Assembly: GCF_040448685.1 (NCBI RefSeq)
Contig: NZ_CP159290.1
Location: 4,216,001 to 4,280,000 of the forward strand
Length of the DNA stretch: 64,000 bases
Reading direction: 5' to 3'
From: Cellulosimicrobium sp. ES-005
Lineage (GTDB): Bacteria; Actinomycetota; Actinomycetes; Actinomycetales; Cellulomonadaceae
The notes under the pieces are model-generated. The model searched no databases. It saw only the letters and a list, made by a program, of their open reading frames with translations, and was not told the DNA's origin. Each line of letters opens with the position of its first letter. The stretch's first letter is position 1. This document shows, piece after piece, positions 1-64,000 of this stretch. The position numbers and the translations under genes are program-made.

Positions 1-52
1 CTCTAGACACCTCAGCGCGTCCGGGTCCGCACCTGCGGCGCGAACACTTCCC

Positions 53-58
53 AAGGAG
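53..58 (+). promoter_or_regulatory. Ribosome binding site of rplQ
   Basis: AAGGAG lies eight bases before the ATG of rplQ. Bases 1-66 hold no gene and are probably the spacer after rpoA, which usually precedes rplQ but is outside the window. Confidence 0.7.
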
Positions 59-66
59 CACATCCC

Positions 67-630
67 ATGCCTACCCCCGCCAAGGGCCCCCGGCTCGGCA
101 GCGGACCGGCTCACGAGCGCCTGATGCTCGCGAACCTGTCCACCCAGCTCTTCGAGCACGGCCGCATCACGACCACCGAGACCAAGGCGAAGCGTCTGCG
201 CCCGGTGGCCGAGCGCCTCATCACGTTCGCCAAGCGCGGCGACCTGCACGCGCGTCGTCGCGTCCTGCGCGTCGTGCGCGACAAGTCCGTGGTGCACACG
301 CTGTTCACCGAGATCGCCCCGCAGATGGCGGAGCGTGAGGGTGGCTACACGCGCATCACGAAGGTCGGCACGCGCAAGGGCGACAACGCGCCCCTCGCCG
401 TGATCGAGCTCGTGACCGAGCCCGTCAGCCCCAAGCAGGCCGTCGTCCGCGAGGCGGAGAAGGCCGCGGAGAAGGCGAGCAAGAAGAAGGCGGACAAGCC
501 GGCCAAGAAGGCCGACGCGGTCGAGGACGCGCCCGTCGAGGACGCTCCCGTCGCCGTCGAGGACGCTCCCGCCGAGGACGTCCAGGACGCGCCCGTCGAG
601 GACGCCGCCGAGGAGAAGAAGGAGGCCTGA
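67..630 (+). CDS. rplQ: 50S ribosomal protein L17
   Basis: L17 is a structural protein of the large ribosomal subunit at the peptide exit region. The first ~120 residues follow the L17 family, with a start like [11 protein letters not shown], the block [17 protein letters not shown] and the core KRGDLHARR. The ATG is preceded by AAGGAG. At 187 aa it is well over the usual ~120 aa. The surplus is a Lys/Ala stretch followed by an acidic tail with several VEDAP-type repeats (residues ~150-182). It is normally last in the alpha operon after rpoA, and a strong hairpin follows at 671. The identification is firm; the function of the tail is unknown. Confidence 0.97.
519..605 (+). repeat. Imperfect coding repeat in rplQ tail
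   Basis: Units of roughly gtcgaggacgc(g/t)cccg recur four to five times and encode the [13 protein letters not shown] acidic repeats of the L17 tail. This is a low-complexity coding repeat, not a mobile element. Confidence 0.6.
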
Positions 631-670
631 GCCTCCTCGATCGACTCTCGGGGTCTTCCGCGACCCCACG

Positions 671-708
671 CCGCAGGGCCCGGGACCGTACGGTCCCGGG
701 CCCTGCGG
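671..708 (+). terminator. Terminator of the rplQ (alpha) operon
   Basis: A perfect inverted repeat, CCGCAGGGCCCGGGACCG then its complement around a TA centre, begins about 40 bases after the rplQ stop. Followed by only a short ttct stretch, so it is a strong-stem, weak-U type as usual in GC-rich actinobacteria. Confidence 0.8.
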
Positions 709-759
709 CGTTCTGCCGCCCTGCCGGCGTCGGTGTGCGTGCGGCCGCGACGGTGGGTG

Positions 760-829
760 CGAGATCGGCCCGTACGGCCGAGATCGACCTTCGGGAGGTC
801 GACGTCGCGACGTCCGGGTCGATCTCGCG
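760..829. repeat. 70-bp nested palindrome, copy A1
   Basis: Starts CGAGATCGGCCCG and ends GGGTCGATCTCGCG. Four cores related to GAGATCGACC lie in +,+,-,- order, so an outer stem (bases 1-17 with 53-68) encloses an inner stem (20-31 with 36-48). By my count it matches the copy at 56519 at 59 of 70 bases. It lies between the rplQ terminator and the hydrolase promoter. Confidence 0.85.
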
Positions 830-841
830 TCGGGGAGGGCC

Positions 842-847
842 TACGGT
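842..847 (+). promoter_or_regulatory. -10 element of the 854 hydrolase gene, leaderless type
   Basis: TACGGT ends six bases before the GTG at 854, so transcription would start at or next to the start codon. Confidence 0.5.
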
Positions 848-853
848 CGAGAC

Positions 854-1669
854 GTGACGAGTGTTGACTCCTCCCTGGCGGCGTGGCCGCCCGTCGTGCT
901 CGTGCACGGCTCGCGCACGTCGCGGTCGATGTGGCGCGACCAGCTCGCGGCCCTGCGCCGCGCGGGCGTCGACGCGCTGGCCGTGGACCTGCCGGGGCAC
1001 GGGGCGCGGCGGGGCGAGGCGTTCACCCTGGACGGTGCCGTGGAGGTCGTCGCGTCCGGGATCGACGAGCTCGGCGGGCGTGCGCTCGTCGTCGGGCTGT
1101 CGCTCGGCGGCTACGTCGCGATCGAGGCACGGGCTCGTCACCCCGAGCGCGTCGTCGGCCTCGTGGCCGCCGCCTGCTCGACACCGCCCGCCACCCGACT
1201 GCGCGGGGGCTGGCTCCTCGTCGCGCGCGGCATCGAGCGCCTGCCCGACGGTGGAGCGGGGCTCAACCAGGCGCTCGTCGACCGGGCGCTGACGCCGCAG
1301 GCCGCGGCCGACCTCGCGGCCGGCGGCTTCGCGCTCGACGTGATGAGCGCGATCCTGCGCGAGGTCGAGGCGGTCGACCCGGTGTCCGCGCTCGCCGCCG
1401 CGGACTCGCCCGTGTGGGTGGTCAACGGGCGGTGGGACCACTTCCGGTTCGGGGAGCGGGGGTTCGTCGAGGCGGCCCGGCGCGGGGGAGCGCCCGCGCG
1501 GCTCGTGGTGATCCCGGGCGCGCGGCACCTCGTGAGCCTCGACGCGCCGGTCGCGTTCAACCGGGCCCTGCTCGACGCCCACCGCGCGGTCGCGGCGGGT
1601 CGTCCGGCCCCCGGGGCGGACGGGGCGCCGCCTGCGGGCGTCGCCCCGCGCCGCGCCGTCGAGCGCTGA
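854..1669 (+). CDS. Alpha/beta-fold hydrolase
   Basis: A 271-aa serine hydrolase of unknown substrate. Near the N-terminus VVLVHGSRTSR provides the HG oxyanion segment. The nucleophile elbow is GLSLGGYVA (residues ~80-88). A late acid lies in VVNGRWD (~195) and the catalytic His in PGARHLVSLD (~223). A lid-like region sits around residues 115-170. The order fits esterases and C-C hydrolases of the large MhpC/BioH-like group. The GTG start is chosen because TACGGT lies six bases upstream; no Shine-Dalgarno is visible. It converges on the ROK gene with only five bases between stops. Family sure, reaction unknown. Confidence 0.85.
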   Translation: MTSVDSSLAAWPPVVLVHGSRTSRSMWRDQLAALRRAGVDALAVDLPGHGARRGEAFTLDGAVEVVASGIDELGGRALVVGLSLGGYVAIEARARHPERVVGLVAAACSTPPATRLRGGWLLVARGIERLPDGGAGLNQALVDRALTPQAAADLAAGGFALDVMSAILREVEAVDPVSALAAADSPVWVVNGRWDHFRFGERGFVEAARRGGAPARLVVIPGARHLVSLDAPVAFNRALLDAHRAVAAGRPAPGADGAPPAGVAPRRAVER

Positions 1670-1674
1670 GACGG

Positions 1675-2445
1675 TCAGGCCGGCGGCAGGTCCCAGGCGC
1701 GTGCACCGCCGACGAGCGCCGCGGAGTTGGGGACGACCACGACGTCGTCGCCGAGGCGGTCGAGGACGCTCGGGGCGATCTGCCGCGAGTTCCCGCCGCC
1801 CAGGTACAGCCGGTCCCACCAGAAGACGGGCCGCAGGCCCTCGACGACCGCGAGGACGCGCCGCGACCACAGCCCGTTGCCGAGCCGGCGGCGTTCCGGC
1901 TCGCCGACGTACTCGTCGTAGGTGGTGCCGCGGCGCACCGGAGCGCGCGACCACTCGAGGTGCGGCGAGAGCCGCCCGCCGTGGAACAGCGCCGACCCGA
2001 GCCCCGTCCCGAGCGTCAGCACGAGCTCGAGCCCGGACGCCGCGACGACGCCCGCGCCGTGCACCTCGGCGTCGTTGAGCACGAGTGCGGGCACGCCGAG
2101 CCGCCGGGCGACGGCCGCCTGGACGTCGAAGCTCGTCCATGCCTCGACGAGCGCCGGGTCGACGCGCGAGCGGGGTCCGCTGCGGGTGACGTAGTGCGGG
2201 GTGTGCACGACGACCCCGCGCCGGATCATGCCGGGCATCCCGACGGTGGCCCGGTCGGCGGGCGGCAGCGTCGCCGCGATCTCCGCGATCGTCTCGACCA
2301 GCAGCTCGGGGGGCAGCGGGTAGGGCGTGGGCACGCGGACGGCGGCGGCGTGGGCGGTGCCCGACGCGTCGAGCACGTTGGCCTTGATCCCGCCGCCTCC
2401 GCAGTCGACGGCGAGGGTGCGGACGTCTGCGCGGTCGCCGGTCAT
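1675..2445 (-). CDS. ROK-family kinase, polyphosphate-glucokinase-like
   Basis: This 256-aa sugar kinase resembles actinobacterial polyphosphate/ATP glucokinase (PpgK), which phosphorylates glucose to glucose-6-phosphate. Seen: an N-terminal phosphate-binding motif DCGGGGIKANV (PpgK has DIGGTGIKG), the segment LVLNDAEVHG with the catalytic Asp, and LTLGTGLGSALF, close to the PpgK signature. The third Gly-rich motif RLYLGGGNSRQI is also present. The N-terminal DCGG and the region after HLEW differ from classical PpgK, so substrate is uncertain. The ATG at 2445 is preferred over an upstream GTG because the hexamer TACGCT lies seven bases before it. Divergent from truA. Confidence 0.8.
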   Translation of the reverse strand: MTGDRADVRTLAVDCGGGGIKANVLDASGTAHAAAVRVPTPYPLPPELLVETIAEIAATLPPADRATVGMPGMIRRGVVVHTPHYVTRSGPRSRVDPALVEAWTSFDVQAAVARRLGVPALVLNDAEVHGAGVVAASGLELVLTLGTGLGSALFHGGRLSPHLEWSRAPVRRGTTYDEYVGEPERRRLGNGLWSRRVLAVVEGLRPVFWWDRLYLGGGNSRQIAPSVLDRLGDDVVVVPNSAALVGGARAWDLPPA

Positions 2446-2452
2446 GGGCCGC

Positions 2453-2458
2453 AGCGTA
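2453..2458 (-). promoter_or_regulatory. -10 element of the ROK kinase gene
   Basis: On the minus strand TACGCT ends seven bases before the ATG at 2445, implying a leaderless transcript. Confidence 0.5.
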
Positions 2459-2493
2459 GGCACGACGACGCGCGTGCCGCACGGCCGGGCGAC

Positions 2494-2499
2494 TACGGT
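2494..2499 (+). promoter_or_regulatory. -10 element of truA
   Basis: TACGGT lies eight bases before the GTG at 2508. With the opposite -10 at 2453 it defines a compact divergent promoter region. Confidence 0.45.
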
Positions 2500-2507
2500 G
2501 AACTCCC

Positions 2508-3482
2508 GTGAGCGACGCCCTGGCCCCCGACGCCCCCGAGTCCGCCCTTGCCGACGGCACGGGGCGGCACGCGCTGCCCGACGGCGTCGTGCGGGTCCGC
2601 CTGGACCTCGCCTACCAGGGGACGGACTTCGCCGGGTGGGCCCGCCAGCCGGCGCTGCGGACGGTCCAGGGCGCGGTCGAGGACGGTCTCGCGACGCTCC
2701 TGCGGGGGCCGGCGCCGCGCCTCACCGTCGCGGGGCGCACCGACGCGGGGGTGCACGCGCGGGGACAGGTCGCGCACGTCGACCTCACGCGGGACCAGTG
2801 GGAGGCGTTGCCCGGGCGCTCCGACCGCTCGCCCGGCGACGCGCTCGTCGCGCGGCTCGGCGGGGTGCTGCCGAGTGACGTCGTCGTCCACCGCGCGGCG
2901 CCGGCGCCGGCCGGGTTCGACGCCCGTTTCTCGGCCCTGCACCGCGCGTACACGTACCGGGTCGCGGACGACGCGGCGCAGCGCGACCCGCTGCGGCGCG
3001 CCTGGGTCCTGTGGAACCGGCGCCCGCTCGACGTCGCCGCGATGGACGCCGCCGTGCAGCCGCTCCTCGGGGTGCGCGACTTCGCGGCGTTCTGCAAGCC
3101 GCGCCCCGGGGCGACGACCATCCGTGAGCTCCAGCACCTGTCGTGGTCGCGGCCGGTCGACGGTCCCGACGCGGGCCTCGTCGTCGCGCACGTCCGCGCG
3201 GACGCGTTCTGCCACAACATGGTCCGCGCGCTCGTCGGCGCGTCGCTCGCGGTGGGGGAGGGGCGACGCGACGTCGCCTGGCCCGCGGAGCTCCTCGCGA
3301 GCCGACGCCGCGACGCGGGGGCCGGCGTCGTCCCCGCCCACGGGCTCGTGCTCGAGGAGGTCACGTACCCGCCCGACGACGAGCTCGCCGCCCGCGCCGA
3401 CCGGATCCGCGCCGTCCGGAACGAGGAGGACGTCTGGGACGAGGGCGCGTCGCGCGACCTGGCCGGACCGCCGAGGGGCTAG
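2508..3482 (+). CDS. truA: tRNA pseudouridine(38-40) synthase TruA
   Basis: TruA converts uridines 38-40 of the tRNA anticodon stem-loop to pseudouridine. The family motif with the catalytic Asp is seen as AGRTDAGVHARGQVAH (residues ~74-89). Further family blocks are LDLAYQGTDFAGWARQP near residue 30, HRAYTYRV, GVRDFAAFCK and FCHNMVRALVG. At 324 aa it is longer than E. coli TruA (~270) because of an N-terminal ~25-residue tail, an insertion with GRSDRSPGD, and a C-terminal extension. The gene is found near rplQ in many actinobacteria, though here two genes intervene. It converges on a DUF5709 gene four bases away. Confidence 0.96.
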   Translation: MSDALAPDAPESALADGTGRHALPDGVVRVRLDLAYQGTDFAGWARQPALRTVQGAVEDGLATLLRGPAPRLTVAGRTDAGVHARGQVAHVDLTRDQWEALPGRSDRSPGDALVARLGGVLPSDVVVHRAAPAPAGFDARFSALHRAYTYRVADDAAQRDPLRRAWVLWNRRPLDVAAMDAAVQPLLGVRDFAAFCKPRPGATTIRELQHLSWSRPVDGPDAGLVVAHVRADAFCHNMVRALVGASLAVGEGRRDVAWPAELLASRRRDAGAGVVPAHGLVLEEVTYPPDDELAARADRIRAVRNEEDVWDEGASRDLAGPPRG

Positions 3483-3486
3483 CCCG

Positions 3487-3888
3487 TCACGGCTCCTCGA
3501 CGACGTGCACCGCCGCCTCCTCGGCGCCCGCGGCGCCCCCGGAGATGCCCTCGTCGTCGGCGTACGTGTCGTTCTGGCGGCCGTCGAGCGCGTCAGGGTC
3601 TGTGACGAGGCGGCCCGACCGGGTGTCGTCGGGGCGCTCGAGCGGGTCGCGCTCCCAGTCCTCGGGCTCCTCCTCGGCGAGACGCTGGTCGAGGGTCTCG
3701 CCGTGCACCTCCTCCCACGGCGTCTCGCCGTAGTGGTTCGTGCGGGGGCGGTCGGGCGGGGAGTAGCCCTCGTCGAGCACGTCGTCCACGCCGCGGTCGA
3801 GCAGCGTGTCCTCGGCCTGGAGCTGGTCGTTGTCGCCCTCGGCGCCGGTCTCCGGGTCCGGGCTGGTGCCGGTGGTGTCTTCGCTCAT
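3487..3888 (-). CDS. DUF5709 family acidic protein
   Basis: A 133-aa, very acidic soluble protein. The layout matches actinobacterial DUF5709: an N-terminal Glu/Asp-rich tail, a block with TLLDRGVDDVLDEGYSPPDR, then NHYGETPWEEVHGETLDQRL and the ending RSGRLVTDPDAL before an acidic tail. No function is known for the family. No catalytic motif, signal peptide or membrane segment is seen. The frame stays open far upstream, but the start is taken as the ATG at 3888 because the homologous part begins there and the DUF937 gene occupies the opposite strand beyond. Confidence 0.8.
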   Translation of the reverse strand: MSEDTTGTSPDPETGAEGDNDQLQAEDTLLDRGVDDVLDEGYSPPDRPRTNHYGETPWEEVHGETLDQRLAEEEPEDWERDPLERPDDTRSGRLVTDPDALDGRQNDTYADDEGISGGAAGAEEAAVHVVEEP

Positions 3889-4024
3889 GCGTCCACAGTG
3901 GCACCTCGCGCGGCCGGACGCAGCATCTGCGCCCGGACCTGCACCGACGTGCCGCGGGCGGTACCGTGGCACGGGTCGCGCGCGCCGTGGCCTCCCCGAA
4001 CGACCCCGAGAACCGAGGACCACC

Positions 4025-4588
4025 ATGGCCGGCATCGACGACATCCTGTCCACCATCCCGCTCGACCAGCTCGCCGGTCGGCTGGGCGTCGACGAGGCGA
4101 CGGCGCAGCAGGCCGTCGGCGCGGCGCTCCCCGCCCTGCTGGGCGGGCTCCGGGCGAACGCGCAGGACCCGGCCGGCGCGGCGTCGCTCGGCCAGGCGCT
4201 CACGCAGCACGACCCGTCGCTCGTGGAGGGCGGGGTGAACCTCGACGACGTGGACACGGCCGACGGCGAGAAGATCGTCCGCCACGTCTTCGGGTCGAAC
4301 GAGGAGGCCGTCGTCGCGCAGCTCGCCGACTCGACGGGGACCCAGCAGGGCCTGCTCTCGAAGGTGCTCCCCGCGCTCGCCCCGATCGCGCTGGCGTTCC
4401 TCGCGAAGCAGCTCGGCGGCAAGGACGCGGGCGCGGGCTCCTCCACGGCGGCGCCGGAGAGCGCCGGCGGCGGTGGGCTGGGCGACCTGCTCGGCGGGCT
4501 GCTGGGCGGCGGCTCGGGCGGGTCCGGGGGCGGCCTCGGGGACCTCCTGGGCGGTCTGGGCGGGCTCCTCGGGGGCGGTCGGCGCTGA
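4025..4588 (+). CDS. DUF937 domain protein with Gly/Leu-rich tail
   Basis: 187 aa. The N-terminal ~125 residues fit DUF937 (YidB-like): ILSTIPLDQLAGRLGVDEAT, then ALPALLGGLRANA, then the IVRHVFG segment and LLSKVLPALAPIALAFLAKQ. The last ~50 residues are almost only Gly, Leu, Asp and Ser with two GLGDLLGGL-type repeats. The start is the ATG after gaggaccacc; the frame is open further upstream but shows no homology there. The role is unknown. The amphipathic helices suggest assembly or membrane association, but that is a guess. It is followed by the ABC-F gene on the same strand. Confidence 0.8.
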   Translation: MAGIDDILSTIPLDQLAGRLGVDEATAQQAVGAALPALLGGLRANAQDPAGAASLGQALTQHDPSLVEGGVNLDDVDTADGEKIVRHVFGSNEEAVVAQLADSTGTQQGLLSKVLPALAPIALAFLAKQLGGKDAGAGSSTAAPESAGGGGLGDLLGGLLGGGSGGSGGGLGDLLGGLGGLLGGGRR

Positions 4589-4696
4589 GCCCGGCGGCAC
4601 CTGCGGCCGTCGTGCACGGGGTGCAGCGGTGCCGGCGCGGTCCGGGAGCACGGAATCCGCGTGACCCGGTGGGCCCGGCCGGGAGACCATGAGGCC

Positions 4697-6391
4697 GTGG
4701 GACACCTCGACCTCAGCGACGTCACGTATCACCTGCCCGACGGGCGCACTCTCCTCGACGGCGTGAGCCTGCGCGTCGCGGACGGCGCGCGGGTCGCGCT
4801 CGTCGGGCCGAACGGCGTCGGCAAGTCGACGCTCCTGCGCATCGTCACGGGCGACGTCGCTCCGCACGGCGGGGCGGTCGTGCGCAGCGGCGGCCTGGGC
4901 GTGATGCGGCAGGACGTCGGGCGGATCGACGACGACCGCACGGTCCGGGACCTGCTCGTCGAGCTCGCGCCCGCCGCGGTCAAGGAGGCGGCGCTCGAGC
5001 TCGCCGCGGCGGAGCACGACATCATGACGGTCGACGACGAGCCCGCCCAGCTCCGGTACGCCCAGGCGCTCGTCGACTGGGCCGACGTCGGGGGCTACGA
5101 CGCCGAGACGGCGTGGGACGAGGTGACCGACGAGGTCCTGTCCGTCCCGTTCGAGAAGGCGCAGTGGCGCGACGTGCGCACGCTGTCCGGCGGCGAGCAG
5201 AAGCGCCTGGCGCTCACGGCGCTGCTCCGCGGGCCCGAGGAGGTGCTGCTGCTCGACGAGCCGGACAACCACCTCGACGTGCCGACCAAGCGCTGGCTCG
5301 AGGAGCGGCTCGTCGCGTCGCCCAAGACGGTGCTCTACGTCTCGCACGACCGCGAGCTGCTGTCGCGCACGGCGACGCAGGTCGCGACGCTCGAGCCGAC
5401 ACCGGGCGGCGGGACGGTCTGGGTGCACGGCGGCGGGTTCGCGACCTACGCGCAGGCGCGCGCGGACCGGCGCGAGCGCCTGGCGGAGCTCGCGAGGCGG
5501 TGGGACGAGGAGCACGCGAAGCTGCGCGAGCTCGTGCAGACGCTCAAGACCAAGGCCGCCTACAACGACGGGATGGCGAGCAGGTACCAGGCGGCGAAGA
5601 CGCGCCTGCGCAAGTTCGAGGAGGCGGGCCCCCCGGAGGTGCTCGCGCGCGAGCAGCGCGTCACCGTGCGCCTCGCCGGCGGCCGGACCGCCAAGCGCGC
5701 CGTGACGTGCCGGTCGCTCGAGCTCACGGGCCTCATGAAGCCGTTCGACCTCGAGGTGTTCTTCGGCGAGCGCGTCGCGGTGCTGGGCTCCAACGGGTCC
5801 GGCAAGTCGCACTTCCTGCGGCTCCTCGCCGCCGGCGGGAGCGACCCCGAGCCCGGGGTCGTGCCCGACCCCGCGACGTCCGACGGCGTCCGGCCCGACC
5901 CCGTGGCGCACACGGGTCTCGCGGTGCTCGGCTCGCGGGTCCGGCCGGGCTGGTTCGCCCAGAACCACGACCACCCGGAGCTGCGGGGGAGGACCCTCCT
6001 GGAGATCCTCCACCGCGGCGACGGGCACCGGGCGGGGATAGGGCGCGAGGGCGCGAGCCGCGCGCTCGACCGATACGAGCTGGTCGGCCAGGCGGAGCAG
6101 CGCTTCGAGACCCTGTCCGGCGGCCAGCAGGCGCGGTTCCAGATCCTCCTGCTCGAGCTCGACGGCGCGACCCTCCTCCTGCTCGACGAGCCGACGGACA
6201 ACCTCGACCTGCACTCGGCCGAGGCGCTCGAGGCGGGTCTCGCGGCGTTCCAGGGCACGGTGCTCGCCGTGACGCACGACCGCTGGTTCGCGCGCGGGTT
6301 CGACCGCTACCTCGTGTTCCGCGGGGACGGGGAGGTCGTCGAGGCCCCGGAGCCGGTCTGGGACGTCGAGCGCGTGCGGCGGGCGCGGTAG
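4697..6391 (+). CDS. ABC-F family ATPase
   Basis: A 564-aa soluble protein with two ABC ATPase domains and no membrane segments, as in ABC-F translation factors and antibiotic-resistance proteins that act on the ribosome. Domain 1 has Walker [10 protein letters not shown] (~37), signature LSGGEQKR and Walker [12 protein letters not shown]. Domain 2 has GSNGSGKSH, signature LSGGQQAR and [11 protein letters not shown]. The charged inter-domain linker includes [20 protein letters not shown]. The second Walker A ends in Ser-His rather than Ser-Thr. The GTG at 4697 (VGHLDLSDV) is chosen over an ATG at 4661 outside the conserved domain. Which ABC-F subgroup, and whether it gives drug resistance, cannot be said. 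Confidence 0.9.
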
Positions 6392-6442
6392 CCGCCGCGT
6401 ACGGGGCTGCCGCCGCGTGCCGGTGGCGGCGGGCGCGGTCCC

Positions 6443-6448
6443 TATCCT
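6443..6448 (+). promoter_or_regulatory. -10 element of trhO
   Basis: TATCCT ends seven bases before the ATG at 6456, a leaderless arrangement. Confidence 0.5.
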
Positions 6449-6455
6449 GGTGGGC

Positions 6456-7388
6456 ATGGCCGTCCACAAGATCGTGCTCTTCTACGCCTTCACGCCGCTG
6501 CCCGACCCCCGCGCGGTGCAGCTCTGGCAGCGGGCGCTGGGGGAGCGGTGGAACCTCACGGGACGCGTGATCGTCGCCCACCACGGGATCAACGCGACGC
6601 TGGGCGGGACGGTCGAGGACCTCAAGCAGTACGTGAAGACGACCCGGCAGTACCCCGGCTTCGAGGGCATCGACGTCAAGTGGTCCGACGGCACCGGACG
6701 CGACTTCCCGCGCCTGTCCGTGAAGGTGCGACCCGAGCTCGTGGCGTTCGGCGTGCCCGACGAGGTCGTGGTCGACGCGAGCGGCGTCGTGGGCGGCGGC
6801 ACGCGGCTGAGCCCGCAGGCCCTGCACGACCTCGTGGCCGAGCGGGGGGACGACGTCGTGATGTTCGACGGCCGCAACGCGTTCGAGGCCGAGATCGGGC
6901 GGTTCCGCGGCGCGGTCGTGCCGGACGTCGCCACGACGCGCGACGTCGTCGCCGAGATCGACTCGGGCCGCTACGACGACCTCAAGCAGCGGCCCGTCGT
7001 CACGTACTGCACCGGGGGCGTGCGGTGCGAGGTGCTGTCCGCGCTCCTGACCGCCCGCGGCTTCGAGGAGGTCTACCAGCTCGACGGCGGCGTCGTGCGG
7101 TACGGCGAGGCGTTCGGGTCGCAGGGACTGTGGGAGGGCTCGCTCTACGTCTTCGACGAGCGCATGCACGTCGAGCTCGGCCCGGGGTCGACCCCGCTGG
7201 GGTCCTGCACCGGCTGCGGCGCGGCGACGGCGAAGTACGAGAACTGCGCGGACCCGAGCTGCCGGACGCTGCGCCTGTACTGCCCGGACTGCGTGCACGT
7301 CGCACGCTCGGCCCGCTGCGCGACGTGCGTGGGCGAGCGCCCGGATCCCCGTCCGGCCGCTTTGACCGGCGGCCCGACCCGCGGGTAG
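6456..7388 (+). CDS. trhO: tRNA uridine(34) hydroxylase, rhodanese fold
   Basis: TrhO (YceA family) makes 5-hydroxyuridine at tRNA position 34 using oxygen. The 310-aa protein has the N-terminal ferredoxin-like domain ([29 protein letters not shown]) and the rhodanese domain with the catalytic Cys in [10 protein letters not shown] (~187-195). A C-terminal Cys-rich segment follows, CTGCG...CADPSC...CPDC...CATC, a likely metal site seen in many family members. The ATG at 6456 is preferred over an earlier in-frame start because of the -10 hexamer and the family N-terminus. Its 3' end overlaps the rplM promoter. Confidence 0.93.
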
Positions 7389-7391
7389 TCT
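7362..7391 (+). promoter_or_regulatory. Promoter of the rplM-rpsI operon
   Basis: -35 TTGACC (7362-7367), an 18-base spacer and -10 TAGTCT (7386-7391) give the clearest housekeeping promoter in this part. It overlaps the last codons of trhO and leaves a leader of about 160 bases before rplM. Confidence 0.75.
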
Positions 7392-7498
7392 GGTGAGTCG
7401 TTGTGCTCATCTCACGACACCCGTGTCGCTAGCGCGCCCACTCGCTGCCGGCCAAGGAGCGGGTGCCGACCGAGCCCGCCGCGCAACGACCTGCCCTC

Positions 7499-7522
7499 TC
7501 GGCCGCACGCTTCAGCGGCCGA
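7499..7522 (+). promoter_or_regulatory. Hairpin in the rplM 5' leader
   Basis: TCGGCCGC and GCGGCCGA form an 8-bp stem around an 8-base loop, about 36 bases before the rplM GTG. Ribosomal protein operons are often autoregulated through leader structures, so this may be an L13 site; that is inference. Confidence 0.4.
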
Positions 7523-7558
7523 AGAAGACATTCTGAGACAGAAACGAAGGCTACGACC

Positions 7559-8002
7559 GTGCGTACGTACACCCCGAAGCCCGGCGACGTCCAGCGCGAC
7601 TGGTACGTCATCGACGCGACCGACGTCGTCCTGGGCCGCCTGGCCACCCACGTGGCCACCCTGCTGCGCGGCAAGCACAAGCCGACCTTCGCTCCGCACG
7701 TCGACGGCGGTGACTTCGTCATCGTCATCAACGCCGGCAAGGTCGCCCTGAGCGGCAACAAGCGCGAGCAGAAGATGGCCTACAACCACTCCGGCTACCC
7801 GGGTGGTCTGCGTGCCGTCCCCTACGGCGACCTGCTCGACAAGCACCCCGAGCGTGCGGTGGAGAAGGCCGTGCGCGGCATGCTCCCCAAGACCACCCTC
7901 GGTCGCGCCCAGTTCGGCAAGCTCAAGGTCTACGCGGGTGCCGAGCACCCGCACGCCGCGCAGCAGCCGAAGCCGTTCGAGATCACCCAGGTCGCGCAGT
8001 AA
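7559..8002 (+). CDS. rplM: 50S ribosomal protein L13
   Basis: L13 is an early-assembling protein of the large subunit. The 147-aa product starts [19 protein letters not shown] and contains [19 protein letters not shown], the KVALSGNK block, YNHSGYPGG and MLPKTTLGR, all standard for L13. The GTG at 7559 gives the family N-terminus and length (E. coli 142 aa), so an upstream in-frame start is rejected. It is first in an rplM-rpsI operon with a 45-base gap to rpsI. Confidence 0.97.
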
Positions 8003-8047
8003 TCGCCGCCCAGGCGTAGCGCACAGAGAGACGCGAGGACACCACCC

Positions 8048-8536
8048 GTGGCCGAGACCACCGTCGACACCGACACCCTGGGCGACGAGACGCCCAGCAC
8101 CTACACCTCCGAGTCCGCCGCCCCCACGGGCCGCGGCCAGAGCATCACCGCCCCCGGCCAGGCCCTGGGCCGCCGCAAGGAGGCCGTGGCGCGCGTGCGC
8201 CTCGTCCCCGGGACCGGGCAGTGGAAGATCAACGGGCGCTCGCTCGAGGACTACTTCCCGAACAAGGTTCACCAGCAGCTCGTGAACTCCCCGCTGAAGC
8301 TGGTCGACGTCGAGGGTCGCTTCGACGTCGTCGCCCGCATCAGCGGCGGCGGCACCTCCGGCCAGGCCGGTGCGCTGCGCCTCGGCATCGCGCGTGCGCT
8401 CAACGCGATCGACGCCGAGCACAACCGCCCCGCGCTGAAGAAGGCCGGCTTCCTCACTCGCGACGCGCGCGTCGTCGAGCGCAAGAAGGCCGGTCTCAAG
8501 AAGGCCCGTAAGGCACCGCAGTACTCCAAGCGCTGA
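8048..8536 (+). CDS. rpsI: 30S ribosomal protein S9
   Basis: S9 binds 16S rRNA in the head, and its C-terminal tail reaches the P-site tRNA. Seen: [23 protein letters not shown], the [14 protein letters not shown] block, [19 protein letters not shown] and the basic C-terminus ending QYSKR. At 162 aa it has an actinobacterial N-terminal extension of ~40 mostly acidic/Ser/Thr residues. GTG start with gagg upstream. It follows rplM and is closed by a strong hairpin. Confidence 0.97.
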
Positions 8537-8551
8537 TCCGCGCTGTGCGCT

Positions 8552-8588
8552 CGTCGGCCCCGGTGGACCTCGTCCACCGGGGCCGACG
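8552..8588 (+). terminator. Terminator of rplM-rpsI
   Basis: A 17-bp stem, CGTCGGCCCCGGTGGAC with its complement, around CTC. It begins 15 bases after the rpsI stop and is followed by tcgttt. Confidence 0.85.
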
Positions 8589-8681
8589 TCGTTTGTGAGG
8601 GACGGTGACCAAGCCCGCCGAGGGCGGGGCAGGGCAGGCGGTCGTACGGTCGACGTACGGCCGGTCGAGGAAGGACTTTCC

Positions 8682-10043
8682 ATGGGACGGCTTTTCGGCA
8701 CCGACGGGGTGCGCGGGCTGGCGAACGGCAACGTGACGGGCGAGCTCGCCCTCGACCTGGGCGTCGCGGCGGCGCGCGTGCTCGGCAGCGGGCAGGAGGA
8801 AGGCCACCGGCCGCGCGCGGTCGTGGGGCGCGACACGCGAGTCTCGGGCGAGTTCCTGGGCGCGGCGCTCATCGCCGGGCTCGCGAGCGCGGGCGTCGAC
8901 GTGAAGGACGTCGGCGTGCTGCCGACGCCCGCCGTCGCCTACCTGACGAGCACCATGGACGTCGACTTCGGCGTCGTGATCTCGGCCTCCCACAACCCGA
9001 TGCAGGACAACGGGATCAAGTTCCTCGCGCGCGGTGGCGTCAAGCTCGACGACGCGGTCGAGGACCGGATCGAGAGCCTGCTCGGGCAGGAGTGGCAGCG
9101 TCCGACGCACGGCGCGGTCGGCCGGATCTCCCCGGACTCGGGGCGCGCGGGCGGGGCGTACGTCGAGCACCTCATGGCGAGCATCGGCGCGGACGAGGAC
9201 CACAAGCCGCTCGCGGGCCTGCGCATCGCGGTCGACTGCGCGAACGGCGCGGCGAGCGACGTCGGCCCCGCGGCGCTGCGCGCGGCCGGCGCGGACGTCG
9301 TGGTCATCAACGCGAGCCCCGACGGCCGCAACATCAACGCCGCGTGCGGCTCGAACCACCCCGAGCAGCTCCAGGCCGTCGTCGTGGCGTCCGAGGCGGA
9401 CTTCGGCGTCGCGTTCGACGGCGACGCGGACCGCTGCATCGCGGTCGACCACGGGGGCACCGTCGTCGACGGCGACCAGATCATGGGCGTCCTCGCGCTC
9501 GCGCTCCAGGACGAGGGCGCGCTCCCGCACGACACGCTCGTCGTGACGGTGATGAGCAACCTGGGCCTCCTGCTCGCGATGCGCGACGCGGGGATCACGA
9601 CGGTCCAGACGGCGGTCGGCGACCGGTACGTCCTGGAGGAGATGCGCGCGCACGGGTACGGCCTCGGGGGCGAGCAGTCGGGGCACATCGTGCTGTCGCG
9701 CTACGCGACCACGGGTGACGGCGTGCTCACGGCCCTCCAGCTCGCGGCCCGCGTGCGGGCCACGGGCCAGAAGCTCGCCGACCTGGCAGCCGTCGTGCAG
9801 CGCCTCCCGCAGACGCTCGTCAACGTCCCCGGCGTGGACAAGGCGCGGGCGTCGAGCGACGAGGAGCTCCGGGCCGCCGTCGCGGACGCGGAGCGGACCC
9901 TCGGCGAGACGGGTCGCGTGCTGCTGCGGCCGTCGGGCACCGAGCCGCTCGTGCGCGTCATGGTCGAGGCGGCGACGCAGCAGCAGGCCGACGCGGTGGC
10001 CGCGCGGCTCGCGGGCGTCGTGCGCGAGCGGCTCGCGCTGTGA
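8682..10043 (+). CDS. glmM: Phosphoglucosamine mutase
   Basis: GlmM turns glucosamine-6-phosphate into glucosamine-1-phosphate for UDP-GlcNAc and peptidoglycan synthesis. The 453-aa protein starts [12 protein letters not shown]. The phosphorylated Ser is Ser103 in [12 protein letters not shown], the metal loop is DGDADRC (~245), the sugar-binding segment is GGEQSGH (~330) and the phosphate-binding loop is [12 protein letters not shown] (~420). The ATG follows gaggaagga. TACGGT at 8645 may be its -10. It overlaps def by four bases (GTGA). Together with glmS at 16415 it covers two steps of the pathway. Confidence 0.97.
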
Positions 10044-10681
10044 GCGCGACGGGGCGGACGACCGACCGGGGGGCGGCAGGCGTGCGGCAGGGGGTCGACG
10101 AGGGGCTGCGCGAGCACGTGGTCGCGCTCCTCGACGCGTACGACGACGGCGTGCTGCCGATCGTCCAGGCGGGCCACCCCGTGCTGCGGACCCCGGCCGT
10201 GCCGTACGCCGGGCAGCTCGGCGACGTGCTGCCCCGGTTCCTGGACGCGATGCGCGCGACGATGCACGCGGCGCCCGGGGTGGGGCTCGCCGCGCCGCAG
10301 GTCGGGATCGGCCTCGCGATCGCCGTCGTCGAGGATCCCGGCGCACCCGACGCGGACGACGAGCGCGAGCGGCCCCCGCTCGCGTTCCGCGTGCTCGTCA
10401 ACCCGCGGTACGAGGCCGTCGGCGACGAGACCAGGACGTTCTTCGAGGGCTGTCTCTCGGTGCACGGCTGGCAGGCGGAGCGGACGCGCGCCCGCTCGGT
10501 GCGACTCACCGGGCAGGACGAGGCGGGCGAGCCGTTCGACGACGTGCTCACCGGGTGGGCGGCGCGGATCGTCCAGCACGAGACCGACCACCTGCGCGGC
10601 GAGCTGTACGTCGACGCCGCGGACCTGCGCACGCTGGCGTCCACGCTCGGGGTCGCGCGGCTCCCGGGTCACCCGGGCTGA
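10040..10681 (+). CDS. def: Peptide deformylase
   Basis: Def removes the formyl group from nascent proteins. All three motifs are present in the 213-aa protein: [12 protein letters not shown] (~76), EGCLSV with the metal Cys (~136) and QHETDHLRG with the two His ligands (~175). The N-terminal ~35 residues are longer than in E. coli Def (169 aa), as in other actinobacteria. GTG start overlaps the glmM stop, so it is translationally coupled. The glmM-def linkage is structural; no shared pathway is implied. Confidence 0.95.
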
Positions 10682-10737
10682 GCCCGGGCCGTCGTCCGCG
10701 GTTCGGGTCCGGCGGGTCGTCGCGCGAGACTACCGGT

Positions 10738-13284
10738 GTGGACCCGCTCGCCCAGCTCCTCGCCGCACCGCCCGACCTGCCGGTGGGCCGTCACCTGGTC
10801 GAGGTGGTCGCCGCCGTGCGCGCGGAGGGGGCCGTCGTCGTCCAGGCACCGCCCGGCACCGGCAAGACGACGCTCGTGCCGCCGGCCCTCGCGGTGGCCC
10901 TGGAGGGTGCCTCGGACGGCCGCGTCGTCGTGACGCAGCCGCGGCGGCTCGCCGCCCGGGCGGCCGCCCGCCGGCTCGCGTCGCTGCTCGGCGAGGACCT
11001 CGGCGGCACGGTCGGCTACACGGTGCGGGGCGAGTCGCGGACGTCGCGACGGACCCGGGTCGAGGTCGTCACCACCGGCACGCTCGTCCGCCGGCTCCAG
11101 CGCGACCCGGAGCTGCCGGGCGTGGCGGGCGTCGTGCTCGACGAGGTGCACGAGCGGCACCTGGACGACGACCTCGCGCTCGCCCTGCTGGCGGACGTGC
11201 GCGAGAACCTGCGCGACGACCTCGCGCTCGTCGCGATGTCCGCGACGGTCGAGGCGGGGCGGACGGCGGAGGCGCTCGGCGGGGGAGCGCGGCCCGTCCC
11301 CGTGGTGCAGGTCCAGGGCGGCCTCCACCCGGTCGACGTCGTCTGGTGCCCCGCGCGCGGTCCGCGCACCGACGTCCGCGGCACGTCGCCCGCGCTGCTC
11401 GACCACGTGGTCGCCACCACGCACCGCGCGCTGCGCGAGCGCACGGGCGACGTGCTCGTGTTCGTCCCCGGCGCGCGCGAGGTGGACACCGTGTCGGGCC
11501 TGCTGGCGCGCGGGCTCTCGGACGTCGACGTGCGCCCGCTGCACGGCCGCCTGCCCCCGCACGAGCAGGACCGGGCGCTCGAGCCCGGGCCGCGGCGCCG
11601 GGTCGTGGTGTCGACGGCGGTCGCGGAGTCGTCGCTCACGGTCCCGGGCGTCCGGGTCGTCGTGGACGCGGGGCTCGCGCGCGAGCCCCGCACGGACGTC
11701 CGCCGAGGGCTGCCCGGGCTCGTGACGGTGGCGGTCAGCCGGGCCGGCGCCGAGCAGCGCGCGGGGCGGGCCGGGCGCGAGGGCCCGGGGGCGGTGTACC
11801 GCTGCTGGTCGGAGGGCGACCACGCGCGCCTCGCGCGGCACCCGGAGCCGGAGATCCGCACGGCGGACCTCACCGGCTTCGCGCTCGAGCTCGCGTGCTG
11901 GGGGGCTCCCGACGGCGCGGGGCTCGCGCTGCTGGACCCGCCGCCCCCGGCCGCCTGGGCGGCCGCCCGCGAGGTGCTGCAGGGGCTGGGGGCCGTCGGG
12001 CCCGACGGCGTGACGCCGCTCGGGCGCCGGATCGCCTCCGTGCCCGCCGACCCGCGCCGCGCCCGCGCCCTGCTCGACGCCGTCCCCGAAATCGGCCCGC
12101 GGCTCGCCGCGGAGGTCGTGGCGCTGCTCTCGGAGGACGTGCGCGTGCCCGGGGCCGACCTGCCGGCGGCGCTGCGCGCGGCGCGGCGCGGTGGCCCGGG
12201 GACCGGCGCGTGGGCCGCGCAGCGCGACCGCCTCGAACGGGTGGCACGCGCCGCCGCGGCCGAGGACGGCTCCGCCCGGGGAGGGGGGCCCGCCGCACGG
12301 TCCCGGCTGACCGACGACGCCGCCGTCGGGCACGTCGTCGCGCTCGCGCACCCCGACCGGCTGGCCCGACTGCGACCCGGCGGAGAGACCTACCTCCTGG
12401 TGTCCGGGGCGGGCGCGCGCCTGCCCGCGGGCTCGCCGCTGCAGGGCGCGCCGTGGCTCGCGGTCGCGGACGTGGACCGCACGGCGGGCCGTGCCGACGC
12501 CGTCGTGCGGTCCGCCGCGCCCGTCGACGAGGCGACGGCGCGAGCCGCTGCGGCGCCCGCGCTGCGCACGAGCGGCGTCGCCGGGTGGACGGGCGGGCGC
12601 GTGCGCGCCGCCCGGGTCACCACGCTCGGCGCGATCGAGCTCGCGCGCGAGCCGTGGCGGGACCCGCCGGCGGACCTGCTCGCGGCGACCGTGCGCGACG
12701 GGCTGCGCCGGGACGGTCTGGACGGCCTCCCGTGGTCCGACGGCGCACTCCGGCTCCGGGACCGCCTGCGGTTCCTGCACCGGGTGCTGGGCGACCCGTG
12801 GCCCGACGTCGGCGACGAGGCGCTCCTGGACGCCGTCGACGTCTGGCTGGGGCCCGACCTCCCGGCCGTCGCCCGGGGCCGGGGCACCGACCTCGCCGGG
12901 GCGCTGCGCCGTCTGCTGCCCTGGCCGGAGGCGGCGCGCCTCGACGCGCTCGCGCCCGAGCGGCTCGAGGTCCCGAGCGGGTCGCGCGTGGCGGTGGGCT
13001 ACGACCAGGACCAGCCGGTGCTCGCGGTCCGGCTGCAGGAGACGTTCGGCTGGACGAGCACGCCCCGCGTCGCGGACGGCCGCGTGCCCGTCCTGCTGCA
13101 CCTGCTGTCCCCGGCGGGTCGACCCGCGGCGGTCACGGCGGACCTCGCCTCCTTCTGGGTGCAGGGCTACCCGCAGGTGCGCGCCGAGCTGCGGGGCCGC
13201 TACCCCAAGCACGCGTGGCCGGAGGACCCGAGCACCGCCCTGCCGCTGCGGGGCACGCCGCGCCCGCGCCGCCGCGACGCCTGA
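10738..13284 (+). CDS. hrpB: ATP-dependent RNA helicase HrpB
   Basis: HrpB is a DExH-box helicase of poorly known cellular role. The 848-aa protein has Walker A PPGTGKTTL near residue 40, the DEVH box DEVHERH (~137), SAT motif III (MSATVE), and motif VI AEQRAGRAGREGPG (~338-351). A helicase-associated (HA2) region and the HrpB C-terminal domain follow, the latter ending in ASFWVQGYPQVRAELRGRYPKHAWPEDP, which is very typical of HrpB. The start GTG at 10738 gives the family N-terminus; no homology lies upstream in the open frame. Confidence 0.95.
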   Translation: MDPLAQLLAAPPDLPVGRHLVEVVAAVRAEGAVVVQAPPGTGKTTLVPPALAVALEGASDGRVVVTQPRRLAARAAARRLASLLGEDLGGTVGYTVRGESRTSRRTRVEVVTTGTLVRRLQRDPELPGVAGVVLDEVHERHLDDDLALALLADVRENLRDDLALVAMSATVEAGRTAEALGGGARPVPVVQVQGGLHPVDVVWCPARGPRTDVRGTSPALLDHVVATTHRALRERTGDVLVFVPGAREVDTVSGLLARGLSDVDVRPLHGRLPPHEQDRALEPGPRRRVVVSTAVAESSLTVPGVRVVVDAGLAREPRTDVRRGLPGLVTVAVSRAGAEQRAGRAGREGPGAVYRCWSEGDHARLARHPEPEIRTADLTGFALELACWGAPDGAGLALLDPPPPAAWAAAREVLQGLGAVGPDGVTPLGRRIASVPADPRRARALLDAVPEIGPRLAAEVVALLSEDVRVPGADLPAALRAARRGGPGTGAWAAQRDRLERVARAAAAEDGSARGGGPAARSRLTDDAAVGHVVALAHPDRLARLRPGGETYLLVSGAGARLPAGSPLQGAPWLAVADVDRTAGRADAVVRSAAPVDEATARAAAAPALRTSGVAGWTGGRVRAARVTTLGAIELAREPWRDPPADLLAATVRDGLRRDGLDGLPWSDGALRLRDRLRFLHRVLGDPWPDVGDEALLDAVDVWLGPDLPAVARGRGTDLAGALRRLLPWPEAARLDALAPERLEVPSGSRVAVGYDQDQPVLAVRLQETFGWTSTPRVADGRVPVLLHLLSPAGRPAAVTADLASFWVQGYPQVRAELRGRYPKHAWPEDPSTALPLRGTPRPRRRDA

Positions 13285-13541
13285 GCCGGGGAAGGTCCTG
13301 GTCCTCACGACGTACGCCCCCGCTGCGGGAAGTCGTTCGTCGGGATGACGACGCCGCGCGCCGCGACGCGGAAGACTCGTCACCGGGCGCGGCGCTGCCG
13401 GGCGGGAATCCTCAGGGGCGAACCGGGGGTTTCCCTGATGGTCGACGTCGTCGCGCTCCGTAGGCTTGTCGTGGCGCAGGACGCCCGACCTGCCGCCGCC
13501 GCCCGCCTGGCCTCCCCGCCAGCCGACGAACGAGGACGCCG
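13285..13541. other. Intergenic region before the DedA gene
   Basis: 257 bases without a supported gene. TAGGCT at 13462-13467 is a candidate -10 for the downstream gene, preceded by a poor -35. No convincing terminator is seen after hrpB. Confidence 0.3.
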
Positions 13542-14264
13542 TTGCCCGACGCCGTGTCGACCTTCCTGGAGAATCTGGAGACCTGGATTCTCGCCCTCGC
13601 GGCGTCCGCGTGGATCTATCCCGCGCTGTTCGGCTTCGCGACGATCGACGGGTTCTTCCCGCCCATCCCGAGCGAGTCCGTCGTCATCACGCTCGCCGTG
13701 TCCGCGCACGCGACCGGCGAGCCGAACCTGCTCCTCGTGCTCCTGGTGGCCGCCGCCGGCGCGTGGACCGGCGACCAGATCGCGTTCTCGATCGGTCGCG
13801 CCATCGGCACCGACCGCGTCCGGTTCCTGCGCTCACCACGGGGCCGCAAGGCCGTGGCGTGGGCGGAACGGGCCCTCGCCCACCGTGGGGCGTCGTTCAT
13901 CCTGGCCGCGCGCTACATCCCCGTCGGGCGCGTCGCGGTGAACATGACGGCCGGCGCCGTGGGCTACCCGCGCCGCCGGTTCATGGCGTTCTCCGGGATC
14001 GCGGCCGTCACCTGGGCGGTGTACTCGGTCCTCATCGGCCTCGTCGCGGCGCAGTGGCTGGGCCACGAACCGCTCCTCGCGATGGTCGTGGGCGTCGTCC
14101 TGGGGATCGCGGCGGGGTTCGTCATCGACCGCGTGCTCATGATGCGCGCGCGCCGCAAGGGCGAGCTGCCGCAGGCCGAGGGCCCGACGTCCCCGGCGCC
14201 GGAGACCGCGGACGAGCCGAGCACCTCGGAGAACCGGCCGGGCGCGGCACCGCGCGCCTCGTGA
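13542..14264 (+). CDS. DedA family membrane protein
   Basis: DedA/SNARE-associated proteins are inner-membrane proteins implicated in lipid flipping and envelope homeostasis. The 240-aa product has an N-terminal re-entrant-type segment with FGFATIDGFFPPIPSESVVI, where E and PP are family hallmarks. A second hydrophobic block (LLLVLLVAAAGAWTGDQIAFSIGR) and the conserved RYIPVGRVAVNMTAGAVG follow, then two C-terminal helices before a polar tail. The start is a TTG, chosen because it gives MPDAVSTFLENLETWILALA and no ATG or GTG is better placed. The substrate cannot be stated. Confidence 0.85.
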   Translation: MPDAVSTFLENLETWILALAASAWIYPALFGFATIDGFFPPIPSESVVITLAVSAHATGEPNLLLVLLVAAAGAWTGDQIAFSIGRAIGTDRVRFLRSPRGRKAVAWAERALAHRGASFILAARYIPVGRVAVNMTAGAVGYPRRRFMAFSGIAAVTWAVYSVLIGLVAAQWLGHEPLLAMVVGVVLGIAAGFVIDRVLMMRARRKGELPQAEGPTSPAPETADEPSTSENRPGAAPRAS

Positions 14265-14291
14265 GTCCGCGGGGCACCCGTCGGCCGTGCG

Positions 14292-15281
14292 TCAGAGCTT
14301 GCGCAGCCGGACCCGCTGCACCGAGTGGTCCGAGCCCTTGGTGAGCACGAGCGTCGCGCGACCCCGCGTCGGCAGGATGTTCTGCTCGAGGTTCGGGGCG
14401 TTGATCGCGTCCCAGATCGACTTCGCCTTCTCGACCGCCTGCTCGTCCGTGAGGTCGGCGTAGCGGCGGAAGTACGACTCGGGCCGGGCGAAGGCGGTAC
14501 GGCGCAGGGCGAGGAACCGGTCCACGTACCACTGCCGGATGTTGCGCGTGCGCGCGTCGACGTAGATCGAGAAGTCGAAGAAGTCGGACACCGCGACCGT
14601 GGACTCGTCGTGCGCGCTCGGCCGGGCCGGCTGGAGCACGTTCAGCCCCTCGACGACCAGCACGTCAGGCTTGCGCACGACCGCCTCCGCGCCGGGGACG
14701 ATGTCGTACGTGAGGTGGTCGTAGACGGGCGCCTTGACCTCGGCGTGGCCCGCCTTGACCTTGGACAGGAAGCGGATGAGCGCGCGCCGGTCGTAGGACT
14801 CGGGGAAGCCCTTGCGGTCCATGAGGCCGCGGCGCGCCAGCTCCGCGTTGGGGTAGAGGAAGCCGTCGGTCGTGATGAGCTCCACGCGCGGCGTCTCGGG
14901 CCAGCGGGCCAGCATCTCGCGCAGGACGCGCGCGGTCGTGGACTTGCCCACCGCGACCGAGCCCGCGACGCCGATGACGTACGGCGTGTTGCCCGTCTCC
15001 TCCCGGAGGAACGTCGACGTCGCCTCGTGGAGCCCCGACGTCGCGGTCACGTAGAGGTTGAGCAGGCGCGACAGCGGGCGGTACACGGCGTCGACCTCCG
15101 CGAGGTCGATGGGGTCGCCGAGGCCGCGGAGCCGGGTGACGTCGTCGTCTGTGAGCGGGAGCGGCGTCGACTCCGACAGGCGGCTCCACACCGCCCGGTC
15201 GAGGTCGACGTACGGGGACGACGACGGCGCCGCGAGGTGGGCCGGCAGGAGGTCGGACGGGTCGTCGACGGGGGAGGACAC
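14292..15281 (-). CDS. coaA: Pantothenate kinase, type I
   Basis: CoaA phosphorylates pantothenate, the committed step of coenzyme A synthesis. Seen in the 329-aa protein: P-loop [15 protein letters not shown] (~100-114), [46 protein letters not shown] and FVDxxIYVDA-like [10 protein letters not shown], all type I CoaA. The frame is open to an ATG at 15320, but the GTG at 15281 is preferred because CAGAAT lies seven bases before it. The gene converges on the DedA gene and is divergent from nothing near; DUF72 follows upstream on the same strand. Confidence 0.95.
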
Positions 15282-15288
15282 CCGCCTG

Positions 15289-15294
15289 ATTCTG
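15289..15294 (-). promoter_or_regulatory. -10 element of coaA
   Basis: CAGAAT on the minus strand ends seven bases before the GTG at 15281; it supports that start over the upstream ATG. Confidence 0.5.
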
Positions 15295-15395
15295 CCGGAT
15301 GCGTGCGGGTGCCCGCGCACGGCCCGCCAGCCGGGGACGTCGGGTGCCGCCCGGGCCAGGCGGGCTCCACCCGTGCCGGGACGCGCGTCCCGGGC

Positions 15396-16289
15396 TCAGC
15401 GCGTGGCGTCGCGGGACCGTGCGCGCCGCCGGCCGCGTGCGGGCTCCGGGGTCGGGCCGGTCCCGGGCAGGGCGACGCCCGGGAGGCGGGACATGAGGGC
15501 GAGCGCGTCGGCCGGGGCGTGCGCGTGGACGTCGTTGTCGAGGTAGACCTCGACGTCGTGGCCGGCCTCGCACCAGCCCCGCACCCGCGCGGCCCACGCG
15601 TCGAGGACGTGCGGCCGGTAGCCGCTCGTGTACAGCGAGGTGTCGCCGTGCAGGCGCACGTACACGAGGCGGCTCGTGACCGCCTCCACGAGCGGCCAGT
15701 GACCCGCGCCGTCCGAGATCGCGAACGCCACCCGGTGGCGTCGGAGCACGTCGAGCGCCTCGGCGCTCGCGAACGACGCGTGGCGCGGCTCGAGCGCGTG
15801 GACCAGGGGACGGTCGGCGCCCACCTCGGTCCAGGCAGGCGCGCGGAGGCGGTCGTCGTGCTCGCGGGCGAGCCGGGCGGCCTCGGCCGTCGACCGGGGC
15901 AGGAGGGCGAGGAACTCGTCGAGCAGCCCGGCGTCGAAGGTCGTGCGTGCGGGGAGCTGCCACAGCACGGGGCCGAGCCGGTCGTCGAGGGCGAGCACGC
16001 CGCTCGCGAAGAAGTTGGCGAGGGGCGTGCGCACGTCCCGCAGGCGCTTCATGTGGGTGACGAAGCGCGGGCCCTTGACCGCGAAGGTGAACCCCTCCGG
16101 CGTCTGCTCTCGCCACGCGACGAACGAGGACGGCCGCTGCAGCGAGTAGAAGGACCCGTTGAGCTCGACCGCGGGGAACACCGACGCGACGTGCTCGAGC
16201 TCGCGGCGCTGGGGCAGGCCGGCGGGGTAGAACGGGCCCCGCCAGTCGGCGTAGCGCCATCCCGAGAGTCCGATCCGCACGGTGGGCAC
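15396..16289 (-). CDS. DUF72 (YecE-like) protein
   Basis: A 297-aa TIM-barrel-like protein of unknown role. The N-terminus VRIGLSGWRYADWRGPFYP, the block FPAVELNGSFYSLQRP, and FTFAVKGPRFVTHMKRL are the family's hallmarks. The later FAISDGAGHWP and YVRLHGDTSLYTSGY segments complete the barrel, and EVYLDNDVHAHAPADAL near the end is also typical. GTG start. The C-terminal ~20 residues are Arg/Ala/Pro-rich and not conserved. No pathway link to neighbours is evident. Confidence 0.88.
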   Translation of the reverse strand: MPTVRIGLSGWRYADWRGPFYPAGLPQRRELEHVASVFPAVELNGSFYSLQRPSSFVAWREQTPEGFTFAVKGPRFVTHMKRLRDVRTPLANFFASGVLALDDRLGPVLWQLPARTTFDAGLLDEFLALLPRSTAEAARLAREHDDRLRAPAWTEVGADRPLVHALEPRHASFASAEALDVLRRHRVAFAISDGAGHWPLVEAVTSRLVYVRLHGDTSLYTSGYRPHVLDAWAARVRGWCEAGHDVEVYLDNDVHAHAPADALALMSRLPGVALPGTGPTPEPARGRRRARSRDATR

Positions 16290-16359
16290 GAGACCCAGCC
16301 TCGCCGGACGCGGCGCCGTACGCGCGCGGGGTGCTTTTGGCAGCGGGCCTGACGAAAAA

Positions 16360-16381
16360 CCGCGGGATCGTGCGCCCGCGG
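16360..16381. promoter_or_regulatory. Inverted repeat upstream of glmS
   Basis: CCGCGGG and CCCGCGG flank an 8-base centre, about 20 bases upstream of the glmS -10, covering the -35 position. It could be an operator; nothing else supports this. Confidence 0.3.
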
Positions 16382-16400
16382 AGGGGTCCGCGTCCGTGGA

Positions 16401-16406
16401 TAGACT
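16401..16406 (+). promoter_or_regulatory. -10 element of glmS
   Basis: TAGACT lies eight bases before the ATG at 16415, leaving almost no leader and hence no room for a glmS ribozyme. Confidence 0.55.
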
Positions 16407-16414
16407 CGATCACC

Positions 16415-18292
16415 ATGTGCGGAATCGTGGGCTACGTAGGCCCTGGAACCATGGTCGGAGAGGCCTCGGGGCGACCCCTCGACGTCGCTCTCGAAGGACT
16501 CGGCAGGCTCGAGTACCGCGGCTACGACTCGGCCGGGGTCGCGCTCGTCGCGCCCGGGATCGACGCCGTCGCGTTCGCCAAGAAGTCGGGCAAGCTCGCG
16601 AACCTCGTCGAGGAGATCGACCTGCACCCGCTCCCCGCGGCGACCGCGTCGATCGGCCACACGCGCTGGGCGACGCACGGCGGCCCGACGGACACCAACG
16701 CCCACCCGCACCTCGCGGACGACGACCGCCTCGCGGTCATCCACAACGGGATCGTCGAGAACTTCGCCACCCTCAAGTCCGAGCTGCTCGCCGAGGGCGT
16801 GCAGTTCCGGTCCGAGACGGACACCGAGGTCGCGGCGCAGCTGCTCGCGCGCGCCTACCGCGAGACCAAGGACCTCACGCTCGCGATGGGGCAGGTGGCC
16901 CGGCGCCTCGAGGGCACGTTCACGCTCCTGGCCGTGCACGCCGACTCGCCCGACACGGTGGTGGGCGCGCGGCACGACTCCCCGCTCGTCGTCGGGATCG
17001 GCGACGGCGAGAACTTCCTGGGCTCCGACGTCGCGGCGTTCATCTCCCACACCAAGGAGGCGCTCGAGCTCGGCCAGGACCAGATCGTCACGATCACCCC
17101 GACGTCGGTCGAGGTGACCGACTTCGACGGCAACCCCGCCGAGGCCAAGCGGTACACGGTCGACTGGGACGCGGCCGCCGCGGAGAAGGGCGGCTTCTCG
17201 TCCTTCATGGACAAGGAGATCCACGACCAGCCGCACGCCGTCGCGGACACCCTGCTCGGCCGGACCGACCCGTCGGGCAAGCTCGTGCTCGACGACGTGC
17301 GCATCGACGAGGCCGTGCTCCGGTCGGTGGACAAGATCATCGTCGTCGCGTGCGGCACGGCCGCATACTCGGGGCACGTCGCCAAGTACGCGATCGAGCA
17401 CTGGTGCCGCATCCCCGTCGAGGTCGAGCTCGCGCACGAGTTCCGCTACCGCGACCCGATCGTCGACGAGAAGACGCTCGTCGTGGCGGTGACGCAGTCG
17501 GGCGAGACGATGGACACGCTCATGGCCGTGCGCCACGCGCGCGAGCAGGGCGCCAAGGTCATCTCCATCGTCAACACGCACGGGTCGACCATCCCGCGCG
17601 AGTCCGACGCGGTGCTGTACACGCACGCCGGTCCGGAGATCGCGGTCGCCTCGACCAAGGCGTTCCTGTCGCAGATCACCGCCGCGTACCTCCTGGGCCT
17701 CTACCTCGCGCAGCTGCGCGGGAACAAGTTCCCGGACGAGATCTCGGCGATCCTCGAGGACCTGCGCGACATGCCGCGCAAGATCCAGACCGTCATCGAG
17801 CGCGGCGAGTACGTCCGTGCGACCGCCCGCTCCATGAAGGACGCGACGTCCGTCCTCTTCCTCGGCCGCCACGTCGGGTTCCCGGTCGCGCTCGAGGGCG
17901 CGCTCAAGCTCAAGGAGCTCGCGTACATCCACGCCGAGGGCTTCGCCGCGGGCGAGCTCAAGCACGGCCCGATCGCGCTCATCGACGAGGGGCAGCCGGT
18001 GTTCGTCGTCGTGCCGTCGCCGACGGGCCGCGAGGGCCTGCACTCCAAGGTCATCTCGAACATCCAGGAGATCCGGGCGCGCGGCGCCCGCACGCTCGTC
18101 ATCGCGGAGGACGGGGACGACGCCGTGCGCCCCTACGCGGACGAGATCTTCTGGGTCCCCGAGTCGCCCACGCTGCTCTCGCCGCTGCTGGCCGTCGTCC
18201 CGCTCCAGATCTTCGCGATGGCCCTCGCCACGGCCAAGGGCCTCGACGTCGACCAGCCCCGCAACCTCGCGAAGTCGGTCACGGTCGAGTAG
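16415..18292 (+). CDS. glmS: Glutamine-fructose-6-phosphate aminotransferase
   Basis: GlmS makes glucosamine-6-phosphate from fructose-6-phosphate and glutamine, the entry to the amino-sugar pathway. The 625-aa protein begins MCGIVGYVG, so the catalytic Cys becomes residue 1 after Met removal. The glutaminase domain shows GHTRWATHGGPTDTNAHPH and HNGIVENF. Two SIS sugar-isomerase domains follow (~300-440 and ~470-600), with CGTAAYSG, TQSGETMDTLMA, ELKHGPIALI, and the end QPRNLAKSVTVE. An earlier in-frame ATG is rejected because Cys must follow Met. A palindromic element follows the stop. Confidence 0.98.
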   Translation: MCGIVGYVGPGTMVGEASGRPLDVALEGLGRLEYRGYDSAGVALVAPGIDAVAFAKKSGKLANLVEEIDLHPLPAATASIGHTRWATHGGPTDTNAHPHLADDDRLAVIHNGIVENFATLKSELLAEGVQFRSETDTEVAAQLLARAYRETKDLTLAMGQVARRLEGTFTLLAVHADSPDTVVGARHDSPLVVGIGDGENFLGSDVAAFISHTKEALELGQDQIVTITPTSVEVTDFDGNPAEAKRYTVDWDAAAAEKGGFSSFMDKEIHDQPHAVADTLLGRTDPSGKLVLDDVRIDEAVLRSVDKIIVVACGTAAYSGHVAKYAIEHWCRIPVEVELAHEFRYRDPIVDEKTLVVAVTQSGETMDTLMAVRHAREQGAKVISIVNTHGSTIPRESDAVLYTHAGPEIAVASTKAFLSQITAAYLLGLYLAQLRGNKFPDEISAILEDLRDMPRKIQTVIERGEYVRATARSMKDATSVLFLGRHVGFPVALEGALKLKELAYIHAEGFAAGELKHGPIALIDEGQPVFVVVPSPTGREGLHSKVISNIQEIRARGARTLVIAEDGDDAVRPYADEIFWVPESPTLLSPLLAVVPLQIFAMALATAKGLDVDQPRNLAKSVTVE

Positions 18293-18315
18293 TCCTCCGC
18301 CGCACCGTCGGACGC

Positions 18316-18371
18316 CGAGCAGGTGGTCCTGGTTCGTCCGGTCTCCCGGACGAGCCAGGACCGCCTGCTCG
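18316..18371. repeat. CAGGTGGTCCTG hairpin element, copy B1
   Basis: CGAGCAGGTGGTCCTGG is followed 25 bases on by its near complement, forming a 26-bp stem with a TCTC loop. Its two mismatches are G-U pairs when read as + strand RNA. It starts 24 bases after the glmS stop and may terminate glmS. Related copies are at 47160 and 61957. Confidence 0.85.
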
Positions 18372-18419
18372 CGGTGGTGAGATCGCCTGGTGGGGGACCG
18401 GGAGGGAGGACGGCCCCCG

Positions 18420-18425
18420 TAGGGT
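18420..18425 (+). promoter_or_regulatory. -10 element of acpS
   Basis: TAGGGT ends six bases before the ATG at 18432. Confidence 0.55.
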
Positions 18426-18431
18426 GGGCGC

Positions 18432-18782
18432 ATGATCAAGGGCGTGGGGATCGACGTCGTGGACGTCGCGCGGTTCATGGAGACCCTGGAGCGCACGCCC
18501 CGGCTCCGCGAGAAGCTGTTCACGGCCGCCGAGCGGGACCTGCCGCCCGCGTCGCTCGCCGCGCGGTTCGCCGCCAAGGAGGCCATCGCCAAGGCGCTGG
18601 GCGCCCCGGCGGGCATGCGCTGGCACGACGCGACGGTGCACCGCGTCGTCGGGGGCCCGCCGGAGGTCGAGATCACGGGCACGGTCGCGGCGCGCGCGGA
18701 CGCGCTGGGCATCACCGCCTGGCACCTGAGCATCTCCCACGACGCCGGCATCGCCTCGGCCATGGTCGTCGCGGAGGGCTGA
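18432..18782 (+). CDS. acpS: Holo-[acyl-carrier-protein] synthase
   Basis: AcpS moves 4'-phosphopantetheine from CoA to acyl carrier protein. The 116-aa product has the N-terminal [14 protein letters not shown] with the metal Asp, [15 protein letters not shown] with the catalytic Glu, and the ending [22 protein letters not shown], all family motifs. Its own leaderless promoter follows the hairpin behind glmS. It uses CoA, whose first step is coaA nearby, but the two are not in one operon. Confidence 0.96.
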
Positions 18783-18808
18783 CCGCCCGCCGCGCGCTGT
18801 GGGGATGC

Positions 18809-18844
18809 AAAGGGCCCGGTTCTCGACCGAGAACCGGGCCCCTT
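18809..18844. terminator. Bidirectional terminator between acpS and the LLM gene
   Basis: AAAGGGCCCGGTTCTCG and a near-perfect complement enclose a tiny ACC loop, with A-rich and T-containing flanks. It lies between two converging stops. Confidence 0.8.
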
Positions 18845-18865
18845 CACGCCCACACGGTGCGGCGG

Positions 18866-19915
18866 TCAGCGCTGGAGGGCCGGGATGACCTGGCGCTGGA
18901 AGAGCTCGAGCTGGTCGCGGTCGGTCGCGGCGAACGGGAAGTAGCCGATCGCGTAGCCGAGGCCCTGGTCGCGCAGGCCGGTGAGGGTCTCGACGATCTG
19001 CTCCGGCGTGCCGACGAGCGGGCCGCTGCGCCACGAGGCCACGTTGTCGTCCGCCTTCTCGGGGAAGTACCGGCGCGCGTGCTCCTCGATCCGGTCCAGC
19101 CGGTCGGCGACGTCCTGCGCGGTCTCGCCGATGACGACGTTGTAGTTGGCCGACCGGGTGATCTCGCCGAGGTCACGGCCGAGGTCGCGGCAGTGCTGCG
19201 CGAGCACCGCGGACTTGTGCGCGAAGCCCTCGGGCGAGCCGTCGAAGTTGGTGTACTGCGCGTGCTGCGCGGCGATCCGCAGCGTCTTCTTCTCGCCGCC
19301 GCCCGCGATCCACAGCGGGATGCTCGGCCTCGCGCCCTCGCCGTCCACCACGACCTGCTGCAGGGGCTGCGGGTAGCAGAGCGCGCCGTCCACCTGGTAG
19401 CGCTCGCCGTCGAACGTGCCCGACGACCCGGTCCGCCACATGCGGGACATGATCTGGACGCCCTCGTCGAGCGCGCGCAGGCGCTCGCCCGCGCTCGGGA
19501 ACCCGTACCCGTATGCGCGCCACTCGTGCTCGTACCAGCCCGCGCCGATGCCCATCTCGAGCCGCCCGCCGGAGACGTGGTCGACGGTCGCGGCGACCTT
19601 GGCCAGGTACGTCGGGTCGCGGTAGGCCATGCACGTGCACATCTGGCCGAGGCGCACGCGCTGCGACGCCGCCGCGAAGGCGGCCATGAGCGTCCACGCC
19701 TCGTGCGTCGCCTCGGTGCTCGGGGTCGGCGTGGTGTGGAAGTGGTCGTAGACCCACACGCCGTCCCACGCGAACTCGCCGCCCGGCAGGGGCTCGCCCG
19801 CGGCGGCGTTGTCGGCGTAGTGCAGGAGGGAGAGCATCGTCTTCCAGTGGTCCTCGGGTGCGACGTCGACGAGGTCGTAGCGCCAGCCCTGGGGGATGAA
19901 GAGTCCGAATCGCAT
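18866..19915 (-). CDS. LLM-class F420-dependent oxidoreductase
   Basis: A 349-aa luciferase-like monooxygenase-fold enzyme, in a subfamily that uses coenzyme F420 in actinobacteria. Seen: MRFGLFIPQGWRYDLV, the block VRLGQMCTCMAYRDPTYLAKVAATVDHVSGGRLEMGIGAGWYEHEW (given in parts: VRLGQM, AKVAATVDHVSGGRL, GIGAGW), IPLWIAGGGEKKTLRIAA, and GTPEQIVETL near the end. These are typical LLM motifs. The ATG at 19915 is preferred over a GTG at 19924 because TAGGGT lies seven bases before it and overlaps the GTG. The substrate is unknown. Confidence 0.88.
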   Translation of the reverse strand: MRFGLFIPQGWRYDLVDVAPEDHWKTMLSLLHYADNAAAGEPLPGGEFAWDGVWVYDHFHTTPTPSTEATHEAWTLMAAFAAASQRVRLGQMCTCMAYRDPTYLAKVAATVDHVSGGRLEMGIGAGWYEHEWRAYGYGFPSAGERLRALDEGVQIMSRMWRTGSSGTFDGERYQVDGALCYPQPLQQVVVDGEGARPSIPLWIAGGGEKKTLRIAAQHAQYTNFDGSPEGFAHKSAVLAQHCRDLGRDLGEITRSANYNVVIGETAQDVADRLDRIEEHARRYFPEKADDNVASWRSGPLVGTPEQIVETLTGLRDQGLGYAIGYFPFAATDRDQLELFQRQVIPALQR

Positions 19916-19922
19916 GGTCGTC

Positions 19923-19928
19923 ACCCTA
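19923..19928 (-). promoter_or_regulatory. -10 element of the LLM gene
   Basis: TAGGGT on the minus strand, seven bases before the ATG at 19915. Confidence 0.5.
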
Positions 19929-20031
19929 TGCGGGTCCGTGCGACCCGCAGCGCGCCCCCGCGCGTCGTCTCACCGCTCGGTCGCACCGCTGCGCCGGCGC
20001 CGCCGCGCAGGCGACGAGGGCGGACGGTGGG

Positions 20032-20037
20032 CAGGAT
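20032..20037 (+). promoter_or_regulatory. -10 element of nnr
   Basis: CAGGAT ends six bases before the ATG at 20044. Confidence 0.4.
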
Positions 20038-20043
20038 GAGGTC

Positions 20044-21777
20044 ATGATCGAAGCCTGGTCCGCCGCCGACGTGCGCGCCGCCGAGGAGCCGCTGCTCGCC
20101 GCGGGCGTCCCGCTCATGGAGCGCGCCTCGTTCGCGCTCGCGACGATCGTCGCGCGCGACGTCGCACGACGGCGGTCGGTCGCCCTGCCGGACGGCGGCC
20201 GTCGGGACGGGCGCGTCACCGGCGCCCGGGCGGTCCTGCTCGTGGGGTCGGGCAACAACGGCGGGGACACCCTCCACGCGGGTGCGTACCTCGCGCGCCG
20301 GGGCGTCGAGGTGCTCGCGGTCCTCACCGGCGAGCATGCGCACGCGGGCGGGCTCGCGGCGCTCCGGGACGCGGGCGGGTCCGTCGAGGTGCTCGTCGGC
20401 AGCCCCGACGACCCGACGCGCGCGGGCCGGCCGCACGACCACCTGGACCCGCACGTCGCCGACCGGGTCGCCGCGCAGGTCCGGCGGGCCGACGTCGTGC
20501 TGGACGGCCTCGTCGGCATCGGCGCCCGGGGGCCGTTGCGCGGCGTCGCGGCGGACCTCGTGCGGCGTCTCGCCGCGCTGCTCGACGGCGGAGCGCCCGC
20601 CGACGACGCGCTCGGCGGCGACGGTGCGTCCGACGAGGGTGGCGGGCGTCGCGTCGGGCCCCGGGGGCGGCCCTGGGTCGTCGCGGTGGACGCGCCGAGC
20701 GGGGTCGGCGTGGACGACGGCACGGTGCGCGGGCCGGTCCTGCGCGCGGACCGCACGGTGACGTTCGGCGCGGCGAAGCCCGGCCTCCTGCTCCCCCCGG
20801 CGACGCACCTCGCCGGCCACGGCGCGGTCGTCGACATCGGGCTGCGCCTCGGCGCGCCCGCTCCGGACGGCGGCACCGCGGCGCCGGTCGTCCGCCGGCT
20901 CGAGCCCGCGGACGTCGCCGCCCTCTGGTCCGTGCCCGGCGCGACCGACCACAAGTACACGCGCGGCGTCGTCGGCGTCGTCGCGGGCACGCCGACCTTC
21001 CCGGGCGCCGCGGTGCTCGTCGCGAGCGCCGCGGTCCGCACCGGCCCGGGGATGGTCCGCTTCCGCGGGCCCGACGACGTCACGCGCGCGGTGCTCGCCG
21101 CCCGACCCGAGGTGGTGCCCGCAGCGGGGCGCGTGCAGTCCTGGGTGCTCGGGCCCGGCGTGCCGCCCGCGCCCGGGCCGGGTGGCGACCCCGTGGACGA
21201 CGGCGGCCAGCACGAGCGGGTCCGGGACGCGCTCGCGGCCGCGACCGGTGAGCTCGCCGCCGAGGACGAGGGGGAGCGGGTGCCCGTGGTCGTCGACGCC
21301 GGGGCGCTGTCCCTGCTGCCCGACCGCTGCCCGCCGTCGGTCGTGCTCACCCCGCACGCGGGGGAGCTCGCGACGCTGCTGCGGTCGCGCGGTGACGACG
21401 TGACGCGCGCCGACGTCGAGGCCGAGCCGCTGCGGTGGGCACGGCGCGCGCACACGGCCACCGGTGCGACGGTGCTGCTCAAGGGGTCGGCGACCGTCGT
21501 CGTCGGGCCGGAGGGCGCGTGGTCCCAGGCGGACGCGCCCGCGTGGCTCGCGACCGCCGGCGCGGGGGACGTGCTCGCCGGGATCCTCGGCACCGTGCTC
21601 GCGGCGCACGCCCCACGGATCCTCCGGGAGCCGGGGCTGGCCGCGGAGCTCGCGGCCGCGGCCGCCGTCGTGCACGGTCTCGCGGCGGAGCGGGCGAACC
21701 CGGGCGGCCCGGTCGCGGCGCTCGACGTCGCCGACGCGGTGCCCGCCGTCGTCGCGGGGCTGCTCGCCGCACGCTGA
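20044..21777 (+). CDS. nnr: Bifunctional NAD(P)H-hydrate epimerase/dehydratase
   Basis: Nnr repairs damaged NADH and NADPH: the N-terminal YjeF_N domain epimerises the hydrate and the C-terminal kinase-fold domain dehydrates S-NAD(P)HX with ADP. In this 577-aa protein the first domain (~1-260) shows GSGNNGGDTLHAGAYLARRG and the DAPSGVGVDDG loop. The second shows HKYTRGVVGVVAGTPTFPGAA, LTPHAGELATLL, VLLKGSATVV and the GAGD motif TAGAGDVLAGILGT (~510-523). The pathway is a housekeeping repair one. The ATG is leaderless-type. Confidence 0.95.
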   Translation: MIEAWSAADVRAAEEPLLAAGVPLMERASFALATIVARDVARRRSVALPDGGRRDGRVTGARAVLLVGSGNNGGDTLHAGAYLARRGVEVLAVLTGEHAHAGGLAALRDAGGSVEVLVGSPDDPTRAGRPHDHLDPHVADRVAAQVRRADVVLDGLVGIGARGPLRGVAADLVRRLAALLDGGAPADDALGGDGASDEGGGRRVGPRGRPWVVAVDAPSGVGVDDGTVRGPVLRADRTVTFGAAKPGLLLPPATHLAGHGAVVDIGLRLGAPAPDGGTAAPVVRRLEPADVAALWSVPGATDHKYTRGVVGVVAGTPTFPGAAVLVASAAVRTGPGMVRFRGPDDVTRAVLAARPEVVPAAGRVQSWVLGPGVPPAPGPGGDPVDDGGQHERVRDALAAATGELAAEDEGERVPVVVDAGALSLLPDRCPPSVVLTPHAGELATLLRSRGDDVTRADVEAEPLRWARRAHTATGATVLLKGSATVVVGPEGAWSQADAPAWLATAGAGDVLAGILGTVLAAHAPRILREPGLAAELAAAAAVVHGLAAERANPGGPVAALDVADAVPAVVAGLLAAR

Positions 21778-21862
21778 GCGGCGCGGCGCTCTCCTGGCAC
21801 CGGCCGGTCACCACGGGTCCGAGGCCCGTGGGCGGCCGACAGGTCCGGGCGCGGCCCGCCGG

Positions 21863-21868
21863 TACCGT
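21863..21868 (+). promoter_or_regulatory. -10 element of the pseudouridine synthase gene
   Basis: TACCGT ends seven bases before the GTG at 21876 and helps decide among several in-frame GTGs. Confidence 0.45.
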
Positions 21869-21875
21869 GGTGGGC

Positions 21876-22784
21876 GTGGTCCCCCTCCCCGTGCGCGACG
21901 GCCTCAACCCCACGCGCCTCGTGCTGCCGCACGACGCCGAGAGCGTCGCGCGGTACACGCGCACGCTCGACTACGTGCGCCACCGGTTCCCGGACGACGC
22001 CGCACGCCTGGCCGAGAAGGTCGCGGCGGGCGAGGTCGTCGACGGGCGCGGACGGCCGGTCGACGCGACCACCCCGTACGAGCCGCGCGGCTTCGTGTTC
22101 CTCTACCGCGACCCGCCGGTCGAGCCCGAGGTGCCGTTCGAGGTCCGCGTGCTGCACCGCGACCGGGACCTGCTGGTCGTCGACAAGCCGCACTTCCTCG
22201 CGACGATCCCGCGCGGTGCGTACGTGGCGCGGTCGGTGCTCGTGCGGTTGCGCCGCGACCTCGACCTGCCCGACCTCAGCCCCGCGCACCGGCTCGACCG
22301 CGTCACCGCGGGCGTCCTGCTGCTCACGCTGCGACCGCAGGTGCGCGGCGCGTACCAGGAGCTCTTCGCGCGGCGCGAGGTGCGCAAGACCTACGAGGCG
22401 GTCGCGCCCTGGGACCCGGCGCTGGCCCTGCCCGCGACCGTGCGCAGCCGCATCGTCAAGCACCGCGGCGTCATGCGCGCGGAGGAGGTGGACGGCGAGC
22501 CCAACGCCGAGAGCCGCGTCGACGTGATCGAGACCGACCCGGCCCGCGGCCTCGCGCGCTACCGGCTCGAGCCCCACAGCGGCAAGACGCACCAGCTCCG
22601 GCTGCACATGGCCCGGCTCGGGGTGCCGATCGTGCACGACAACTTCTACCCCGAGCCGTACGACGTCGCGCCGGACGACTACGCGCGCCCGCTCCAGCTC
22701 GTCTCGCGCTCGCTCGCCTTCGCCGACCCGCTGACCGGGCAGCCGCGGCGCTTCGAGACGGACCGGACGCTCGGCGCCTGGTGA
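21876..22784 (+). CDS. RluA-family pseudouridine synthase
   Basis: It converts uridine to pseudouridine in RNA. The catalytic motif is AHRLDRVTAGVLLLT (~137-151), with the catalytic Asp in HRLD. LEPHSGKTHQLRLHMARLG (~230) and the VVDKPHFLATIPRG segment (~103) also belong to the family. At 302 aa it has a ~75-residue N-terminal part (LNPTRLVLPHDAESVARYTRTLDY) instead of a clear S4 domain. The target RNA position (rRNA or tRNA) cannot be told from sequence. GTG at 21876 preferred for the -10 spacing. Confidence 0.88.
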   Translation: MVPLPVRDGLNPTRLVLPHDAESVARYTRTLDYVRHRFPDDAARLAEKVAAGEVVDGRGRPVDATTPYEPRGFVFLYRDPPVEPEVPFEVRVLHRDRDLLVVDKPHFLATIPRGAYVARSVLVRLRRDLDLPDLSPAHRLDRVTAGVLLLTLRPQVRGAYQELFARREVRKTYEAVAPWDPALALPATVRSRIVKHRGVMRAEEVDGEPNAESRVDVIETDPARGLARYRLEPHSGKTHQLRLHMARLGVPIVHDNFYPEPYDVAPDDYARPLQLVSRSLAFADPLTGQPRRFETDRTLGAW

Positions 22785-22881
22785 GGGTGGCGGCCGGATC
22801 GGCGGCGTCCCGGTGACGCGACCCGAGGACCGCGACCCGGCGCCCGCTCCCCGGGCGGCGACGGTGAGAGAATCGTCCACC

Positions 22882-24234
22882 GTGAGCGACACCCAGCGCA
22901 CGACCCCGACCGGCGCACCCGCCGGAACCCCGGCCGCACCCGCCCCAACCCCGGCAGCACCCGGCTACCCCGCGCGTGCCGTCGTCGACCTGGCCGCGGT
23001 CCGCGACAACGTCCGCGCCCTCGCCGGGCACGCGCCGTCGGCCCAGGTGATGGCCGTCGTGAAGGCCGACGCCTACGGGCACGGCCTGGTGGCGAGCGCG
23101 CTCGGGGCGCTCGCGGGCGGTGCGACGTGGCTCGGGACCGCGCAGCCGAGCGAGGCGCTCGCGCTGCGTGCGGCGGGGATCGGGGTGGACCGCGCGCGCG
23201 TCCTCACGTGGCTCTACCCGCCGGGCGCGCCGCTGCGCGCGCTCGTGGAGGCGGACGTCGACGTGTCGCTCGCCGCGCGCTGGGCCGTCGACGAGGTGGT
23301 CGCCGCCGCCCGTGCCGCCGGCCGGACCGCGCGCGTGCACCTCGCGGTCGACACGGGCCTCGGCCGCAACGGGATCATGCCCGCGGACCTGCCCGACGTG
23401 CTCGCCGCCGTCGCGCGCGCCCAGGCCGAGGGCGCGGTCCACGTCGTCGGGCTGTGGTCCCACCTCGCGTTCGCGGACGAGCCCGGGCACCCGAGCGTCG
23501 TGGCACAGGCCGACGTGCTCGACGAGGCCGTCCGGCTCGCGGAGCGCGCGGGCGTCGCGCCCGAGCTGCGCCACCTCGCGAACTCCGCCGCGACGCTCAC
23601 CGCGCCGCGCACCCACTACGACCTGGTCCGTCCGGGGCTCGCGGTGTGGGGGATGACGCCGGTGCCGCAGCTCGGCCCGCCGTCGCGGTACGGGCTCCGG
23701 CCCGCGATGACGCTCGAGGCGCGTCTCGCGACGGTCAAGCGCGTGCCGGGCGGCCACGGCGTCTCCTACTCGCACCACTACACGACCCCGCGGGACACGA
23801 CGCTCGGGGTCGTCCCGCTCGGCTACGGCGACGGGATCCCGCGGCACGCGTCGGGTGGCGGCCCCACGGCCGCGCCGGGTGGCCCGGTGCTCGTCGGCGC
23901 ACGCCCCGGGGCGGACGGCGGGCGCGTCGTGCGCGTCGCGGGGCGCGTGTGCATGGACCAGCTCGTGCTCGACCTCGGCCCTGCCGCGACCGAGCGCGCG
24001 GGCGACGTCGTCACGCTGTTCGGCGCGGGCGACGGCGTCGAGCACGACGGCGTCCCCACCGCCGAGGACTGGGCGCGGGCCGCCGGGACCATCAGCTACG
24101 AGATCACGACGCGCCTCGGCGCGCGCGTGCCGCGCGAGCACGTGGGGACCGACGTGCTCGACGACGGCGCGCGGGCGCTGCTGGCCGACGACCCCAGCCA
24201 GGACGAGACCACGGAAAGGACGGTCCGCGCATGA
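22882..24234 (+). CDS. alr: Alanine racemase
   Basis: Alr makes D-alanine for peptidoglycan using PLP. The PLP Lys lies in VMAVVKADAYGHGL (~54-67), the catalytic Tyr region in GYGDGIPRHAS, with further motifs HLAVDTGLGRNG and CMDQLVLDLG. At 450 aa it exceeds the usual ~370, with a ~30-residue Thr/Ala/Pro-rich N-terminal tail and some inserted loops. GTG at 22882 is chosen because GAGAAT lies eight bases upstream; an earlier in-frame start at 22813 would add a nonconserved stretch. It overlaps tsaE by four bases (ATGA), so the cell-wall and t6A genes share a transcript. Confidence 0.95.
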   Translation: MSDTQRTTPTGAPAGTPAAPAPTPAAPGYPARAVVDLAAVRDNVRALAGHAPSAQVMAVVKADAYGHGLVASALGALAGGATWLGTAQPSEALALRAAGIGVDRARVLTWLYPPGAPLRALVEADVDVSLAARWAVDEVVAAARAAGRTARVHLAVDTGLGRNGIMPADLPDVLAAVARAQAEGAVHVVGLWSHLAFADEPGHPSVVAQADVLDEAVRLAERAGVAPELRHLANSAATLTAPRTHYDLVRPGLAVWGMTPVPQLGPPSRYGLRPAMTLEARLATVKRVPGGHGVSYSHHYTTPRDTTLGVVPLGYGDGIPRHASGGGPTAAPGGPVLVGARPGADGGRVVRVAGRVCMDQLVLDLGPAATERAGDVVTLFGAGDGVEHDGVPTAEDWARAAGTISYEITTRLGARVPREHVGTDVLDDGARALLADDPSQDETTERTVRA

Positions 24235-24830
24235 GCGACGACCCGACCCCCTCGACGCCCGCCGCGCCTCCCGCGGACGCGGCGGCGGAGACCGCGACGG
24301 GCACGTCGTCGCAGGCGGCGCGCGACGTCGTCGTCCTGCCCGACGCCGAGGCGACGCGCGCGTTCGGCCGCGCCCTCGCCGGCGTGCTCCGCGCGGGCGA
24401 CCTCGTGATCCTCACCGGCGACCTCGGTGCGGGGAAGACGACGCTCACGCAGGGCATCGGCGCCGGGCTCGGCGTGCGCGGGCAGGTCGCGTCGCCGACG
24501 TTCATCGTCGCGCGCGAGCACCCGTCGCTCGTGGGCGGCCCGGCGCTCGTGCACGTGGACGCGTACCGCCTCGGCTCGCTCGACGAGGTCGACGCGCTCG
24601 ACCTCGACTCGAGCCTGGAGGAGTCGGTGACCGTCGTCGAGTGGGGCAGCGGGCTCGTCGAGGCGCTCGCGGGCGACCGGCTCGAGATCGTGCTCGAGCG
24701 CCCGCGCGGCGACGCGACCGGCGGCACGTCCGACGACGAGGACGCGCCCGAGGCGGGCGCGCGCCGGGTGACGGTGCGCGGCGTCGGTCCGCGCTGGGCG
24801 GACCTCGACGTCGCGGCACTGTCCCGCTAG
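24231..24830 (+). CDS. tsaE: tRNA t6A-synthesis ATPase TsaE
   Basis: TsaE is the ATPase that works with TsaB and TsaD in making threonylcarbamoyl-adenosine at tRNA position 37. Seen: Walker A TGDLGAGKTTLTQGIGAGLG (~63-80), SPTFIVAREH, VHVDAYRLGSLDEVDALDLD and VVEWGSG. The 199-aa length exceeds the usual ~150 by an N-terminal Ala/Thr/Pro tail and an acidic insertion near the end (TSDDEDAPEAGA). Its ATG overlaps the alr stop. tsaB follows after 46 bases with its own -10. Confidence 0.95.
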   Translation: MSDDPTPSTPAAPPADAAAETATGTSSQAARDVVVLPDAEATRAFGRALAGVLRAGDLVILTGDLGAGKTTLTQGIGAGLGVRGQVASPTFIVAREHPSLVGGPALVHVDAYRLGSLDEVDALDLDSSLEESVTVVEWGSGLVEALAGDRLEIVLERPRGDATGGTSDDEDAPEAGARRVTVRGVGPRWADLDVAALSR

Positions 24831-24864
24831 CCCGCTCGCGAGGAGGACGTCGCGGTCTCGGCCG

Positions 24865-24870
24865 TAGGCT
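24865..24870 (+). promoter_or_regulatory. -10 element of tsaB
   Basis: TAGGCT ends six bases before the GTG at 24877. The tsaB-rimI-sseA set can thus be transcribed apart from alr-tsaE. Confidence 0.55.
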
Positions 24871-24876
24871 GGGGCC

Positions 24877-25608
24877 GTGGCTGTTCTCGCGCTCGACACC
24901 TCCGCCTCCGTCACCGTCGCCGTCGTCTCCGACGACGGCGCCCGTCTCGCCCGCCGCGACGCCCCGGAGCGCCGCCGGCACGCCGAGGCGCTCGCCCCGC
25001 TCGTCGAGGAGGCGCTCGCCGAGGCCGGGGTCGACCGCCGCGACCTCACGGCCGTCGCCGTCGGCACGGGCCCCGCGCCGTTCACGGGCCTGCGGGTCGG
25101 GCTCGTCACCGCCCGGGCGCTGGGCTTCGCGCTCGGCATCCCCGTGCTCGGCGTCCCGAGCCTCGACGCGATCGCCGCCCAGGCGGTGAGCGACCTCGGC
25201 CTCGAGCCCGACGACGAGCTGCTCGTCGCGACCGACGCGCGCCGCCGCGAGGTGTACTGGGCGCGGTACCGCGTCGTCGCGCACGAGGGCCCGCACGCCG
25301 TGCCGGTCCTGGAGACCGTCGCCGGGCCCGACGTCGGGCCGGCGGCCGCGGTCGCCGAGCACGCCGCGGGCGCCGTCGTCGTGGGGGAGGGCGGCGAGCT
25401 CTACCCGGACGCGCTCGACGCCGCCGAGGACGCGCCGCAGGTCCCCGACGCCGCCGTGCTCGCCCGGCTCGCGATCGCGCGCCGGGCCGCGGGGGCCGGA
25501 CAGCCGACGGAGCCGCTGTACCTGCGCCGCCCGGACGTCCACGAGGCCGCCGCACGCAAGCGCGTGAGCGACACCGTGCCCGCCCCGGCGCCCGAGGCGA
25601 CCCGATGA
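24877..25608 (+). CDS. tsaB: tRNA t6A-synthesis protein TsaB
   Basis: TsaB is the inactive TsaD paralogue that scaffolds the t6A complex. The 243-aa product starts VAVLALDTSASVTVAVVSDD and contains GTGPAPFTGLRVGLVTARALGF-like motifs (GPAPFTGLRVGLVTARA), IPVLGVPSLDA and DARRREVYWARY. It overlaps rimI by four bases (ATGA). GTG start leaderless. Confidence 0.94.
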   Translation: MAVLALDTSASVTVAVVSDDGARLARRDAPERRRHAEALAPLVEEALAEAGVDRRDLTAVAVGTGPAPFTGLRVGLVTARALGFALGIPVLGVPSLDAIAAQAVSDLGLEPDDELLVATDARRREVYWARYRVVAHEGPHAVPVLETVAGPDVGPAAAVAEHAAGAVVVGEGGELYPDALDAAEDAPQVPDAAVLARLAIARRAAGAGQPTEPLYLRRPDVHEAAARKRVSDTVPAPAPEATR

Positions 25609-26156
25609 GCGCGCGCCGCTACGAGATCCGCCTGCGCCCGCTCCGGGCGGCCGACCTCGACCGCGTCGTCGAGCTCGAGCGCGAGCTGTTCGGGCGCGGC
25701 GCCTGGACGTACGGGATGCTCGCCGACGAGCTCGCGGGCCTCGGACGCTGGTACGTCGCCGCCGAGCCCGTGCGGCTCTACGCCGCCGGCCCGCAGCCCG
25801 TGGTCGGGTACGCGGGCCTGTGGTTCGACGGCGACGTCACGCAGGTCATGACCCTCGGCGTCGACCCCGCGTTCCAGCACCAGGGCGTCGGCTCGACGCT
25901 CCTGGAGGCGCTGATCGCCCGCTCGCGCGACCTGGGCGCGAGCGCGGTGCTGCTCGAGGTGCGGGTCGACAACGACCCGGCGCTCGCGCTCTACGCGAAG
26001 TACGGGTTCGAGCAGCTCGGCATCCGCAAGCGCTACTACCAGCCCGAGGACGTCGACGCCTACACGATGCGGCTCGAGCTCGGCGCGACCACGACTCCCG
26101 ACGGGCCGGACGCGCCGGACTACGGGACGGCGTCCGAGACGGGCGCCGTCGCGTGA
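25605..26156 (+). CDS. rimI: Ribosomal-protein-alanine N-acetyltransferase RimI
   Basis: RimI-type GNATs acetylate N-terminal residues, in E. coli that of S18. The 183-aa protein has an N-terminal RLRPLRAADLDRVVELERELF, the acetyl-CoA loop VDPAFQHQGVGSTLLEALI (~88-106) and the C-terminal LEVRVDNDPALALYAKYGFEQLGIRKRYY, very like RimI (ALYAKYGF, RKxYY). It sits between tsaB and sseA with 4-base overlaps on both sides, as rimI often does in actinobacteria. The ~20-residue tail is not conserved. Confidence 0.92.
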   Translation: MSARRYEIRLRPLRAADLDRVVELERELFGRGAWTYGMLADELAGLGRWYVAAEPVRLYAAGPQPVVGYAGLWFDGDVTQVMTLGVDPAFQHQGVGSTLLEALIARSRDLGASAVLLEVRVDNDPALALYAKYGFEQLGIRKRYYQPEDVDAYTMRLELGATTTPDGPDAPDYGTASETGAVA

Positions 26157-27070
26157 CCGCGTCCGCGCCGCGCGGCCCGGGCCTCGGCACGGACGACCGC
26201 GGGTCCGACGCCGCGCGCCGCGACCGCGTCCTCGTCACCGCGGCCGCCCTGGCGGCGGCGCTCGCGGGCGGACGCCCGCCCGTCGTGCTCGACGTGCGGT
26301 GGGCGCTCGGCGTCACCGACGGGCGCGAGCAGCACCGCGCAGGGCACGTCCCGGGCGCGGTCTACGTCGACCTCGAGACCGAGCTCGCCGCGCCGCCCTC
26401 GGCCGCGGCGGGCCGGCACCCGCTGCCCGACCCCGCCGACCTCCAGGCCGCGGCGCGGCGCTGGGGCGTGCGCGCGGACCGGCCGGTCGTCGTCTACGAC
26501 GCCGTGGGCGGCACGTCCGCCGCGCGCGCCTGGTGGCTGCTGCGCTGGGCCGGGCACGAGGACGTCCGCATCCTCGACGGCGGGCTCGCGGCGTGGCGGG
26601 CCGCCGGGCACGCGCTCGACGCGGGCGAGGTGCGGCCCGAGCCGGGGGACGTCGTCGTCACGCCGGGCGGGATGCCCGTGCTCGACGCCGACGGCGCGGC
26701 CGGCCTCGCGACGTCGGGCGTCCTGCTCGACGCGCGCGCGGGCGAGCGCTACCGCGGCGAGGTGGAGCCGGTCGACCCGCGCGCGGGACACGTCCCCGGC
26801 GCGGTGAGCGCGCCGACGACCGACAACCTCGCCGCGGACGGGACGTTCCTGGACCCCGTCGCGCTGCGCGCGCGGTTCGCGGCCCTGGGGGTCGTGGACC
26901 CGGGACGGGAACCGGGCGCGGCGCGGCCCACCGTGGGCGTGTACTGCGGCTCCGGCGTGACCGCGGCGCACGAGGTCGCCGCGCTCGCGACCCTCGGCGT
27001 CGACGCGGCGCTGTACGCGGGCTCGTGGTCGCAGTGGTCGAACGACCCCGCGCGGCCCGCCGCGCCCTGA
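26153..27070 (+). CDS. sseA: Thiosulfate/3-mercaptopyruvate sulfurtransferase
   Basis: A two-domain rhodanese (305 aa) that moves sulfane sulfur. The first domain is the inactive one (VVLDVRWALGVTDGREQHRAGHVPGAVYVDLETEL in parts: VVLDVRW, HVPGAVYVDLE), the second carries the catalytic Cys in GVYCGSGVTAAHEVAAL (~261-277). HPLPDPADLQAAARRWGV is a family linker. The CGSGVTA loop is the class typical of actinobacterial SseA-like proteins, so thiosulfate versus mercaptopyruvate preference is open. It overlaps rimI by four bases (GTGA) and ends at a strong hairpin. Confidence 0.88.
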   Translation: MTASAPRGPGLGTDDRGSDAARRDRVLVTAAALAAALAGGRPPVVLDVRWALGVTDGREQHRAGHVPGAVYVDLETELAAPPSAAAGRHPLPDPADLQAAARRWGVRADRPVVVYDAVGGTSAARAWWLLRWAGHEDVRILDGGLAAWRAAGHALDAGEVRPEPGDVVVTPGGMPVLDADGAAGLATSGVLLDARAGERYRGEVEPVDPRAGHVPGAVSAPTTDNLAADGTFLDPVALRARFAALGVVDPGREPGAARPTVGVYCGSGVTAAHEVAALATLGVDAALYAGSWSQWSNDPARPAAP

Positions 27071-27092
27071 CGCGGGCGGCCCGGACGCGCGC

Positions 27093-27123
27093 GAGGCGGC
27101 ACCCCGTGGAGGGGTGCCGCCTC
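27093..27123. terminator. Bidirectional terminator after sseA
   Basis: GAGGCGGCACCCC and GGGGTGCCGCCTC form a 13-bp stem with a short GTGGA loop, between converging sseA and the RutE-like gene. Confidence 0.8.
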
Positions 27124-27144
27124 GTGCGTGCGGGTGGGACGGTC

Positions 27145-27792
27145 TCAGAGGATCTCGGCGACCTGGTGGAAGTCGAGCCGGGCCTGGCGCGGGAAGTGCG
27201 CGCCCTCCTCGGCGGGGTAGCCCACGTTGATCGCGACGAGCGTGCGCCAGCCGGACTCGCCGAAGAACTCGGCGTCGATCCCCGCGGCGTCGAAGCCGGT
27301 CATCGGCCCGACGGACAGGCCGGCGGCGCGCAGCCCGACGATGAGGTAGCCGATCTGGATGAGCGCGTTGGTGCGGGCCATGCCCTCGCGCAGCTCGGTC
27401 TGCGGGTCGAGCTGCTCGGTCATGCCCTCGCGGAACGGCGCGAGCGTGCCGAGGTGCTGGTGGAACGACGGGTCGGCGGCGGCGATGACGGTCACGGGCG
27501 CGGCGAGCGTCTTGTCGCGGTTGAAGTCCGCCATGTGCGCGCCGAGGCGCTGCTTCGCCTCGGGCGTGCGCACGACGAGCAGGCGCAGCGGGAGCGTGTT
27601 CATCGCGGTGGGTGCCCAGCGGACGAGGTCCCAGGCCGCCTGGATCTGCGCGTCGGTGACGGGCTCGTCCGAGAAGGCGTGGGTCGTGTGCGCGTCGCGG
27701 AACAGGCGGTCCGCGGCCTGCGCGTCGATCGCGAGCTGGTCGGCGAGCTCGTTCGGCGCGGCAGGGGACTCGATGAGGGTGTCGGTGCTCAT
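27145..27792 (-). CDS. RutE-like nitroreductase (malonic semialdehyde reductase type)
   Basis: A 215-aa FMN reductase. It matches the RutE branch: FRDAHTTHAFSDEPVTDAQIQAAW, LVRWAPTAMNTLPLRLLVVR, AAPVTVIAAADPSFHQHL, and GLRAAGLSVGPMTGFDAAGIDAEFF. E. coli RutE reduces malonic semialdehyde in pyrimidine breakdown. No other rut gene is here, so the physiological substrate is unknown. The ATG at 27792 is the first in frame with the family; no clear Shine-Dalgarno. It interrupts the t6A set, pointing against it. Confidence 0.85.
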   Translation of the reverse strand: MSTDTLIESPAAPNELADQLAIDAQAADRLFRDAHTTHAFSDEPVTDAQIQAAWDLVRWAPTAMNTLPLRLLVVRTPEAKQRLGAHMADFNRDKTLAAPVTVIAAADPSFHQHLGTLAPFREGMTEQLDPQTELREGMARTNALIQIGYLIVGLRAAGLSVGPMTGFDAAGIDAEFFGESGWRTLVAINVGYPAEEGAHFPRQARLDFHQVAEIL

Positions 27793-27800
27793 GACCGGAC

Positions 27801-27816
27801 CAACGGTTGAGCGTTG
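27801..27816. promoter_or_regulatory. Inverted repeat upstream of the RutE-like gene
   Basis: CAACG and CGTTG flank GTTGAG in an unusually AT-rich stretch, eight bases upstream of the gene start. It is a candidate operator for a MarR- or TetR-like factor; support is the sequence alone. Confidence 0.35.
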
Positions 27817-27879
27817 AATCATCTTCCCGACAGACGGTGTGACGTGGGCGACACGGCGCGGGTCGGCCCCGCACGCGAC

Positions 27880-27885
27880 TACCCT
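27880..27885 (+). promoter_or_regulatory. -10 element upstream of the tsaD leader peptide
   Basis: TACCCT ends seven bases before the ATG at 27893. Confidence 0.45.
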
Positions 27886-27892
27886 GGACGCC

Positions 27893-27925
27893 ATGCCTTC
27901 CACACTGTCAGTGAGCCGTCCGTGA
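27893..27925 (+). CDS. Possible 10-residue leader peptide before tsaD
   Basis: ATG CCT TCC ... CCG TGA encodes [10 protein letters not shown]. Its stop overlaps the tsaD GTG in the sequence GTGA. The ATG has a well-placed -10 (TACCCT, seven bases), so a leaderless message would start here rather than at tsaD. Translation of tsaD would then be coupled to it. It is too short for homology; coding status rests on this arrangement only. Confidence 0.4.
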
Positions 27926-28971
27926 GCGCCGGCGAGCCCCTGGTGCTCGGCATCGAGACGTCCTGCGACGAGACCGGCGTCGCGCTGGTCCGGGGTCGCG
28001 AGCTGCTCGTCGACACGGTGGCGAGCTCGATGGACGAGCACGCGCGCTACGGCGGCATCATCCCCGAGGTCGCGTCGCGCGCCCACCTCGAGGCGATGAT
28101 CCCGACGATCGAGCGCACGCTCGGCACGGCGGACGTCGACCTGTCCGAGGTCGACGCGATCGCGGTCACGGCCGGGCCGGGGCTGGTCGGGCCCCTGACG
28201 ATCGGCGCGTCGGCCGCCAAGGCGCTCGCGCTCGCGCTCGGCAAGCCGCTCTACGGCGTCAACCACGTCATCGGCCACGCCGCCGTGGACGAGCTCGTGC
28301 ACGGCGCCTTCCCGGAGCGCGTCATGGCGCTCGTCGTGTCCGGCGGGCACAGCTCGCTCCTCCTGGTCGACGACGTCGCGACGTCCGTCACCGAGCTCGG
28401 CTCGACGCTCGACGACGCGGCCGGCGAGGCGTTCGACAAGGTCGGGCGCCTGCTCGGCCTCCCGTACCCGGGCGGGCCGCACATCGACCGCCTCGCGCGC
28501 GAGGGCGACCCGACGGCGATCCGCTTCCCGCGCGGCCTCACGGCGCGCAAGGACCAGGAGAAGCACGCGGACGACTTCTCGTTCTCCGGCCTCAAGACGG
28601 CCGTCGCGCGGTGGGTCGAGGCGCGCCAGGACGCGGGGGAGGAGATCCCCGTGCACGACGTCGCGGCCTCCTTCGCGGAGTCCGTCGCCGACGTGCTCAC
28701 CGCCAAGACCATCGCGGCGTGCGAGCGGCACGGGGTGTCGACGCTCGTCGTCGGCGGCGGGTTCAGCGCGAACTCGCAGCTGCGCGACATGGCCGCGAAG
28801 CGCTGCGCGGAGGCCGGGATCGAGCTGCGCATCCCGCCGATCCGCTACTGCACCGACAACGGGGCGATGATCGCCGCGCTGGGGTCCGCCGTCGTGCGGG
28901 CGGGCGTGGCGCCGTCGAGCCTCGACATCGGCGTCGACTCGTCGATGCCGCTGACCGTGACTCACGTGTGA
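27922..28971 (+). CDS. tsaD: tRNA N6-adenosine threonylcarbamoyltransferase TsaD
   Basis: TsaD transfers the threonylcarbamoyl group to A37 of ANN-reading tRNAs. The 349-aa protein has [15 protein letters not shown] near the start, [16 protein letters not shown], the metal-binding NHVIGHAAV (~111-119), [11 protein letters not shown] (~138), [23 protein letters not shown]-type motifs ([15 protein letters not shown]) and [12 protein letters not shown] near the end. GTG at 27922 gives the family N-terminus; the frame upstream is not conserved. It overlaps the metallopeptidase-like gene by four bases (GTGA). Confidence 0.97.
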
Positions 28972-30086
28972 CCCCGGAGCCCGGTCTCACGCCCGACGAG
29001 GCGCTGCGGCGCGCCCACGCGTGGGCGCACGCGGCCGCGTCGGCGCCCCCCGGGCCCGAGCGCGCCCGGGCCGAGCACACCGCCGCGTACTGGGCGGCGC
29101 AGCACCGGGCGCTCCTCGCGGCCGTGCCCGCGTACGGGTCCGCCGCCGTGCCCGTCGGCGCGCCGCCCTCCGGGACGGCGGGTGCGACGACCGCTCCGCC
29201 GTACGGTCACGCCTCCGCCGCCGCGCTCTCCGGCGCCCCCGCGGTCCAGCCGGCCTCCGGGGCGCCGGCGGCGACCGTCCCCGCGTACGGGGCGTCCACC
29301 ATCTCGTGGGAGGTGCCGCGCCGCCGTCGGGGCCGTGCCGCGCGGGTCGTGACGTTCGTCCTCGTGCTCGCAGTGTCCGTCGTCGCGTACCTCGTCAGCT
29401 CCCTCGGCGGGGCGCGGGACGACGGCGCGGTCCTGCCCACCGAGCAGGAGGGCGCGGTGCCGCCCCCCACGGTCTGGGAGGACCCGAGCCCGGACGTGGC
29501 CGCGTCGGCCACCGGCGTGGAGGCTGCCTGGAAGGCGGGCGAGTACGCCGAGCCGTTGCCCGACCCCGTGCCGGGCGCGACGCAGACGACGCCGTTCCTG
29601 CCCGAGCACCCCGACCCCACGGCGTGGCTGCTCGCCCTCAACCCCGCCAACGAGGGCGTGCAGGTCGTGTTCACCGACGACCCGACGCTGAACTGCGGCA
29701 TGGCGCACGTCGCCGAGCACGACGCGTACGCGACGGGCTCGGCGGGCTGCTTCCAGCCCTCCCACCCGACGGTGCTGTTCGTGTGGTGGGGCGAGGACTC
29801 CGACCCGGCGACCAAGCAGGTGCTCCTCGCGCACGAGCTGTCGCACATGCTCCAGTGGTGGCACGAGTTCGACCTGATGCAGTCCGCCGTCGACTCCGGC
29901 TTCGCCGAGGACGAGGAGTGGACGCACGCGCTCGAGACCGACGCGACGTGCCGCGTGCTGTCGTGGGGCGGGTACTCGGAGGCGGCGGCCGACCGGACGT
30001 CGTCGCCGTGCGACACCGAGGACTGGTCGCCGGCGTGGCTCGCCGACAGGGCCGCCGACCTCGGCGTGGTCCTGCGCGACTACTGA
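28968..30086 (+). CDS. Membrane-anchored protein with HELSH zincin-like motif
   Basis: I do not recognise a named family. The 372-aa protein has an Ala/Pro-rich N-terminal cytoplasmic part (1-120), one membrane helix [20 protein letters not shown] (~126-145) after a basic [10 protein letters not shown] stretch, and an extracellular domain. That domain has HELSH at residues 289-293 (preceded by QVLLA) and, 30 residues on, LETDATC with Glu323. HEXXH plus a downstream Glu resembles gluzincin zinc peptidases. Four Cys (CGMAH, GCFQP, TCRV, SPCD) could form disulfides. Translationally coupled to tsaD (GTGA overlap). Peptidase activity is inference. Confidence 0.7.
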
Positions 30087-30103
30087 CCGTCCCGGGCGGA
30101 CCG

Positions 30104-31261
30104 TCAGAGCGGGCGGCCCGCCCGCATCTCCGCGACGAGCGAGCGCACGACGGCGTCCAGCTCGCCCCCGTTGCGGCGCGCCACGGCGCGCTGGCGCTGG
30201 TAGGAGGCCCCGCGGCGCACGATCGTGCGCACGCCGTCGAGCTCGTCCAGGCAGCCGAGGCGCGCGGCGACGGGCTCGAGCTCGACGAGCAGGCGCCCGA
30301 CGGCGTCGGTCACGAGCTCCTCGTTGCCCTCGCGGTCGAGGATGATGATCGCGTCCATGCCGTAGCGCGCGGAGCGCCACTTGTTCTCCTGCGCGAACCA
30401 CGGCGGGATGCTCGGGAGCTCGCGGCCCTCGTCGAGCATCGTCGAGAAGTGCTCGACGAGGCAGTGCGTGAGCGCGGCGAGCGCGAGCAGCTCGGAGATG
30501 TTCGTGACGCCGTCGCAGATGCGCGTCTCGAGCGTGCCGAACTGCGGGGCGGGGCGCAGGTCCCAGCGGATCTCGTCGAACGCGTCGATGACGCCGGTGT
30601 GCAGCATGTCCGCGACGTAGCCCTCGAGCTCCTCCCAGGTCGCGAACTGGAACGGGAGCCCCGCCGTGGGGAGCTGCTGGAACATGAGCGCGCGGTTCGA
30701 CGCGTACCCGGTGTCCTTGCCGCCCCAGAAGGGCGAGCTGGCCGAGAGCGACTGGAGGTGCGCGAACGTCGTGAGCATCGCGCGCTGGACCGGCAGCACC
30801 TTGGCGCGGTCCTCGATGCCGACGTGCACGTGCACGCCGTAGATGAGCATCTGCCGTCCCCACCACTGCGTGCGGTCGATGAGGGTGTTGTAGCGCTGCT
30901 TGTCGGTGACCTTCTGCTGCGCCCAGCGCGCGAACGGGTGCGTGCCCGCGCTCATGAGCTCCACGCGCAGCGGGTCGGTCACGGCCCGCAGCTCGTCGAT
31001 CGAGCGCTCGAGGTCCCGGCCGGCCTCCCCGACGGTGCGGCACACGCCGCTCACGACCTCGACCGTGTTGAGCAGCAGCTCCTGCTTGATGGACGGGTGC
31101 GCGCCCCCGTCCACCGGGCGCACGGCGTCGAGGACCGTCTGCGCGACCTGGCGCAGGTCGCCCGAGTCCGCGTCGACCAGCGCGAGCTCCCACTCCAGCC
31201 CGACGGTCGAGCGCTCCGACCGCGCGAAGGGGATCGCGGTGCGGCGCGGGAGGGCGCTCAC
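30104..31261 (-). CDS. Carboxylate-amine ligase, glutamate-cysteine ligase type 2 family (YbdK-like)
   Basis: The GCS2 family joins glutamate to an amine with ATP; many actinobacterial members have unknown acceptors. The 385-aa protein shows RSERSTVGLEWELALVDA, QELLLNTVEVVSGVC, GTHPFARWAQQ, YGVHVHVGIED and LETRICDGVTN, all family motifs. It starts at a GTG overlapping the stop of the methyltransferase gene (GTGA), so the two are co-translated. A specific product (gamma-glutamylcysteine or other) cannot be assigned. Confidence 0.9.
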   Translation of the reverse strand: MSALPRRTAIPFARSERSTVGLEWELALVDADSGDLRQVAQTVLDAVRPVDGGAHPSIKQELLLNTVEVVSGVCRTVGEAGRDLERSIDELRAVTDPLRVELMSAGTHPFARWAQQKVTDKQRYNTLIDRTQWWGRQMLIYGVHVHVGIEDRAKVLPVQRAMLTTFAHLQSLSASSPFWGGKDTGYASNRALMFQQLPTAGLPFQFATWEELEGYVADMLHTGVIDAFDEIRWDLRPAPQFGTLETRICDGVTNISELLALAALTHCLVEHFSTMLDEGRELPSIPPWFAQENKWRSARYGMDAIIILDREGNEELVTDAVGRLLVELEPVAARLGCLDELDGVRTIVRRGASYQRQRAVARRNGGELDAVVRSLVAEMRAGRPL

Positions 31262-32547
31262 CGCGTGCCGTCCGGGGTGGCGCCCCGCACGGCGCCGGCC
31301 GGGGGAGCGGCGAGAGGCTCCACGACGAGCACCTGCTGGGACCCGCCGACGCGCGTCAGGACGATCGTCGCGGCCGCGTCGCCGGTGAGCGCGAGCTGGC
31401 GGCGGAGCTGCTCGGGCGTGACGGCGGTGCCCCGCTTCTTGATCGTCAGGCGCCCCACGCCCCGCTCGCGCAGGTAGGAGCGCAGGCGCTTGAGCCCGAA
31501 CGGCATCGTGTCGAGCACGCGGTAGCCGCGCGCGAGCCCGTCGGCGAGGCCGGTCGCGTCGAGCGGCGCGGGGGAGTCGGTCGTCACGTACGCGATCGTC
31601 CGGTCGAGCAGCCGCCCGCCCAGCCCGCGTGCCGCGTGGGCGACGAGACCCGCGCGGATGACGGCGCCGTCGGGCTCGTAGAGGTACTGCCCGACGGCGC
31701 CCACCTCGGGCACCACGTCCTCGTCGCCCGGGCGGTGGGCGACCCGGCGCGTCGTGGTGCGCTCGGTCCCGTCCGGCCCGGTCCACGGGGTGAGGACGAG
31801 CGCGGAGCGGCCCGGCCCCTCGGGCGCGAGCGGCCCGAACCAGAGGCCGGCCTCCACGACGTCGCCGTCGACCGAGACCCACTCGGTCTCGGCGTCCGCG
31901 GGCAGGCCGTCGTGCGGGATCCCGGGGCCGACCTTGATGCCCACGGCGGGGACGCGCTCGCGCAGCGCCCACACCGCGTCGAGCGGCGGGGCGTAGGCCT
32001 TCGGGTCGAACACGCGCCTGCCGCCCCGTGTCCGTCGGGCGGGGTCGGCGTACACGCCCTCGATCCGCTCGCCCTCGAGGTCGAGCGCGAGCCCGTCGCC
32101 GTGGCGCACCTCGGCCTCGGGGAAGTGGCGCAGGTTCACGGTCGCGATCGCCGCGGTGAGCTCGTCGACGTCGGTCGCGAGCACCTCGAGCTCCGCCGCG
32201 GCGAACGCGAGGGCATCGACGCCGATCCCGCTCGTGAGGTCGGCGACGCGCCGGATCCCCGCGTCCTGGTACCGCCGCGCGTGCAGGCCCGCGACGACGA
32301 GCCGGCTCGCCTGCTCCAGCCCCGCCTGCGTGAACAGCATGCCGTCGGCGAACGCGCCGAGCTTGCCGCGGGCGGCCGCGCGCAGCCGCGACTGCGTGAG
32401 CGCCGCGGCGGCCAGGTCCGGGTCGACGCCCTTCGCGCGCAGCCCCGCCGCGAGCACGAGCGCCTGCTGCTCGTCGTACGGGGGGAGCGCGCCGAGCAGC
32501 GCCCAGCCCTCGGGGCTGAGCAGCTTGGTCAGCGTGGCGGCGTCCAT
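31258..32547 (-). CDS. SAM-dependent methyltransferase with THUMP-like C-terminal domain
   Basis: A 429-aa class I methyltransferase-like protein. The N-terminal helical region (1-90) is followed by the SAM motif VADLTSGIGVDALAFA (~101-116), then VLATDVDE and VYADPARRTRGGRRVF (~185-200), where DPAR replaces the DPPY/NPPY motif. The C-terminal third, with YLRERGVGRLTIKKRGTAV and VLTRVGGSQQVLVVEP, matches the THUMP-like domain found in this actinobacterial group. RNA is the probable substrate but is not shown. ATG at 32547, the only in-frame start near the family N-terminus. Confidence 0.82.
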   Translation of the reverse strand: MDAATLTKLLSPEGWALLGALPPYDEQQALVLAAGLRAKGVDPDLAAAALTQSRLRAAARGKLGAFADGMLFTQAGLEQASRLVVAGLHARRYQDAGIRRVADLTSGIGVDALAFAAAELEVLATDVDELTAAIATVNLRHFPEAEVRHGDGLALDLEGERIEGVYADPARRTRGGRRVFDPKAYAPPLDAVWALRERVPAVGIKVGPGIPHDGLPADAETEWVSVDGDVVEAGLWFGPLAPEGPGRSALVLTPWTGPDGTERTTTRRVAHRPGDEDVVPEVGAVGQYLYEPDGAVIRAGLVAHAARGLGGRLLDRTIAYVTTDSPAPLDATGLADGLARGYRVLDTMPFGLKRLRSYLRERGVGRLTIKKRGTAVTPEQLRRQLALTGDAAATIVLTRVGGSQQVLVVEPLAAPPAGAVRGATPDGTR

Positions 32548-32616
32548 GGCGTCGATCCTTCCACGGGGGACGGGGACCACGCGCAGCCGGGGCCGCGATC
32601 GTCCGAGGGGCGGACG

Positions 32617-32643
32617 TTGGCACTCGCCTTGACCGAGTGCTAA
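32617..32643. promoter_or_regulatory. CIRCE operator (HrcA site) of groES
   Basis: TTGGCACTC, nine bases, GAGTGCTAA: one mismatch from the CIRCE consensus TTAGCACTC-N9-GAGTGCTAA. It overlaps the -35 and spacer of the groES promoter, the expected place for HrcA repression. Confidence 0.95.
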
Positions 32644-32657
32644 CGGCGACCTAGATT
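32629..32657 (+). promoter_or_regulatory. groES promoter
   Basis: -35 TTGACC (32629-32634), a 17-base spacer, -10 TAGATT (32652-32657). The leader to the GTG at 32788 is about 125 bases, with gaaaggggag as ribosome binding site. Confidence 0.85.
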
Positions 32658-32787
32658 TGAGGACGTGCCGCCACCGCTCGCGGAGGCGGCACCACGTGCG
32701 ACCAGGCTGTCCGGCACCCGCGACGACGGCCAGCCGGTGCGCTCGACCCATCCGTTGCAGTTCTCACCGCGAAAGGGGAGGTCCGAC

Positions 32788-33084
32788 GTGTCGGTCCCCA
32801 TCAAGCCGCTCGAGGACCGGATCGTCGTGAAGGCCCTCGAGGCCGAGACCACGACCGCATCCGGCCTGGTCATCCCGGACACCGCCAAGGAGAAGCCCCA
32901 GGAGGGCGAGGTCCTGGCCGTCGGTCCGGGCCGTGTCGACGACAACGGCAACCGCGTCCCGCTCGACGTGAGCGTCGGCGACAAGGTCATCTACAGCAAG
33001 TACGGCGGCACCGAGGTCAAGTACGGCGGCGTGGACTACCTGGTCCTGTCCGCGCGCGACATCCTCGCCGTGGTGGTCGGCTGA
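32788..33084 (+). CDS. groES: Co-chaperonin GroES
   Basis: GroES caps GroEL during protein folding. The 98-aa protein reads [46 protein letters not shown] (in parts: [23 protein letters not shown]), [17 protein letters not shown] and ends DILAVV. This includes the mobile loop and roof loop of the family. GTG start after a good purine-rich site. CIRCE lies upstream, and a strong terminator lies directly downstream, so it is monocistronic with no groEL beside it. Confidence 0.97.
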
Positions 33085-33100
33085 CGCCGACCCGTTCCAG

Positions 33101-33138
33101 CAGCAGGGCCCGCGACCGTCCGGTCGCGGGCCCTGCTG
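33101..33138 (+). terminator. groES terminator
   Basis: CAGCAGGGCCCGCGACCG and its exact complement around TC, 17 bases after the groES stop, followed by cgttcc. Confidence 0.85.
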
Positions 33139-33189
33139 CGTTCCGTGGCCGGTCGCCCCACCGTTCCCACGGGTCGTGCGCACGTGCTC

Positions 33190-33209
33190 CCGGTACGACG
33201 TCGTACCGG
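33190..33209. promoter_or_regulatory. 20-bp perfect palindrome between groES and whiB
   Basis: CCGGTACGACGTCGTACCGG is fully self-complementary with no loop, unlike the terminator hairpins of the window. It lies in the 174-base convergent gap. A dimeric DNA-binding protein site or a minus-strand terminator for whiB is possible. Confidence 0.5.
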
Positions 33210-33258
33210 TGCCGTGCAGGTCTGCTGGTGGTACTGCTGCTGGTCGTGCTGCCGGTGC

Positions 33259-33549
33259 TCAGCCGGTGCGGCGGGCGCCCCCGGCGAGGATCGCCGCCCG
33301 CTCGTCCTCGCTCAGGCCGCCCCACACCCCGTACGGCTCGCGCACGCGGAGCGACTGCTCGCGGCACTGCATCATGACGGGGCACGAGTGGCAGATCGCC
33401 TTCGCGGCCTCCGCGCGACGCCGTCGCGTCGAGCCGCGCTCGCCCTCGGGGTGGAAGAACAACGTGTCGTCCGCGTCGCGGCACGAACCCTGGTACTGCC
33501 ACTCCCACAGCTCCATGACGGGCCCGGGAAGCCTTGAGATCTCAGCCAT
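33259..33549 (-). CDS. WhiB-family iron-sulfur regulator (WhiD/WhiB3-like)
   Basis: WhiB-like proteins carry a [4Fe-4S] cluster and regulate transcription through the sigma factor. The 96-aa product has the four Cys ligands (SCRD, then CHSCP, then QCRE), the tryptophan-containing turn GVWGG and a basic C-terminus. ELWEWQYQGSCRD, LFFHPEGERG and REPYGVWGGLSEDER are closest in my reading to WhiD/WhiB3, linked to sporulation or redox balance. ATG at 33549 with -10 TAGGTT seven bases before it; a TTG nine bases upstream is rejected for this reason. Confidence 0.92.
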   Translation of the reverse strand: MAEISRLPGPVMELWEWQYQGSCRDADDTLFFHPEGERGSTRRRRAEAAKAICHSCPVMMQCREQSLRVREPYGVWGGLSEDERAAILAGGARRTG

Positions 33550-33556
33550 GGCGAAC

Positions 33557-33585
33557 AACCTACAAGCGTTTCAGAAGTTGTTCAA
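33557..33585 (-). promoter_or_regulatory. Promoter of the whiB-family gene
   Basis: On the minus strand: -35 TTGAAC (33580-33585), a 17-base spacer and -10 TAGGTT (33557-33562), seven bases before the ATG. It is a near-consensus promoter giving a leaderless transcript. Confidence 0.8.
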
Positions 33586-33804
33586 GCCCCCTGTGCGAGA
33601 AAGGTGAAGGGCCAGGTCACGGCCGTTCGGAGGCGTCACGCGGCTCGTGGAGGCGGCGAGAACGGTGCAGCATTCGCGTCTAGGCTGACGCGATGCGGCC
33701 CTGCTGGCGCGTTTGCGCGCATGGTGAACAAACTTCGCACAAGCCTGGCGCGAAGGGTGCAGGACTGTGACCTGGACGAGGTGGCGGGACGGTGGCGCGG
33801 TCGG

Positions 33805-33810
33805 CAGAAT
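33805..33810 (+). promoter_or_regulatory. -10 element of the MerR-family gene
   Basis: CAGAAT ends six bases before the ATG at 33817. The rest of the gap between 33586 and 33804 holds no gene that I can support. Confidence 0.5.
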
Positions 33811-33816
33811 CGATCC

Positions 33817-34950
33817 ATGACCTCCGTCCGGTCCGCCCCCGACCCCGAGGGAGCCCGACCGAGCATGTCCACGAACCCCGGCCTCGCCGTCGCCGCCGTC
33901 GCGCGTCGGCTCGGCGTCGCGCCCGCGACCCTGCGGACCTGGGACCGCCGCTACGGCCTCGGGCCCTCGCAGCACCGCGCGGGCTCCCACCGGCGCTACA
34001 CGGACGACGACGTCGCCCGCCTGGTCGTCATGCGGCGCCTCACGTTCGACGGCGTCGCGCCCGCCGACGCGGCCCGCGCGGCCCTGGCCGCCGACGACGA
34101 CGAGCTCGACGCGCACCGCGGTGCCGTCTCGTTCGACGAGCACGGCGCCGAGGGCGGCACCGACGCCGACGACGACCTCGACGCGGACGACGCGGCCCCC
34201 GAGCCCGCTGCGCCGTCGCGCCCGTTCCTGCGCGCGGTGCCGGGCGGAGAAGGCGCGCGGGGGACCGCGCCGCGCGCCCTCGGCGTGCGGGAGGCCCCGC
34301 GGCCCACGCGCGTGTCCGACGTCGTCGACGCCGCGATCGCCTACGACCAGCGCACGTGCGACCGGCTCCTGCGGATCCCCGCGGGCGGCGACCCCGCGGC
34401 CTGGTGGTCCGACCTCGTCGAGCCGGCGCTCGAGCGGCTCGCCGAGCGCACCGTGCTCGCCGGCCCGGGCGAGGTCCCGGAGGTCGTGCTCGCCAACGCG
34501 ACGCTGGGCGCGCTGCGCGAGTACACGCAGGCGAGCGAGGACGCGATCGTCGCGGCCGGCGGCCCGCCCCGCAACCACCCGAGCCGCATGCGCCGCATCG
34601 TCCTCGTGTTCGCGGCGCCGGACGAGCCGCTGCCCCTGGCCGCGCACGCCCTCGCCGCGTCGCTCGCGTCGCACGGCGCGATGGCCCGCATCGTCACCGG
34701 GCCGGCGAACGTCCACCGCACGCTCGAGATCGTCACGATGGTGCGGCCCTCGGCGGTCGCCATGGTGACGACCCAGGCGCGCCCCGACCTGGGGATCGTC
34801 CACGCCGCGCACGAGGCGAACCCGAGCCTGCCGTTCTTCGTCGGGCTCCCGAGCGACGAGGCCGCCGGCGACCTCCCGCTCGCCGCGACGGTGCACCGCG
34901 TGCGCAGCTTCCCGGGGCTCCTGCACGAGCTCCTCGCGGTCGTCCGCTGA
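33817..34950 (+). CDS. MerR-family regulator with CarH-like C-terminal domain
   Basis: A 377-aa DNA-binding regulator. The MerR winged HTH is AVAAVARRLGVAPATLRTWD, then RRYGLGPSQHRAGSHRRYTDDDVARL (given in parts), residues ~17-65. An acidic linker (~95-135) follows. The C-terminal half has a helical bundle and a Rossmann-like part (RRIVLVFAAPDEPLPLAAHALAASL in parts: RIVLVFAAPDE, VRPSAVAMVTTQ) that resembles the cobalamin-binding half of CarH/LitR. The ERHxLG-type His that holds cobalamin is replaced by DEPLPLA, so B12 binding is doubtful. Divergent from whiB. Signal unknown. Confidence 0.8.
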   Translation: MTSVRSAPDPEGARPSMSTNPGLAVAAVARRLGVAPATLRTWDRRYGLGPSQHRAGSHRRYTDDDVARLVVMRRLTFDGVAPADAARAALAADDDELDAHRGAVSFDEHGAEGGTDADDDLDADDAAPEPAAPSRPFLRAVPGGEGARGTAPRALGVREAPRPTRVSDVVDAAIAYDQRTCDRLLRIPAGGDPAAWWSDLVEPALERLAERTVLAGPGEVPEVVLANATLGALREYTQASEDAIVAAGGPPRNHPSRMRRIVLVFAAPDEPLPLAAHALAASLASHGAMARIVTGPANVHRTLEIVTMVRPSAVAMVTTQARPDLGIVHAAHEANPSLPFFVGLPSDEAAGDLPLAATVHRVRSFPGLLHELLAVVR

Positions 34951-35020
34951 GGTGTCGGGCGGGGCGTCGCGCGGGCGCCGGTGCGCGGACGGTGCGGGAA
35001 TACGGGAGGGCCCCGCGGCG

Positions 35021-36562
<1,542 letters not shown>

Positions 36563-36580
36563 GGCGGGCCACCGCCCGCA

Positions 36581-36636
36581 CGACGACGGCCCGGCGTCCC
36601 GCACCCCTCCGGGTGCCGGGTGCCGGGCCGTCGTCG
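36581..36636 (+). terminator. guaB terminator, two-tier hairpin
   Basis: An outer 15-bp stem (CGACGACGGCCCGGC and its complement) encloses a small GCACCC-CTCC-GGGTGC hairpin. It may serve the convergent amine oxidase gene too. Confidence 0.8.
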
Positions 36637-36706
36637 CGTCGCGGACACGTCGTCGTCCGCGTGCCGCGTCAGACGGAGGGTCCGTCCGGTGGGTGCGCCG
36701 CCGGGC

Positions 36707-38320
36707 TCACGACGTCATGACGCGCGTGTGCAGGGCCTGCACGGCGTACCGGGCGGCCCAGAACGCGCCGTGCTGCCACGCCGAGATCTCGGACATCCAG
36801 TCGCCCGCGAAGTACACGTTCCCCGCACCCTGCTGGAGCTGCTTGAAGCGCGACGACTGCGTATTCGGGTAGGCCCACGCGCCCTCGATGTAGGGCACCT
36901 TGTGCCACGCGATGGAGAACGAGCTCTCCAGCTCGGTCCGGTACTTCTCGCCGTGGATCTTCACGCCCTGCTCGACGGCGCGCATCTCGCGCTGCCGCGG
37001 CGTCATGTCGGCGTAGGCGCGCGCGTTGGCCCCGGTGTTGTAGTAGCCGACGACGAGTCCACGGCGCTCGCCGTACCCGTAGGAGGGGTACCAGACGTGG
37101 GCGAGGTCCATGTCGGTCTCGGTGATGCCGCCGAAGATCCGGTGGTCGTCCTCCCAGAACCGCGAGCGGTACTCGAGCCCGATCTTGCCCGCCGGCGAGC
37201 CGATCGCGAACTCGCCGAGGGCGGCGTCGATGTCCGGGCCCCAGTTCGTGTCCCAGCGGCGCATGAGCCCCGCGGGCGCGGCGACGATCGCGAAGTCCGC
37301 GTCGACCTGGCGGGTCTTGCCGTTCGGCGCGGTGTAGGTGACCGTGACGCCGCTCGTGGTGTTCTGCACGCCGGTGACCGGCGAGCTGAACAGGACGTTC
37401 TGCTTGCCGATGGCCCGCACGAAGTAGTCGTAGGTCGTGTCCATGCCGCCCTTCGGCTGGAACATGAGCATCGACTGCTCCCAGTTGATCTCGAACGGGA
37501 AGTACTGGCCCACCTTCGACGCGAGCACCTCCGAGACCGTGCCGGGGCCGGGGAGCGGCGTGCCGTGCTCGTTCCAGGCGGACGGGTAGACCGAGAACCC
37601 GCGGTTGTCGCCGCCGCGGTAGCTGCCGTCGGACTGCAGCGACCCCCAGGACCGGAGGAACGCCCGCAGGTTCTCCTTGTCCGCGGCCGAGAGCTTCTGG
37701 TCGAGCGCGCCCTGGTCGGTCGCGTAGCTCAGCAGCTCGGACGTGTAGCCGAACACGTCCGCCTTCGCCGTGCGGTACCGGACCGGGTTGCCGGGGGTGG
37801 CGCCCGAGCGCTCGTTGTACAGGTAGGCGTCGGCGTTCGCGTTGGTGAACACCTCGTAGGGGACGCCCAGCTCGCGCAGGTAGTCCATGGTGACCATCCA
37901 CTGCGCGATGCGGCCCGCGCCGGCGTTCATGTACACGCCGTCGGAGAACCGGGCCTTCTGGGTGACGCCGTTGACGTCCGTCTCGGAGTCGCCCCCACGT
38001 ATCGTCAGCGTCCGGCCGCCGGGCCGGTGGCGCGCCTCGAGCACCGTGACCCGGTACCCCGCCTTCTGCAGCTCGTACGCCGAGGCGAGACCCGCGGGTC
38101 CGGCGCCCACGACGACGACCTTCTTGGCGGAGCGACCCGTCAGGCTGAAGTCGCTGCCCTGCGGCGGCGTCCACGACTCGTTCCGTGGCTGCGCGGCGGC
38201 CGTCGGCGCGAGCCCGACCGCCCCCATCGTCGCGAACATGACGCCGGCGCTGGAGCCGACCCCGACGGCCTGGAGGAAGCTGCGGCGCGAGACGCCGGAC
38301 GTCTTCTCGTCAGTGACCAT
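36707..38320 (-). CDS. Tat-exported flavin monoamine/L-amino-acid oxidase
   Basis: A 537-aa FAD enzyme that oxidises amines or amino acids to imines with release of hydrogen peroxide. It starts with a twin-arginine signal, [14 protein letters not shown], cleaved probably after TAAA (~44). The FAD motif [21 protein letters not shown] (~69-85; shown in part: [15 protein letters not shown]) and [10 protein letters not shown] follow. The C-terminal FAD site is [20 protein letters not shown]. The family is amine oxidase (PF01593). The substrate is unknown. Divergent from the exported RidA gene. ATG start at 38320 with gaggg upstream. Confidence 0.9.
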
Positions 38321-38677
38321 GTGGCTGGAGCCCTCTCGTCCACGGCCTGACGGGCGGACGGCCCGGCCCACGATGCCGGGTGCCGCCGTCAGCACCGCGG
38401 CCGACGCTAGGCACGCGTCGTCGCGAACGTGGGTCCGGTGCGTTTCGCGCCCGTCAACACGCGGCGGCTCGCGTAAACGTCTCGTGTCGGCGCCGTCGTG
38501 CCTGGTCACGGGGCGGTGCGGCGCGCGCTGCCGGTGCCCGACCGCCGGGCGACGAGCCGACACGCGCCCGTCACGCCCCCGAAACGGTGCGCGTCTAGCG
38601 TCACCGCTCCGGCGGCCGTCGCGGCCCGCCGGAGCGGGCGTCAGGGTGGCGCCCGCCGTCCCCGCCAGGAGGCCTGC
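38321..38677. promoter_or_regulatory. Divergent control region between amine oxidase and RidA
   Basis: 357 bases without a gene. CTAGCGTC occurs toward ridA (38595-38602) and inverted toward the oxidase (38403-38410), each a plausible -10 context. GAAACG is found near both. The symmetrical placing suggests joint control. No terminator or repeat family member is seen. Confidence 0.4.
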
Positions 38678-39316
38678 ATGAAGAACCGCACCAAGGTCGT
38701 CGTCGCCGTCGCCGTCACCGCCGCCGTCGCCGTGCCCGGGACCGCCGTCGCCGCAGGGAAGCTCTTCGAGCCGAAGCCCACCGAGTCCTTCTCGTTCGTC
38801 ACCGGCGACACCCCGTCGATCGCCGACGGCGTCGCGTTCGGCAAGAACGTCGCCTGGTACAAGTCCTCGGGCCTCGGGCCCTCCGCGATGAACACGGCGC
38901 CGGGGGCCGGCGCCGAGGAGCGCTACATCCCCACCGACGTGTTCCCCGGAGGGGTGCTGCCGGCGGGCGTGACCATCACCGAGGCGCAGGGGATCAACGT
39001 CCTCATGCGGATCGGCGAGAACCTCGAGCGGGCCGGGCTGTCCTACGACGACGTCGTGTCCATGCGCGTGTTCCTCCAGAACCCCGCGGGGCAGGAGAAG
39101 ATGGACTTCGCCGGCTGGAACCGCGCCTACCGGCAGTTCTTCGCGAACACGAACCTCGCGACGGGGAAGCCGATCGACGTCCAGCTCGGCTCCGCCACGA
39201 CCGCGCCGATGGTCGTCAACGCCGCGCGGCCGTCGCGGTTCGCGCTCGAGATCGAGAACCTTCCCGTGAACGGCTGGCTCGTCGAGGTCGAGGTGGACGC
39301 GGTCTACCCGAAGTGA
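38678..39316 (+). CDS. Exported RidA-family protein
   Basis: Rid proteins hydrolyse reactive enamines/imines to ketones and ammonia. This 212-aa member carries a Sec signal, [20 protein letters not shown], ending near AVAA (~26), unusual for a normally cytosolic family. The RidA core is at ~95-212: [28 protein letters not shown] and the strand [27 protein letters not shown], with Arg187 at the place of the catalytic Arg of RidA. It has a ~60-residue N-terminal extension over standard RidA (~128 aa). Strong ribosome site aggaggc before the ATG. Divergent from the oxidase. Confidence 0.85.
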
Positions 39317-39320
39317 CGCA

Positions 39321-39356
39321 CGACGGGCCGGCGCCCCCGAGGGTGCCGGCCCGTCG
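39321..39356. terminator. Terminator between ridA and the MurA-like gene
   Basis: CGACGGGCCGGC and its complement around a 12-base centre, between two converging stops. Confidence 0.8.
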
Positions 39357-39370
39357 CGTCGGTCGTCGGC

Positions 39371-40906
39371 TCAGTCGCGGAAGGTCTCGATGTTGGCGCC
39401 GAGCTCGCGCAGGCGCTCCGTGAGGCCCTCGTAGCCGCGCGCGATGATGTCCACCCCGCGCAGGACCGAGGTGCCCTTCGCGGCGAGCATCGCGAGGAGG
39501 ATCACGACGGCGGGGCGCAGCGCCGGCGGGCAGCTCACCTCGGCGCCCGACCAGCGCGTCGGGCCCGTCACCTGGAGCCGGTGGGCGTCCAGGAGCCGCA
39601 CGTCCGCCCCGAGGCGCGTGAGGTCGGTGAGGTGGATCGCACGGCCCTCGTAGACCCAGTCGTGGATGAGCGTCGTGCCCTGCGCGTTCGCGGCGATGAC
39701 CGCGAAGAACGGCAGGTTGTCGATGTTGAGGCCGGGGAACGGCATGGGGTGGATCTTGTCGATCGGGGCGTGCAGCTCGCTCGGGTGCACGGTGACGTCG
39801 ACGAGGCGCGTCCGGCCGTTGCGGGACAGGTACTCGGTGCTCTGCGTGTAGCGCAGGCCCATCTCGGACAGGGTCGCGAGCTCGATCTCCATGAACTCGA
39901 TCGGGACGCGCGCGACCGTGATCTCGGAGCCGGTGACGATGCCCGCCGTGAGCAGGCTCATCGCCTCGACCGGGTCCTCCGAGACGGCGTACTCCACGTC
40001 CACGTCGATGTCGGTGCGGCCGTGGACGCGCAGCGTCGTCGTGCCGATGCCCTCCACCCGGACGCCGAGCAGCTCGAGGTAGAAGCACAGGTCCTGGACC
40101 ATGTAGTTGGGGCTGGCGTTGCGGATCGTCGTCACGCCGTCGCGGCGGGCCGCGGCCATGAGCGCGTTCTCGGTGACGGTGTCGCCGCGCTCGGTGAGCA
40201 CGACCGACAGGTCCGTGCCCGACGCCGGCGCGACCGTCGCGTGGTAGTTGCCGCCCGTCGCCGTGACCGCGAGGCCGAACGGCCGCAGCGCGATCATGTG
40301 GGGCTCCACGGTGCGCGTGCCGAGGTCGCAGCCACCGGCGTACGGGAGCTCGAACGCGTCCCGGAGCCCGAGCAGCGGGCCGAGGAACATGATGATCGAG
40401 CGGGTGCGTCGCGCGGCGTCGACGTCGATCGCGGCGAGGTCGAGCTGGTCCGGCACGACGATCTCGAGGTCGCGGCCGCCGGTCGTCCAGGTCGCGCGGA
40501 CGCCGATGGAGCGCAGCACGTCGACGATGCGGTCGACCTCGACGATGCGGGCGACGCCGCGCAGGGTCGTGCGACCCCGGTTGAGCAGCGACGCGCACAG
40601 GAGCGCGACCGCGCCGTTCTTCGAGGAGTTGACGTCGATGCGCCCGGACAGGGTGTGGCCGCCCTGGACGCGCAGGTGCGCGTGCTTGGGCCCGCCGAGG
40701 CTGATGATCTCGGAGTCGAGCGCGAGGCTGATGCGGTTGAGCATCTCGAGGCTGAGGTTCTGGGCGCCCTGCTCGATGCGGTGCACGGCGCTCTGGCTCG
40801 TGCCGAGCCGCTCGGCGAGCTGGGTCTGCGTGAGGCCCCGGTTCTGGCGGGCGCCGCGGATGAGCGTGCCGACCTGCGTGAGGGGGGCGTCGTCGATCGC
40901 TGTCAT
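39371..40906 (-). CDS. HTH-MurA fusion (UDP-GlcNAc 1-carboxyvinyltransferase-like)
   Basis: MurA adds enolpyruvate to UDP-GlcNAc, the first committed step of peptidoglycan. This 511-aa protein begins with an XRE-type HTH, VGTLIRGARQNRGLTQTQL then AERLGTSQSAVHRIEQGAQN (~12-50), continuous with an EPSP-synthase fold. Of the MurA active-site features, SKNGAVALL (Lys-Asn pair), GGCDLGTR (Cys193 and Arg198) and RGYEGLTERLRELGAN are present. FPTDMQ of E. coli MurA appears as FPGLNIDNL. At least the core chemistry residues remain, but the differences suggest a divergent paralogue. An AT-rich palindrome stands ten bases upstream of the start. Confidence 0.85.
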   Translation of the reverse strand: MTAIDDAPLTQVGTLIRGARQNRGLTQTQLAERLGTSQSAVHRIEQGAQNLSLEMLNRISLALDSEIISLGGPKHAHLRVQGGHTLSGRIDVNSSKNGAVALLCASLLNRGRTTLRGVARIVEVDRIVDVLRSIGVRATWTTGGRDLEIVVPDQLDLAAIDVDAARRTRSIIMFLGPLLGLRDAFELPYAGGCDLGTRTVEPHMIALRPFGLAVTATGGNYHATVAPASGTDLSVVLTERGDTVTENALMAAARRDGVTTIRNASPNYMVQDLCFYLELLGVRVEGIGTTTLRVHGRTDIDVDVEYAVSEDPVEAMSLLTAGIVTGSEITVARVPIEFMEIELATLSEMGLRYTQSTEYLSRNGRTRLVDVTVHPSELHAPIDKIHPMPFPGLNIDNLPFFAVIAANAQGTTLIHDWVYEGRAIHLTDLTRLGADVRLLDAHRLQVTGPTRWSGAEVSCPPALRPAVVILLAMLAAKGTSVLRGVDIIARGYEGLTERLRELGANIETFRD

Positions 40907-40916
40907 GCGAGCGACG

Positions 40917-40936
40917 ATAACTCATGGATGAGATAT
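40917..40936. promoter_or_regulatory. AT-rich palindrome before the HTH-MurA gene
   Basis: ATAACTCATGGATGAGATAT has 9-base arms with one mismatch. It is ten bases from the ATG at 40906 and overlaps AT-rich hexamers usable as -10. It is a likely operator, perhaps for the gene's own HTH domain. Confidence 0.6.
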
Positions 40937-41067
40937 TCACGCGCCGACGCGGCGTGGTCGTGCCGAGATCACGGGTTCGTCACAGGATCTCCATCCGTGT
41001 CGTGAGATAGGTGCGAACGTGCTCGCGGGCGCGTGGCCCCGTTGCCCGGCTCGTCGTCGCTCGTCCG

Positions 41068-41769
41068 CTACGAGGGCCAGCGACCGTCCGCGCCGGCCCC
41101 GACGTAGGGCGGCTCTCGCTCGGGGTCGAGCGCGTCGACCCAGCGGCGGTGCGCCGCGACCTGCAGGTCGTGGAGGGCGTCGGGGCCCAGGGCGCCGAGG
41201 TCCGGGAAGGCGCGCGCGAGGGCGTCGAGGAGGTCCAGCGTGGCGAGGACGTCGGCGTCCGCCGTGTGCAGCGGACCGACGTCGAGCACCTCGTAGCGCG
41301 CGCAGAGGTCGACGAGCCGGCGCTTGCCCTCGCGCGCCGGGTCCCACGCCCGGTCGAGCACGAGCGGGTCGAGCACCGGGCGCACGGGCCGGCCGAGCCG
41401 GGCGGCGAGGGTCGGCAGGCCGTGCCGGACGAGCTCCGCGTCGAGGAGGGAGAGGTCGAACGCGGCGTTGTACGCGACGAGCGGGACGCCGTCGCGCTGG
41501 GCGTCGACGACGAGCGTCGCGATCTCCTCCAGCGCCTCGGCCGGCACGCCACCGCGGGCAGCCGCGTGCGCCGTCGTGACGCCGTGGATCGCCGTCGCCT
41601 CGGCGGGGATCTCGACGCCGGGGTCGAGGAGCCACGTCCGCACGTGCGTCGACCCGGGCTCGCGCAGGACGAGGGCCGCGGTGACGATCCGGTCGACGTC
41701 CACGTCGACGCCCGTGGTCTCGGTGTCGAGACCGAGGAGCGGTCCCGCCGTCCAGGGCGTCGTCGTCAT
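41068..41769 (-). CDS. DEDDh 3'-5' exonuclease (DnaQ fold)
   Basis: A 233-aa exonuclease. The DEDDh residues are seen: Asp and Glu in LLGLDTETTG (~12-20), Asp in LVAYNAAFDLSLLD (~105), and His and Asp in HTADADVLATLDLL (~170). HGVT precedes the second motif as in DnaQ/RNase T relatives. It is not fused to a helicase or nuclease. Typical substrate would be single-stranded DNA or RNA ends; the role is unassigned. ATG start at 41769. The upstream gap to 41903 has no gene. Confidence 0.88.
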   Translation of the reverse strand: MTTTPWTAGPLLGLDTETTGVDVDVDRIVTAALVLREPGSTHVRTWLLDPGVEIPAEATAIHGVTTAHAAARGGVPAEALEEIATLVVDAQRDGVPLVAYNAAFDLSLLDAELVRHGLPTLAARLGRPVRPVLDPLVLDRAWDPAREGKRRLVDLCARYEVLDVGPLHTADADVLATLDLLDALARAFPDLGALGPDALHDLQVAAHRRWVDALDPEREPPYVGAGADGRWPS

Positions 41770-41902
41770 GGTGCACCTCGGGGTCTCGCTCGGGTCCCGG
41801 CGCGCGTCGCGGCCGGTGCCGCCGGACGTCCCGGCGACGAGCGTCACCCTGCCAGCGCCCACCCACACGGCGGTCGTGCAGGTGACGGGCACGGCCCGCC
41901 GG

Positions 41903-41908
41903 TAGGCT
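41903..41908 (+). promoter_or_regulatory. -10 element of guaB3
   Basis: TAGGCT ends six bases before the GTG at 41915. Confidence 0.55.
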
Positions 41909-41914
41909 GGCCCG

Positions 41915-43039
41915 GTGAGCAACGAGATCGAGATCGGACGTGGCAAGCGCGGTCGGCGCGCGTTCTCCTTCGACGACGTCGCGGTCGTGCCGTCCCGGCG
42001 CACGCGCGACCCGAAGGAGGTGTCGGTCGGCTGGCAGATCGACGCGTACCACTTCGAGCTGCCGATCCTCGCGGCGCCCATGGACTCGGTGATGAGCCCG
42101 GCCACGGCCGTCGCGCTCGGCAACCACGGCGGCCTCGGCGTGCTCGACCTCGAGGGCCTCTGGACGCGCTACGACGACCCCACCGCGCTCCTGGAGGAGA
42201 TCGCGGCGCTCGAGCCGCTCGAGGCGACGCGGCGCATGCAGGAGATCTACGCGGAGCCCATCAAGCCGGACCTCATCACGCAGCGCCTCAAGGAGATCCG
42301 CGCCGCGGGCGTCACGGTCGCCGGCGCCCTGTCGCCGCAGCGTACCCAGGAGCACTACCAGACCGTCGTCGACGCGGGCGTCGACCTCTTCGTCATCCGT
42401 GGCACGACCGTCTCGGCCGAGCACGTCTCCGGCGTCGCGGAGCCGCTCAACCTCAAGCGGTTCATCTACGAGCTCGACGTCCCGGTCGTCGTCGGCGGCG
42501 CGTCCACGTACACCGCGGCGCTGCACCTCATGCGCACGGGCGCCGCGGGCGTCCTCGTCGGCTTCGGGGGCGGCGCGGCGCACACCACGCGCGTCTCGCT
42601 CGGGATCCACGCGCCCATGGCGACGGCGGTCGCGGACGTCGCGGCCGCGCGCCGCGACTACCTCGACGAGTCGGGCGGCCGGTACGTGCACGTCATCGCC
42701 GACGGCGGCGTCGGCCGCTCGGGCGACCTGGTGAAGGCCGTGGCCTGCGGTGCGGACGCCGTGATGATCGGTGCCGCGCTCGCGCGCGCCGAGGAGGCTC
42801 CCGGCCGGGGTTGGCACTGGGGCTCGGAGGCGCACCACGCACAGCTCCCGCGCGGCGAGCGCGTGCGCGTCGGCACCGCCGGCACGCTCGAGGAGATCCT
42901 CTTCGGCCCGGGCCGCCAGGCCGACGGCACGCTCAACCTCGTCGGCGCCCTGCGGCGCGCGATGGCCACGACCGGGTACTCCGACCTCAAGGAGTTCCAG
43001 CGCGTCGAGGTCGTCGTCTCGCCGTACCAGCCGCGCTGA
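41915..43039 (+). CDS. guaB3: GuaB3-family IMP dehydrogenase-related protein
   Basis: A 374-aa TIM-barrel protein related to IMPDH but without CBS domains. It starts SNEIEIGRGKRGRRAFSFDDVAVVPSR, then ILAAPMDSVMSPATAVALGNHGGLGVLDLEGLW (in parts) and VIADGGVGRSGDLVKAVACGADAVMIG. The loop that bears the catalytic Cys in GuaB reads GFGGGAAHTTRVSLG, with His223 where GuaB has Cys321, so normal IMPDH chemistry through a Cys adduct seems impossible. The family is common in actinobacteria beside guaB. A GNAT gene follows eight bases on. Confidence 0.92.
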   Translation: MSNEIEIGRGKRGRRAFSFDDVAVVPSRRTRDPKEVSVGWQIDAYHFELPILAAPMDSVMSPATAVALGNHGGLGVLDLEGLWTRYDDPTALLEEIAALEPLEATRRMQEIYAEPIKPDLITQRLKEIRAAGVTVAGALSPQRTQEHYQTVVDAGVDLFVIRGTTVSAEHVSGVAEPLNLKRFIYELDVPVVVGGASTYTAALHLMRTGAAGVLVGFGGGAAHTTRVSLGIHAPMATAVADVAAARRDYLDESGGRYVHVIADGGVGRSGDLVKAVACGADAVMIGAALARAEEAPGRGWHWGSEAHHAQLPRGERVRVGTAGTLEEILFGPGRQADGTLNLVGALRRAMATTGYSDLKEFQRVEVVVSPYQPR

Positions 43040-43047
43040 GCCGCACC

Positions 43048-43665
43048 GTGACGGGGCGCGTCGCGGACGGACCGCGGCTGACGCGCGCGGGCGCCGCCGT
43101 GCCCGGGCGGGCGCGTGAGGAGTCGCTCGACGGCGGCCTCCGCGGTCAGGACGCGGACGTCGCCTTCGCGGACGTCGCGGACGACGACGTCGAGGACGTC
43201 GTCGCCCTGTGGCGCGCGTGCGACCTCACCCGGCCGTGGAACGACCCGTACCGCGACCTCGCGGACGCCCGGCTGGGGGAGACGTCCACGGTGCTCGTGG
43301 GCCGGGCGACGCGCGACCTCCCGGGACGGGCGTCCGCCGACGGCGACCCCGGCGGCGGTCCCAGCGGCGTCGTCCGCGCGGGCGAGGTCGTCGCGTCGGC
43401 GATGGCCGGCGTCGACGGGCACCGCGGCTGGCTGTACTACGTCGCCGTGGACCCGCGCCTGCAGGGCACCGGCACGGGTCGCGCCACGGTCGTCGCGGCG
43501 GAGGCGTGGCTCGCCGCGCAGGGCGCGCGCGCCGTGCGCCTCATGGTGCGCTCGACCAACGACGCGGTCCGCGGCTTCTACGAGCGCCTCGGCTACGTCG
43601 ACCAGGAGTGCGTCGTCCTCGGTCGACCGCTCGGCGCGGCGGACGCGCGCGACGCCGGGCGATGA
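43048..43665 (+). CDS. GNAT acetyltransferase, YpeA-like
   Basis: The 205-aa protein has the YpeA-type segment VVALWRACDLTRPWNDPYRDL, followed by the GNAT core GWLYYVAVDPRLQGTGTGRATV (in parts: LYYVAVDP, GTGTGRATV) and VRLMVRSTNDAVRGFYERLGYVDQECVVLGR. Substrate unknown. The first ~35 residues are not conserved, so the true start may be later; the GTG at 43048 is the first after guaB3. It overlaps the next GNAT by four bases (ATGA), suggesting a guaB3-GNAT-GNAT transcript. Confidence 0.82.
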   Translation: MTGRVADGPRLTRAGAAVPGRAREESLDGGLRGQDADVAFADVADDDVEDVVALWRACDLTRPWNDPYRDLADARLGETSTVLVGRATRDLPGRASADGDPGGGPSGVVRAGEVVASAMAGVDGHRGWLYYVAVDPRLQGTGTGRATVVAAEAWLAAQGARAVRLMVRSTNDAVRGFYERLGYVDQECVVLGRPLGAADARDAGR

Positions 43666-44723
43666 CGACGACGGCCTGGGCGCCGGACGCCGACGACCTG
43701 GCCGCGCTCGAGGCCGAGCACCGTGCGCGGGTGCGCGCGCTCGACCCGCTCGTCGCGGTCCCCGACCTGGGCGCCGCGCCGGACGACGCGCGGCTGCTCG
43801 CGGTCCGGCTGCTCGACGGGTCCCGGGCCGCGGGTCTCCTCACGGCCGGCGACGTCGGCGCCGACTCGTCGACCGCGCTGTTCCGCCCGCTGCGCGAGCA
43901 CCGGCTGCGCGCACGGGCGGCCGGCCCCGACGTCCCGGGCGCGGTCGCCGCGCTCCTCGCCGCCTGGGCGGCGCGCGTCGCCGGGGACCCGGGCGTCCCG
44001 CCCGTCGGCGACGGCGTGCGCCAGGTGGGCCCGGCACCGCGCGACCACGGCATGGTCCTCCTGTGGCCGAGCCGGGACGTCGAGGCCGTCGCGGCGCTCG
44101 CCGCGCACGGGATGCGCCCGACCGTCCACCTGGCGGCGCGGCGCGGGACGGCACCCGCCGCGTCGCGGGGTCGTGCCGGTGCGGTCGTGCGCGACGCGAC
44201 GGCCGACGACGTCCCGGCGCTCGTGGCGCACCAGCTCGCCGAGCTCGCGTACGACGAGCTCGTGGGCGCGGCCCGGGTGCGCCCCGGAGCCCGGGAGCAC
44301 CTCGCGACCCAGGTCGCGGGCGCGGTGGCGAACCCGGCCACGACGTTCCTCGTCGCGACGGCGGCCCGGGCCGAGGCTCGCGGGGGCGCGTCCGGGGAGC
44401 GAGGCGAGGACGTCCTGGGCGTGGTCGCGGTCGAGCCGCCGGAGCGGTCCGGGGCGGTCGCCGGGACGGTCACGGCCGGACCGGTCTCCTACCTGGTGCT
44501 CCTGCACGTGACCGGCGCGGCGCGCGGCGCCGGGGTCGGCGGTGCGCTCGTCGACGCGGCGCTCGCGCGCGTGCGGGAACGCGCCGGGAAGGACGCGGTC
44601 GTGCTCCTGCACCACGGCGTCCTCAACCCGCTCTCGGCGCCGTTCTGGGCGCGCCAGGGCTTCCGCCCCGTGCTCACGACCTGGGAGCTGCCCGTCACCG
44701 GTCCTGTCGGTCCGACGACGTAG
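43662..44723 (+). CDS. Double-length GNAT-family acetyltransferase
   Basis: 353 aa, about twice one GNAT domain. The C-terminal GNAT is clear: VVRDATADDVPALVAHQLAEL (~170), VLLHVTGAARGAGVGGALVDAAL with the acetyl-CoA loop (~285), and FWARQGFRPVLTTWEL at the end. The N-terminal half (~1-160) ends VEAVAALAAHGMRPTVHLAARR, which looks like the end of a degenerate GNAT domain. The function is unknown. ATG overlaps the previous stop. Confidence 0.75.
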   Translation: MTTTAWAPDADDLAALEAEHRARVRALDPLVAVPDLGAAPDDARLLAVRLLDGSRAAGLLTAGDVGADSSTALFRPLREHRLRARAAGPDVPGAVAALLAAWAARVAGDPGVPPVGDGVRQVGPAPRDHGMVLLWPSRDVEAVAALAAHGMRPTVHLAARRGTAPAASRGRAGAVVRDATADDVPALVAHQLAELAYDELVGAARVRPGAREHLATQVAGAVANPATTFLVATAARAEARGGASGERGEDVLGVVAVEPPERSGAVAGTVTAGPVSYLVLLHVTGAARGAGVGGALVDAALARVRERAGKDAVVLLHHGVLNPLSAPFWARQGFRPVLTTWELPVTGPVGPTT

Positions 44724-44726
44724 CCT
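44721..44726 (+). promoter_or_regulatory. -10 element of gabD2
   Basis: TAGCCT, starting in the previous gene's stop codon, ends six bases before the ATG at 44733. Confidence 0.45.
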
Positions 44727-44732
44727 GTCCCC

Positions 44733-46376
44733 ATGACGAGCTCATCCGGCACCCCCGGCAGCGGACCCGGCGAGGGCGCCGCGCTGGACGGCCTGATCGA
44801 CCCCGAGAACCCCGCGGCGACGTACGTGCTCGAGCCCGACGTCGTCGCACCGCTCGCGCAGCGCGTCGTCACCAGCAACGAGGCGGGCATGCACCGCTCC
44901 GTCCTGCCCTTCACGGGCGCGCCGCTCGCCGCGTTCCCGGTGTCCTCCGTCGAGGACGTCGCGCGGGCTGTCGAGCGGGCGCGGGCCGCGCAGCCGGCGT
45001 GGGCGGCGCTCCCCGTCCGGGAGCGCGCGGCCGTGCTGCGGCGGTTCGGCGAGCTCGTGCTCGCGCGCCAGTCCGACGGCCTCGACCTCATCCAGATGGA
45101 GTCCGGCAAGTCGCGCCGCAGCGCGTTCGAGGAGGTCGCCGACGTCGCGATCCTCACGCGCCACTACGCGCGGCGCGGCCCGCGCTACCTCGCCGACCGG
45201 CGGGCGCCGGGGATGCTGCCCGTGCTCACCGGCACGCGCGTGCACCGTCGCCCCGTGGGCGTGGTCGGCGTCGTCGCGCCGTGGAACTACCCGCTGACGC
45301 TCGCGTTCGCCGAGGCCGTGCCCGCGCTCGTGGCGGGCAACGCCGTCGTGCTCAAGCCGGACCCGCAGACGACGCTCACCGCGCTGTGGGGCGCGGAGCT
45401 GCTCGAGGAGGCGGGCCTGCCCGCGGACCTGTTCCTCGTCGTCGCGGGCGGGGGAGACGTCGGCGCCGCGGTGACCGACCACGTGGACCACATCGCGTTC
45501 ACCGGCTCGACGGCCACCGGCCGCAAGGTCGCCGCGCGGGCGGGAGAGCGCCTCATCGGCGCGACGCTCGAGCTCGGCGGCAAGAACCCCCTGTACGTCG
45601 CGGCCGACGCCGACGTGCGCGCCGCCGCGCGCGGCGCCGTGCGCGCGTGCTTCTCCAACTCCGGCCAGCTCTGCGTCTCGATCGAGCGGCTCGTCCTGCA
45701 CGAGGACGTCGCGGACGCGTTCCTCGACGAGTTCGTCCCGCTCGTCCGCGAGATGCGCCTCGGCGCCGGGCTCGACTACTCCGCCGACATGGGGTCGCTC
45801 ACGTCGCAGGCGCAGCTCGACCGCGTGGTCGCGCACGTCGAGGACGCCATCGCGCGCGGCGCGCGCGTCCTCGCGGGCGGCGTGCACCGCGCGGACATCG
45901 GCCCTTGGTTCTACGCACCCACGGTGCTGGACGACGTGCCCGACGACGCGGCGTGCGCGCGCGAGGAGACGTTCGGTCCCGTCGTCTCCGTGCGTCGGGT
46001 CGCGAGCGACGACGAGGCCGTGCGGGTCATGAACGACTCCGAGTTCGGGCTCAACGCGAGCGTGTGGACGCGCGACGTGGCGCGAGGCCGCCGGATCGCG
46101 GCCCGCGTGGAGGCGGGGACCGTCAACGTCAACGACGGGTACTCCGCCGCCTGGGGCTCCGTCGGCGCCCCGATGGGCGGGTTCAAGGCGTCCGGCCTCG
46201 GCCGTCGGCACGGCCGCGAGGGGATCGAGGCGCTCACGGAGGCGCAGACCATCTCCGTGCAGCGCGGCGCGAACCAGGGCCTCACGCTCGACACGCTCTA
46301 CGAGATCGGCGGCGAGCTCCCCAGCAGGGTGCTCACCTCCGCGCTCGACGTCATGCGTCGCCTGCGCCTGCCCTGA
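44733..46376 (+). CDS. gabD2: Succinate-semialdehyde dehydrogenase
   Basis: The enzyme oxidises succinic semialdehyde to succinate with NADP. The 547-aa aldehyde dehydrogenase has VGVVAPWNYPLTLAFAEAVPAL, NAVVLKPDPQTTLTA, FTGSTATGRKVAAR, the general base Glu in LELGGKNPLYV (~284) and the catalytic Cys in SNSGQLCVSIER (~316). The end with GAPMGGFKASGLGRRHGREG, SVQRG and the long C-terminus matches actinobacterial GabD2. Neighbours give no GABA pathway context. Confidence 0.92.
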   Translation: MTSSSGTPGSGPGEGAALDGLIDPENPAATYVLEPDVVAPLAQRVVTSNEAGMHRSVLPFTGAPLAAFPVSSVEDVARAVERARAAQPAWAALPVRERAAVLRRFGELVLARQSDGLDLIQMESGKSRRSAFEEVADVAILTRHYARRGPRYLADRRAPGMLPVLTGTRVHRRPVGVVGVVAPWNYPLTLAFAEAVPALVAGNAVVLKPDPQTTLTALWGAELLEEAGLPADLFLVVAGGGDVGAAVTDHVDHIAFTGSTATGRKVAARAGERLIGATLELGGKNPLYVAADADVRAAARGAVRACFSNSGQLCVSIERLVLHEDVADAFLDEFVPLVREMRLGAGLDYSADMGSLTSQAQLDRVVAHVEDAIARGARVLAGGVHRADIGPWFYAPTVLDDVPDDAACAREETFGPVVSVRRVASDDEAVRVMNDSEFGLNASVWTRDVARGRRIAARVEAGTVNVNDGYSAAWGSVGAPMGGFKASGLGRRHGREGIEALTEAQTISVQRGANQGLTLDTLYEIGGELPSRVLTSALDVMRRLRLP

Positions 46377-46423
46377 CCGTCCTCCGGCTGCCACTGCCCC
46401 CCGACGGTGCCGGGCGCGCGTCG

Positions 46424-47113
46424 TCAGCGCCGCACGGCGTCGAGCACGGCCTTCGTCGCCGCGGGTACCTCGCGCACGCGGTAGAGCACGGCCTTCCACG
46501 GCTCGACGCTCGCCGCGCTGACCCCGATCCCGACCGCGTCGAGACCCGCGACGCGGCACGAGAAGAGCGTGCGCGGCAGGTGGTAGCCCTGCGTCACCAC
46601 GACCGCCGTGCCGACGCCGAACTCCGACACCGCGCGCGTGCACGTGGCGTGCGTGTCGAAGCCCTCCCGGTCCAGCAGGATCGCGTCGTCCGGGACGCCC
46701 CGGTCGAGCAGCCACGCGCGCATCGACCCGGGCTCGTCGTAGTCGTCGTGCGCGTCGCCGCTCACGAGGACGACGGGCGCGACGCCCCGGCCGTAGAGCT
46801 CCGCGGCCGCGTCGAGCCGACGTCGCAGGTACGTCGACGGCGACCCGTCGGGGCGCAGCCCCGCACCCGGGACGACGATCGCGTCGCTCGGCGGCACGTC
46901 CGCCCGGTCGGCGACGTGCGCGCGCCCGACGCCCTGCACGACGGCGAACGGCGCCAGCACGAGCACCGCCAGGCCGGCCGCGACCCAGACCGTCGCGCGC
47001 CGACGCCGCGACCGACGGGGACGGTCGCGCGGGACCCGACGGGAGGCCCCCGACCCGGACGACGTCGACGTCGAGGACTGCGCGGCCGGGCTGGAGGTCG
47101 GGTCGTCGCTCAC
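46424..47113 (-). CDS. SanA/YdcF family membrane protein
   Basis: A 229-aa protein of the DUF218 family, related to SanA, implicated in envelope integrity and vancomycin exclusion. A membrane helix (VWVAAGLAVLVLAPFAVVQGV, ~46-65; partly shown) follows a basic stretch. The outer domain shows DAIVVPGAGLRPDGSPSTYL, VVLVSGDAHDDYDEPGSM, TH-containing FDTHATCTRAV and VVVTQGYHLPRTLFSC. Exact role unknown. GTG at 47113 with TAGGGT six bases before it. Confidence 0.88.
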   Translation of the reverse strand: MSDDPTSSPAAQSSTSTSSGSGASRRVPRDRPRRSRRRRATVWVAAGLAVLVLAPFAVVQGVGRAHVADRADVPPSDAIVVPGAGLRPDGSPSTYLRRRLDAAAELYGRGVAPVVLVSGDAHDDYDEPGSMRAWLLDRGVPDDAILLDREGFDTHATCTRAVSEFGVGTAVVVTQGYHLPRTLFSCRVAGLDAVGIGVSAASVEPWKAVLYRVREVPAATKAVLDAVRR

Positions 47114-47119
47114 GCCCCG

Positions 47120-47125
47120 ACCCTA
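47120..47125 (-). promoter_or_regulatory. -10 element of the sanA-like gene
   Basis: TAGGGT on the minus strand, six bases from the GTG at 47113. Confidence 0.5.
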
Positions 47126-47159
47126 GCGCCGCCACAACGCCGACAGGCGACACGGCGCC

Positions 47160-47217
47160 CCGAACAGGTGGTCCTGACCCGTCCGCCGTCCGGGACGCGC
47201 CAGGACCACCTGTTCGG
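47160..47217. repeat. CAGGTGGTCCTG hairpin element, copy B2
   Basis: CCGAACAGGTGGTCCTG and its exact 17-base complement enclose a further partly paired CCCGTCC...GGGACGC. Same layout and core as the copy at 18316. It sits between the HD-fusion stop and the sanA-like promoter, so it can end transcription of the former. Confidence 0.85.
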
Positions 47218-47237
47218 CGGGTTGCCGGGGGCGAGGG

Positions 47238-48179
47238 TTAGGTGGGGGTGGTGAGGGTCGTGAGCTCGTCGGTGAGGTTGTGGCGGGCCCGGTCCTCCCA
47301 TCGGGCGGCGCCCTGCGGGGTGCGGAACAGCACGCCGCCACCGAGCAGTCCTCGCAGGACGGCGGCGCGACCGGTGCGGAAGGCGTCGTCGGGCACGTGC
47401 GCGTACTCGGCGCGGACCTGTCGGACGTACCGCGCGTACCGGTCCGGCGCGGAGCCGAGGATCGCGAGGTCGGCGTCGGACACGAGCGCACCCGCCCGGT
47501 CGTCGGCCGTGGGGGAGTGGTCCGTCGTCACGAGCACGAGCCGCACGACCTCGTCGACGACCGCGGTGTCGAGGTGGCCCGCGAGCCGGGTACGCGCGAG
47601 CTCGGCGGAGCGCTCCTCGTCGCGTCCCGCCACGCCGTCGTGCACGGCGTCGTGGAACCACAGCGCGAGCTGGGTCGCCGCGGTGTCGCTCGCCGCCGGG
47701 CCGACGGGCTCGCGCCCGGGCGGGCTCGCGCCGTCGGGCACTCCGGGGGGTCGCCCCTCCAGGAGCGCGAGCGAGTCGAGCGCGTGGACGAGGTGCTCCG
47801 GCCCGTGGTAGACGCGGTGCGGCTCGTGCCAGCGCTCGACGAGGTCGACGCCGACGTCGCGGGCCCCGGGCAGGAGCGCGTCCCACCGGGCGAGCAGCGC
47901 GTCGGCCTTCGCCGCGCGCCGGGCCCGGCCCGGCACGCGCAGCCCGGACGCCCCGAGCCGGCGCGCGAGCTCGCGCCCGCCGACGGGGACGGCTCCCGCC
48001 GCGACCGCGGCGTCGTACCGCTCGGCGGCGACGTCGTAGTGGTCGAGGTCGAACGCCCGCCGGCTCACGCCGATGCCCGCGGCGAACGCGTGCAGCTCCG
48101 CCAACGAGTCGTCCGACACCAGGTGGCTGAACAGCGTCCCGTGCGCGGGCCACGCCGGCGGGTCGATGAGAACGGTCAC
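47238..48179 (-). CDS. DUF4031-HD phosphohydrolase fusion
   Basis: 313 aa. The N-terminal ~80 residues, TVLIDPPAWPAHGTLFSHLVSDDSLAELHAFA (in parts), match DUF4031, an alone-standing small domain of unknown role in other genomes. The rest matches the HD superfamily: VYHGPEHLVHALDSL, ATQLALWFHDAVHDGVAGRDEERSAELA and LVSDADLAILG. The HD pair and outer ligands are present, so it may be a metal-dependent phosphohydrolase. The GTG start is shared with an adjoining -10 candidate CATGCT (48186-48191). Substrate unknown. Confidence 0.85.
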   Translation of the reverse strand: MTVLIDPPAWPAHGTLFSHLVSDDSLAELHAFAAGIGVSRRAFDLDHYDVAAERYDAAVAAGAVPVGGRELARRLGASGLRVPGRARRAAKADALLARWDALLPGARDVGVDLVERWHEPHRVYHGPEHLVHALDSLALLEGRPPGVPDGASPPGREPVGPAASDTAATQLALWFHDAVHDGVAGRDEERSAELARTRLAGHLDTAVVDEVVRLVLVTTDHSPTADDRAGALVSDADLAILGSAPDRYARYVRQVRAEYAHVPDDAFRTGRAAVLRGLLGGGVLFRTPQGAARWEDRARHNLTDELTTLTTPT

Positions 48180-48195
48180 CGACCGAGCATGCCAC

Positions 48196-49455
48196 CTACG
48201 ACGCGCGCGACGCCGCCTCGACGACCTCGACGGACTGGCGCGCGATCGCGAGCTCCTCCATCGTCGGCACGACCATGACGAGCGTGCTCGTCCAGTCGGG
48301 CGAGATGACGCGCGGCTCGCCGGAGCGCACGGCGTTGCGCTCCGGGTCGACGGCGAGGCCGAGCGGCTCGAGCCCCTCGACGACGGCGGCGCGCACGTCC
48401 GCGTCGTTCTCGCCGACGCCCGCCGTGAAGGCGACGACGTCGACCCGGCCGAGCACGGCGGTGTAGGCACCGACGTACTTGCGCAGGCGGTGGATGTAGA
48501 CGTCGAAGGCGCGGCGCGCGCCCTCGTCGCCGGCGTCGATGAGCCGCCGCAGCTCGCGGAAGTCGTTGACCCCCGACAGGCCCTTGACGCCCGAGCGCTT
48601 GTTGAACAGGACGTCGATCTCGTCGATGCTCATGCCCGCGTTGCGCGCGAGGTGGAACACGATGGCCGCGTCGATGTCGCCCGTGCGCGTGCCCATGACG
48701 AGGCCCTCGAGCGGCGTCATGCCCATCGACGTGTCGACCGCGACGCCGCCGCGCACGGCCGACGCGGACGCGCCGTTGCCGAGGTGCAGCACGATCGTGT
48801 TGAGGCCCTCGATCCGGCGGCCCAGCACGCGCGCGACCTTGCCGGACACGTACTGGTGGCTCGTGCCGTGGAACCCGTACCGGCGCACCCCGTGCTCCTG
48901 CGCGACCTCGCGGTCCAGCGCGTACGTGGCCGCGGCGTCGGGCAGCGTGGAGAAGAACGCCGTGTCGAACACCGCGACGTGCGGCACGTCGGGCAGCAGC
49001 TCGCGCGCGACCTCGATGCCCTTGACGTTCGGCGGGTTGTGCAGCGGTGCCAGCGGCGAGAGCGCGGAGATCTGGCGGACGACGTCGTCGTCCACCAGGA
49101 CCGGCGCGGAGAAGACCGCGCCGCCGTGCACCACGCGGTGGCCCACGGCGTACACGTCCGCGTCGGCGAGCGTCGGCCCCACCTCGTCGAACAGGCCCAG
49201 CGCGATGCGCAGGGCGACGCCGTGGTCCGCGACGGGCTCCTCACGCGTCGTCGTGTTCCCCGCGAACCGGTGCTTGATGATGCCGGTGTCCTCGCCGATG
49301 CGCTCGATCGTGCCCGCGGCGATCGCCTCGCCGCCGACGGGGTTGACGAGCTGGTACTTGAGCGAGGACGACCCCGAGTTCATGACGAGCACGGACCCGT
49401 GCGCCCCGTAGGCGCTGTAGGGGTTGGGGCGCTCGCCCTCGGGCAGGATCGTCAT
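48196..49455 (-). CDS. ackA: Acetate kinase
   Basis: AckA converts acetyl phosphate and ADP to acetate and ATP. The 419-aa protein has [55 protein letters not shown] and [17 protein letters not shown] plus FTAGVGEND, all AckA motifs. A ~20-residue N-terminal tail precedes the conserved start. The ATG overlaps the pta stop by four bases (ATGA), so it is the last gene of xfp-pta-ackA. Confidence 0.97.
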
Positions 49456-51665
49456 GAGGTGGCTCCTCGGGAGTGGCCGGAGTCGTGGGTGGAGTCGGCG
49501 GCTGGCGCAGGGGCCGCGGACCCCTGCGCCTGGATCGCCGTGATCGCGACGGTGTTGACGATGTCCTGCACGAGCGCGCCGCGCGAGAGGTCGTTCACCG
49601 GCTTGTTGAGGCCCTGGAGGACCGGGCCCACCGCGACGGCGCCCGCGGAGCGTTGCACCGCCTTGTAGGTGTTGTTGCCCGTGTTGAGGTCCGGGAAGAT
49701 GAACACCGTCGCGCGGCCCGCGACGTCCGAGCCCGGCATCTTCGACGCCGCGACGGACGCGTCCACGGCGGCGTCGTACTGGATCGGGCCCTCGACGAAC
49801 AGGTCGGGGCGGCGCTCGCGGACGAGGGCCGTGCCCCGGCGCACCTTGTCGACGTCGGCACCCGACCCCGACTCGCCGGTCGAGTACGACAGCATCGCGA
49901 CGCGCTGGTCGACGCCGAACTGCTGCGCCGTCGCCGCGGAGGAGATCGCGATGTCCGCGAGCTGCTCCGCGGTCGGGTCCGGGATGACCGCGCAGTCCCC
50001 GTAGACGAGGACGCGGTCCTGGAGGCACATGAGGAACACCGACGACACGACGGACACGCCCGGCTGCGTCTTGATGATCTCGAACGACGGCTTGATGGTG
50101 TGCGCCGTCGTGTGCTTGGCGCCCGAGACCATGCCGTCCGCGAGGCCGAGGTGGACCATCATCGTGCCGAAGTACGAGACGTCCTGGACGCGCTCGCGCG
50201 CCTCCTCGAGCCGGATGCCCTTGTGGGCGCGCAGGCGGGCGTACTCCGCCGCGAACCGCTCCACGAGCCCCGGGTCGTGCGGGCTGACGACGTGGGCGGC
50301 GTCGATGTCGAGGCCGAGCTCGGCCGCGCGGGCGCGGACCTTGGGCTCCTCGCCGAGGATCGTCAGCTCGGCGACCTGGCGGCCGAGCAGCGTGGACGCG
50401 GCGCGCAGGATGCGGTCGTCGTCGCCCTCGGGGAGCACGACGTGCTTGCGGTCCGCGCGGGCGCGCGAGAGCAGCTCGTACTCGAACATGAGCGGCGTGA
50501 CGACCTCGGGCCGGGGAACGTCGAGGCCGGCGAGGAGCGCCGCGCCGTCGATGTTCTGCTCGAACAGCGCGAGCGCCGTGTCGACCTTGCGCTGCGACTC
50601 CTTGGTGACGCGGCCGCGGGCGCTCGCGGCGGCGCTCGCCGAGCGGAACGTCCCCAGGTCGGTGCGGATGATCGGCAGGCTCGGGTCGAGGTCCGCGACG
50701 AGGCGCGCCGTGGACTCCGGCGGGAAGAACCCGCCGTTGAGGATGACGCCCGCGAGCGAGGGGAAGCCCGACGCCGAGTGCGCGGCGAGCAGCCCGATGA
50801 GGATGTCGACGCGGTCGCCGGGCGTGATGACGACCGCGCCGTCGGTCAGCCGGTCCAGCAGGTGCTCGAACGACATGGCGCCGACGAGCAGGTCCGTCGC
50901 CTCGCGGCCCAGGAGCGCCTCCTCCCCGAACGCGAGCGTCCCGCCCACGGCCTCCATGAGCGCGCGCACGGTCGGTGCGTCGAGGAACGGGTCCTCGGGC
51001 ACCGCCCAGCCCGGCAGGTGCGCGCCCGTGGCCGGCTCGGCCGTCGTGCCCGACGCCGTCCCCGCGGCCCGCGCGAGCGGCTCGCCGTCGGGGCCGAGCG
51101 CCCCGAGCAGCGCGCGCACCGCGTCGAGGTCGTCCGGCTGGACGCGGTTCGCGACGACGCCGATCGGCTGCGCGTGCTGGGAGCGCAGCTCGGCGACGCT
51201 CACCTCGATGAGGTTGCCCACGGCGTCGGGCGTGCGGTCCTTGCCGGAGACGACGAGGAGGACCGGCGCGCCGAGGTTCGCCGCGACGCGCGCGTTGAAC
51301 GACAGCTCGGTCGGGCCCGCGACGTCGGTGTAGTCCGTCCCGACCACCACGACGAAGTCGCACTGCCGCGCGACCTCGTGGTACCGGGCCACGATCTGCG
51401 AGAGCGCGGCCTCCGGGTCGGCGTGGACGTCCTCGTACGTGACGCCGATCGCCTGCTCGGCGGTGACGTCCACGCCGTCGTGCGCGAGCAGGAGCTCGAG
51501 CACGTAGTCCTGCACGTCCGGGCCGGCGGCCCGGGTGACCGGGCGGAAGACCCCCACCCGCTGGACCTTGCGGACCAGCAGGTCGAGGACCCCCAGCGCG
51601 ATCGTGGACTTGCCCGTCTCGCCCTCGGGCGAGGTGATGTAGATGCTGCGAGCGGTATCGCTCAC
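49452..51665 (-). CDS. pta: Phosphate acetyltransferase, long form
   Basis: Pta interconverts acetyl phosphate and acetyl-CoA. The 737-aa long form has an N-terminal P-loop domain ([17 protein letters not shown], ~9-25), a DRTGG domain in the middle (~210-330: [20 protein letters not shown]), and the catalytic PTA domain in the last ~330 residues with [47 protein letters not shown] and [19 protein letters not shown]. An Ala/Ser-rich tail ends it. GTG start overlaps the xfp stop (GTGA). Confidence 0.97.
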
Positions 51666-54163
51666 TCGTTGTCTCCTCCGGTGTCCTGCACGGCGGCGCT
51701 CGCGCCGTTGTACTGCGGGCCACCCTGCTCGGTCGCCGTCTCGCCGACGTCCGGCCACACCCAGTCGCGCACCTCGGGGATGTCCTCCCCGTGCTCGCGG
51801 GTGTACTGCCGGGCCGTCAGCCGCGCGTCGACCATCTCCTGGCGCAGACCCGCGTAGGTCGAGCGCAGGGACGGCACGCGGTCGATGACGTCGATCACCA
51901 GGTGGTAGCGGTCGATGTCGTTGAGCATGGCCATGTCGAACGGGGTGGTGGTGGTGCCCTCCTCCTTGTAGCCGCGCACGTGGATGTTCGCGTGGTTGGT
52001 GCGGCGGTACGTGAGGCGGTGGATCAGCCACGGGTAGCCGTGGTAGTTGAAGATGACGGGCCGGTCCGCGGTGAAGAGCGTGTCGAAGTCCTTGTCCGAC
52101 AGGCCGTGCGGGTGCTCCTTCTCGTCCTGGAGCCGCATGAGGTCCACGACGTTGACGACCCGGACCTTGAGGTCCGGGATCCGGCGGCGCAGGATGTCCG
52201 CCGCGGCGAGCACCTCGAGCGTCGGGACGTCGCCCGCGGCGCCGAGCACGACGTCCGGGTCCTCGCCCTCGACCTCGGTGCCGGCCCACTCCCAGATGCC
52301 GAGCCCGCGCGTGCAGTGCGCGACGGCCTGGTCCATGGACAGGAACTGCGGTGCCGGCTGCTTGCCCGCGACGACGACGTTCACGTACTGGCGGGAGCGC
52401 AGGCAGTGGTCGTAGGTCGAGAGCAGGGTGTTGGCGTCCGGCGGCAGGTAGACGCGGACGATCTCGGCCTTCTTGTTGACGACGTGGTCGATGAAGCCCG
52501 GGTCCTGGTGGCTGAAGCCGTTGTGGTCCTGGCGCCACACGTGGCTCGACAGCAGGTAGTTGAGGCTCGCGATCGGTCGCCGCCACGGGATGTGGTTGGT
52601 GACCTTGAGCCACTTCGCGTGCTGGTTGAACATCGAGTCGACGATGTGGATGAAGGCCTCGTAGCTGGTGAACAGGCCGTGCCGCCCGGTGAGCAGGTAG
52701 CCCTCGAGCCAGCCCTGGCACTGGTGCTCCGACAGCATCTCCATGACCCGGCCGGCACGCGCGAGGTGCTCGTCGACGTCCGGCCCGAAGAAGTCGGCGT
52801 TCCACTGCTTGTCCGTGACCTCGTACACGGCCTGGAGCCGGTTCGACGCGGTCTCGTCCGGCCCGAAGATCCGGAAGTTGTCGGGGTTGAGCCGCACCAC
52901 GTCGGTGAGCCACTGACCCAGCACGCGGGTCGCCTCGGCGACGTTGCCGCCCGGTCCCGAGACGTCGACCGCGTAGTCGCGGAAGTCCGGCAGGCGCAGG
53001 TCCTTGAGCAGCAGCCCGCCGTTCGCGTGCGGGTTGTCGCTCATGCGCAGCGTGCCCTCGGGGGCGAGCGCGGCGATGTCGTCGCGCAGGCGACCGCCCT
53101 CGTCGAAGAGCTCGTCCGCGCGGTACGACTCGAGCCAGCCGCGCAGCACGTCGAGGTGCTCCGGGGTGTCCCGCGCGCTCGCGAGCGGCACCTGGTGCGC
53201 GCGCCACGAGTCCTCGGTCTTCTTGCCGTCGATGACGGGCGGGCAGGTCCAGCCCTTCGGCGTGCGGAACACGATCATCGGCCACGCGGGTCGCTCGTCG
53301 TTCCCGGCCGCGGCGTCGGCCTTGATCTGCGCGATGTGGTTGAGCACCTCGTCGAGGAGCTGCGCGAAGCGCTGGTGGACCTCGAAGTGGTCCTCGCCGT
53401 CGAACCCGCCCGTGAAGAAGTACGGGGTGTGGCCGTAGCCGATCATGAGGTCGCGCAGCTCGTCGTCGCTGATCCGGGCGAGCACCGTCGGGTTGGCGAT
53501 CTTGTACCCGTTGAGGTGCAGGATCGGCAGCACGACGCCGTCGTTGCGCGCGTTGACGAACTTGTTGGAGTGCCAGCTCGTCGCGAGCGGGCCCGTCTCC
53601 GCCTCGCCGTCGCCCACGACCGCCGCGACCAGCAGGTCCGGGTTGTCGAACGCCGCGCCGTACGCGTGGGAGAGCGCGTAGCCGAGCTCGCCGCCCTCGT
53701 GGATCGACCCCGGCGTCTCGGGCGCGACGTGGCTCGGGATCCCGCCCGGGAAGGAGAACTGGCGGAACAGGCGGCGCAGGCCCTCGGTGTCCTGCGTGAT
53801 GTCCGTGTACGTCTCGGAGTACGTGCCCTCGAGGTACGCGTTCGCGACGAGGCCGGGGCCGCCGTGACCGGGGCCCGCGACGTAGATCGTCGACTGGCGG
53901 CGCTGCGCGATCGCGCGGTTGAGGTGCGCGTAGAGGAAGTTCAGGCCGGGCGTCGTGCCCCAGTGGCCCAGCAGGCGCGGCTTGACGTCCTCGCGGTCCA
54001 GCGGCGTGCGCAGCAGCGGGTTGTCGAGCAGGTAGATCTGGCCGACGGACAGGTAGTTCGCTGCACGCCACCACGCGTCGACGCGACGCAGGGTGTCGTC
54101 GTCGAGGGGGGCGACCTCGGCGGGTCGCCAGGCGGTGGACTCGGTGGCGGTGGTCGTGCTCAT
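51662..54163 (-). CDS. xfp: Xylulose-5-phosphate/fructose-6-phosphate phosphoketolase
   Basis: Xfp splits xylulose-5-phosphate or fructose-6-phosphate with phosphate into acetyl phosphate and a shorter sugar phosphate, using thiamine diphosphate. The 833-aa length is usual. Seen: [59 protein letters not shown] (ThDP/Mg), [40 protein letters not shown] and [20 protein letters not shown]. Start ATG after ggagcgtgag. It leads the operon, so its acetyl phosphate goes straight to Pta and AckA. Confidence 0.97.
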
Positions 54164-54407
54164 CTCACGCTCCTGCAGGGGGAAGGGTTCGTGAACGACT
54201 ACGGCTTCATACAACCGCATCGACCGGGGCCCTGCACGGTCCGTGACGGCCCCGGGCGGTGTGACGTCCGTCCAGGACCGCAGAAAAGGTCCTAGGTCCC
54301 GGGAGCCGGTCGCGCACGCCACCGCGTCCGACCGCACCGGTGTGAGGTTCGCCCGGTCCGTCGCCCGCGATGCGGGTTCTCGCGCGAGGCCCGGCTACCG
54401 TGGGGTC
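54164..54407. other. Divergent gap between xfp and the SURF1 gene
   Basis: 244 bases with no gene I can support. The strand toward SURF1 has TACCGT at 54396; the strand toward xfp has weak AT-rich hexamers near 54205-54215, none convincing. Confidence 0.35.
54396..54401 (+). promoter_or_regulatory. -10 element of the SURF1 gene
   Basis: TACCGT ends six bases before the GTG at 54408. Confidence 0.45.
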
Positions 54408-55301
54408 GTGCCCGAGCCCACCGCCCCGCGTTCGTTCTGGGCGGTCGCCCGCCAGCCCCGCGTGGTCGGCCTGCTCGTGCTGTTCCTCCTGGCCGCCGCC
54501 GTGTGCGCACGGCTCGGCGTCTGGCAGCTCGACCGCGCGCAGCAGCGGGCCGAGCTCGCGGCGCAGCAGGAGGCCGCGGAGCTCGAGGCCGCCGGGCCCG
54601 AGGGCGTCGGGGTGCTGCTCCCGCCGCAGTCCTCCTTCCCGGGCGAGCTCGTCGGTCGGCAGGCCTGGGTCGAGGGGGAGTACGACCCGGAGGGCCAGCT
54701 CCTGGTGGAGAACCGTGCGCTCGACGGCCGGGTGGGCTACCTCATCCTCACGCCGCTGCACGTGACCGACGACGGGACGCAGGGCGCGTCGTGGGCCGGT
54801 CTCTCGGGCGCTCCCGTGCTGCCCGTGGTCCGCGGCTGGGTCGAGACGCCCGAGGAGAGTGCCGCGCTCGACCCGCCGGACGGCGTCGTGCGGCTCACGG
54901 GCTACCTCCAGGCCTCGGAGGCCGCCGGCCAGGGCGGCTCCGCCCCGGGGCTCACGGACGCCATCTCGACCGGGGCGCTCGTCAACGAGTGGGGCGGACC
55001 GATGTACTCGGGGTACCTCGTGCTCCTGTCGTCCGACCCCGAGCAGCCCTCGGCGGCCGAGGGCGGCCCGGCGCAGCTCCCGCGCCCGACGATCGAGGGC
55101 GGCACGGGTCTCAACCTCCAGAACCTCTTCTACGCGCTGCAGTGGTGGGTGTTCGGCGGCTTCGCCGTGCTGCTGTGGATCCGCCTGGTGCGCGACGAGG
55201 CGGCGGGCGGCAAGCGCCGCACCCGCGGTGACGGCGGCGGCATCGCCGGCCTCCCGGACCCCGCCGAGATCGACCCGCCCGGCTCGACGTCGACCTCCTG
55301 A
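54408..55301 (+). CDS. SURF1 family protein
   Basis: SURF1 proteins are two-helix membrane proteins that aid cytochrome c oxidase assembly. The 297-aa product has an N-terminal helix (PRVVGLLVLFLLAAAVCARLGVWQLDRAQQR in parts), with LGVWQLDR the family hallmark, a large outer domain (VRGWVETPEES, GYLQASE, SGYLVLLS) and a C-terminal helix LFYALQWWVFGGFAVLLWI (~245-263). The last 11 codons (EIDPPGSTSTS) lie inside the palindrome at 55265. No oxidase gene is in the window. Confidence 0.9.
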   Translation: MPEPTAPRSFWAVARQPRVVGLLVLFLLAAAVCARLGVWQLDRAQQRAELAAQQEAAELEAAGPEGVGVLLPPQSSFPGELVGRQAWVEGEYDPEGQLLVENRALDGRVGYLILTPLHVTDDGTQGASWAGLSGAPVLPVVRGWVETPEESAALDPPDGVVRLTGYLQASEAAGQGGSAPGLTDAISTGALVNEWGGPMYSGYLVLLSSDPEQPSAAEGGPAQLPRPTIEGGTGLNLQNLFYALQWWVFGGFAVLLWIRLVRDEAAGGKRRTRGDGGGIAGLPDPAEIDPPGSTSTS

Positions 55302-55334
55302 GGGTCGATCTCGGACGTACGGGTCGACCTCGCG
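55265..55334. repeat. 70-bp nested palindrome, copy A2
   Basis: Same 70-base length, same ends (CGAGATCG ... CTCGCG) and same four-core order as the copies at 760 and 56519, with the centre shifted one base. Its first 37 bases are coding, ending SURF1. It lies between two converging genes and may terminate both. Confidence 0.85.
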
Positions 55335-55372
55335 CCGCGCCTCGACGCGTGGACCCGCCCCCGCGGGCGTCG

Positions 55373-56509
55373 TCACCGACGAAGAGCCCGCTCGACGCGC
55401 CGCACGATCGTCGCCGGGTCGCCCAGGTCCGCCCAGACGACCCGGAGCACGACCCACCCCGCCTCCACGAGCGCGTCGTGCCGCGCCTTCTCCTGCTGCA
55501 GGCGCGACCGCGGGTCCCCGAAGTCGCCACCCGAGTACTTGACCGCGCCGTCGAACTCCACCGCGACCCGGTGCTCCGGCCAGCCGAGGTCCACCCACAG
55601 ACTCCCGCGCCACGTCGGGACCTCGAGCCCGGGCACGGGAGCCGGCAGCCCGGCGTCGTGCACGACCCACCGCACGACCGACTCCCCGGGCGACTCCGAC
55701 CGGGCGTCCGCGAGCCCGACGACGGCGCGTGCCCGGCGGACGCCGCGCCGCCCCGCGGCCTCCGCGAGCAGGGCGCCGAGCACCGCCGGGTCGGCCCCCG
55801 CGCGCAGCGCCGAGTCGGCGACGACCAGAGCCTGCGCTCCCGGCAGGGAGCGGGCGCAGTCCACGACCGTGCGCTCCAGCGTCGTGACCGGGAGACCTGC
55901 GACGAGGGTGCGGTCACGGACCGGGAGCGGGGTCCAGTGCCGGCGGAGCGCCGGCTCGCGGGTCTGCGCCGCCTTGGGCGGGCGGAGCTGGGTGACGTGG
56001 ACGACGTCGGCCAGCCGCCAGGTCCAGCAGCCGTGCAGCAGCGCGGCGCTCGTGTGGCTGAACCAGTACGCGCTCGACAGCCGCTCGGCGACGGCGCTGA
56101 CGCGACGCAGCACCAGCTCGCGGCGGAGCTGCGCGGGGCTCGCGTCGGCAGGGACCGGCGGGAGGTAGACGCCGCGCCGGACGCGGTCGAGGGTCCCGTC
56201 CCGGGTGCGGCGGGCGAGCTCCGTGCGCCGCTCCTCCGAGAAGCGGGTCGCCGTCGGCGGGACGGGGCGCTCGGTCCGGCGGTCGTCGTCGGGGCGCCGG
56301 GGCGCGGCGTCGGGAGAGGTGACGTCCGCACGCCCGTCCGACGACGTGCGGCCCGGTGGGGTGTCGCGGGCGGGCGGCTCCACGGGCGCGGCGTCGCGCG
56401 CCGGGGTGGCCCGGGGCAGGGTGTCGATCGGCGGGATGTCGTGCGGCATGGTGCCGAGCGTGGCCGACGCGGGCGGGACGCGGGGCGTCACGCCGTGGTC
56501 TGTGGACAA
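55373..56509 (-). CDS. AbiEi-like/DUF559 endonuclease-fold protein
   Basis: A two-part protein, up to 378 aa. A Pro/Arg/Asp-rich tail (~1-85) precedes an AbiEi-type winged-helix region (RTRDGTLDRVRRGVYLPP, FSHTSAALLHG). The C-terminal domain is DUF559, a Vsr/PD-(D/E)XK-like nuclease fold: LWVDLGWPEHRVAVEFDGAVKYSG with Asp and Glu-x-Asp, then KARHDALVEAGWVVLRVVWADL. Many actinobacteria have several such genes of unknown role; AbiEi is an antitoxin fold, but no toxin gene adjoins. The start (TTG 56509, GTG 56491 or ATG 56449) is uncertain. It is bracketed by 70-bp palindromes. Confidence 0.75.
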   Translation of the reverse strand: MSTDHGVTPRVPPASATLGTMPHDIPPIDTLPRATPARDAAPVEPPARDTPPGRTSSDGRADVTSPDAAPRRPDDDRRTERPVPPTATRFSEERRTELARRTRDGTLDRVRRGVYLPPVPADASPAQLRRELVLRRVSAVAERLSSAYWFSHTSAALLHGCWTWRLADVVHVTQLRPPKAAQTREPALRRHWTPLPVRDRTLVAGLPVTTLERTVVDCARSLPGAQALVVADSALRAGADPAVLGALLAEAAGRRGVRRARAVVGLADARSESPGESVVRWVVHDAGLPAPVPGLEVPTWRGSLWVDLGWPEHRVAVEFDGAVKYSGGDFGDPRSRLQQEKARHDALVEAGWVVLRVVWADLGDPATIVRRVERALRR

Positions 56510-56518
56510 CCGAACCCG

Positions 56519-56588
56519 CGAGATCGACCCCAGCGTCCGAGATCGACCCTCTGGAGGTCGATCTCGAGACGGCCGGGTCGATCTCGCG
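56519..56588. repeat. 70-bp nested palindrome, copy A3
   Basis: Begins CGAGATCGACCC and ends GGGTCGATCTCGCG. It ends five bases before the last codon of the ABC exporter gene and starts ten bases upstream of the DUF559 gene. The inner stem is GAGATCGACC/GGTCGATCTC with a CTCTGGA-type centre. It can terminate the exporter operon. Confidence 0.88.
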
Positions 56589-56593
56589 GGCGG

Positions 56594-58327
56594 CTACTCC
56601 TGCTGCCAGGAGTGCCAGAGACGGGCGTAGTCGCCGCCCGCCGCGACGAGCTCGTCGTGCGGGCCGATCTCGCTGATGCGGCCGTCGTCGACCACGGCGA
56701 CGCGGTCGGCGTCGTGCGCGGTGTGCAGGCGGTGCGCGATCGCGACGACGGTCCGGCCCGCGAGGACGGCGTCGAGCGAGCGTTCGAGGTGGCGGGCCGC
56801 GCGCGGGTCGAGGAGCGACGTCGCCTCGTCCAGCACGAGCGTGTGCGGGTCGAGGAGCACGAGCCGCGCGAGCGCGACCTGCTGCGCCTGCGCGGGGGTC
56901 AGCACGTGCCCGCCCGATCCGACGGTCGTCTCCAGGCCGTCGGGCAGGGACTCCGCCCAGCCGCGCGCGTCCACGGCGTCGAGCGCGTCGCGGAGCTCGG
57001 CGTCGCTCGCGTCGACCTTCGCGAGCCGCAGGTTGTCCGCCAGGGTCCCGACGAACACGTGGTGCTCCTGCGTGACGAGCGCGACCTGACGGCGCAGGTC
57101 CTCCAGCGGCAGGTCGACGAGGCGGACGCCGCCGGAGCGCACCGACCCGGCGGTGGGCGGGTGGATGCCCGCGAGCATGCGCCCGAGCGTCGACTTGCCC
57201 GCGCCGGACGGACCGACGACGGCGAGCCGCTCGCCCGGCTCGAGGTCCAGCGAGACGCCGTGCAGCACGGGGTGGCCCTCGCGGTACGCGTACTCGACGT
57301 CGCGCGCGACGAGCCGGTCGCCGTCGGGCACGTCGCCCGTCGCGGTGCGGTCGCCGGGGACCTGCGCGACGCCGACGATCCGGGCGTAGGACGCCGCGGC
57401 GACCTGGATCTCGTCGAGCCAGAAGATGAGGTTCCACACCGGCCCCGCGAGCTGGAACGCGTACGTGGTCACCGTGGCGACCGCGCCGAGCGTCGTCTGC
57501 CCCTGCGAGAGCAGCCACGCGCCCCACACGAGCGCCGCGACGGGCGCGATCGCGATCGCGAGGTCGATGCCGGGGAACAGCACGGTGCGCAGCCCGAGCG
57601 TGTACTTCTCCGACTCGTACGCCTCGGTGAGGTCGGCGCGCACGCGGGCCTGGCGCCGCTCGGTGAGCGAGAGCGCGTCGACCGTGCGCGCGCCCTCCAC
57701 GTTCTCCGTGATGGTGCCGTTGAGCGTCGCGTACGCGGCGGCCTCGCGCTGGTAGCCCGCCGACGCGCGCCGGAGGTACCAGCGCGAGACGACGACGAGC
57801 AGCGGGACCCCGACGAACAGCGCGATCGCGACCAGCGGCGCGACGACGACCGACGCCACGACCGTGAGCACGAGCGTCACGACGGCGACGAGGAGCTGCG
57901 GCACGCCGAAGCGCACCGCGTGCTGGATGCGGTCGACGTCGTTGGTCGTGCGGGCGACGAGGTCGCCCGTGCCCGCGCGCTCGACCGTCGAGAGGGGGAG
58001 CGAGGTCACCGTCTCGACGAGGTCCTCGCGCAGCTCGGCGAACACCGTCTCGCCGAACACCATGGACAGGCGCTGGGCGTACCGGCGGAGCACCGCCTGC
58101 GCGACGACGGCCCCCGCGCCGACGGCGACGACCGTCGTCACGTAGGACGACGTCGTGCCCTCGGTGACGGCGTCGACGAGCCGGCCGAGCAGCCAGGGCC
58201 CGACGAGCCCGGCGACGGCGGCGAGGGTGTGGAGCACGGCGATGAGCACGAACGTGCCGCGGTGGCGGGCGAAGAGCCGCCCGGCGGCGGCGCGGACGGC
58301 GGGGCCGTCGGCGACGGGGAGCTTCAC
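56594..58327 (-). CDS. ABC exporter subunit, ATP-hydrolysing half
   Basis: A 577-aa half-transporter: six membrane helices (~20-310) fused to an ATPase. Walker A is GPSGAGKST (~372-380), Q-loop VTQEHHV, Walker B TLVLDEATS and H-loop IAHRLHT are normal. The signature, usually LSGGQ, reads LTPAQ (~472). It overlaps its partner upstream by four bases (GTGA) with a strong aggagg site, so they form a heterodimer. Cargo unknown (drug or lipid exporters of this type are common). Confidence 0.92.
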   Translation of the reverse strand: MKLPVADGPAVRAAAGRLFARHRGTFVLIAVLHTLAAVAGLVGPWLLGRLVDAVTEGTTSSYVTTVVAVGAGAVVAQAVLRRYAQRLSMVFGETVFAELREDLVETVTSLPLSTVERAGTGDLVARTTNDVDRIQHAVRFGVPQLLVAVVTLVLTVVASVVVAPLVAIALFVGVPLLVVVSRWYLRRASAGYQREAAAYATLNGTITENVEGARTVDALSLTERRQARVRADLTEAYESEKYTLGLRTVLFPGIDLAIAIAPVAALVWGAWLLSQGQTTLGAVATVTTYAFQLAGPVWNLIFWLDEIQVAAASYARIVGVAQVPGDRTATGDVPDGDRLVARDVEYAYREGHPVLHGVSLDLEPGERLAVVGPSGAGKSTLGRMLAGIHPPTAGSVRSGGVRLVDLPLEDLRRQVALVTQEHHVFVGTLADNLRLAKVDASDAELRDALDAVDARGWAESLPDGLETTVGSGGHVLTPAQAQQVALARLVLLDPHTLVLDEATSLLDPRAARHLERSLDAVLAGRTVVAIAHRLHTAHDADRVAVVDDGRISEIGPHDELVAAGGDYARLWHSWQQE

Positions 58328-60120
58328 GACTCTCCTCCTTCGGGTGCGGTGTGGGCGAGCACGGGGGACTCGTCGAGCGAGCGCCCGACGACGCGCAGGT
58401 AGCGGGCCGCGTCGTCGTCCGGCGCGGTGCCGGACGCGTGGGCGCGGTCGACGAGGTCCCGGTGCGTGCCGCGCGCGGTGACGCGGCCGCCCTCGAGGAG
58501 CAGCACCTCGTCGACGTGCTCGAGCACGAGCGGCGAGGCGGTGACGACGAGCGTCGTGCGTCCGCGCCGGGCGTCGGCGAGGCGCGCGGCGATCCGTGCC
58601 TCCGTGTGGGCGTCGACGGCGCTCGTCGGCTCGACGAGCACGAGGACCTCGGGCTCCGTGAGCAGGGCGCGCGCGAGCGCGACGCGCTGGCGCTGCCCGC
58701 CCGACAGCGAGCGACCCTTCTCGGGCAGCTCGCCCGCGAGGCCGTCGGGGACGGAGTCGAGCACGTCGTGGGCGTCGGCGACGGTGACGGCGGCGAGAAC
58801 GTCGGCCTCGGTCGCGGCACCCCGCGGGTCGAGCTCGTCGCGCAGCGCGCCCGAGAAGAGCTGGGGCGTCGCCTCGGCGACGACGACCCGGCGCCGGAGC
58901 GCGTGCTTGTCCAGGTCGGCGAGGAGCGTCCCGCCGAGCCGCACGGGCGTCGCGGCCTCCGCGGCGTCGTCGAACCGGCCCAGGCGTGTCGCCACGGCCG
59001 CCGACGCGTCGGGGTCCGCGGACACGAGCGCGACCACGCGGCCCGGCTCGAGGACCAGGCCGCTCGTCTCGTCGACGAGGGGGCTGCCCTCGGGCGGCAT
59101 GGGCGCGGTGGCCGGCGTCGCGCCTGCGGCGGGCTCGACCGCGAGGACGCGCACGATCTTGCGCGACGCGACGTGGGCGCGCGTCGCGATGTTGAGCATC
59201 TGCGTCGCGACCTGCAGCGGCCAGCCGAGGAACGCCGCGTACCCGTAGAACGCGACGAGCTGCCCGGGCGTGATGTCGCCGCGCAGGGCCGCCGTCGCGC
59301 CCAGGTAGACGACGAGCACGACGAGGAGGCCCGGCAGGAGCACCTGCAGGGCGTCGAGCGTGGCCTGCGTGTGCGCGACCTTGACCCCCGCCTCGCGCAC
59401 CTTCTGCGACTGGCGCGCGTAGCGGCCGACGAACACGCCCTCGCCGCCGATGCCGCGCAGGATCCGCAGGCCGGAGACGGTGTCGGCGCCGAGCGTCGTG
59501 AGCCGGCCCTGCGCCTCGCGCTGCGCGGCCTGGCGCTGCTGGAGCGGCTTGACGAGCAGCGCGAGCACCGCCGCCACGACCGGCAGGCCCAGCACGACGA
59601 CGAGCCCGAGCTGGAGCGACGTCGAGAGCATGATGACCGCCACCACGACGTACGCGCCGAGCGCGCCGAGGAACTGGCCCATCATCGAGAAGAGCTGGCC
59701 GACGCGCATGGCGTCGCTCGCCACGGTCGACACGACCTCGCCCGTGGGCAGCTCCTCCGTGATCGCGTCGCCGGAGCGCGCGGTGACGTCGCCCACGAGC
59801 TGGGACGTCGTGAGCGCGGAGCGCAGCCAGTTCGCGATGTCGAACCGGTGCTGCGTGACCCCGGTGACGACGATCCCGAGGCCGAGCGCGAGCAGGAGGC
59901 CCGCCCAGCGCCACAGCTCCGGCCCGAACCCCTCCGCGAGCCCCTCGTCGAGCGCGCGGCCGAGCATGTACGGCTGGAACGCCTGGCACGCGAAGTTGGC
60001 CAGGCCGAGCAGCACGGAGACGGTGAGCACGGTCCACTGACGACGGGCCAGCCAGAGCAGGTAGCGCGTCGGTCCGCGCAGGTCGGGGGTCCCCGGGTCG
60101 GGGAGGGGGAGGGGTCGCAC
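58324..60120 (-). CDS. ABC exporter subunit, degenerate-site half
   Basis: A 598-aa half-transporter whose transmembrane part is normal (~25-310), with the exporter features IVVTGVTQHRF and GAYVVVAVIMLSTS. Its ATPase lost Walker A (ALVSADPDASAAVATRL, no GKST, ~365-380) and has Walker B VLVLVEPTS (Asp to Val) and no H-loop His (TASPL). Its signature SLSGGQRQRVALAR (~470) is intact. So it supplies the LSGGQ for the partner's good ATP site. GTG start, with TAGGGT eight bases upstream. Confidence 0.92.
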   Translation of the reverse strand: MRPLPLPDPGTPDLRGPTRYLLWLARRQWTVLTVSVLLGLANFACQAFQPYMLGRALDEGLAEGFGPELWRWAGLLLALGLGIVVTGVTQHRFDIANWLRSALTTSQLVGDVTARSGDAITEELPTGEVVSTVASDAMRVGQLFSMMGQFLGALGAYVVVAVIMLSTSLQLGLVVVLGLPVVAAVLALLVKPLQQRQAAQREAQGRLTTLGADTVSGLRILRGIGGEGVFVGRYARQSQKVREAGVKVAHTQATLDALQVLLPGLLVVLVVYLGATAALRGDITPGQLVAFYGYAAFLGWPLQVATQMLNIATRAHVASRKIVRVLAVEPAAGATPATAPMPPEGSPLVDETSGLVLEPGRVVALVSADPDASAAVATRLGRFDDAAEAATPVRLGGTLLADLDKHALRRRVVVAEATPQLFSGALRDELDPRGAATEADVLAAVTVADAHDVLDSVPDGLAGELPEKGRSLSGGQRQRVALARALLTEPEVLVLVEPTSAVDAHTEARIAARLADARRGRTTLVVTASPLVLEHVDEVLLLEGGRVTARGTHRDLVDRAHASGTAPDDDAARYLRVVGRSLDESPVLAHTAPEGGES

Positions 60121-60128
60121 GGTGTTCT

Positions 60129-60134
60129 ACCCTA
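60129..60134 (-). promoter_or_regulatory. -10 element of the ABC exporter operon
   Basis: TAGGGT on the minus strand, eight bases from the GTG at 60120. Confidence 0.4.
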
Positions 60135-60243
60135 GGTTCGGCGTCCGACACGCGGCGACGCATTAACGGCGGCGACCGCGTCACACGCCACCGCGGCGGC
60201 ACGGACCGCCGCGGCCGTCTCGCCCGGAACGAGGACCCCTCCC

Positions 60244-60684
60244 ATGACCACGCAGGACCCGGCCACCCCCACCGACACGCCCGCCCCCGCCGGCGCGGCG
60301 ACGCCCAGCACGGAGGCCGCCCGCACCGCGATCCGCAAGGCGCGCGGCGCGCTCGCCCGCTACCGGGTCCTCGCGATCATCACCGGTGTGATGCTCCTCG
60401 TCCTGTGCGTCGAGATGCTCGTCAAGTACGGGGTCGGCCAGCTCGTCGACGTCGACGGGGTCATGCGGTACGTCTCGTGGATCCCCTTCGCCCACGGCTG
60501 GATCTACGTCGTCTACCTCGTGACGGTCCTCGACCTGTGGACCAAGATGCGGTGGGGCTGGGGCCGCCTCGCGGCCATGGTCTTCGCGGGCGTCGTGCCG
60601 GTCATGTCGTTCATCCTCGAGAAGAAGGTGCACGCCGAGGCCGAGGCCAAGCTCGCCGTCCTGGAGGAGCAGTACGCGTCATGA
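60244..60684 (+). CDS. DUF3817 membrane protein
   Basis: A 146-aa actinobacterial membrane protein. After a Pro/Thr/Ala-rich N-terminal ~25 residues come three helices: YRVLAIITGVMLLVLCVEMLV (partly shown), WIPFAHGWIYVVYLVTVLDLW and LAAMVFAGVVPVMSFILEKK. The HGWIYVVYL motif and the Arg/Lys-rich loop KMRWGWGR fit DUF3817. Role unknown. It overlaps moeZ by four bases (ATGA), and is oddly its operon partner. Confidence 0.88.
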   Translation: MTTQDPATPTDTPAPAGAATPSTEAARTAIRKARGALARYRVLAIITGVMLLVLCVEMLVKYGVGQLVDVDGVMRYVSWIPFAHGWIYVVYLVTVLDLWTKMRWGWGRLAAMVFAGVVPVMSFILEKKVHAEAEAKLAVLEEQYAS

Positions 60685-61946
60685 CGACGCCGCTCGCGCC
60701 CCTCGTCGCACCCGGCCCCGAGCTGACCACCGCGGAGCTCGAGCGGTACGCGCGCCACCTCGCGCTGCCCGGCGTCGGCCCCGAGGGGCAGCGCCGTCTC
60801 GCCGCCGCGCGCGTGCTCGTCGTCGGCGCGGGCGGCCTCGGCAGCCCCGCCCTGCTCTACCTGGCCGCCGCGGGCGTGGGCACGATCGGCATCGTCGACG
60901 ACGACGTCGTCGACACCTCCAACCTCCAGCGGCAGGTCATCCACGGCGGTCCTGACGTCGGGCGCCGCAAGGTCGACTCCGCGCACGACGCCATCGCCGA
61001 CGTCAACCCGCACGTGCGCGTCGTCGAGCACGCGGTCCGCCTCGACGTGGACACCGCGCTCGACGTGCTGCGCGGCTACGACGTCGTGCTCGACGGCGCC
61101 GACAACTTCCCCACGCGCTACCTCGTCTCCGACGCGGCCGAGGTGCTCGGCCTGCCCGTGGTCTGGGGCTCGATCTACCGCTTCCAGGGGCAGGTCAGCG
61201 TCTTCTGGGGCGCGCCCCGGTTCGCCCTGCCCGACGATGTCCCGCGCCCGGGCGGCGCGGCTCCCGACGGCCCGGGGGACGGCGAGGCGCGCGGGGTCAC
61301 CTACCGCGACGTGTTCCCCGTCCCGCCCCCGCCCGGTGCCGCGCCCGACTGCGCGACCGGCGGCGTGTTCGGCGCGATGTGCGGGACCGTCGGCTCCGTC
61401 ATGGCGACCGAGGCGATCAAGCTCGTCACCGGCGCCGGCACGACGCTGCTCGGCCGCCTCGCCGTCTACGACGCGCTCGACCTCTCGTGGCGCCAGCTCA
61501 CCGTGCGCGCCGACCCGACCCGCGACCCCGTCACCGCGCTCCTGCCGGGCGACGACGCCTACGCCGCGTTCTGCGGACTGGCCCCGGCGACGTCGGTCGC
61601 GCGGCCGGTCACGGGGGAGCGCGACGTCACCGCGCGCGACGCGGCGGCCCTGCTGGGCGACGACGGCACGGCCCCGTACCTGCTCGACGTGCGCGAGGAC
61701 TGGGAGGCGCAGGTGCGTCCCCTGCCCGGGTCGACCCTCGTGCCGAGCGGCACGTTCCTCACGGGCGACCCCGCCGCGGCGCTCGCGGACCTCCCGACGG
61801 ACCGACCCGTGCTCGTCCTGTGCGCGGTCGGCGGCCGCTCGGCCCGCGTCGCCGACGTCGCGCGCGCCGCCGGGATCGACGCCCGCTCGGTCGTCGGCGG
61901 CGTCCCCGCCCTCCTCGACGCCCTGGAAACGACCCCGGCCACCTAG
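60681..61946 (+). CDS. moeZ: MoeZ/ThiF-type sulfur-carrier adenylyltransferase with rhodanese domain
   Basis: It adenylates the C-terminus of a ThiS/MoaD-type sulfur carrier and passes sulfur from its own rhodanese domain. The 421-aa protein has the E1-like ATP motif VLVVGAGGLGSPALLYLAAAG (~42-62), the LQRQVIHG motif, GADNFPTRYLVSD, and CATGGVFGAMCGTVGSVMATEAIKL (in parts). The rhodanese (~315-415) has Cys in LVLCAVGGRSARV. It points at the thi genes, so ThiS is the natural partner; MoaD-like carriers are possible too. Confidence 0.92.
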   Translation: MTTPLAPLVAPGPELTTAELERYARHLALPGVGPEGQRRLAAARVLVVGAGGLGSPALLYLAAAGVGTIGIVDDDVVDTSNLQRQVIHGGPDVGRRKVDSAHDAIADVNPHVRVVEHAVRLDVDTALDVLRGYDVVLDGADNFPTRYLVSDAAEVLGLPVVWGSIYRFQGQVSVFWGAPRFALPDDVPRPGGAAPDGPGDGEARGVTYRDVFPVPPPPGAAPDCATGGVFGAMCGTVGSVMATEAIKLVTGAGTTLLGRLAVYDALDLSWRQLTVRADPTRDPVTALLPGDDAYAAFCGLAPATSVARPVTGERDVTARDAAALLGDDGTAPYLLDVREDWEAQVRPLPGSTLVPSGTFLTGDPAAALADLPTDRPVLVLCAVGGRSARVADVARAAGIDARSVVGGVPALLDALETTPAT

Positions 61947-61956
61947 TCCGCCCCCG

Positions 61957-62022
61957 CCGAGCAGGTGGACGTCGCGGGTCCTGGTCGGCTGACGAGCCAG
62001 GACGGCCTGATCCGCTGGCGGG
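61957..62022. repeat. CAGGTGGTCCTG hairpin element, copy B3 (degenerate)
   Basis: Starts CCGAGCAGGTGG like copy B1 but has about ten extra bases before GGTCCTGG. That segment pairs with CCAGGAC at 61997-62003, and CCTG and CTGGCGG follow. It lies between converging moeZ and thiG. Confidence 0.65.
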
Positions 62023-62029
62023 ACCGGCG

Positions 62030-62881
<852 letters not shown>

Positions 62882-63115
62882 TCAGCCGCCCTGGACGGCG
62901 GTCACGATCTCGATGCGGTCACCCGGCGCGACGACGGTCGTCGCCCACGAGCCGCGCGGCACGACGGCGTCGTCCACCGCGACGGCGACGCCCTGCGGCG
63001 TCCCGTCGGCGACGTACGCGGGCACGAGCGCCGCGACGAGCTGCTCGAGGTGCACGGGGGCGTCGAGCGGGTACGGCTCGCCGTTGACGAGCGCGGTCGG
63101 AGCAGGTCGGGTCAC
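62882..63115 (-). CDS. thiS: Sulfur carrier protein ThiS
   Basis: ThiS carries sulfur as a C-terminal thiocarboxylate for thiazole synthesis. The 77-aa product ends VTAVQGG with the required Gly-Gly, after the ubiquitin-like strand pattern [19 protein letters not shown] and GDRIEIV. GTG start at 63115, six bases after the thiO stop; the frame upstream is inside thiO. It is somewhat longer than E. coli ThiS (66 aa). Confidence 0.92.
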
Positions 63116-63120
63116 GGAGA

Positions 63121-64000
63121 TCACCTCGGTGTCGTCAGGGAGAACGCGGCGGACCGGACGGTGCCGAACCCGGGGTCGCTCCCCAGGTCGGGCCCGCCGT
63201 GGGGAGCGATCCCGGGTTCGGCGAAGCGGTCGGTGCGGGTGGGGGCGAGGGCGGCCGCGACGGTGGGCGAGAGCGCGGCACCCGTGAGCCCGGCCATCAC
63301 CGCGTCGGCGGTGAGCGGCGCGAGCAGGATGCCGTTGCGGCCGTGCCCCGTCGCGAGGTGCAGCCCCGGGACGCCGGTCGGACCGACGAGCGGGAGGTTG
63401 TCCGGGGTCGCGGGGCGCGCCCGGGGCGTCACGTCGACGAGCGCGGCCTCGTCGATCCCGGGCAGCAGGGCGCGCGCGTCGCGCAGCAGGGCGAAGACGC
63501 CGCCCGCGGTCGCGCGGCGGTCGTCGGGGTTCTCCTCGGTGGTCGCGCCGACGACGACCTCCCGGTGACCCGCGACGCCGCGACCCTGCCCGTCCGGGAC
63601 CGGGTCGCGCGGCACGACGTACACGGGTCGCCCCTGCACGACCCCGCGCACCACGTGCTCCAGCGCGAGGTCCGGCCCGGCGTCGAGCCTCAACGTCTGC
63701 CCCTTGACCGGCCGGGTCGGCACGACGACGCCCGGCACGTCCGCGAGGAGCGCTCCGGACTCCCATCCCGCCGCGACGACGACCGCGCCCGCCGCGTGGA
63801 GCCGGCCCGCGTCGTCGTGCACGCCCACGACCCGCCCGGCCCGGCCGAGCGCGAGCCGCGTCGCGGACGCCCGCACGACGACGGCGCCTGCCGCGGATCC
63901 GGTGCCCGACCCCGCGAGCGTCCCCGGCCCGGAGCCCGCTCCGGTGCCGCCACCGACCAGGCCGTGCAGCCCGCCGAGCAGGGCGGCGTGCACCGCGCGC
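63121..64000 (-). CDS. thiO: Glycine oxidase ThiO (partial, 5' end beyond window)
   Basis: ThiO oxidises glycine to iminoglycine for ThiG, using FAD. Only the C-terminal ~293 residues are in the window: [35 protein letters not shown] (in parts), [34 protein letters not shown] and [23 protein letters not shown], typical of D-amino-acid-oxidase-fold ThiO. An internal Gly/Ser/Ala-rich stretch (63885-63960) is unusual. It begins past base 64000, where a TPP riboswitch, if any, would be. Confidence 0.9.

Follow-up and report, generated by a model that had tools for sequence, protein, structure and literature searches.

A dispersed nested palindrome of Cellulosimicrobium and the nuclease-like gene that lies between two of its copies suggest a repeat and enzyme partnership in actinobacteria

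What is the 70-bp nested palindrome that lies downstream of rplQ in Cellulosimicrobium sp. ES-005, and is it more than a by-product of GC richness? The window analysed here (64,000 nucleotides, positions 4216001-4280000 of one 4,855,880-bp contig) contains three such elements (Table 1). The first-pass annotation had described them as 70-bp stretches that start with CGAGATCG and end with CTCGCG. This was borne out for all three, as were the 59 of 70 bases shared by copies 1 and 3 and the +,+,-,- order of the boxes, which gives nested stems in the window elements. Copy 2 is also a real member of the family, but its coordinates had been shifted (55265-55334); the fit is better on the minus strand, at 55263-55332. 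Identity to copy 3 on that strand reaches 87% over 68 bases, compared to 79% over 70 bases on the other. The view that the element belongs to no named family was also upheld, with 0 Rfam matches over the window at gathering score and no description in the open-licence papers searched. A long inverted repeat without a T run, at 670-711 of the window, lies 3' of rplQ and precedes copy 1.

Table 1. Coordinates of the elements, boxes and nuclease-like gene, counted from the first base of the window
Feature	Position	Strand	Remarks
Subfamily A element, copy 1 (element studied)	760..829	+	flanked by rplQ with downstream inverted repeat, and alpha/beta hydrolase gene
Subfamily A element, copy 2	55263..55332	-	downstream flank of nuclease-like gene
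AbiEi-type winged-helix gene with MTES_1575/DUF559 (Vsr-like) putative nuclease end	55373..56491	-	conserved part 55376-56275
Subfamily A element, copy 3	56519..56588	+	upstream flank of nuclease-like gene
Box 1 of copy 3, CGAGATCGACC	56519..56529	+	
Box 2 of copy 3	56538..56548	+	19 bp past box 1
Box 3 of copy 3	56556..56566	-	outer half shows the weakest constraint of all box parts in the family
Box 4 of copy 3	56576..56586	-	

The first-pass annotation had called for a genome-wide search with a covariance model, and this search found at least 34 full-length copies, so the stretches are not there by chance. A 70-base query and the covariance model of subfamily A (A1, 34 aligned copies) each gave 34 distinct full-length places, a lower bound since only 40/98 and 150/19,377 first-look candidates, respectively, were scored. 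The raw rows (74 for the query and 90 for the model) outnumber the places because a near-palindrome is hit on either strand, and the lists continue with weaker places after the full-length ones. In the subfamily A consensus, CGAGATCGACC occurs four times, oriented +,+,-,-, with a period of 19-20 bp and a short loop. Weaker matches of the model in the same genome revealed further subfamilies that have the same nested design, at 68-71 bp, with different box sequences: subfamily B (boxes CGAGATCGGC) occupies five places, and subfamily C (boxes CGAGGTAGAGC) four, plus one found by pattern scan. The element in genomes G145 and G150 is an almost perfect hairpin. All 34 subfamily A copies lie outside a 0.8-Mb region of this genome (G000, 1.75-2.57 Mb).

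The A model matched all 17 genomes of the genus (E<=0.001), weakly in G010, G013 and G015, where the best matches are B-like, and 46 of 150 sampled genomes of the family at E<=1e-5. These counts, along with the box-specific constraint described below, support the proposal of the first-pass annotation that the element is selected or mobilised, rather than a product of GC richness. A scan of the window for palindromes of any kind showed no excess (6 vs. 4-8 in Markov controls); when CGA/TCG ends were demanded the count was 64 vs. 21, in stretches that were partly selected for holding copies. Among the matches listed in a pattern scan of named genomes, 14 were inspected by eye: four, in Isoptericola, are elements, and the other ten resembled coding sequence or tandem repeats.

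We then considered where the copies lie, relying throughout on gene calls from a home-made gene caller. The genes on either side are codirectional for 17 of the 34 copies, convergent for 14 and divergent for three, compared to 12, six and 10, respectively, for gaps of at least 70 bp in the window. A stop codon faces the element within 20 bp in 22/34 cases. The right end faces a stop in 24/34 copies, at a median distance of 5.5 bp (0-9 bp in 18 of the 24), and the left end in 21/34, at a median of 20 bp (one-sided p 0.0008). An ABC transporter gene (56594-58327, minus strand), for example, has its stop 5 bp from the right end of copy 3. The copies are thus dispersed, extragenic and close to gene ends, as are the repeats of REP/RAYT systems. 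The stop-adjacent positions are probably sites where an element is tolerated, and copies located there may perhaps have acquired a later role in limiting read-through. Some elements reach into a reading frame: that of a SURF1-family gene (called at 54408-55301, plus strand) terminates within copy 2, with its stop at 55299-55301, and several subfamily C elements (L131, L151, L084) have an 8-bp overlap with the end of an ORF and apparently provide its TAG.

Copies so close to stop codons could be 3'-end RNA hairpins, acting as bidirectional terminators or mRNA stabilisers. The clustering of right ends within 9 bp of a stop and the 14 convergent sites are in keeping with such hairpins, and the three window copies are predicted to fold strongly (-39 to -50 kcal/mol). 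Pairing, however, is not maintained. The first-pass annotation had cited compensating changes in the arms; within the family these did not hold up, as 90.3% of cells pair vs. 90.4% after shuffling, with 333 of 500 shuffles as high, and a two-sided change is seen in only 3/28 pairs among the 34 aligned A copies (two of the 34 rows being in the orientation less favoured by the model). Compensation is found only between subfamilies, where the box sequences differ and the nested hairpin is kept. The earlier interpretation of a dispersed, selected, REP/BIME-like element stands, but without the compensating changes as its evidence.

Comparison of orthologous loci gave a similar picture. We used 43 of 48 pairs, involving 22 own copies, after excluding three doubtful and two same-species pairs; the orthologues were taken from model hits, so that decayed copies could be missed, and several pairs share an own copy. 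Boxes 1, 2 and 4 accumulated about 0.06 substitutions per site and box 3 (tallied one base late, at columns 39-49), the spacers and the loop 0.17-0.19, a roughly threefold slower evolution of the former. Changes in stem pairs broke pairing in 37 cases, made it in 36, kept it in 15 (one of them a double change) and left 57 unpaired. Together with the shuffle test, these changes lead us to reject conservation of an RNA structure within the family. Slow evolution of boxes 1, 2 and 4, combined with this lack of pairing maintenance, argues for selection on the DNA sequence rather than the hairpin, and the pattern of conservation points to the boxes being recognised as DNA. Copy 1, moreover, comes after an existing inverted repeat, 129 bp from the rplQ stop, and RNA hairpins would leave the nuclease-like gene between two copies unexplained. 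We consider a hairpin function of this sort quite improbable.

That gene, which the first-pass annotation had not mentioned, has copies 2 and 3 as its immediate flanks (Table 1); its start is a home-made call that is possibly about 220 bp too far upstream. The protein begins with an AbiEi-type winged-helix part, followed by a middle part, and its C-terminal part is a putative DUF559/Vsr-like (PD-(D/E)XK-type) nuclease. It matches the AbiEi model of PADLOC at 2.6e-21. The Pfam AbiEi_4 match (9e-5, 22.9 bits) is under the cut-off of 25, and that to MTES_1575 is weak (E 0.005, below the cut-off); the MTES_1575 signature is seen in six of eight homologues, three of these six having been found with that model in the first place. 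An EFDG...EK-like motif is common to proteins of the A/B group. The AlphaFold model is poor (mean pLDDT 48), and a search of solved structures gave no meaningful match (best E 0.51). The neighbours of the A gene are SURF1 and ABC transporter genes, and those of the B gene, a paralogue in the same genome (628117-629031), are helicase-C and epimerase genes.

The paralogue has B-type elements on either side, of which one is degenerate, and in G013 a homologue with 45% identity is likewise enclosed by B-like elements. These two cases prompted a wider test of gene flanks. MTES_1575 proteins in general were rejected as the partner: in this genus the top Pfam hits fall in long open frames, mostly of about 1,350-1,390 aa, and none of the listed copies is within 15 kb of the one in G000 (667305). 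We accordingly claim a partnership only for the small AbiEi-like lineage. An alignment of five of these proteins (A4) found homologues at E<=1e-20 in 126 of 150 sampled genomes of the family and in 29 of 296 genomes sampled across the phylum, own genome included in each count.

In the wider test, we aligned the left flank of every gene with its right flank and counted a score above 40 as a matching pair, a threshold chosen after inspection of the first 30 loci and the control. A matching pair was found at 60 of 70 loci of the family, namely 27 of the 30 best hits (26 before a later rule on over-long gene calls lifted locus L352 above 40) and 33 of 40 more that were hand-picked from the listed rows rather than comprising all matches. 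The 60 positive loci represent 11 of 13 sampled genera by hand count, although they are non-independent, with many from Cellulosimicrobium and one same-species pair. Outside the family, where 500-bp flanks were compared without gene calls, 19 of 28 loci were positive, at least one of them (L418) partly through low-complexity sequence. The score was at or below threshold at the remaining 10 family and nine distant loci. Among controls, matching pairs were found at 1/158 genes of G009 and 6/242 genes in named loci; four of these six are the A-type nuclease gene itself, whose removal leaves 3/396 (Fisher 5e-61 for the family and 2e-23 for the distant loci). The matched stretches of the 60 family loci have a median length of 72.5 bp, and 46 of the 60 are palindromic beyond shuffles (z>3). 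Box sequences are highly divergent between lineages. The two flanks are inverted in 31 cases and direct in 28 (n=59), an orientation that is hard to define for near-palindromes. At three loci of another genus of the family (L385, L398, L400) the match extends over about 107-140 bp and contains a larger number of box-like repeats.

An alternative reading is that the palindromes are operators, with an AbiEi-like repressor regulating its own gene and the dispersed copies serving as regulatory or decoy sites, not as products of a nuclease. According to PMC7319586, AbiEi of S. agalactiae binds two inverted repeats and Rv2827c four, with unequal affinities, at their own promoters. Our protein shares with these AbiE type IV toxin-antitoxin components a related winged-helix part and inverted repeats beside its gene, and box-level constraint is also what operators would show. 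The subfamily A model gives more rows in the five genomes of the genus that have an A-type gene than in the other 12 (median 62 vs. 15.5, p 0.01, phylogeny being ignored), which fits both operators and a repeat-spreading nuclease. Unlike the AbiE systems, however, the protein has a nuclease-like domain attached, its gene has repeats at either side with further copies dispersed, and no AbiEii-type (DUF1814) toxin gene is found among the neighbours of the A gene or the B gene, the two loci examined. The placement of the elements argues against operators: at the 59 loci where the strand was called, the median distance is 0 bp between the downstream element and the stop, and 142 bp between the upstream element and the called start of the gene, and divergent gene pairs surround just three of the 34 dispersed A copies. 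Operators are thus an unlikely explanation.

We next asked how specific the association of repeat and protein is. Over the 60 loci, protein identity correlates with repeat similarity (rho 0.52; 0.49 between genera), a value reached in 0/2000 permutations. Flanks of different nuclease genes within one genome scored above 40 in only one of 50 comparisons, and two nuclease genes of G168 have a common repeat type (0.50 on the co-divergence measure). The right flank of a locus was the best of 70 for its own left flank in only 13/70 loci, and 402/4830 cross comparisons between loci exceeded 40, because repeats are common to orthologous loci. As a predictor of the repeat, the winged-helix part is slightly ahead of the nuclease part (partial rho 0.26 vs. 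0.15). It should be noted that linked co-inheritance alone suffices to account for the co-divergence of repeat and protein.

A subfamily with inverted arms, GGTCGTACC, was taken from the flanks of three Isoptericola genes (L371, L358, L356) and searched for in 17 genomes. By hand count it occurs at 15 places in G078, 12 in G126 and seven in G168, two in each genome flanking the gene, at one place in G106 and at none in the other 13. It is thus multi-copy in just the three of 17 genomes where the cognate gene was seen, the nuclease genes of the other genomes having been partly read. The reversed pattern, used as a control, occurred once in G171 and once in G093.

To learn how copies are gained and lost, we compared orthologous sites between genomes. 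Four sites of G009 that lack the repeat show no target duplication, and one retains a remnant of 8-12 bp; the other three (4502529, 1397007, 291658) are occupied in other genomes. A fifth absence was found at 3670743. The remnant and the occupation of sites elsewhere make the first four absences look like losses, and no insertion event was caught among the sites compared. G005 and G009 keep A repeats even though their A locus carries another gene, a GNAT acetyltransferase gene in G009 and a 91% identical stretch in G005. The A locus as a fresh insertion was discounted: the nuclease unit is present in G008 and G012, which are more distant, and this makes loss or replacement in G005 and G009 likelier. 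The A repeats are therefore old in the genus: orthologous loci have either retained or lost them, and they survive in genomes that do not have the A gene.

The lack of an observed insertion leaves room for a third alternative, in which the elements are MITEs or REPs mobilised by an unrelated transposase and the nuclease-like gene is cargo or has its flanking repeats by coincidence. Pairs of A elements likewise enclose a cupin gene and other genes, and no insertion event ties the repeats to the nuclease. We regard this alternative as highly improbable, given the 60/70 and 19/28 matching pairs vs. 3/396 in controls and the way in which the repeat type tracks the protein lineage. A Y1 transposase (PF01797, E<=0.001), the only type searched for, was also found in none of the 17 genomes of the genus, while five of 14 control genomes were positive. 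A relation to integron attC sites was considered as well but not adopted.

Taken with the pairing at the flanks, the dispersal and the constraint on the boxes, our preferred reading is that the 70-bp element is probably a dispersed repeat that is non-autonomous and constitutes subfamily A in a repeat-nuclease system, with the cognate protein encoded between copies 2 and 3. This suggests a so far unrecognised repeat and enzyme partnership in actinobacteria. The winged helix would bind the boxes, four sites with a 19-20 bp period of which box 3 would be the weakest; the nuclease may then cut the bound palindrome or the DNA next to it, and the repeats could spread when the break is repaired or copied, as has been proposed for RAYTs and REPs. 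Under this scheme, the nuclease would mobilise the repeats.

The closest parallel is provided by REP/BIME/REPIN repeats and their RAYTs. In Nunvar 2010 (PMC2817692), the rayt gene is described as flanked by two REPs, with which it coevolves, and rayt presence as correlated with the abundance of the cognate REP. Our elements are similarly palindromic and dispersed, with an enzyme gene flanked by two copies and repeats that diverge along with it. They differ in that the protein has an AbiEi-type winged helix and a DUF559/Vsr-like end in place of a Y1 transposase, and in being about 70 bp long with four nested boxes and no unpaired GTAG head; in subfamily C boxes, GTAG is inside the stem. The system thus resembles REP/RAYT in its logic but is not a member, since the Y1 transposase that defines such systems is missing from the 17 genomes of the genus searched.

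A second parallel is with the CGTC-tagged REPs, which, according to Di Nocera 2013 (PMC3733652), have stems of 8-9 bp, loops of 4-5 bp and a short unpaired tail, and which exemplify REP-like repeats with no known mobilising enzyme. Like our elements they are palindromic and close to the 3' ends of ORFs, apparently without a dedicated transposase, but they have a single 8-9 bp stem where ours are nested four-box elements of 68-71 bp. The word 'Actinobacteria' does not occur in the main text of that article. None of the open-licence papers searched describes a pairing of gene and repeat such as that seen here.

On the enzyme side, Vsr-like (EDxHD) homing endonucleases are a similar nuclease family tied to selfish DNA. 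To our knowledge, they work with introns or inteins, or alone, and not with dispersed palindromes, and we know of no case in which an AbiEi/DUF559-type fold moves DNA. We see about an even chance that the elements represent an undescribed kind of selfish DNA, present in much of the phylum, in which AbiEi/DUF559 proteins recognise and spread their own nested palindromes and subfamilies turn over as nuclease lineages diverge. Such a class would be an independent counterpart of REP/RAYT with a different enzymology. The repeat is now linked to one specific, testable protein with homologues in many genomes, and an uncharacterised nuclease-like family gains a predicted substrate, sequence for sequence, so that protein-DNA recognition may be decoded by comparison.

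Some pairs of A elements enclose other genes. In G000, a cupin gene (1441400-1441956), a META-domain gene and a hydrolase gene (289095-291727) and a sigma-factor-like gene (3923263-3925375) each lie between two A elements. All four A pairs less than 3 kb apart, that of the window included, are in minus-then-plus order and resemble possible cargo units. Gene content also changes right at the ends of elements (window position 56588; L137, 4808-5365; L064, 3174-4113): the META gene adjoining the copy at 289095 is missing from G001 and G009, and in G007 a small additional gene adjoins copy 3.
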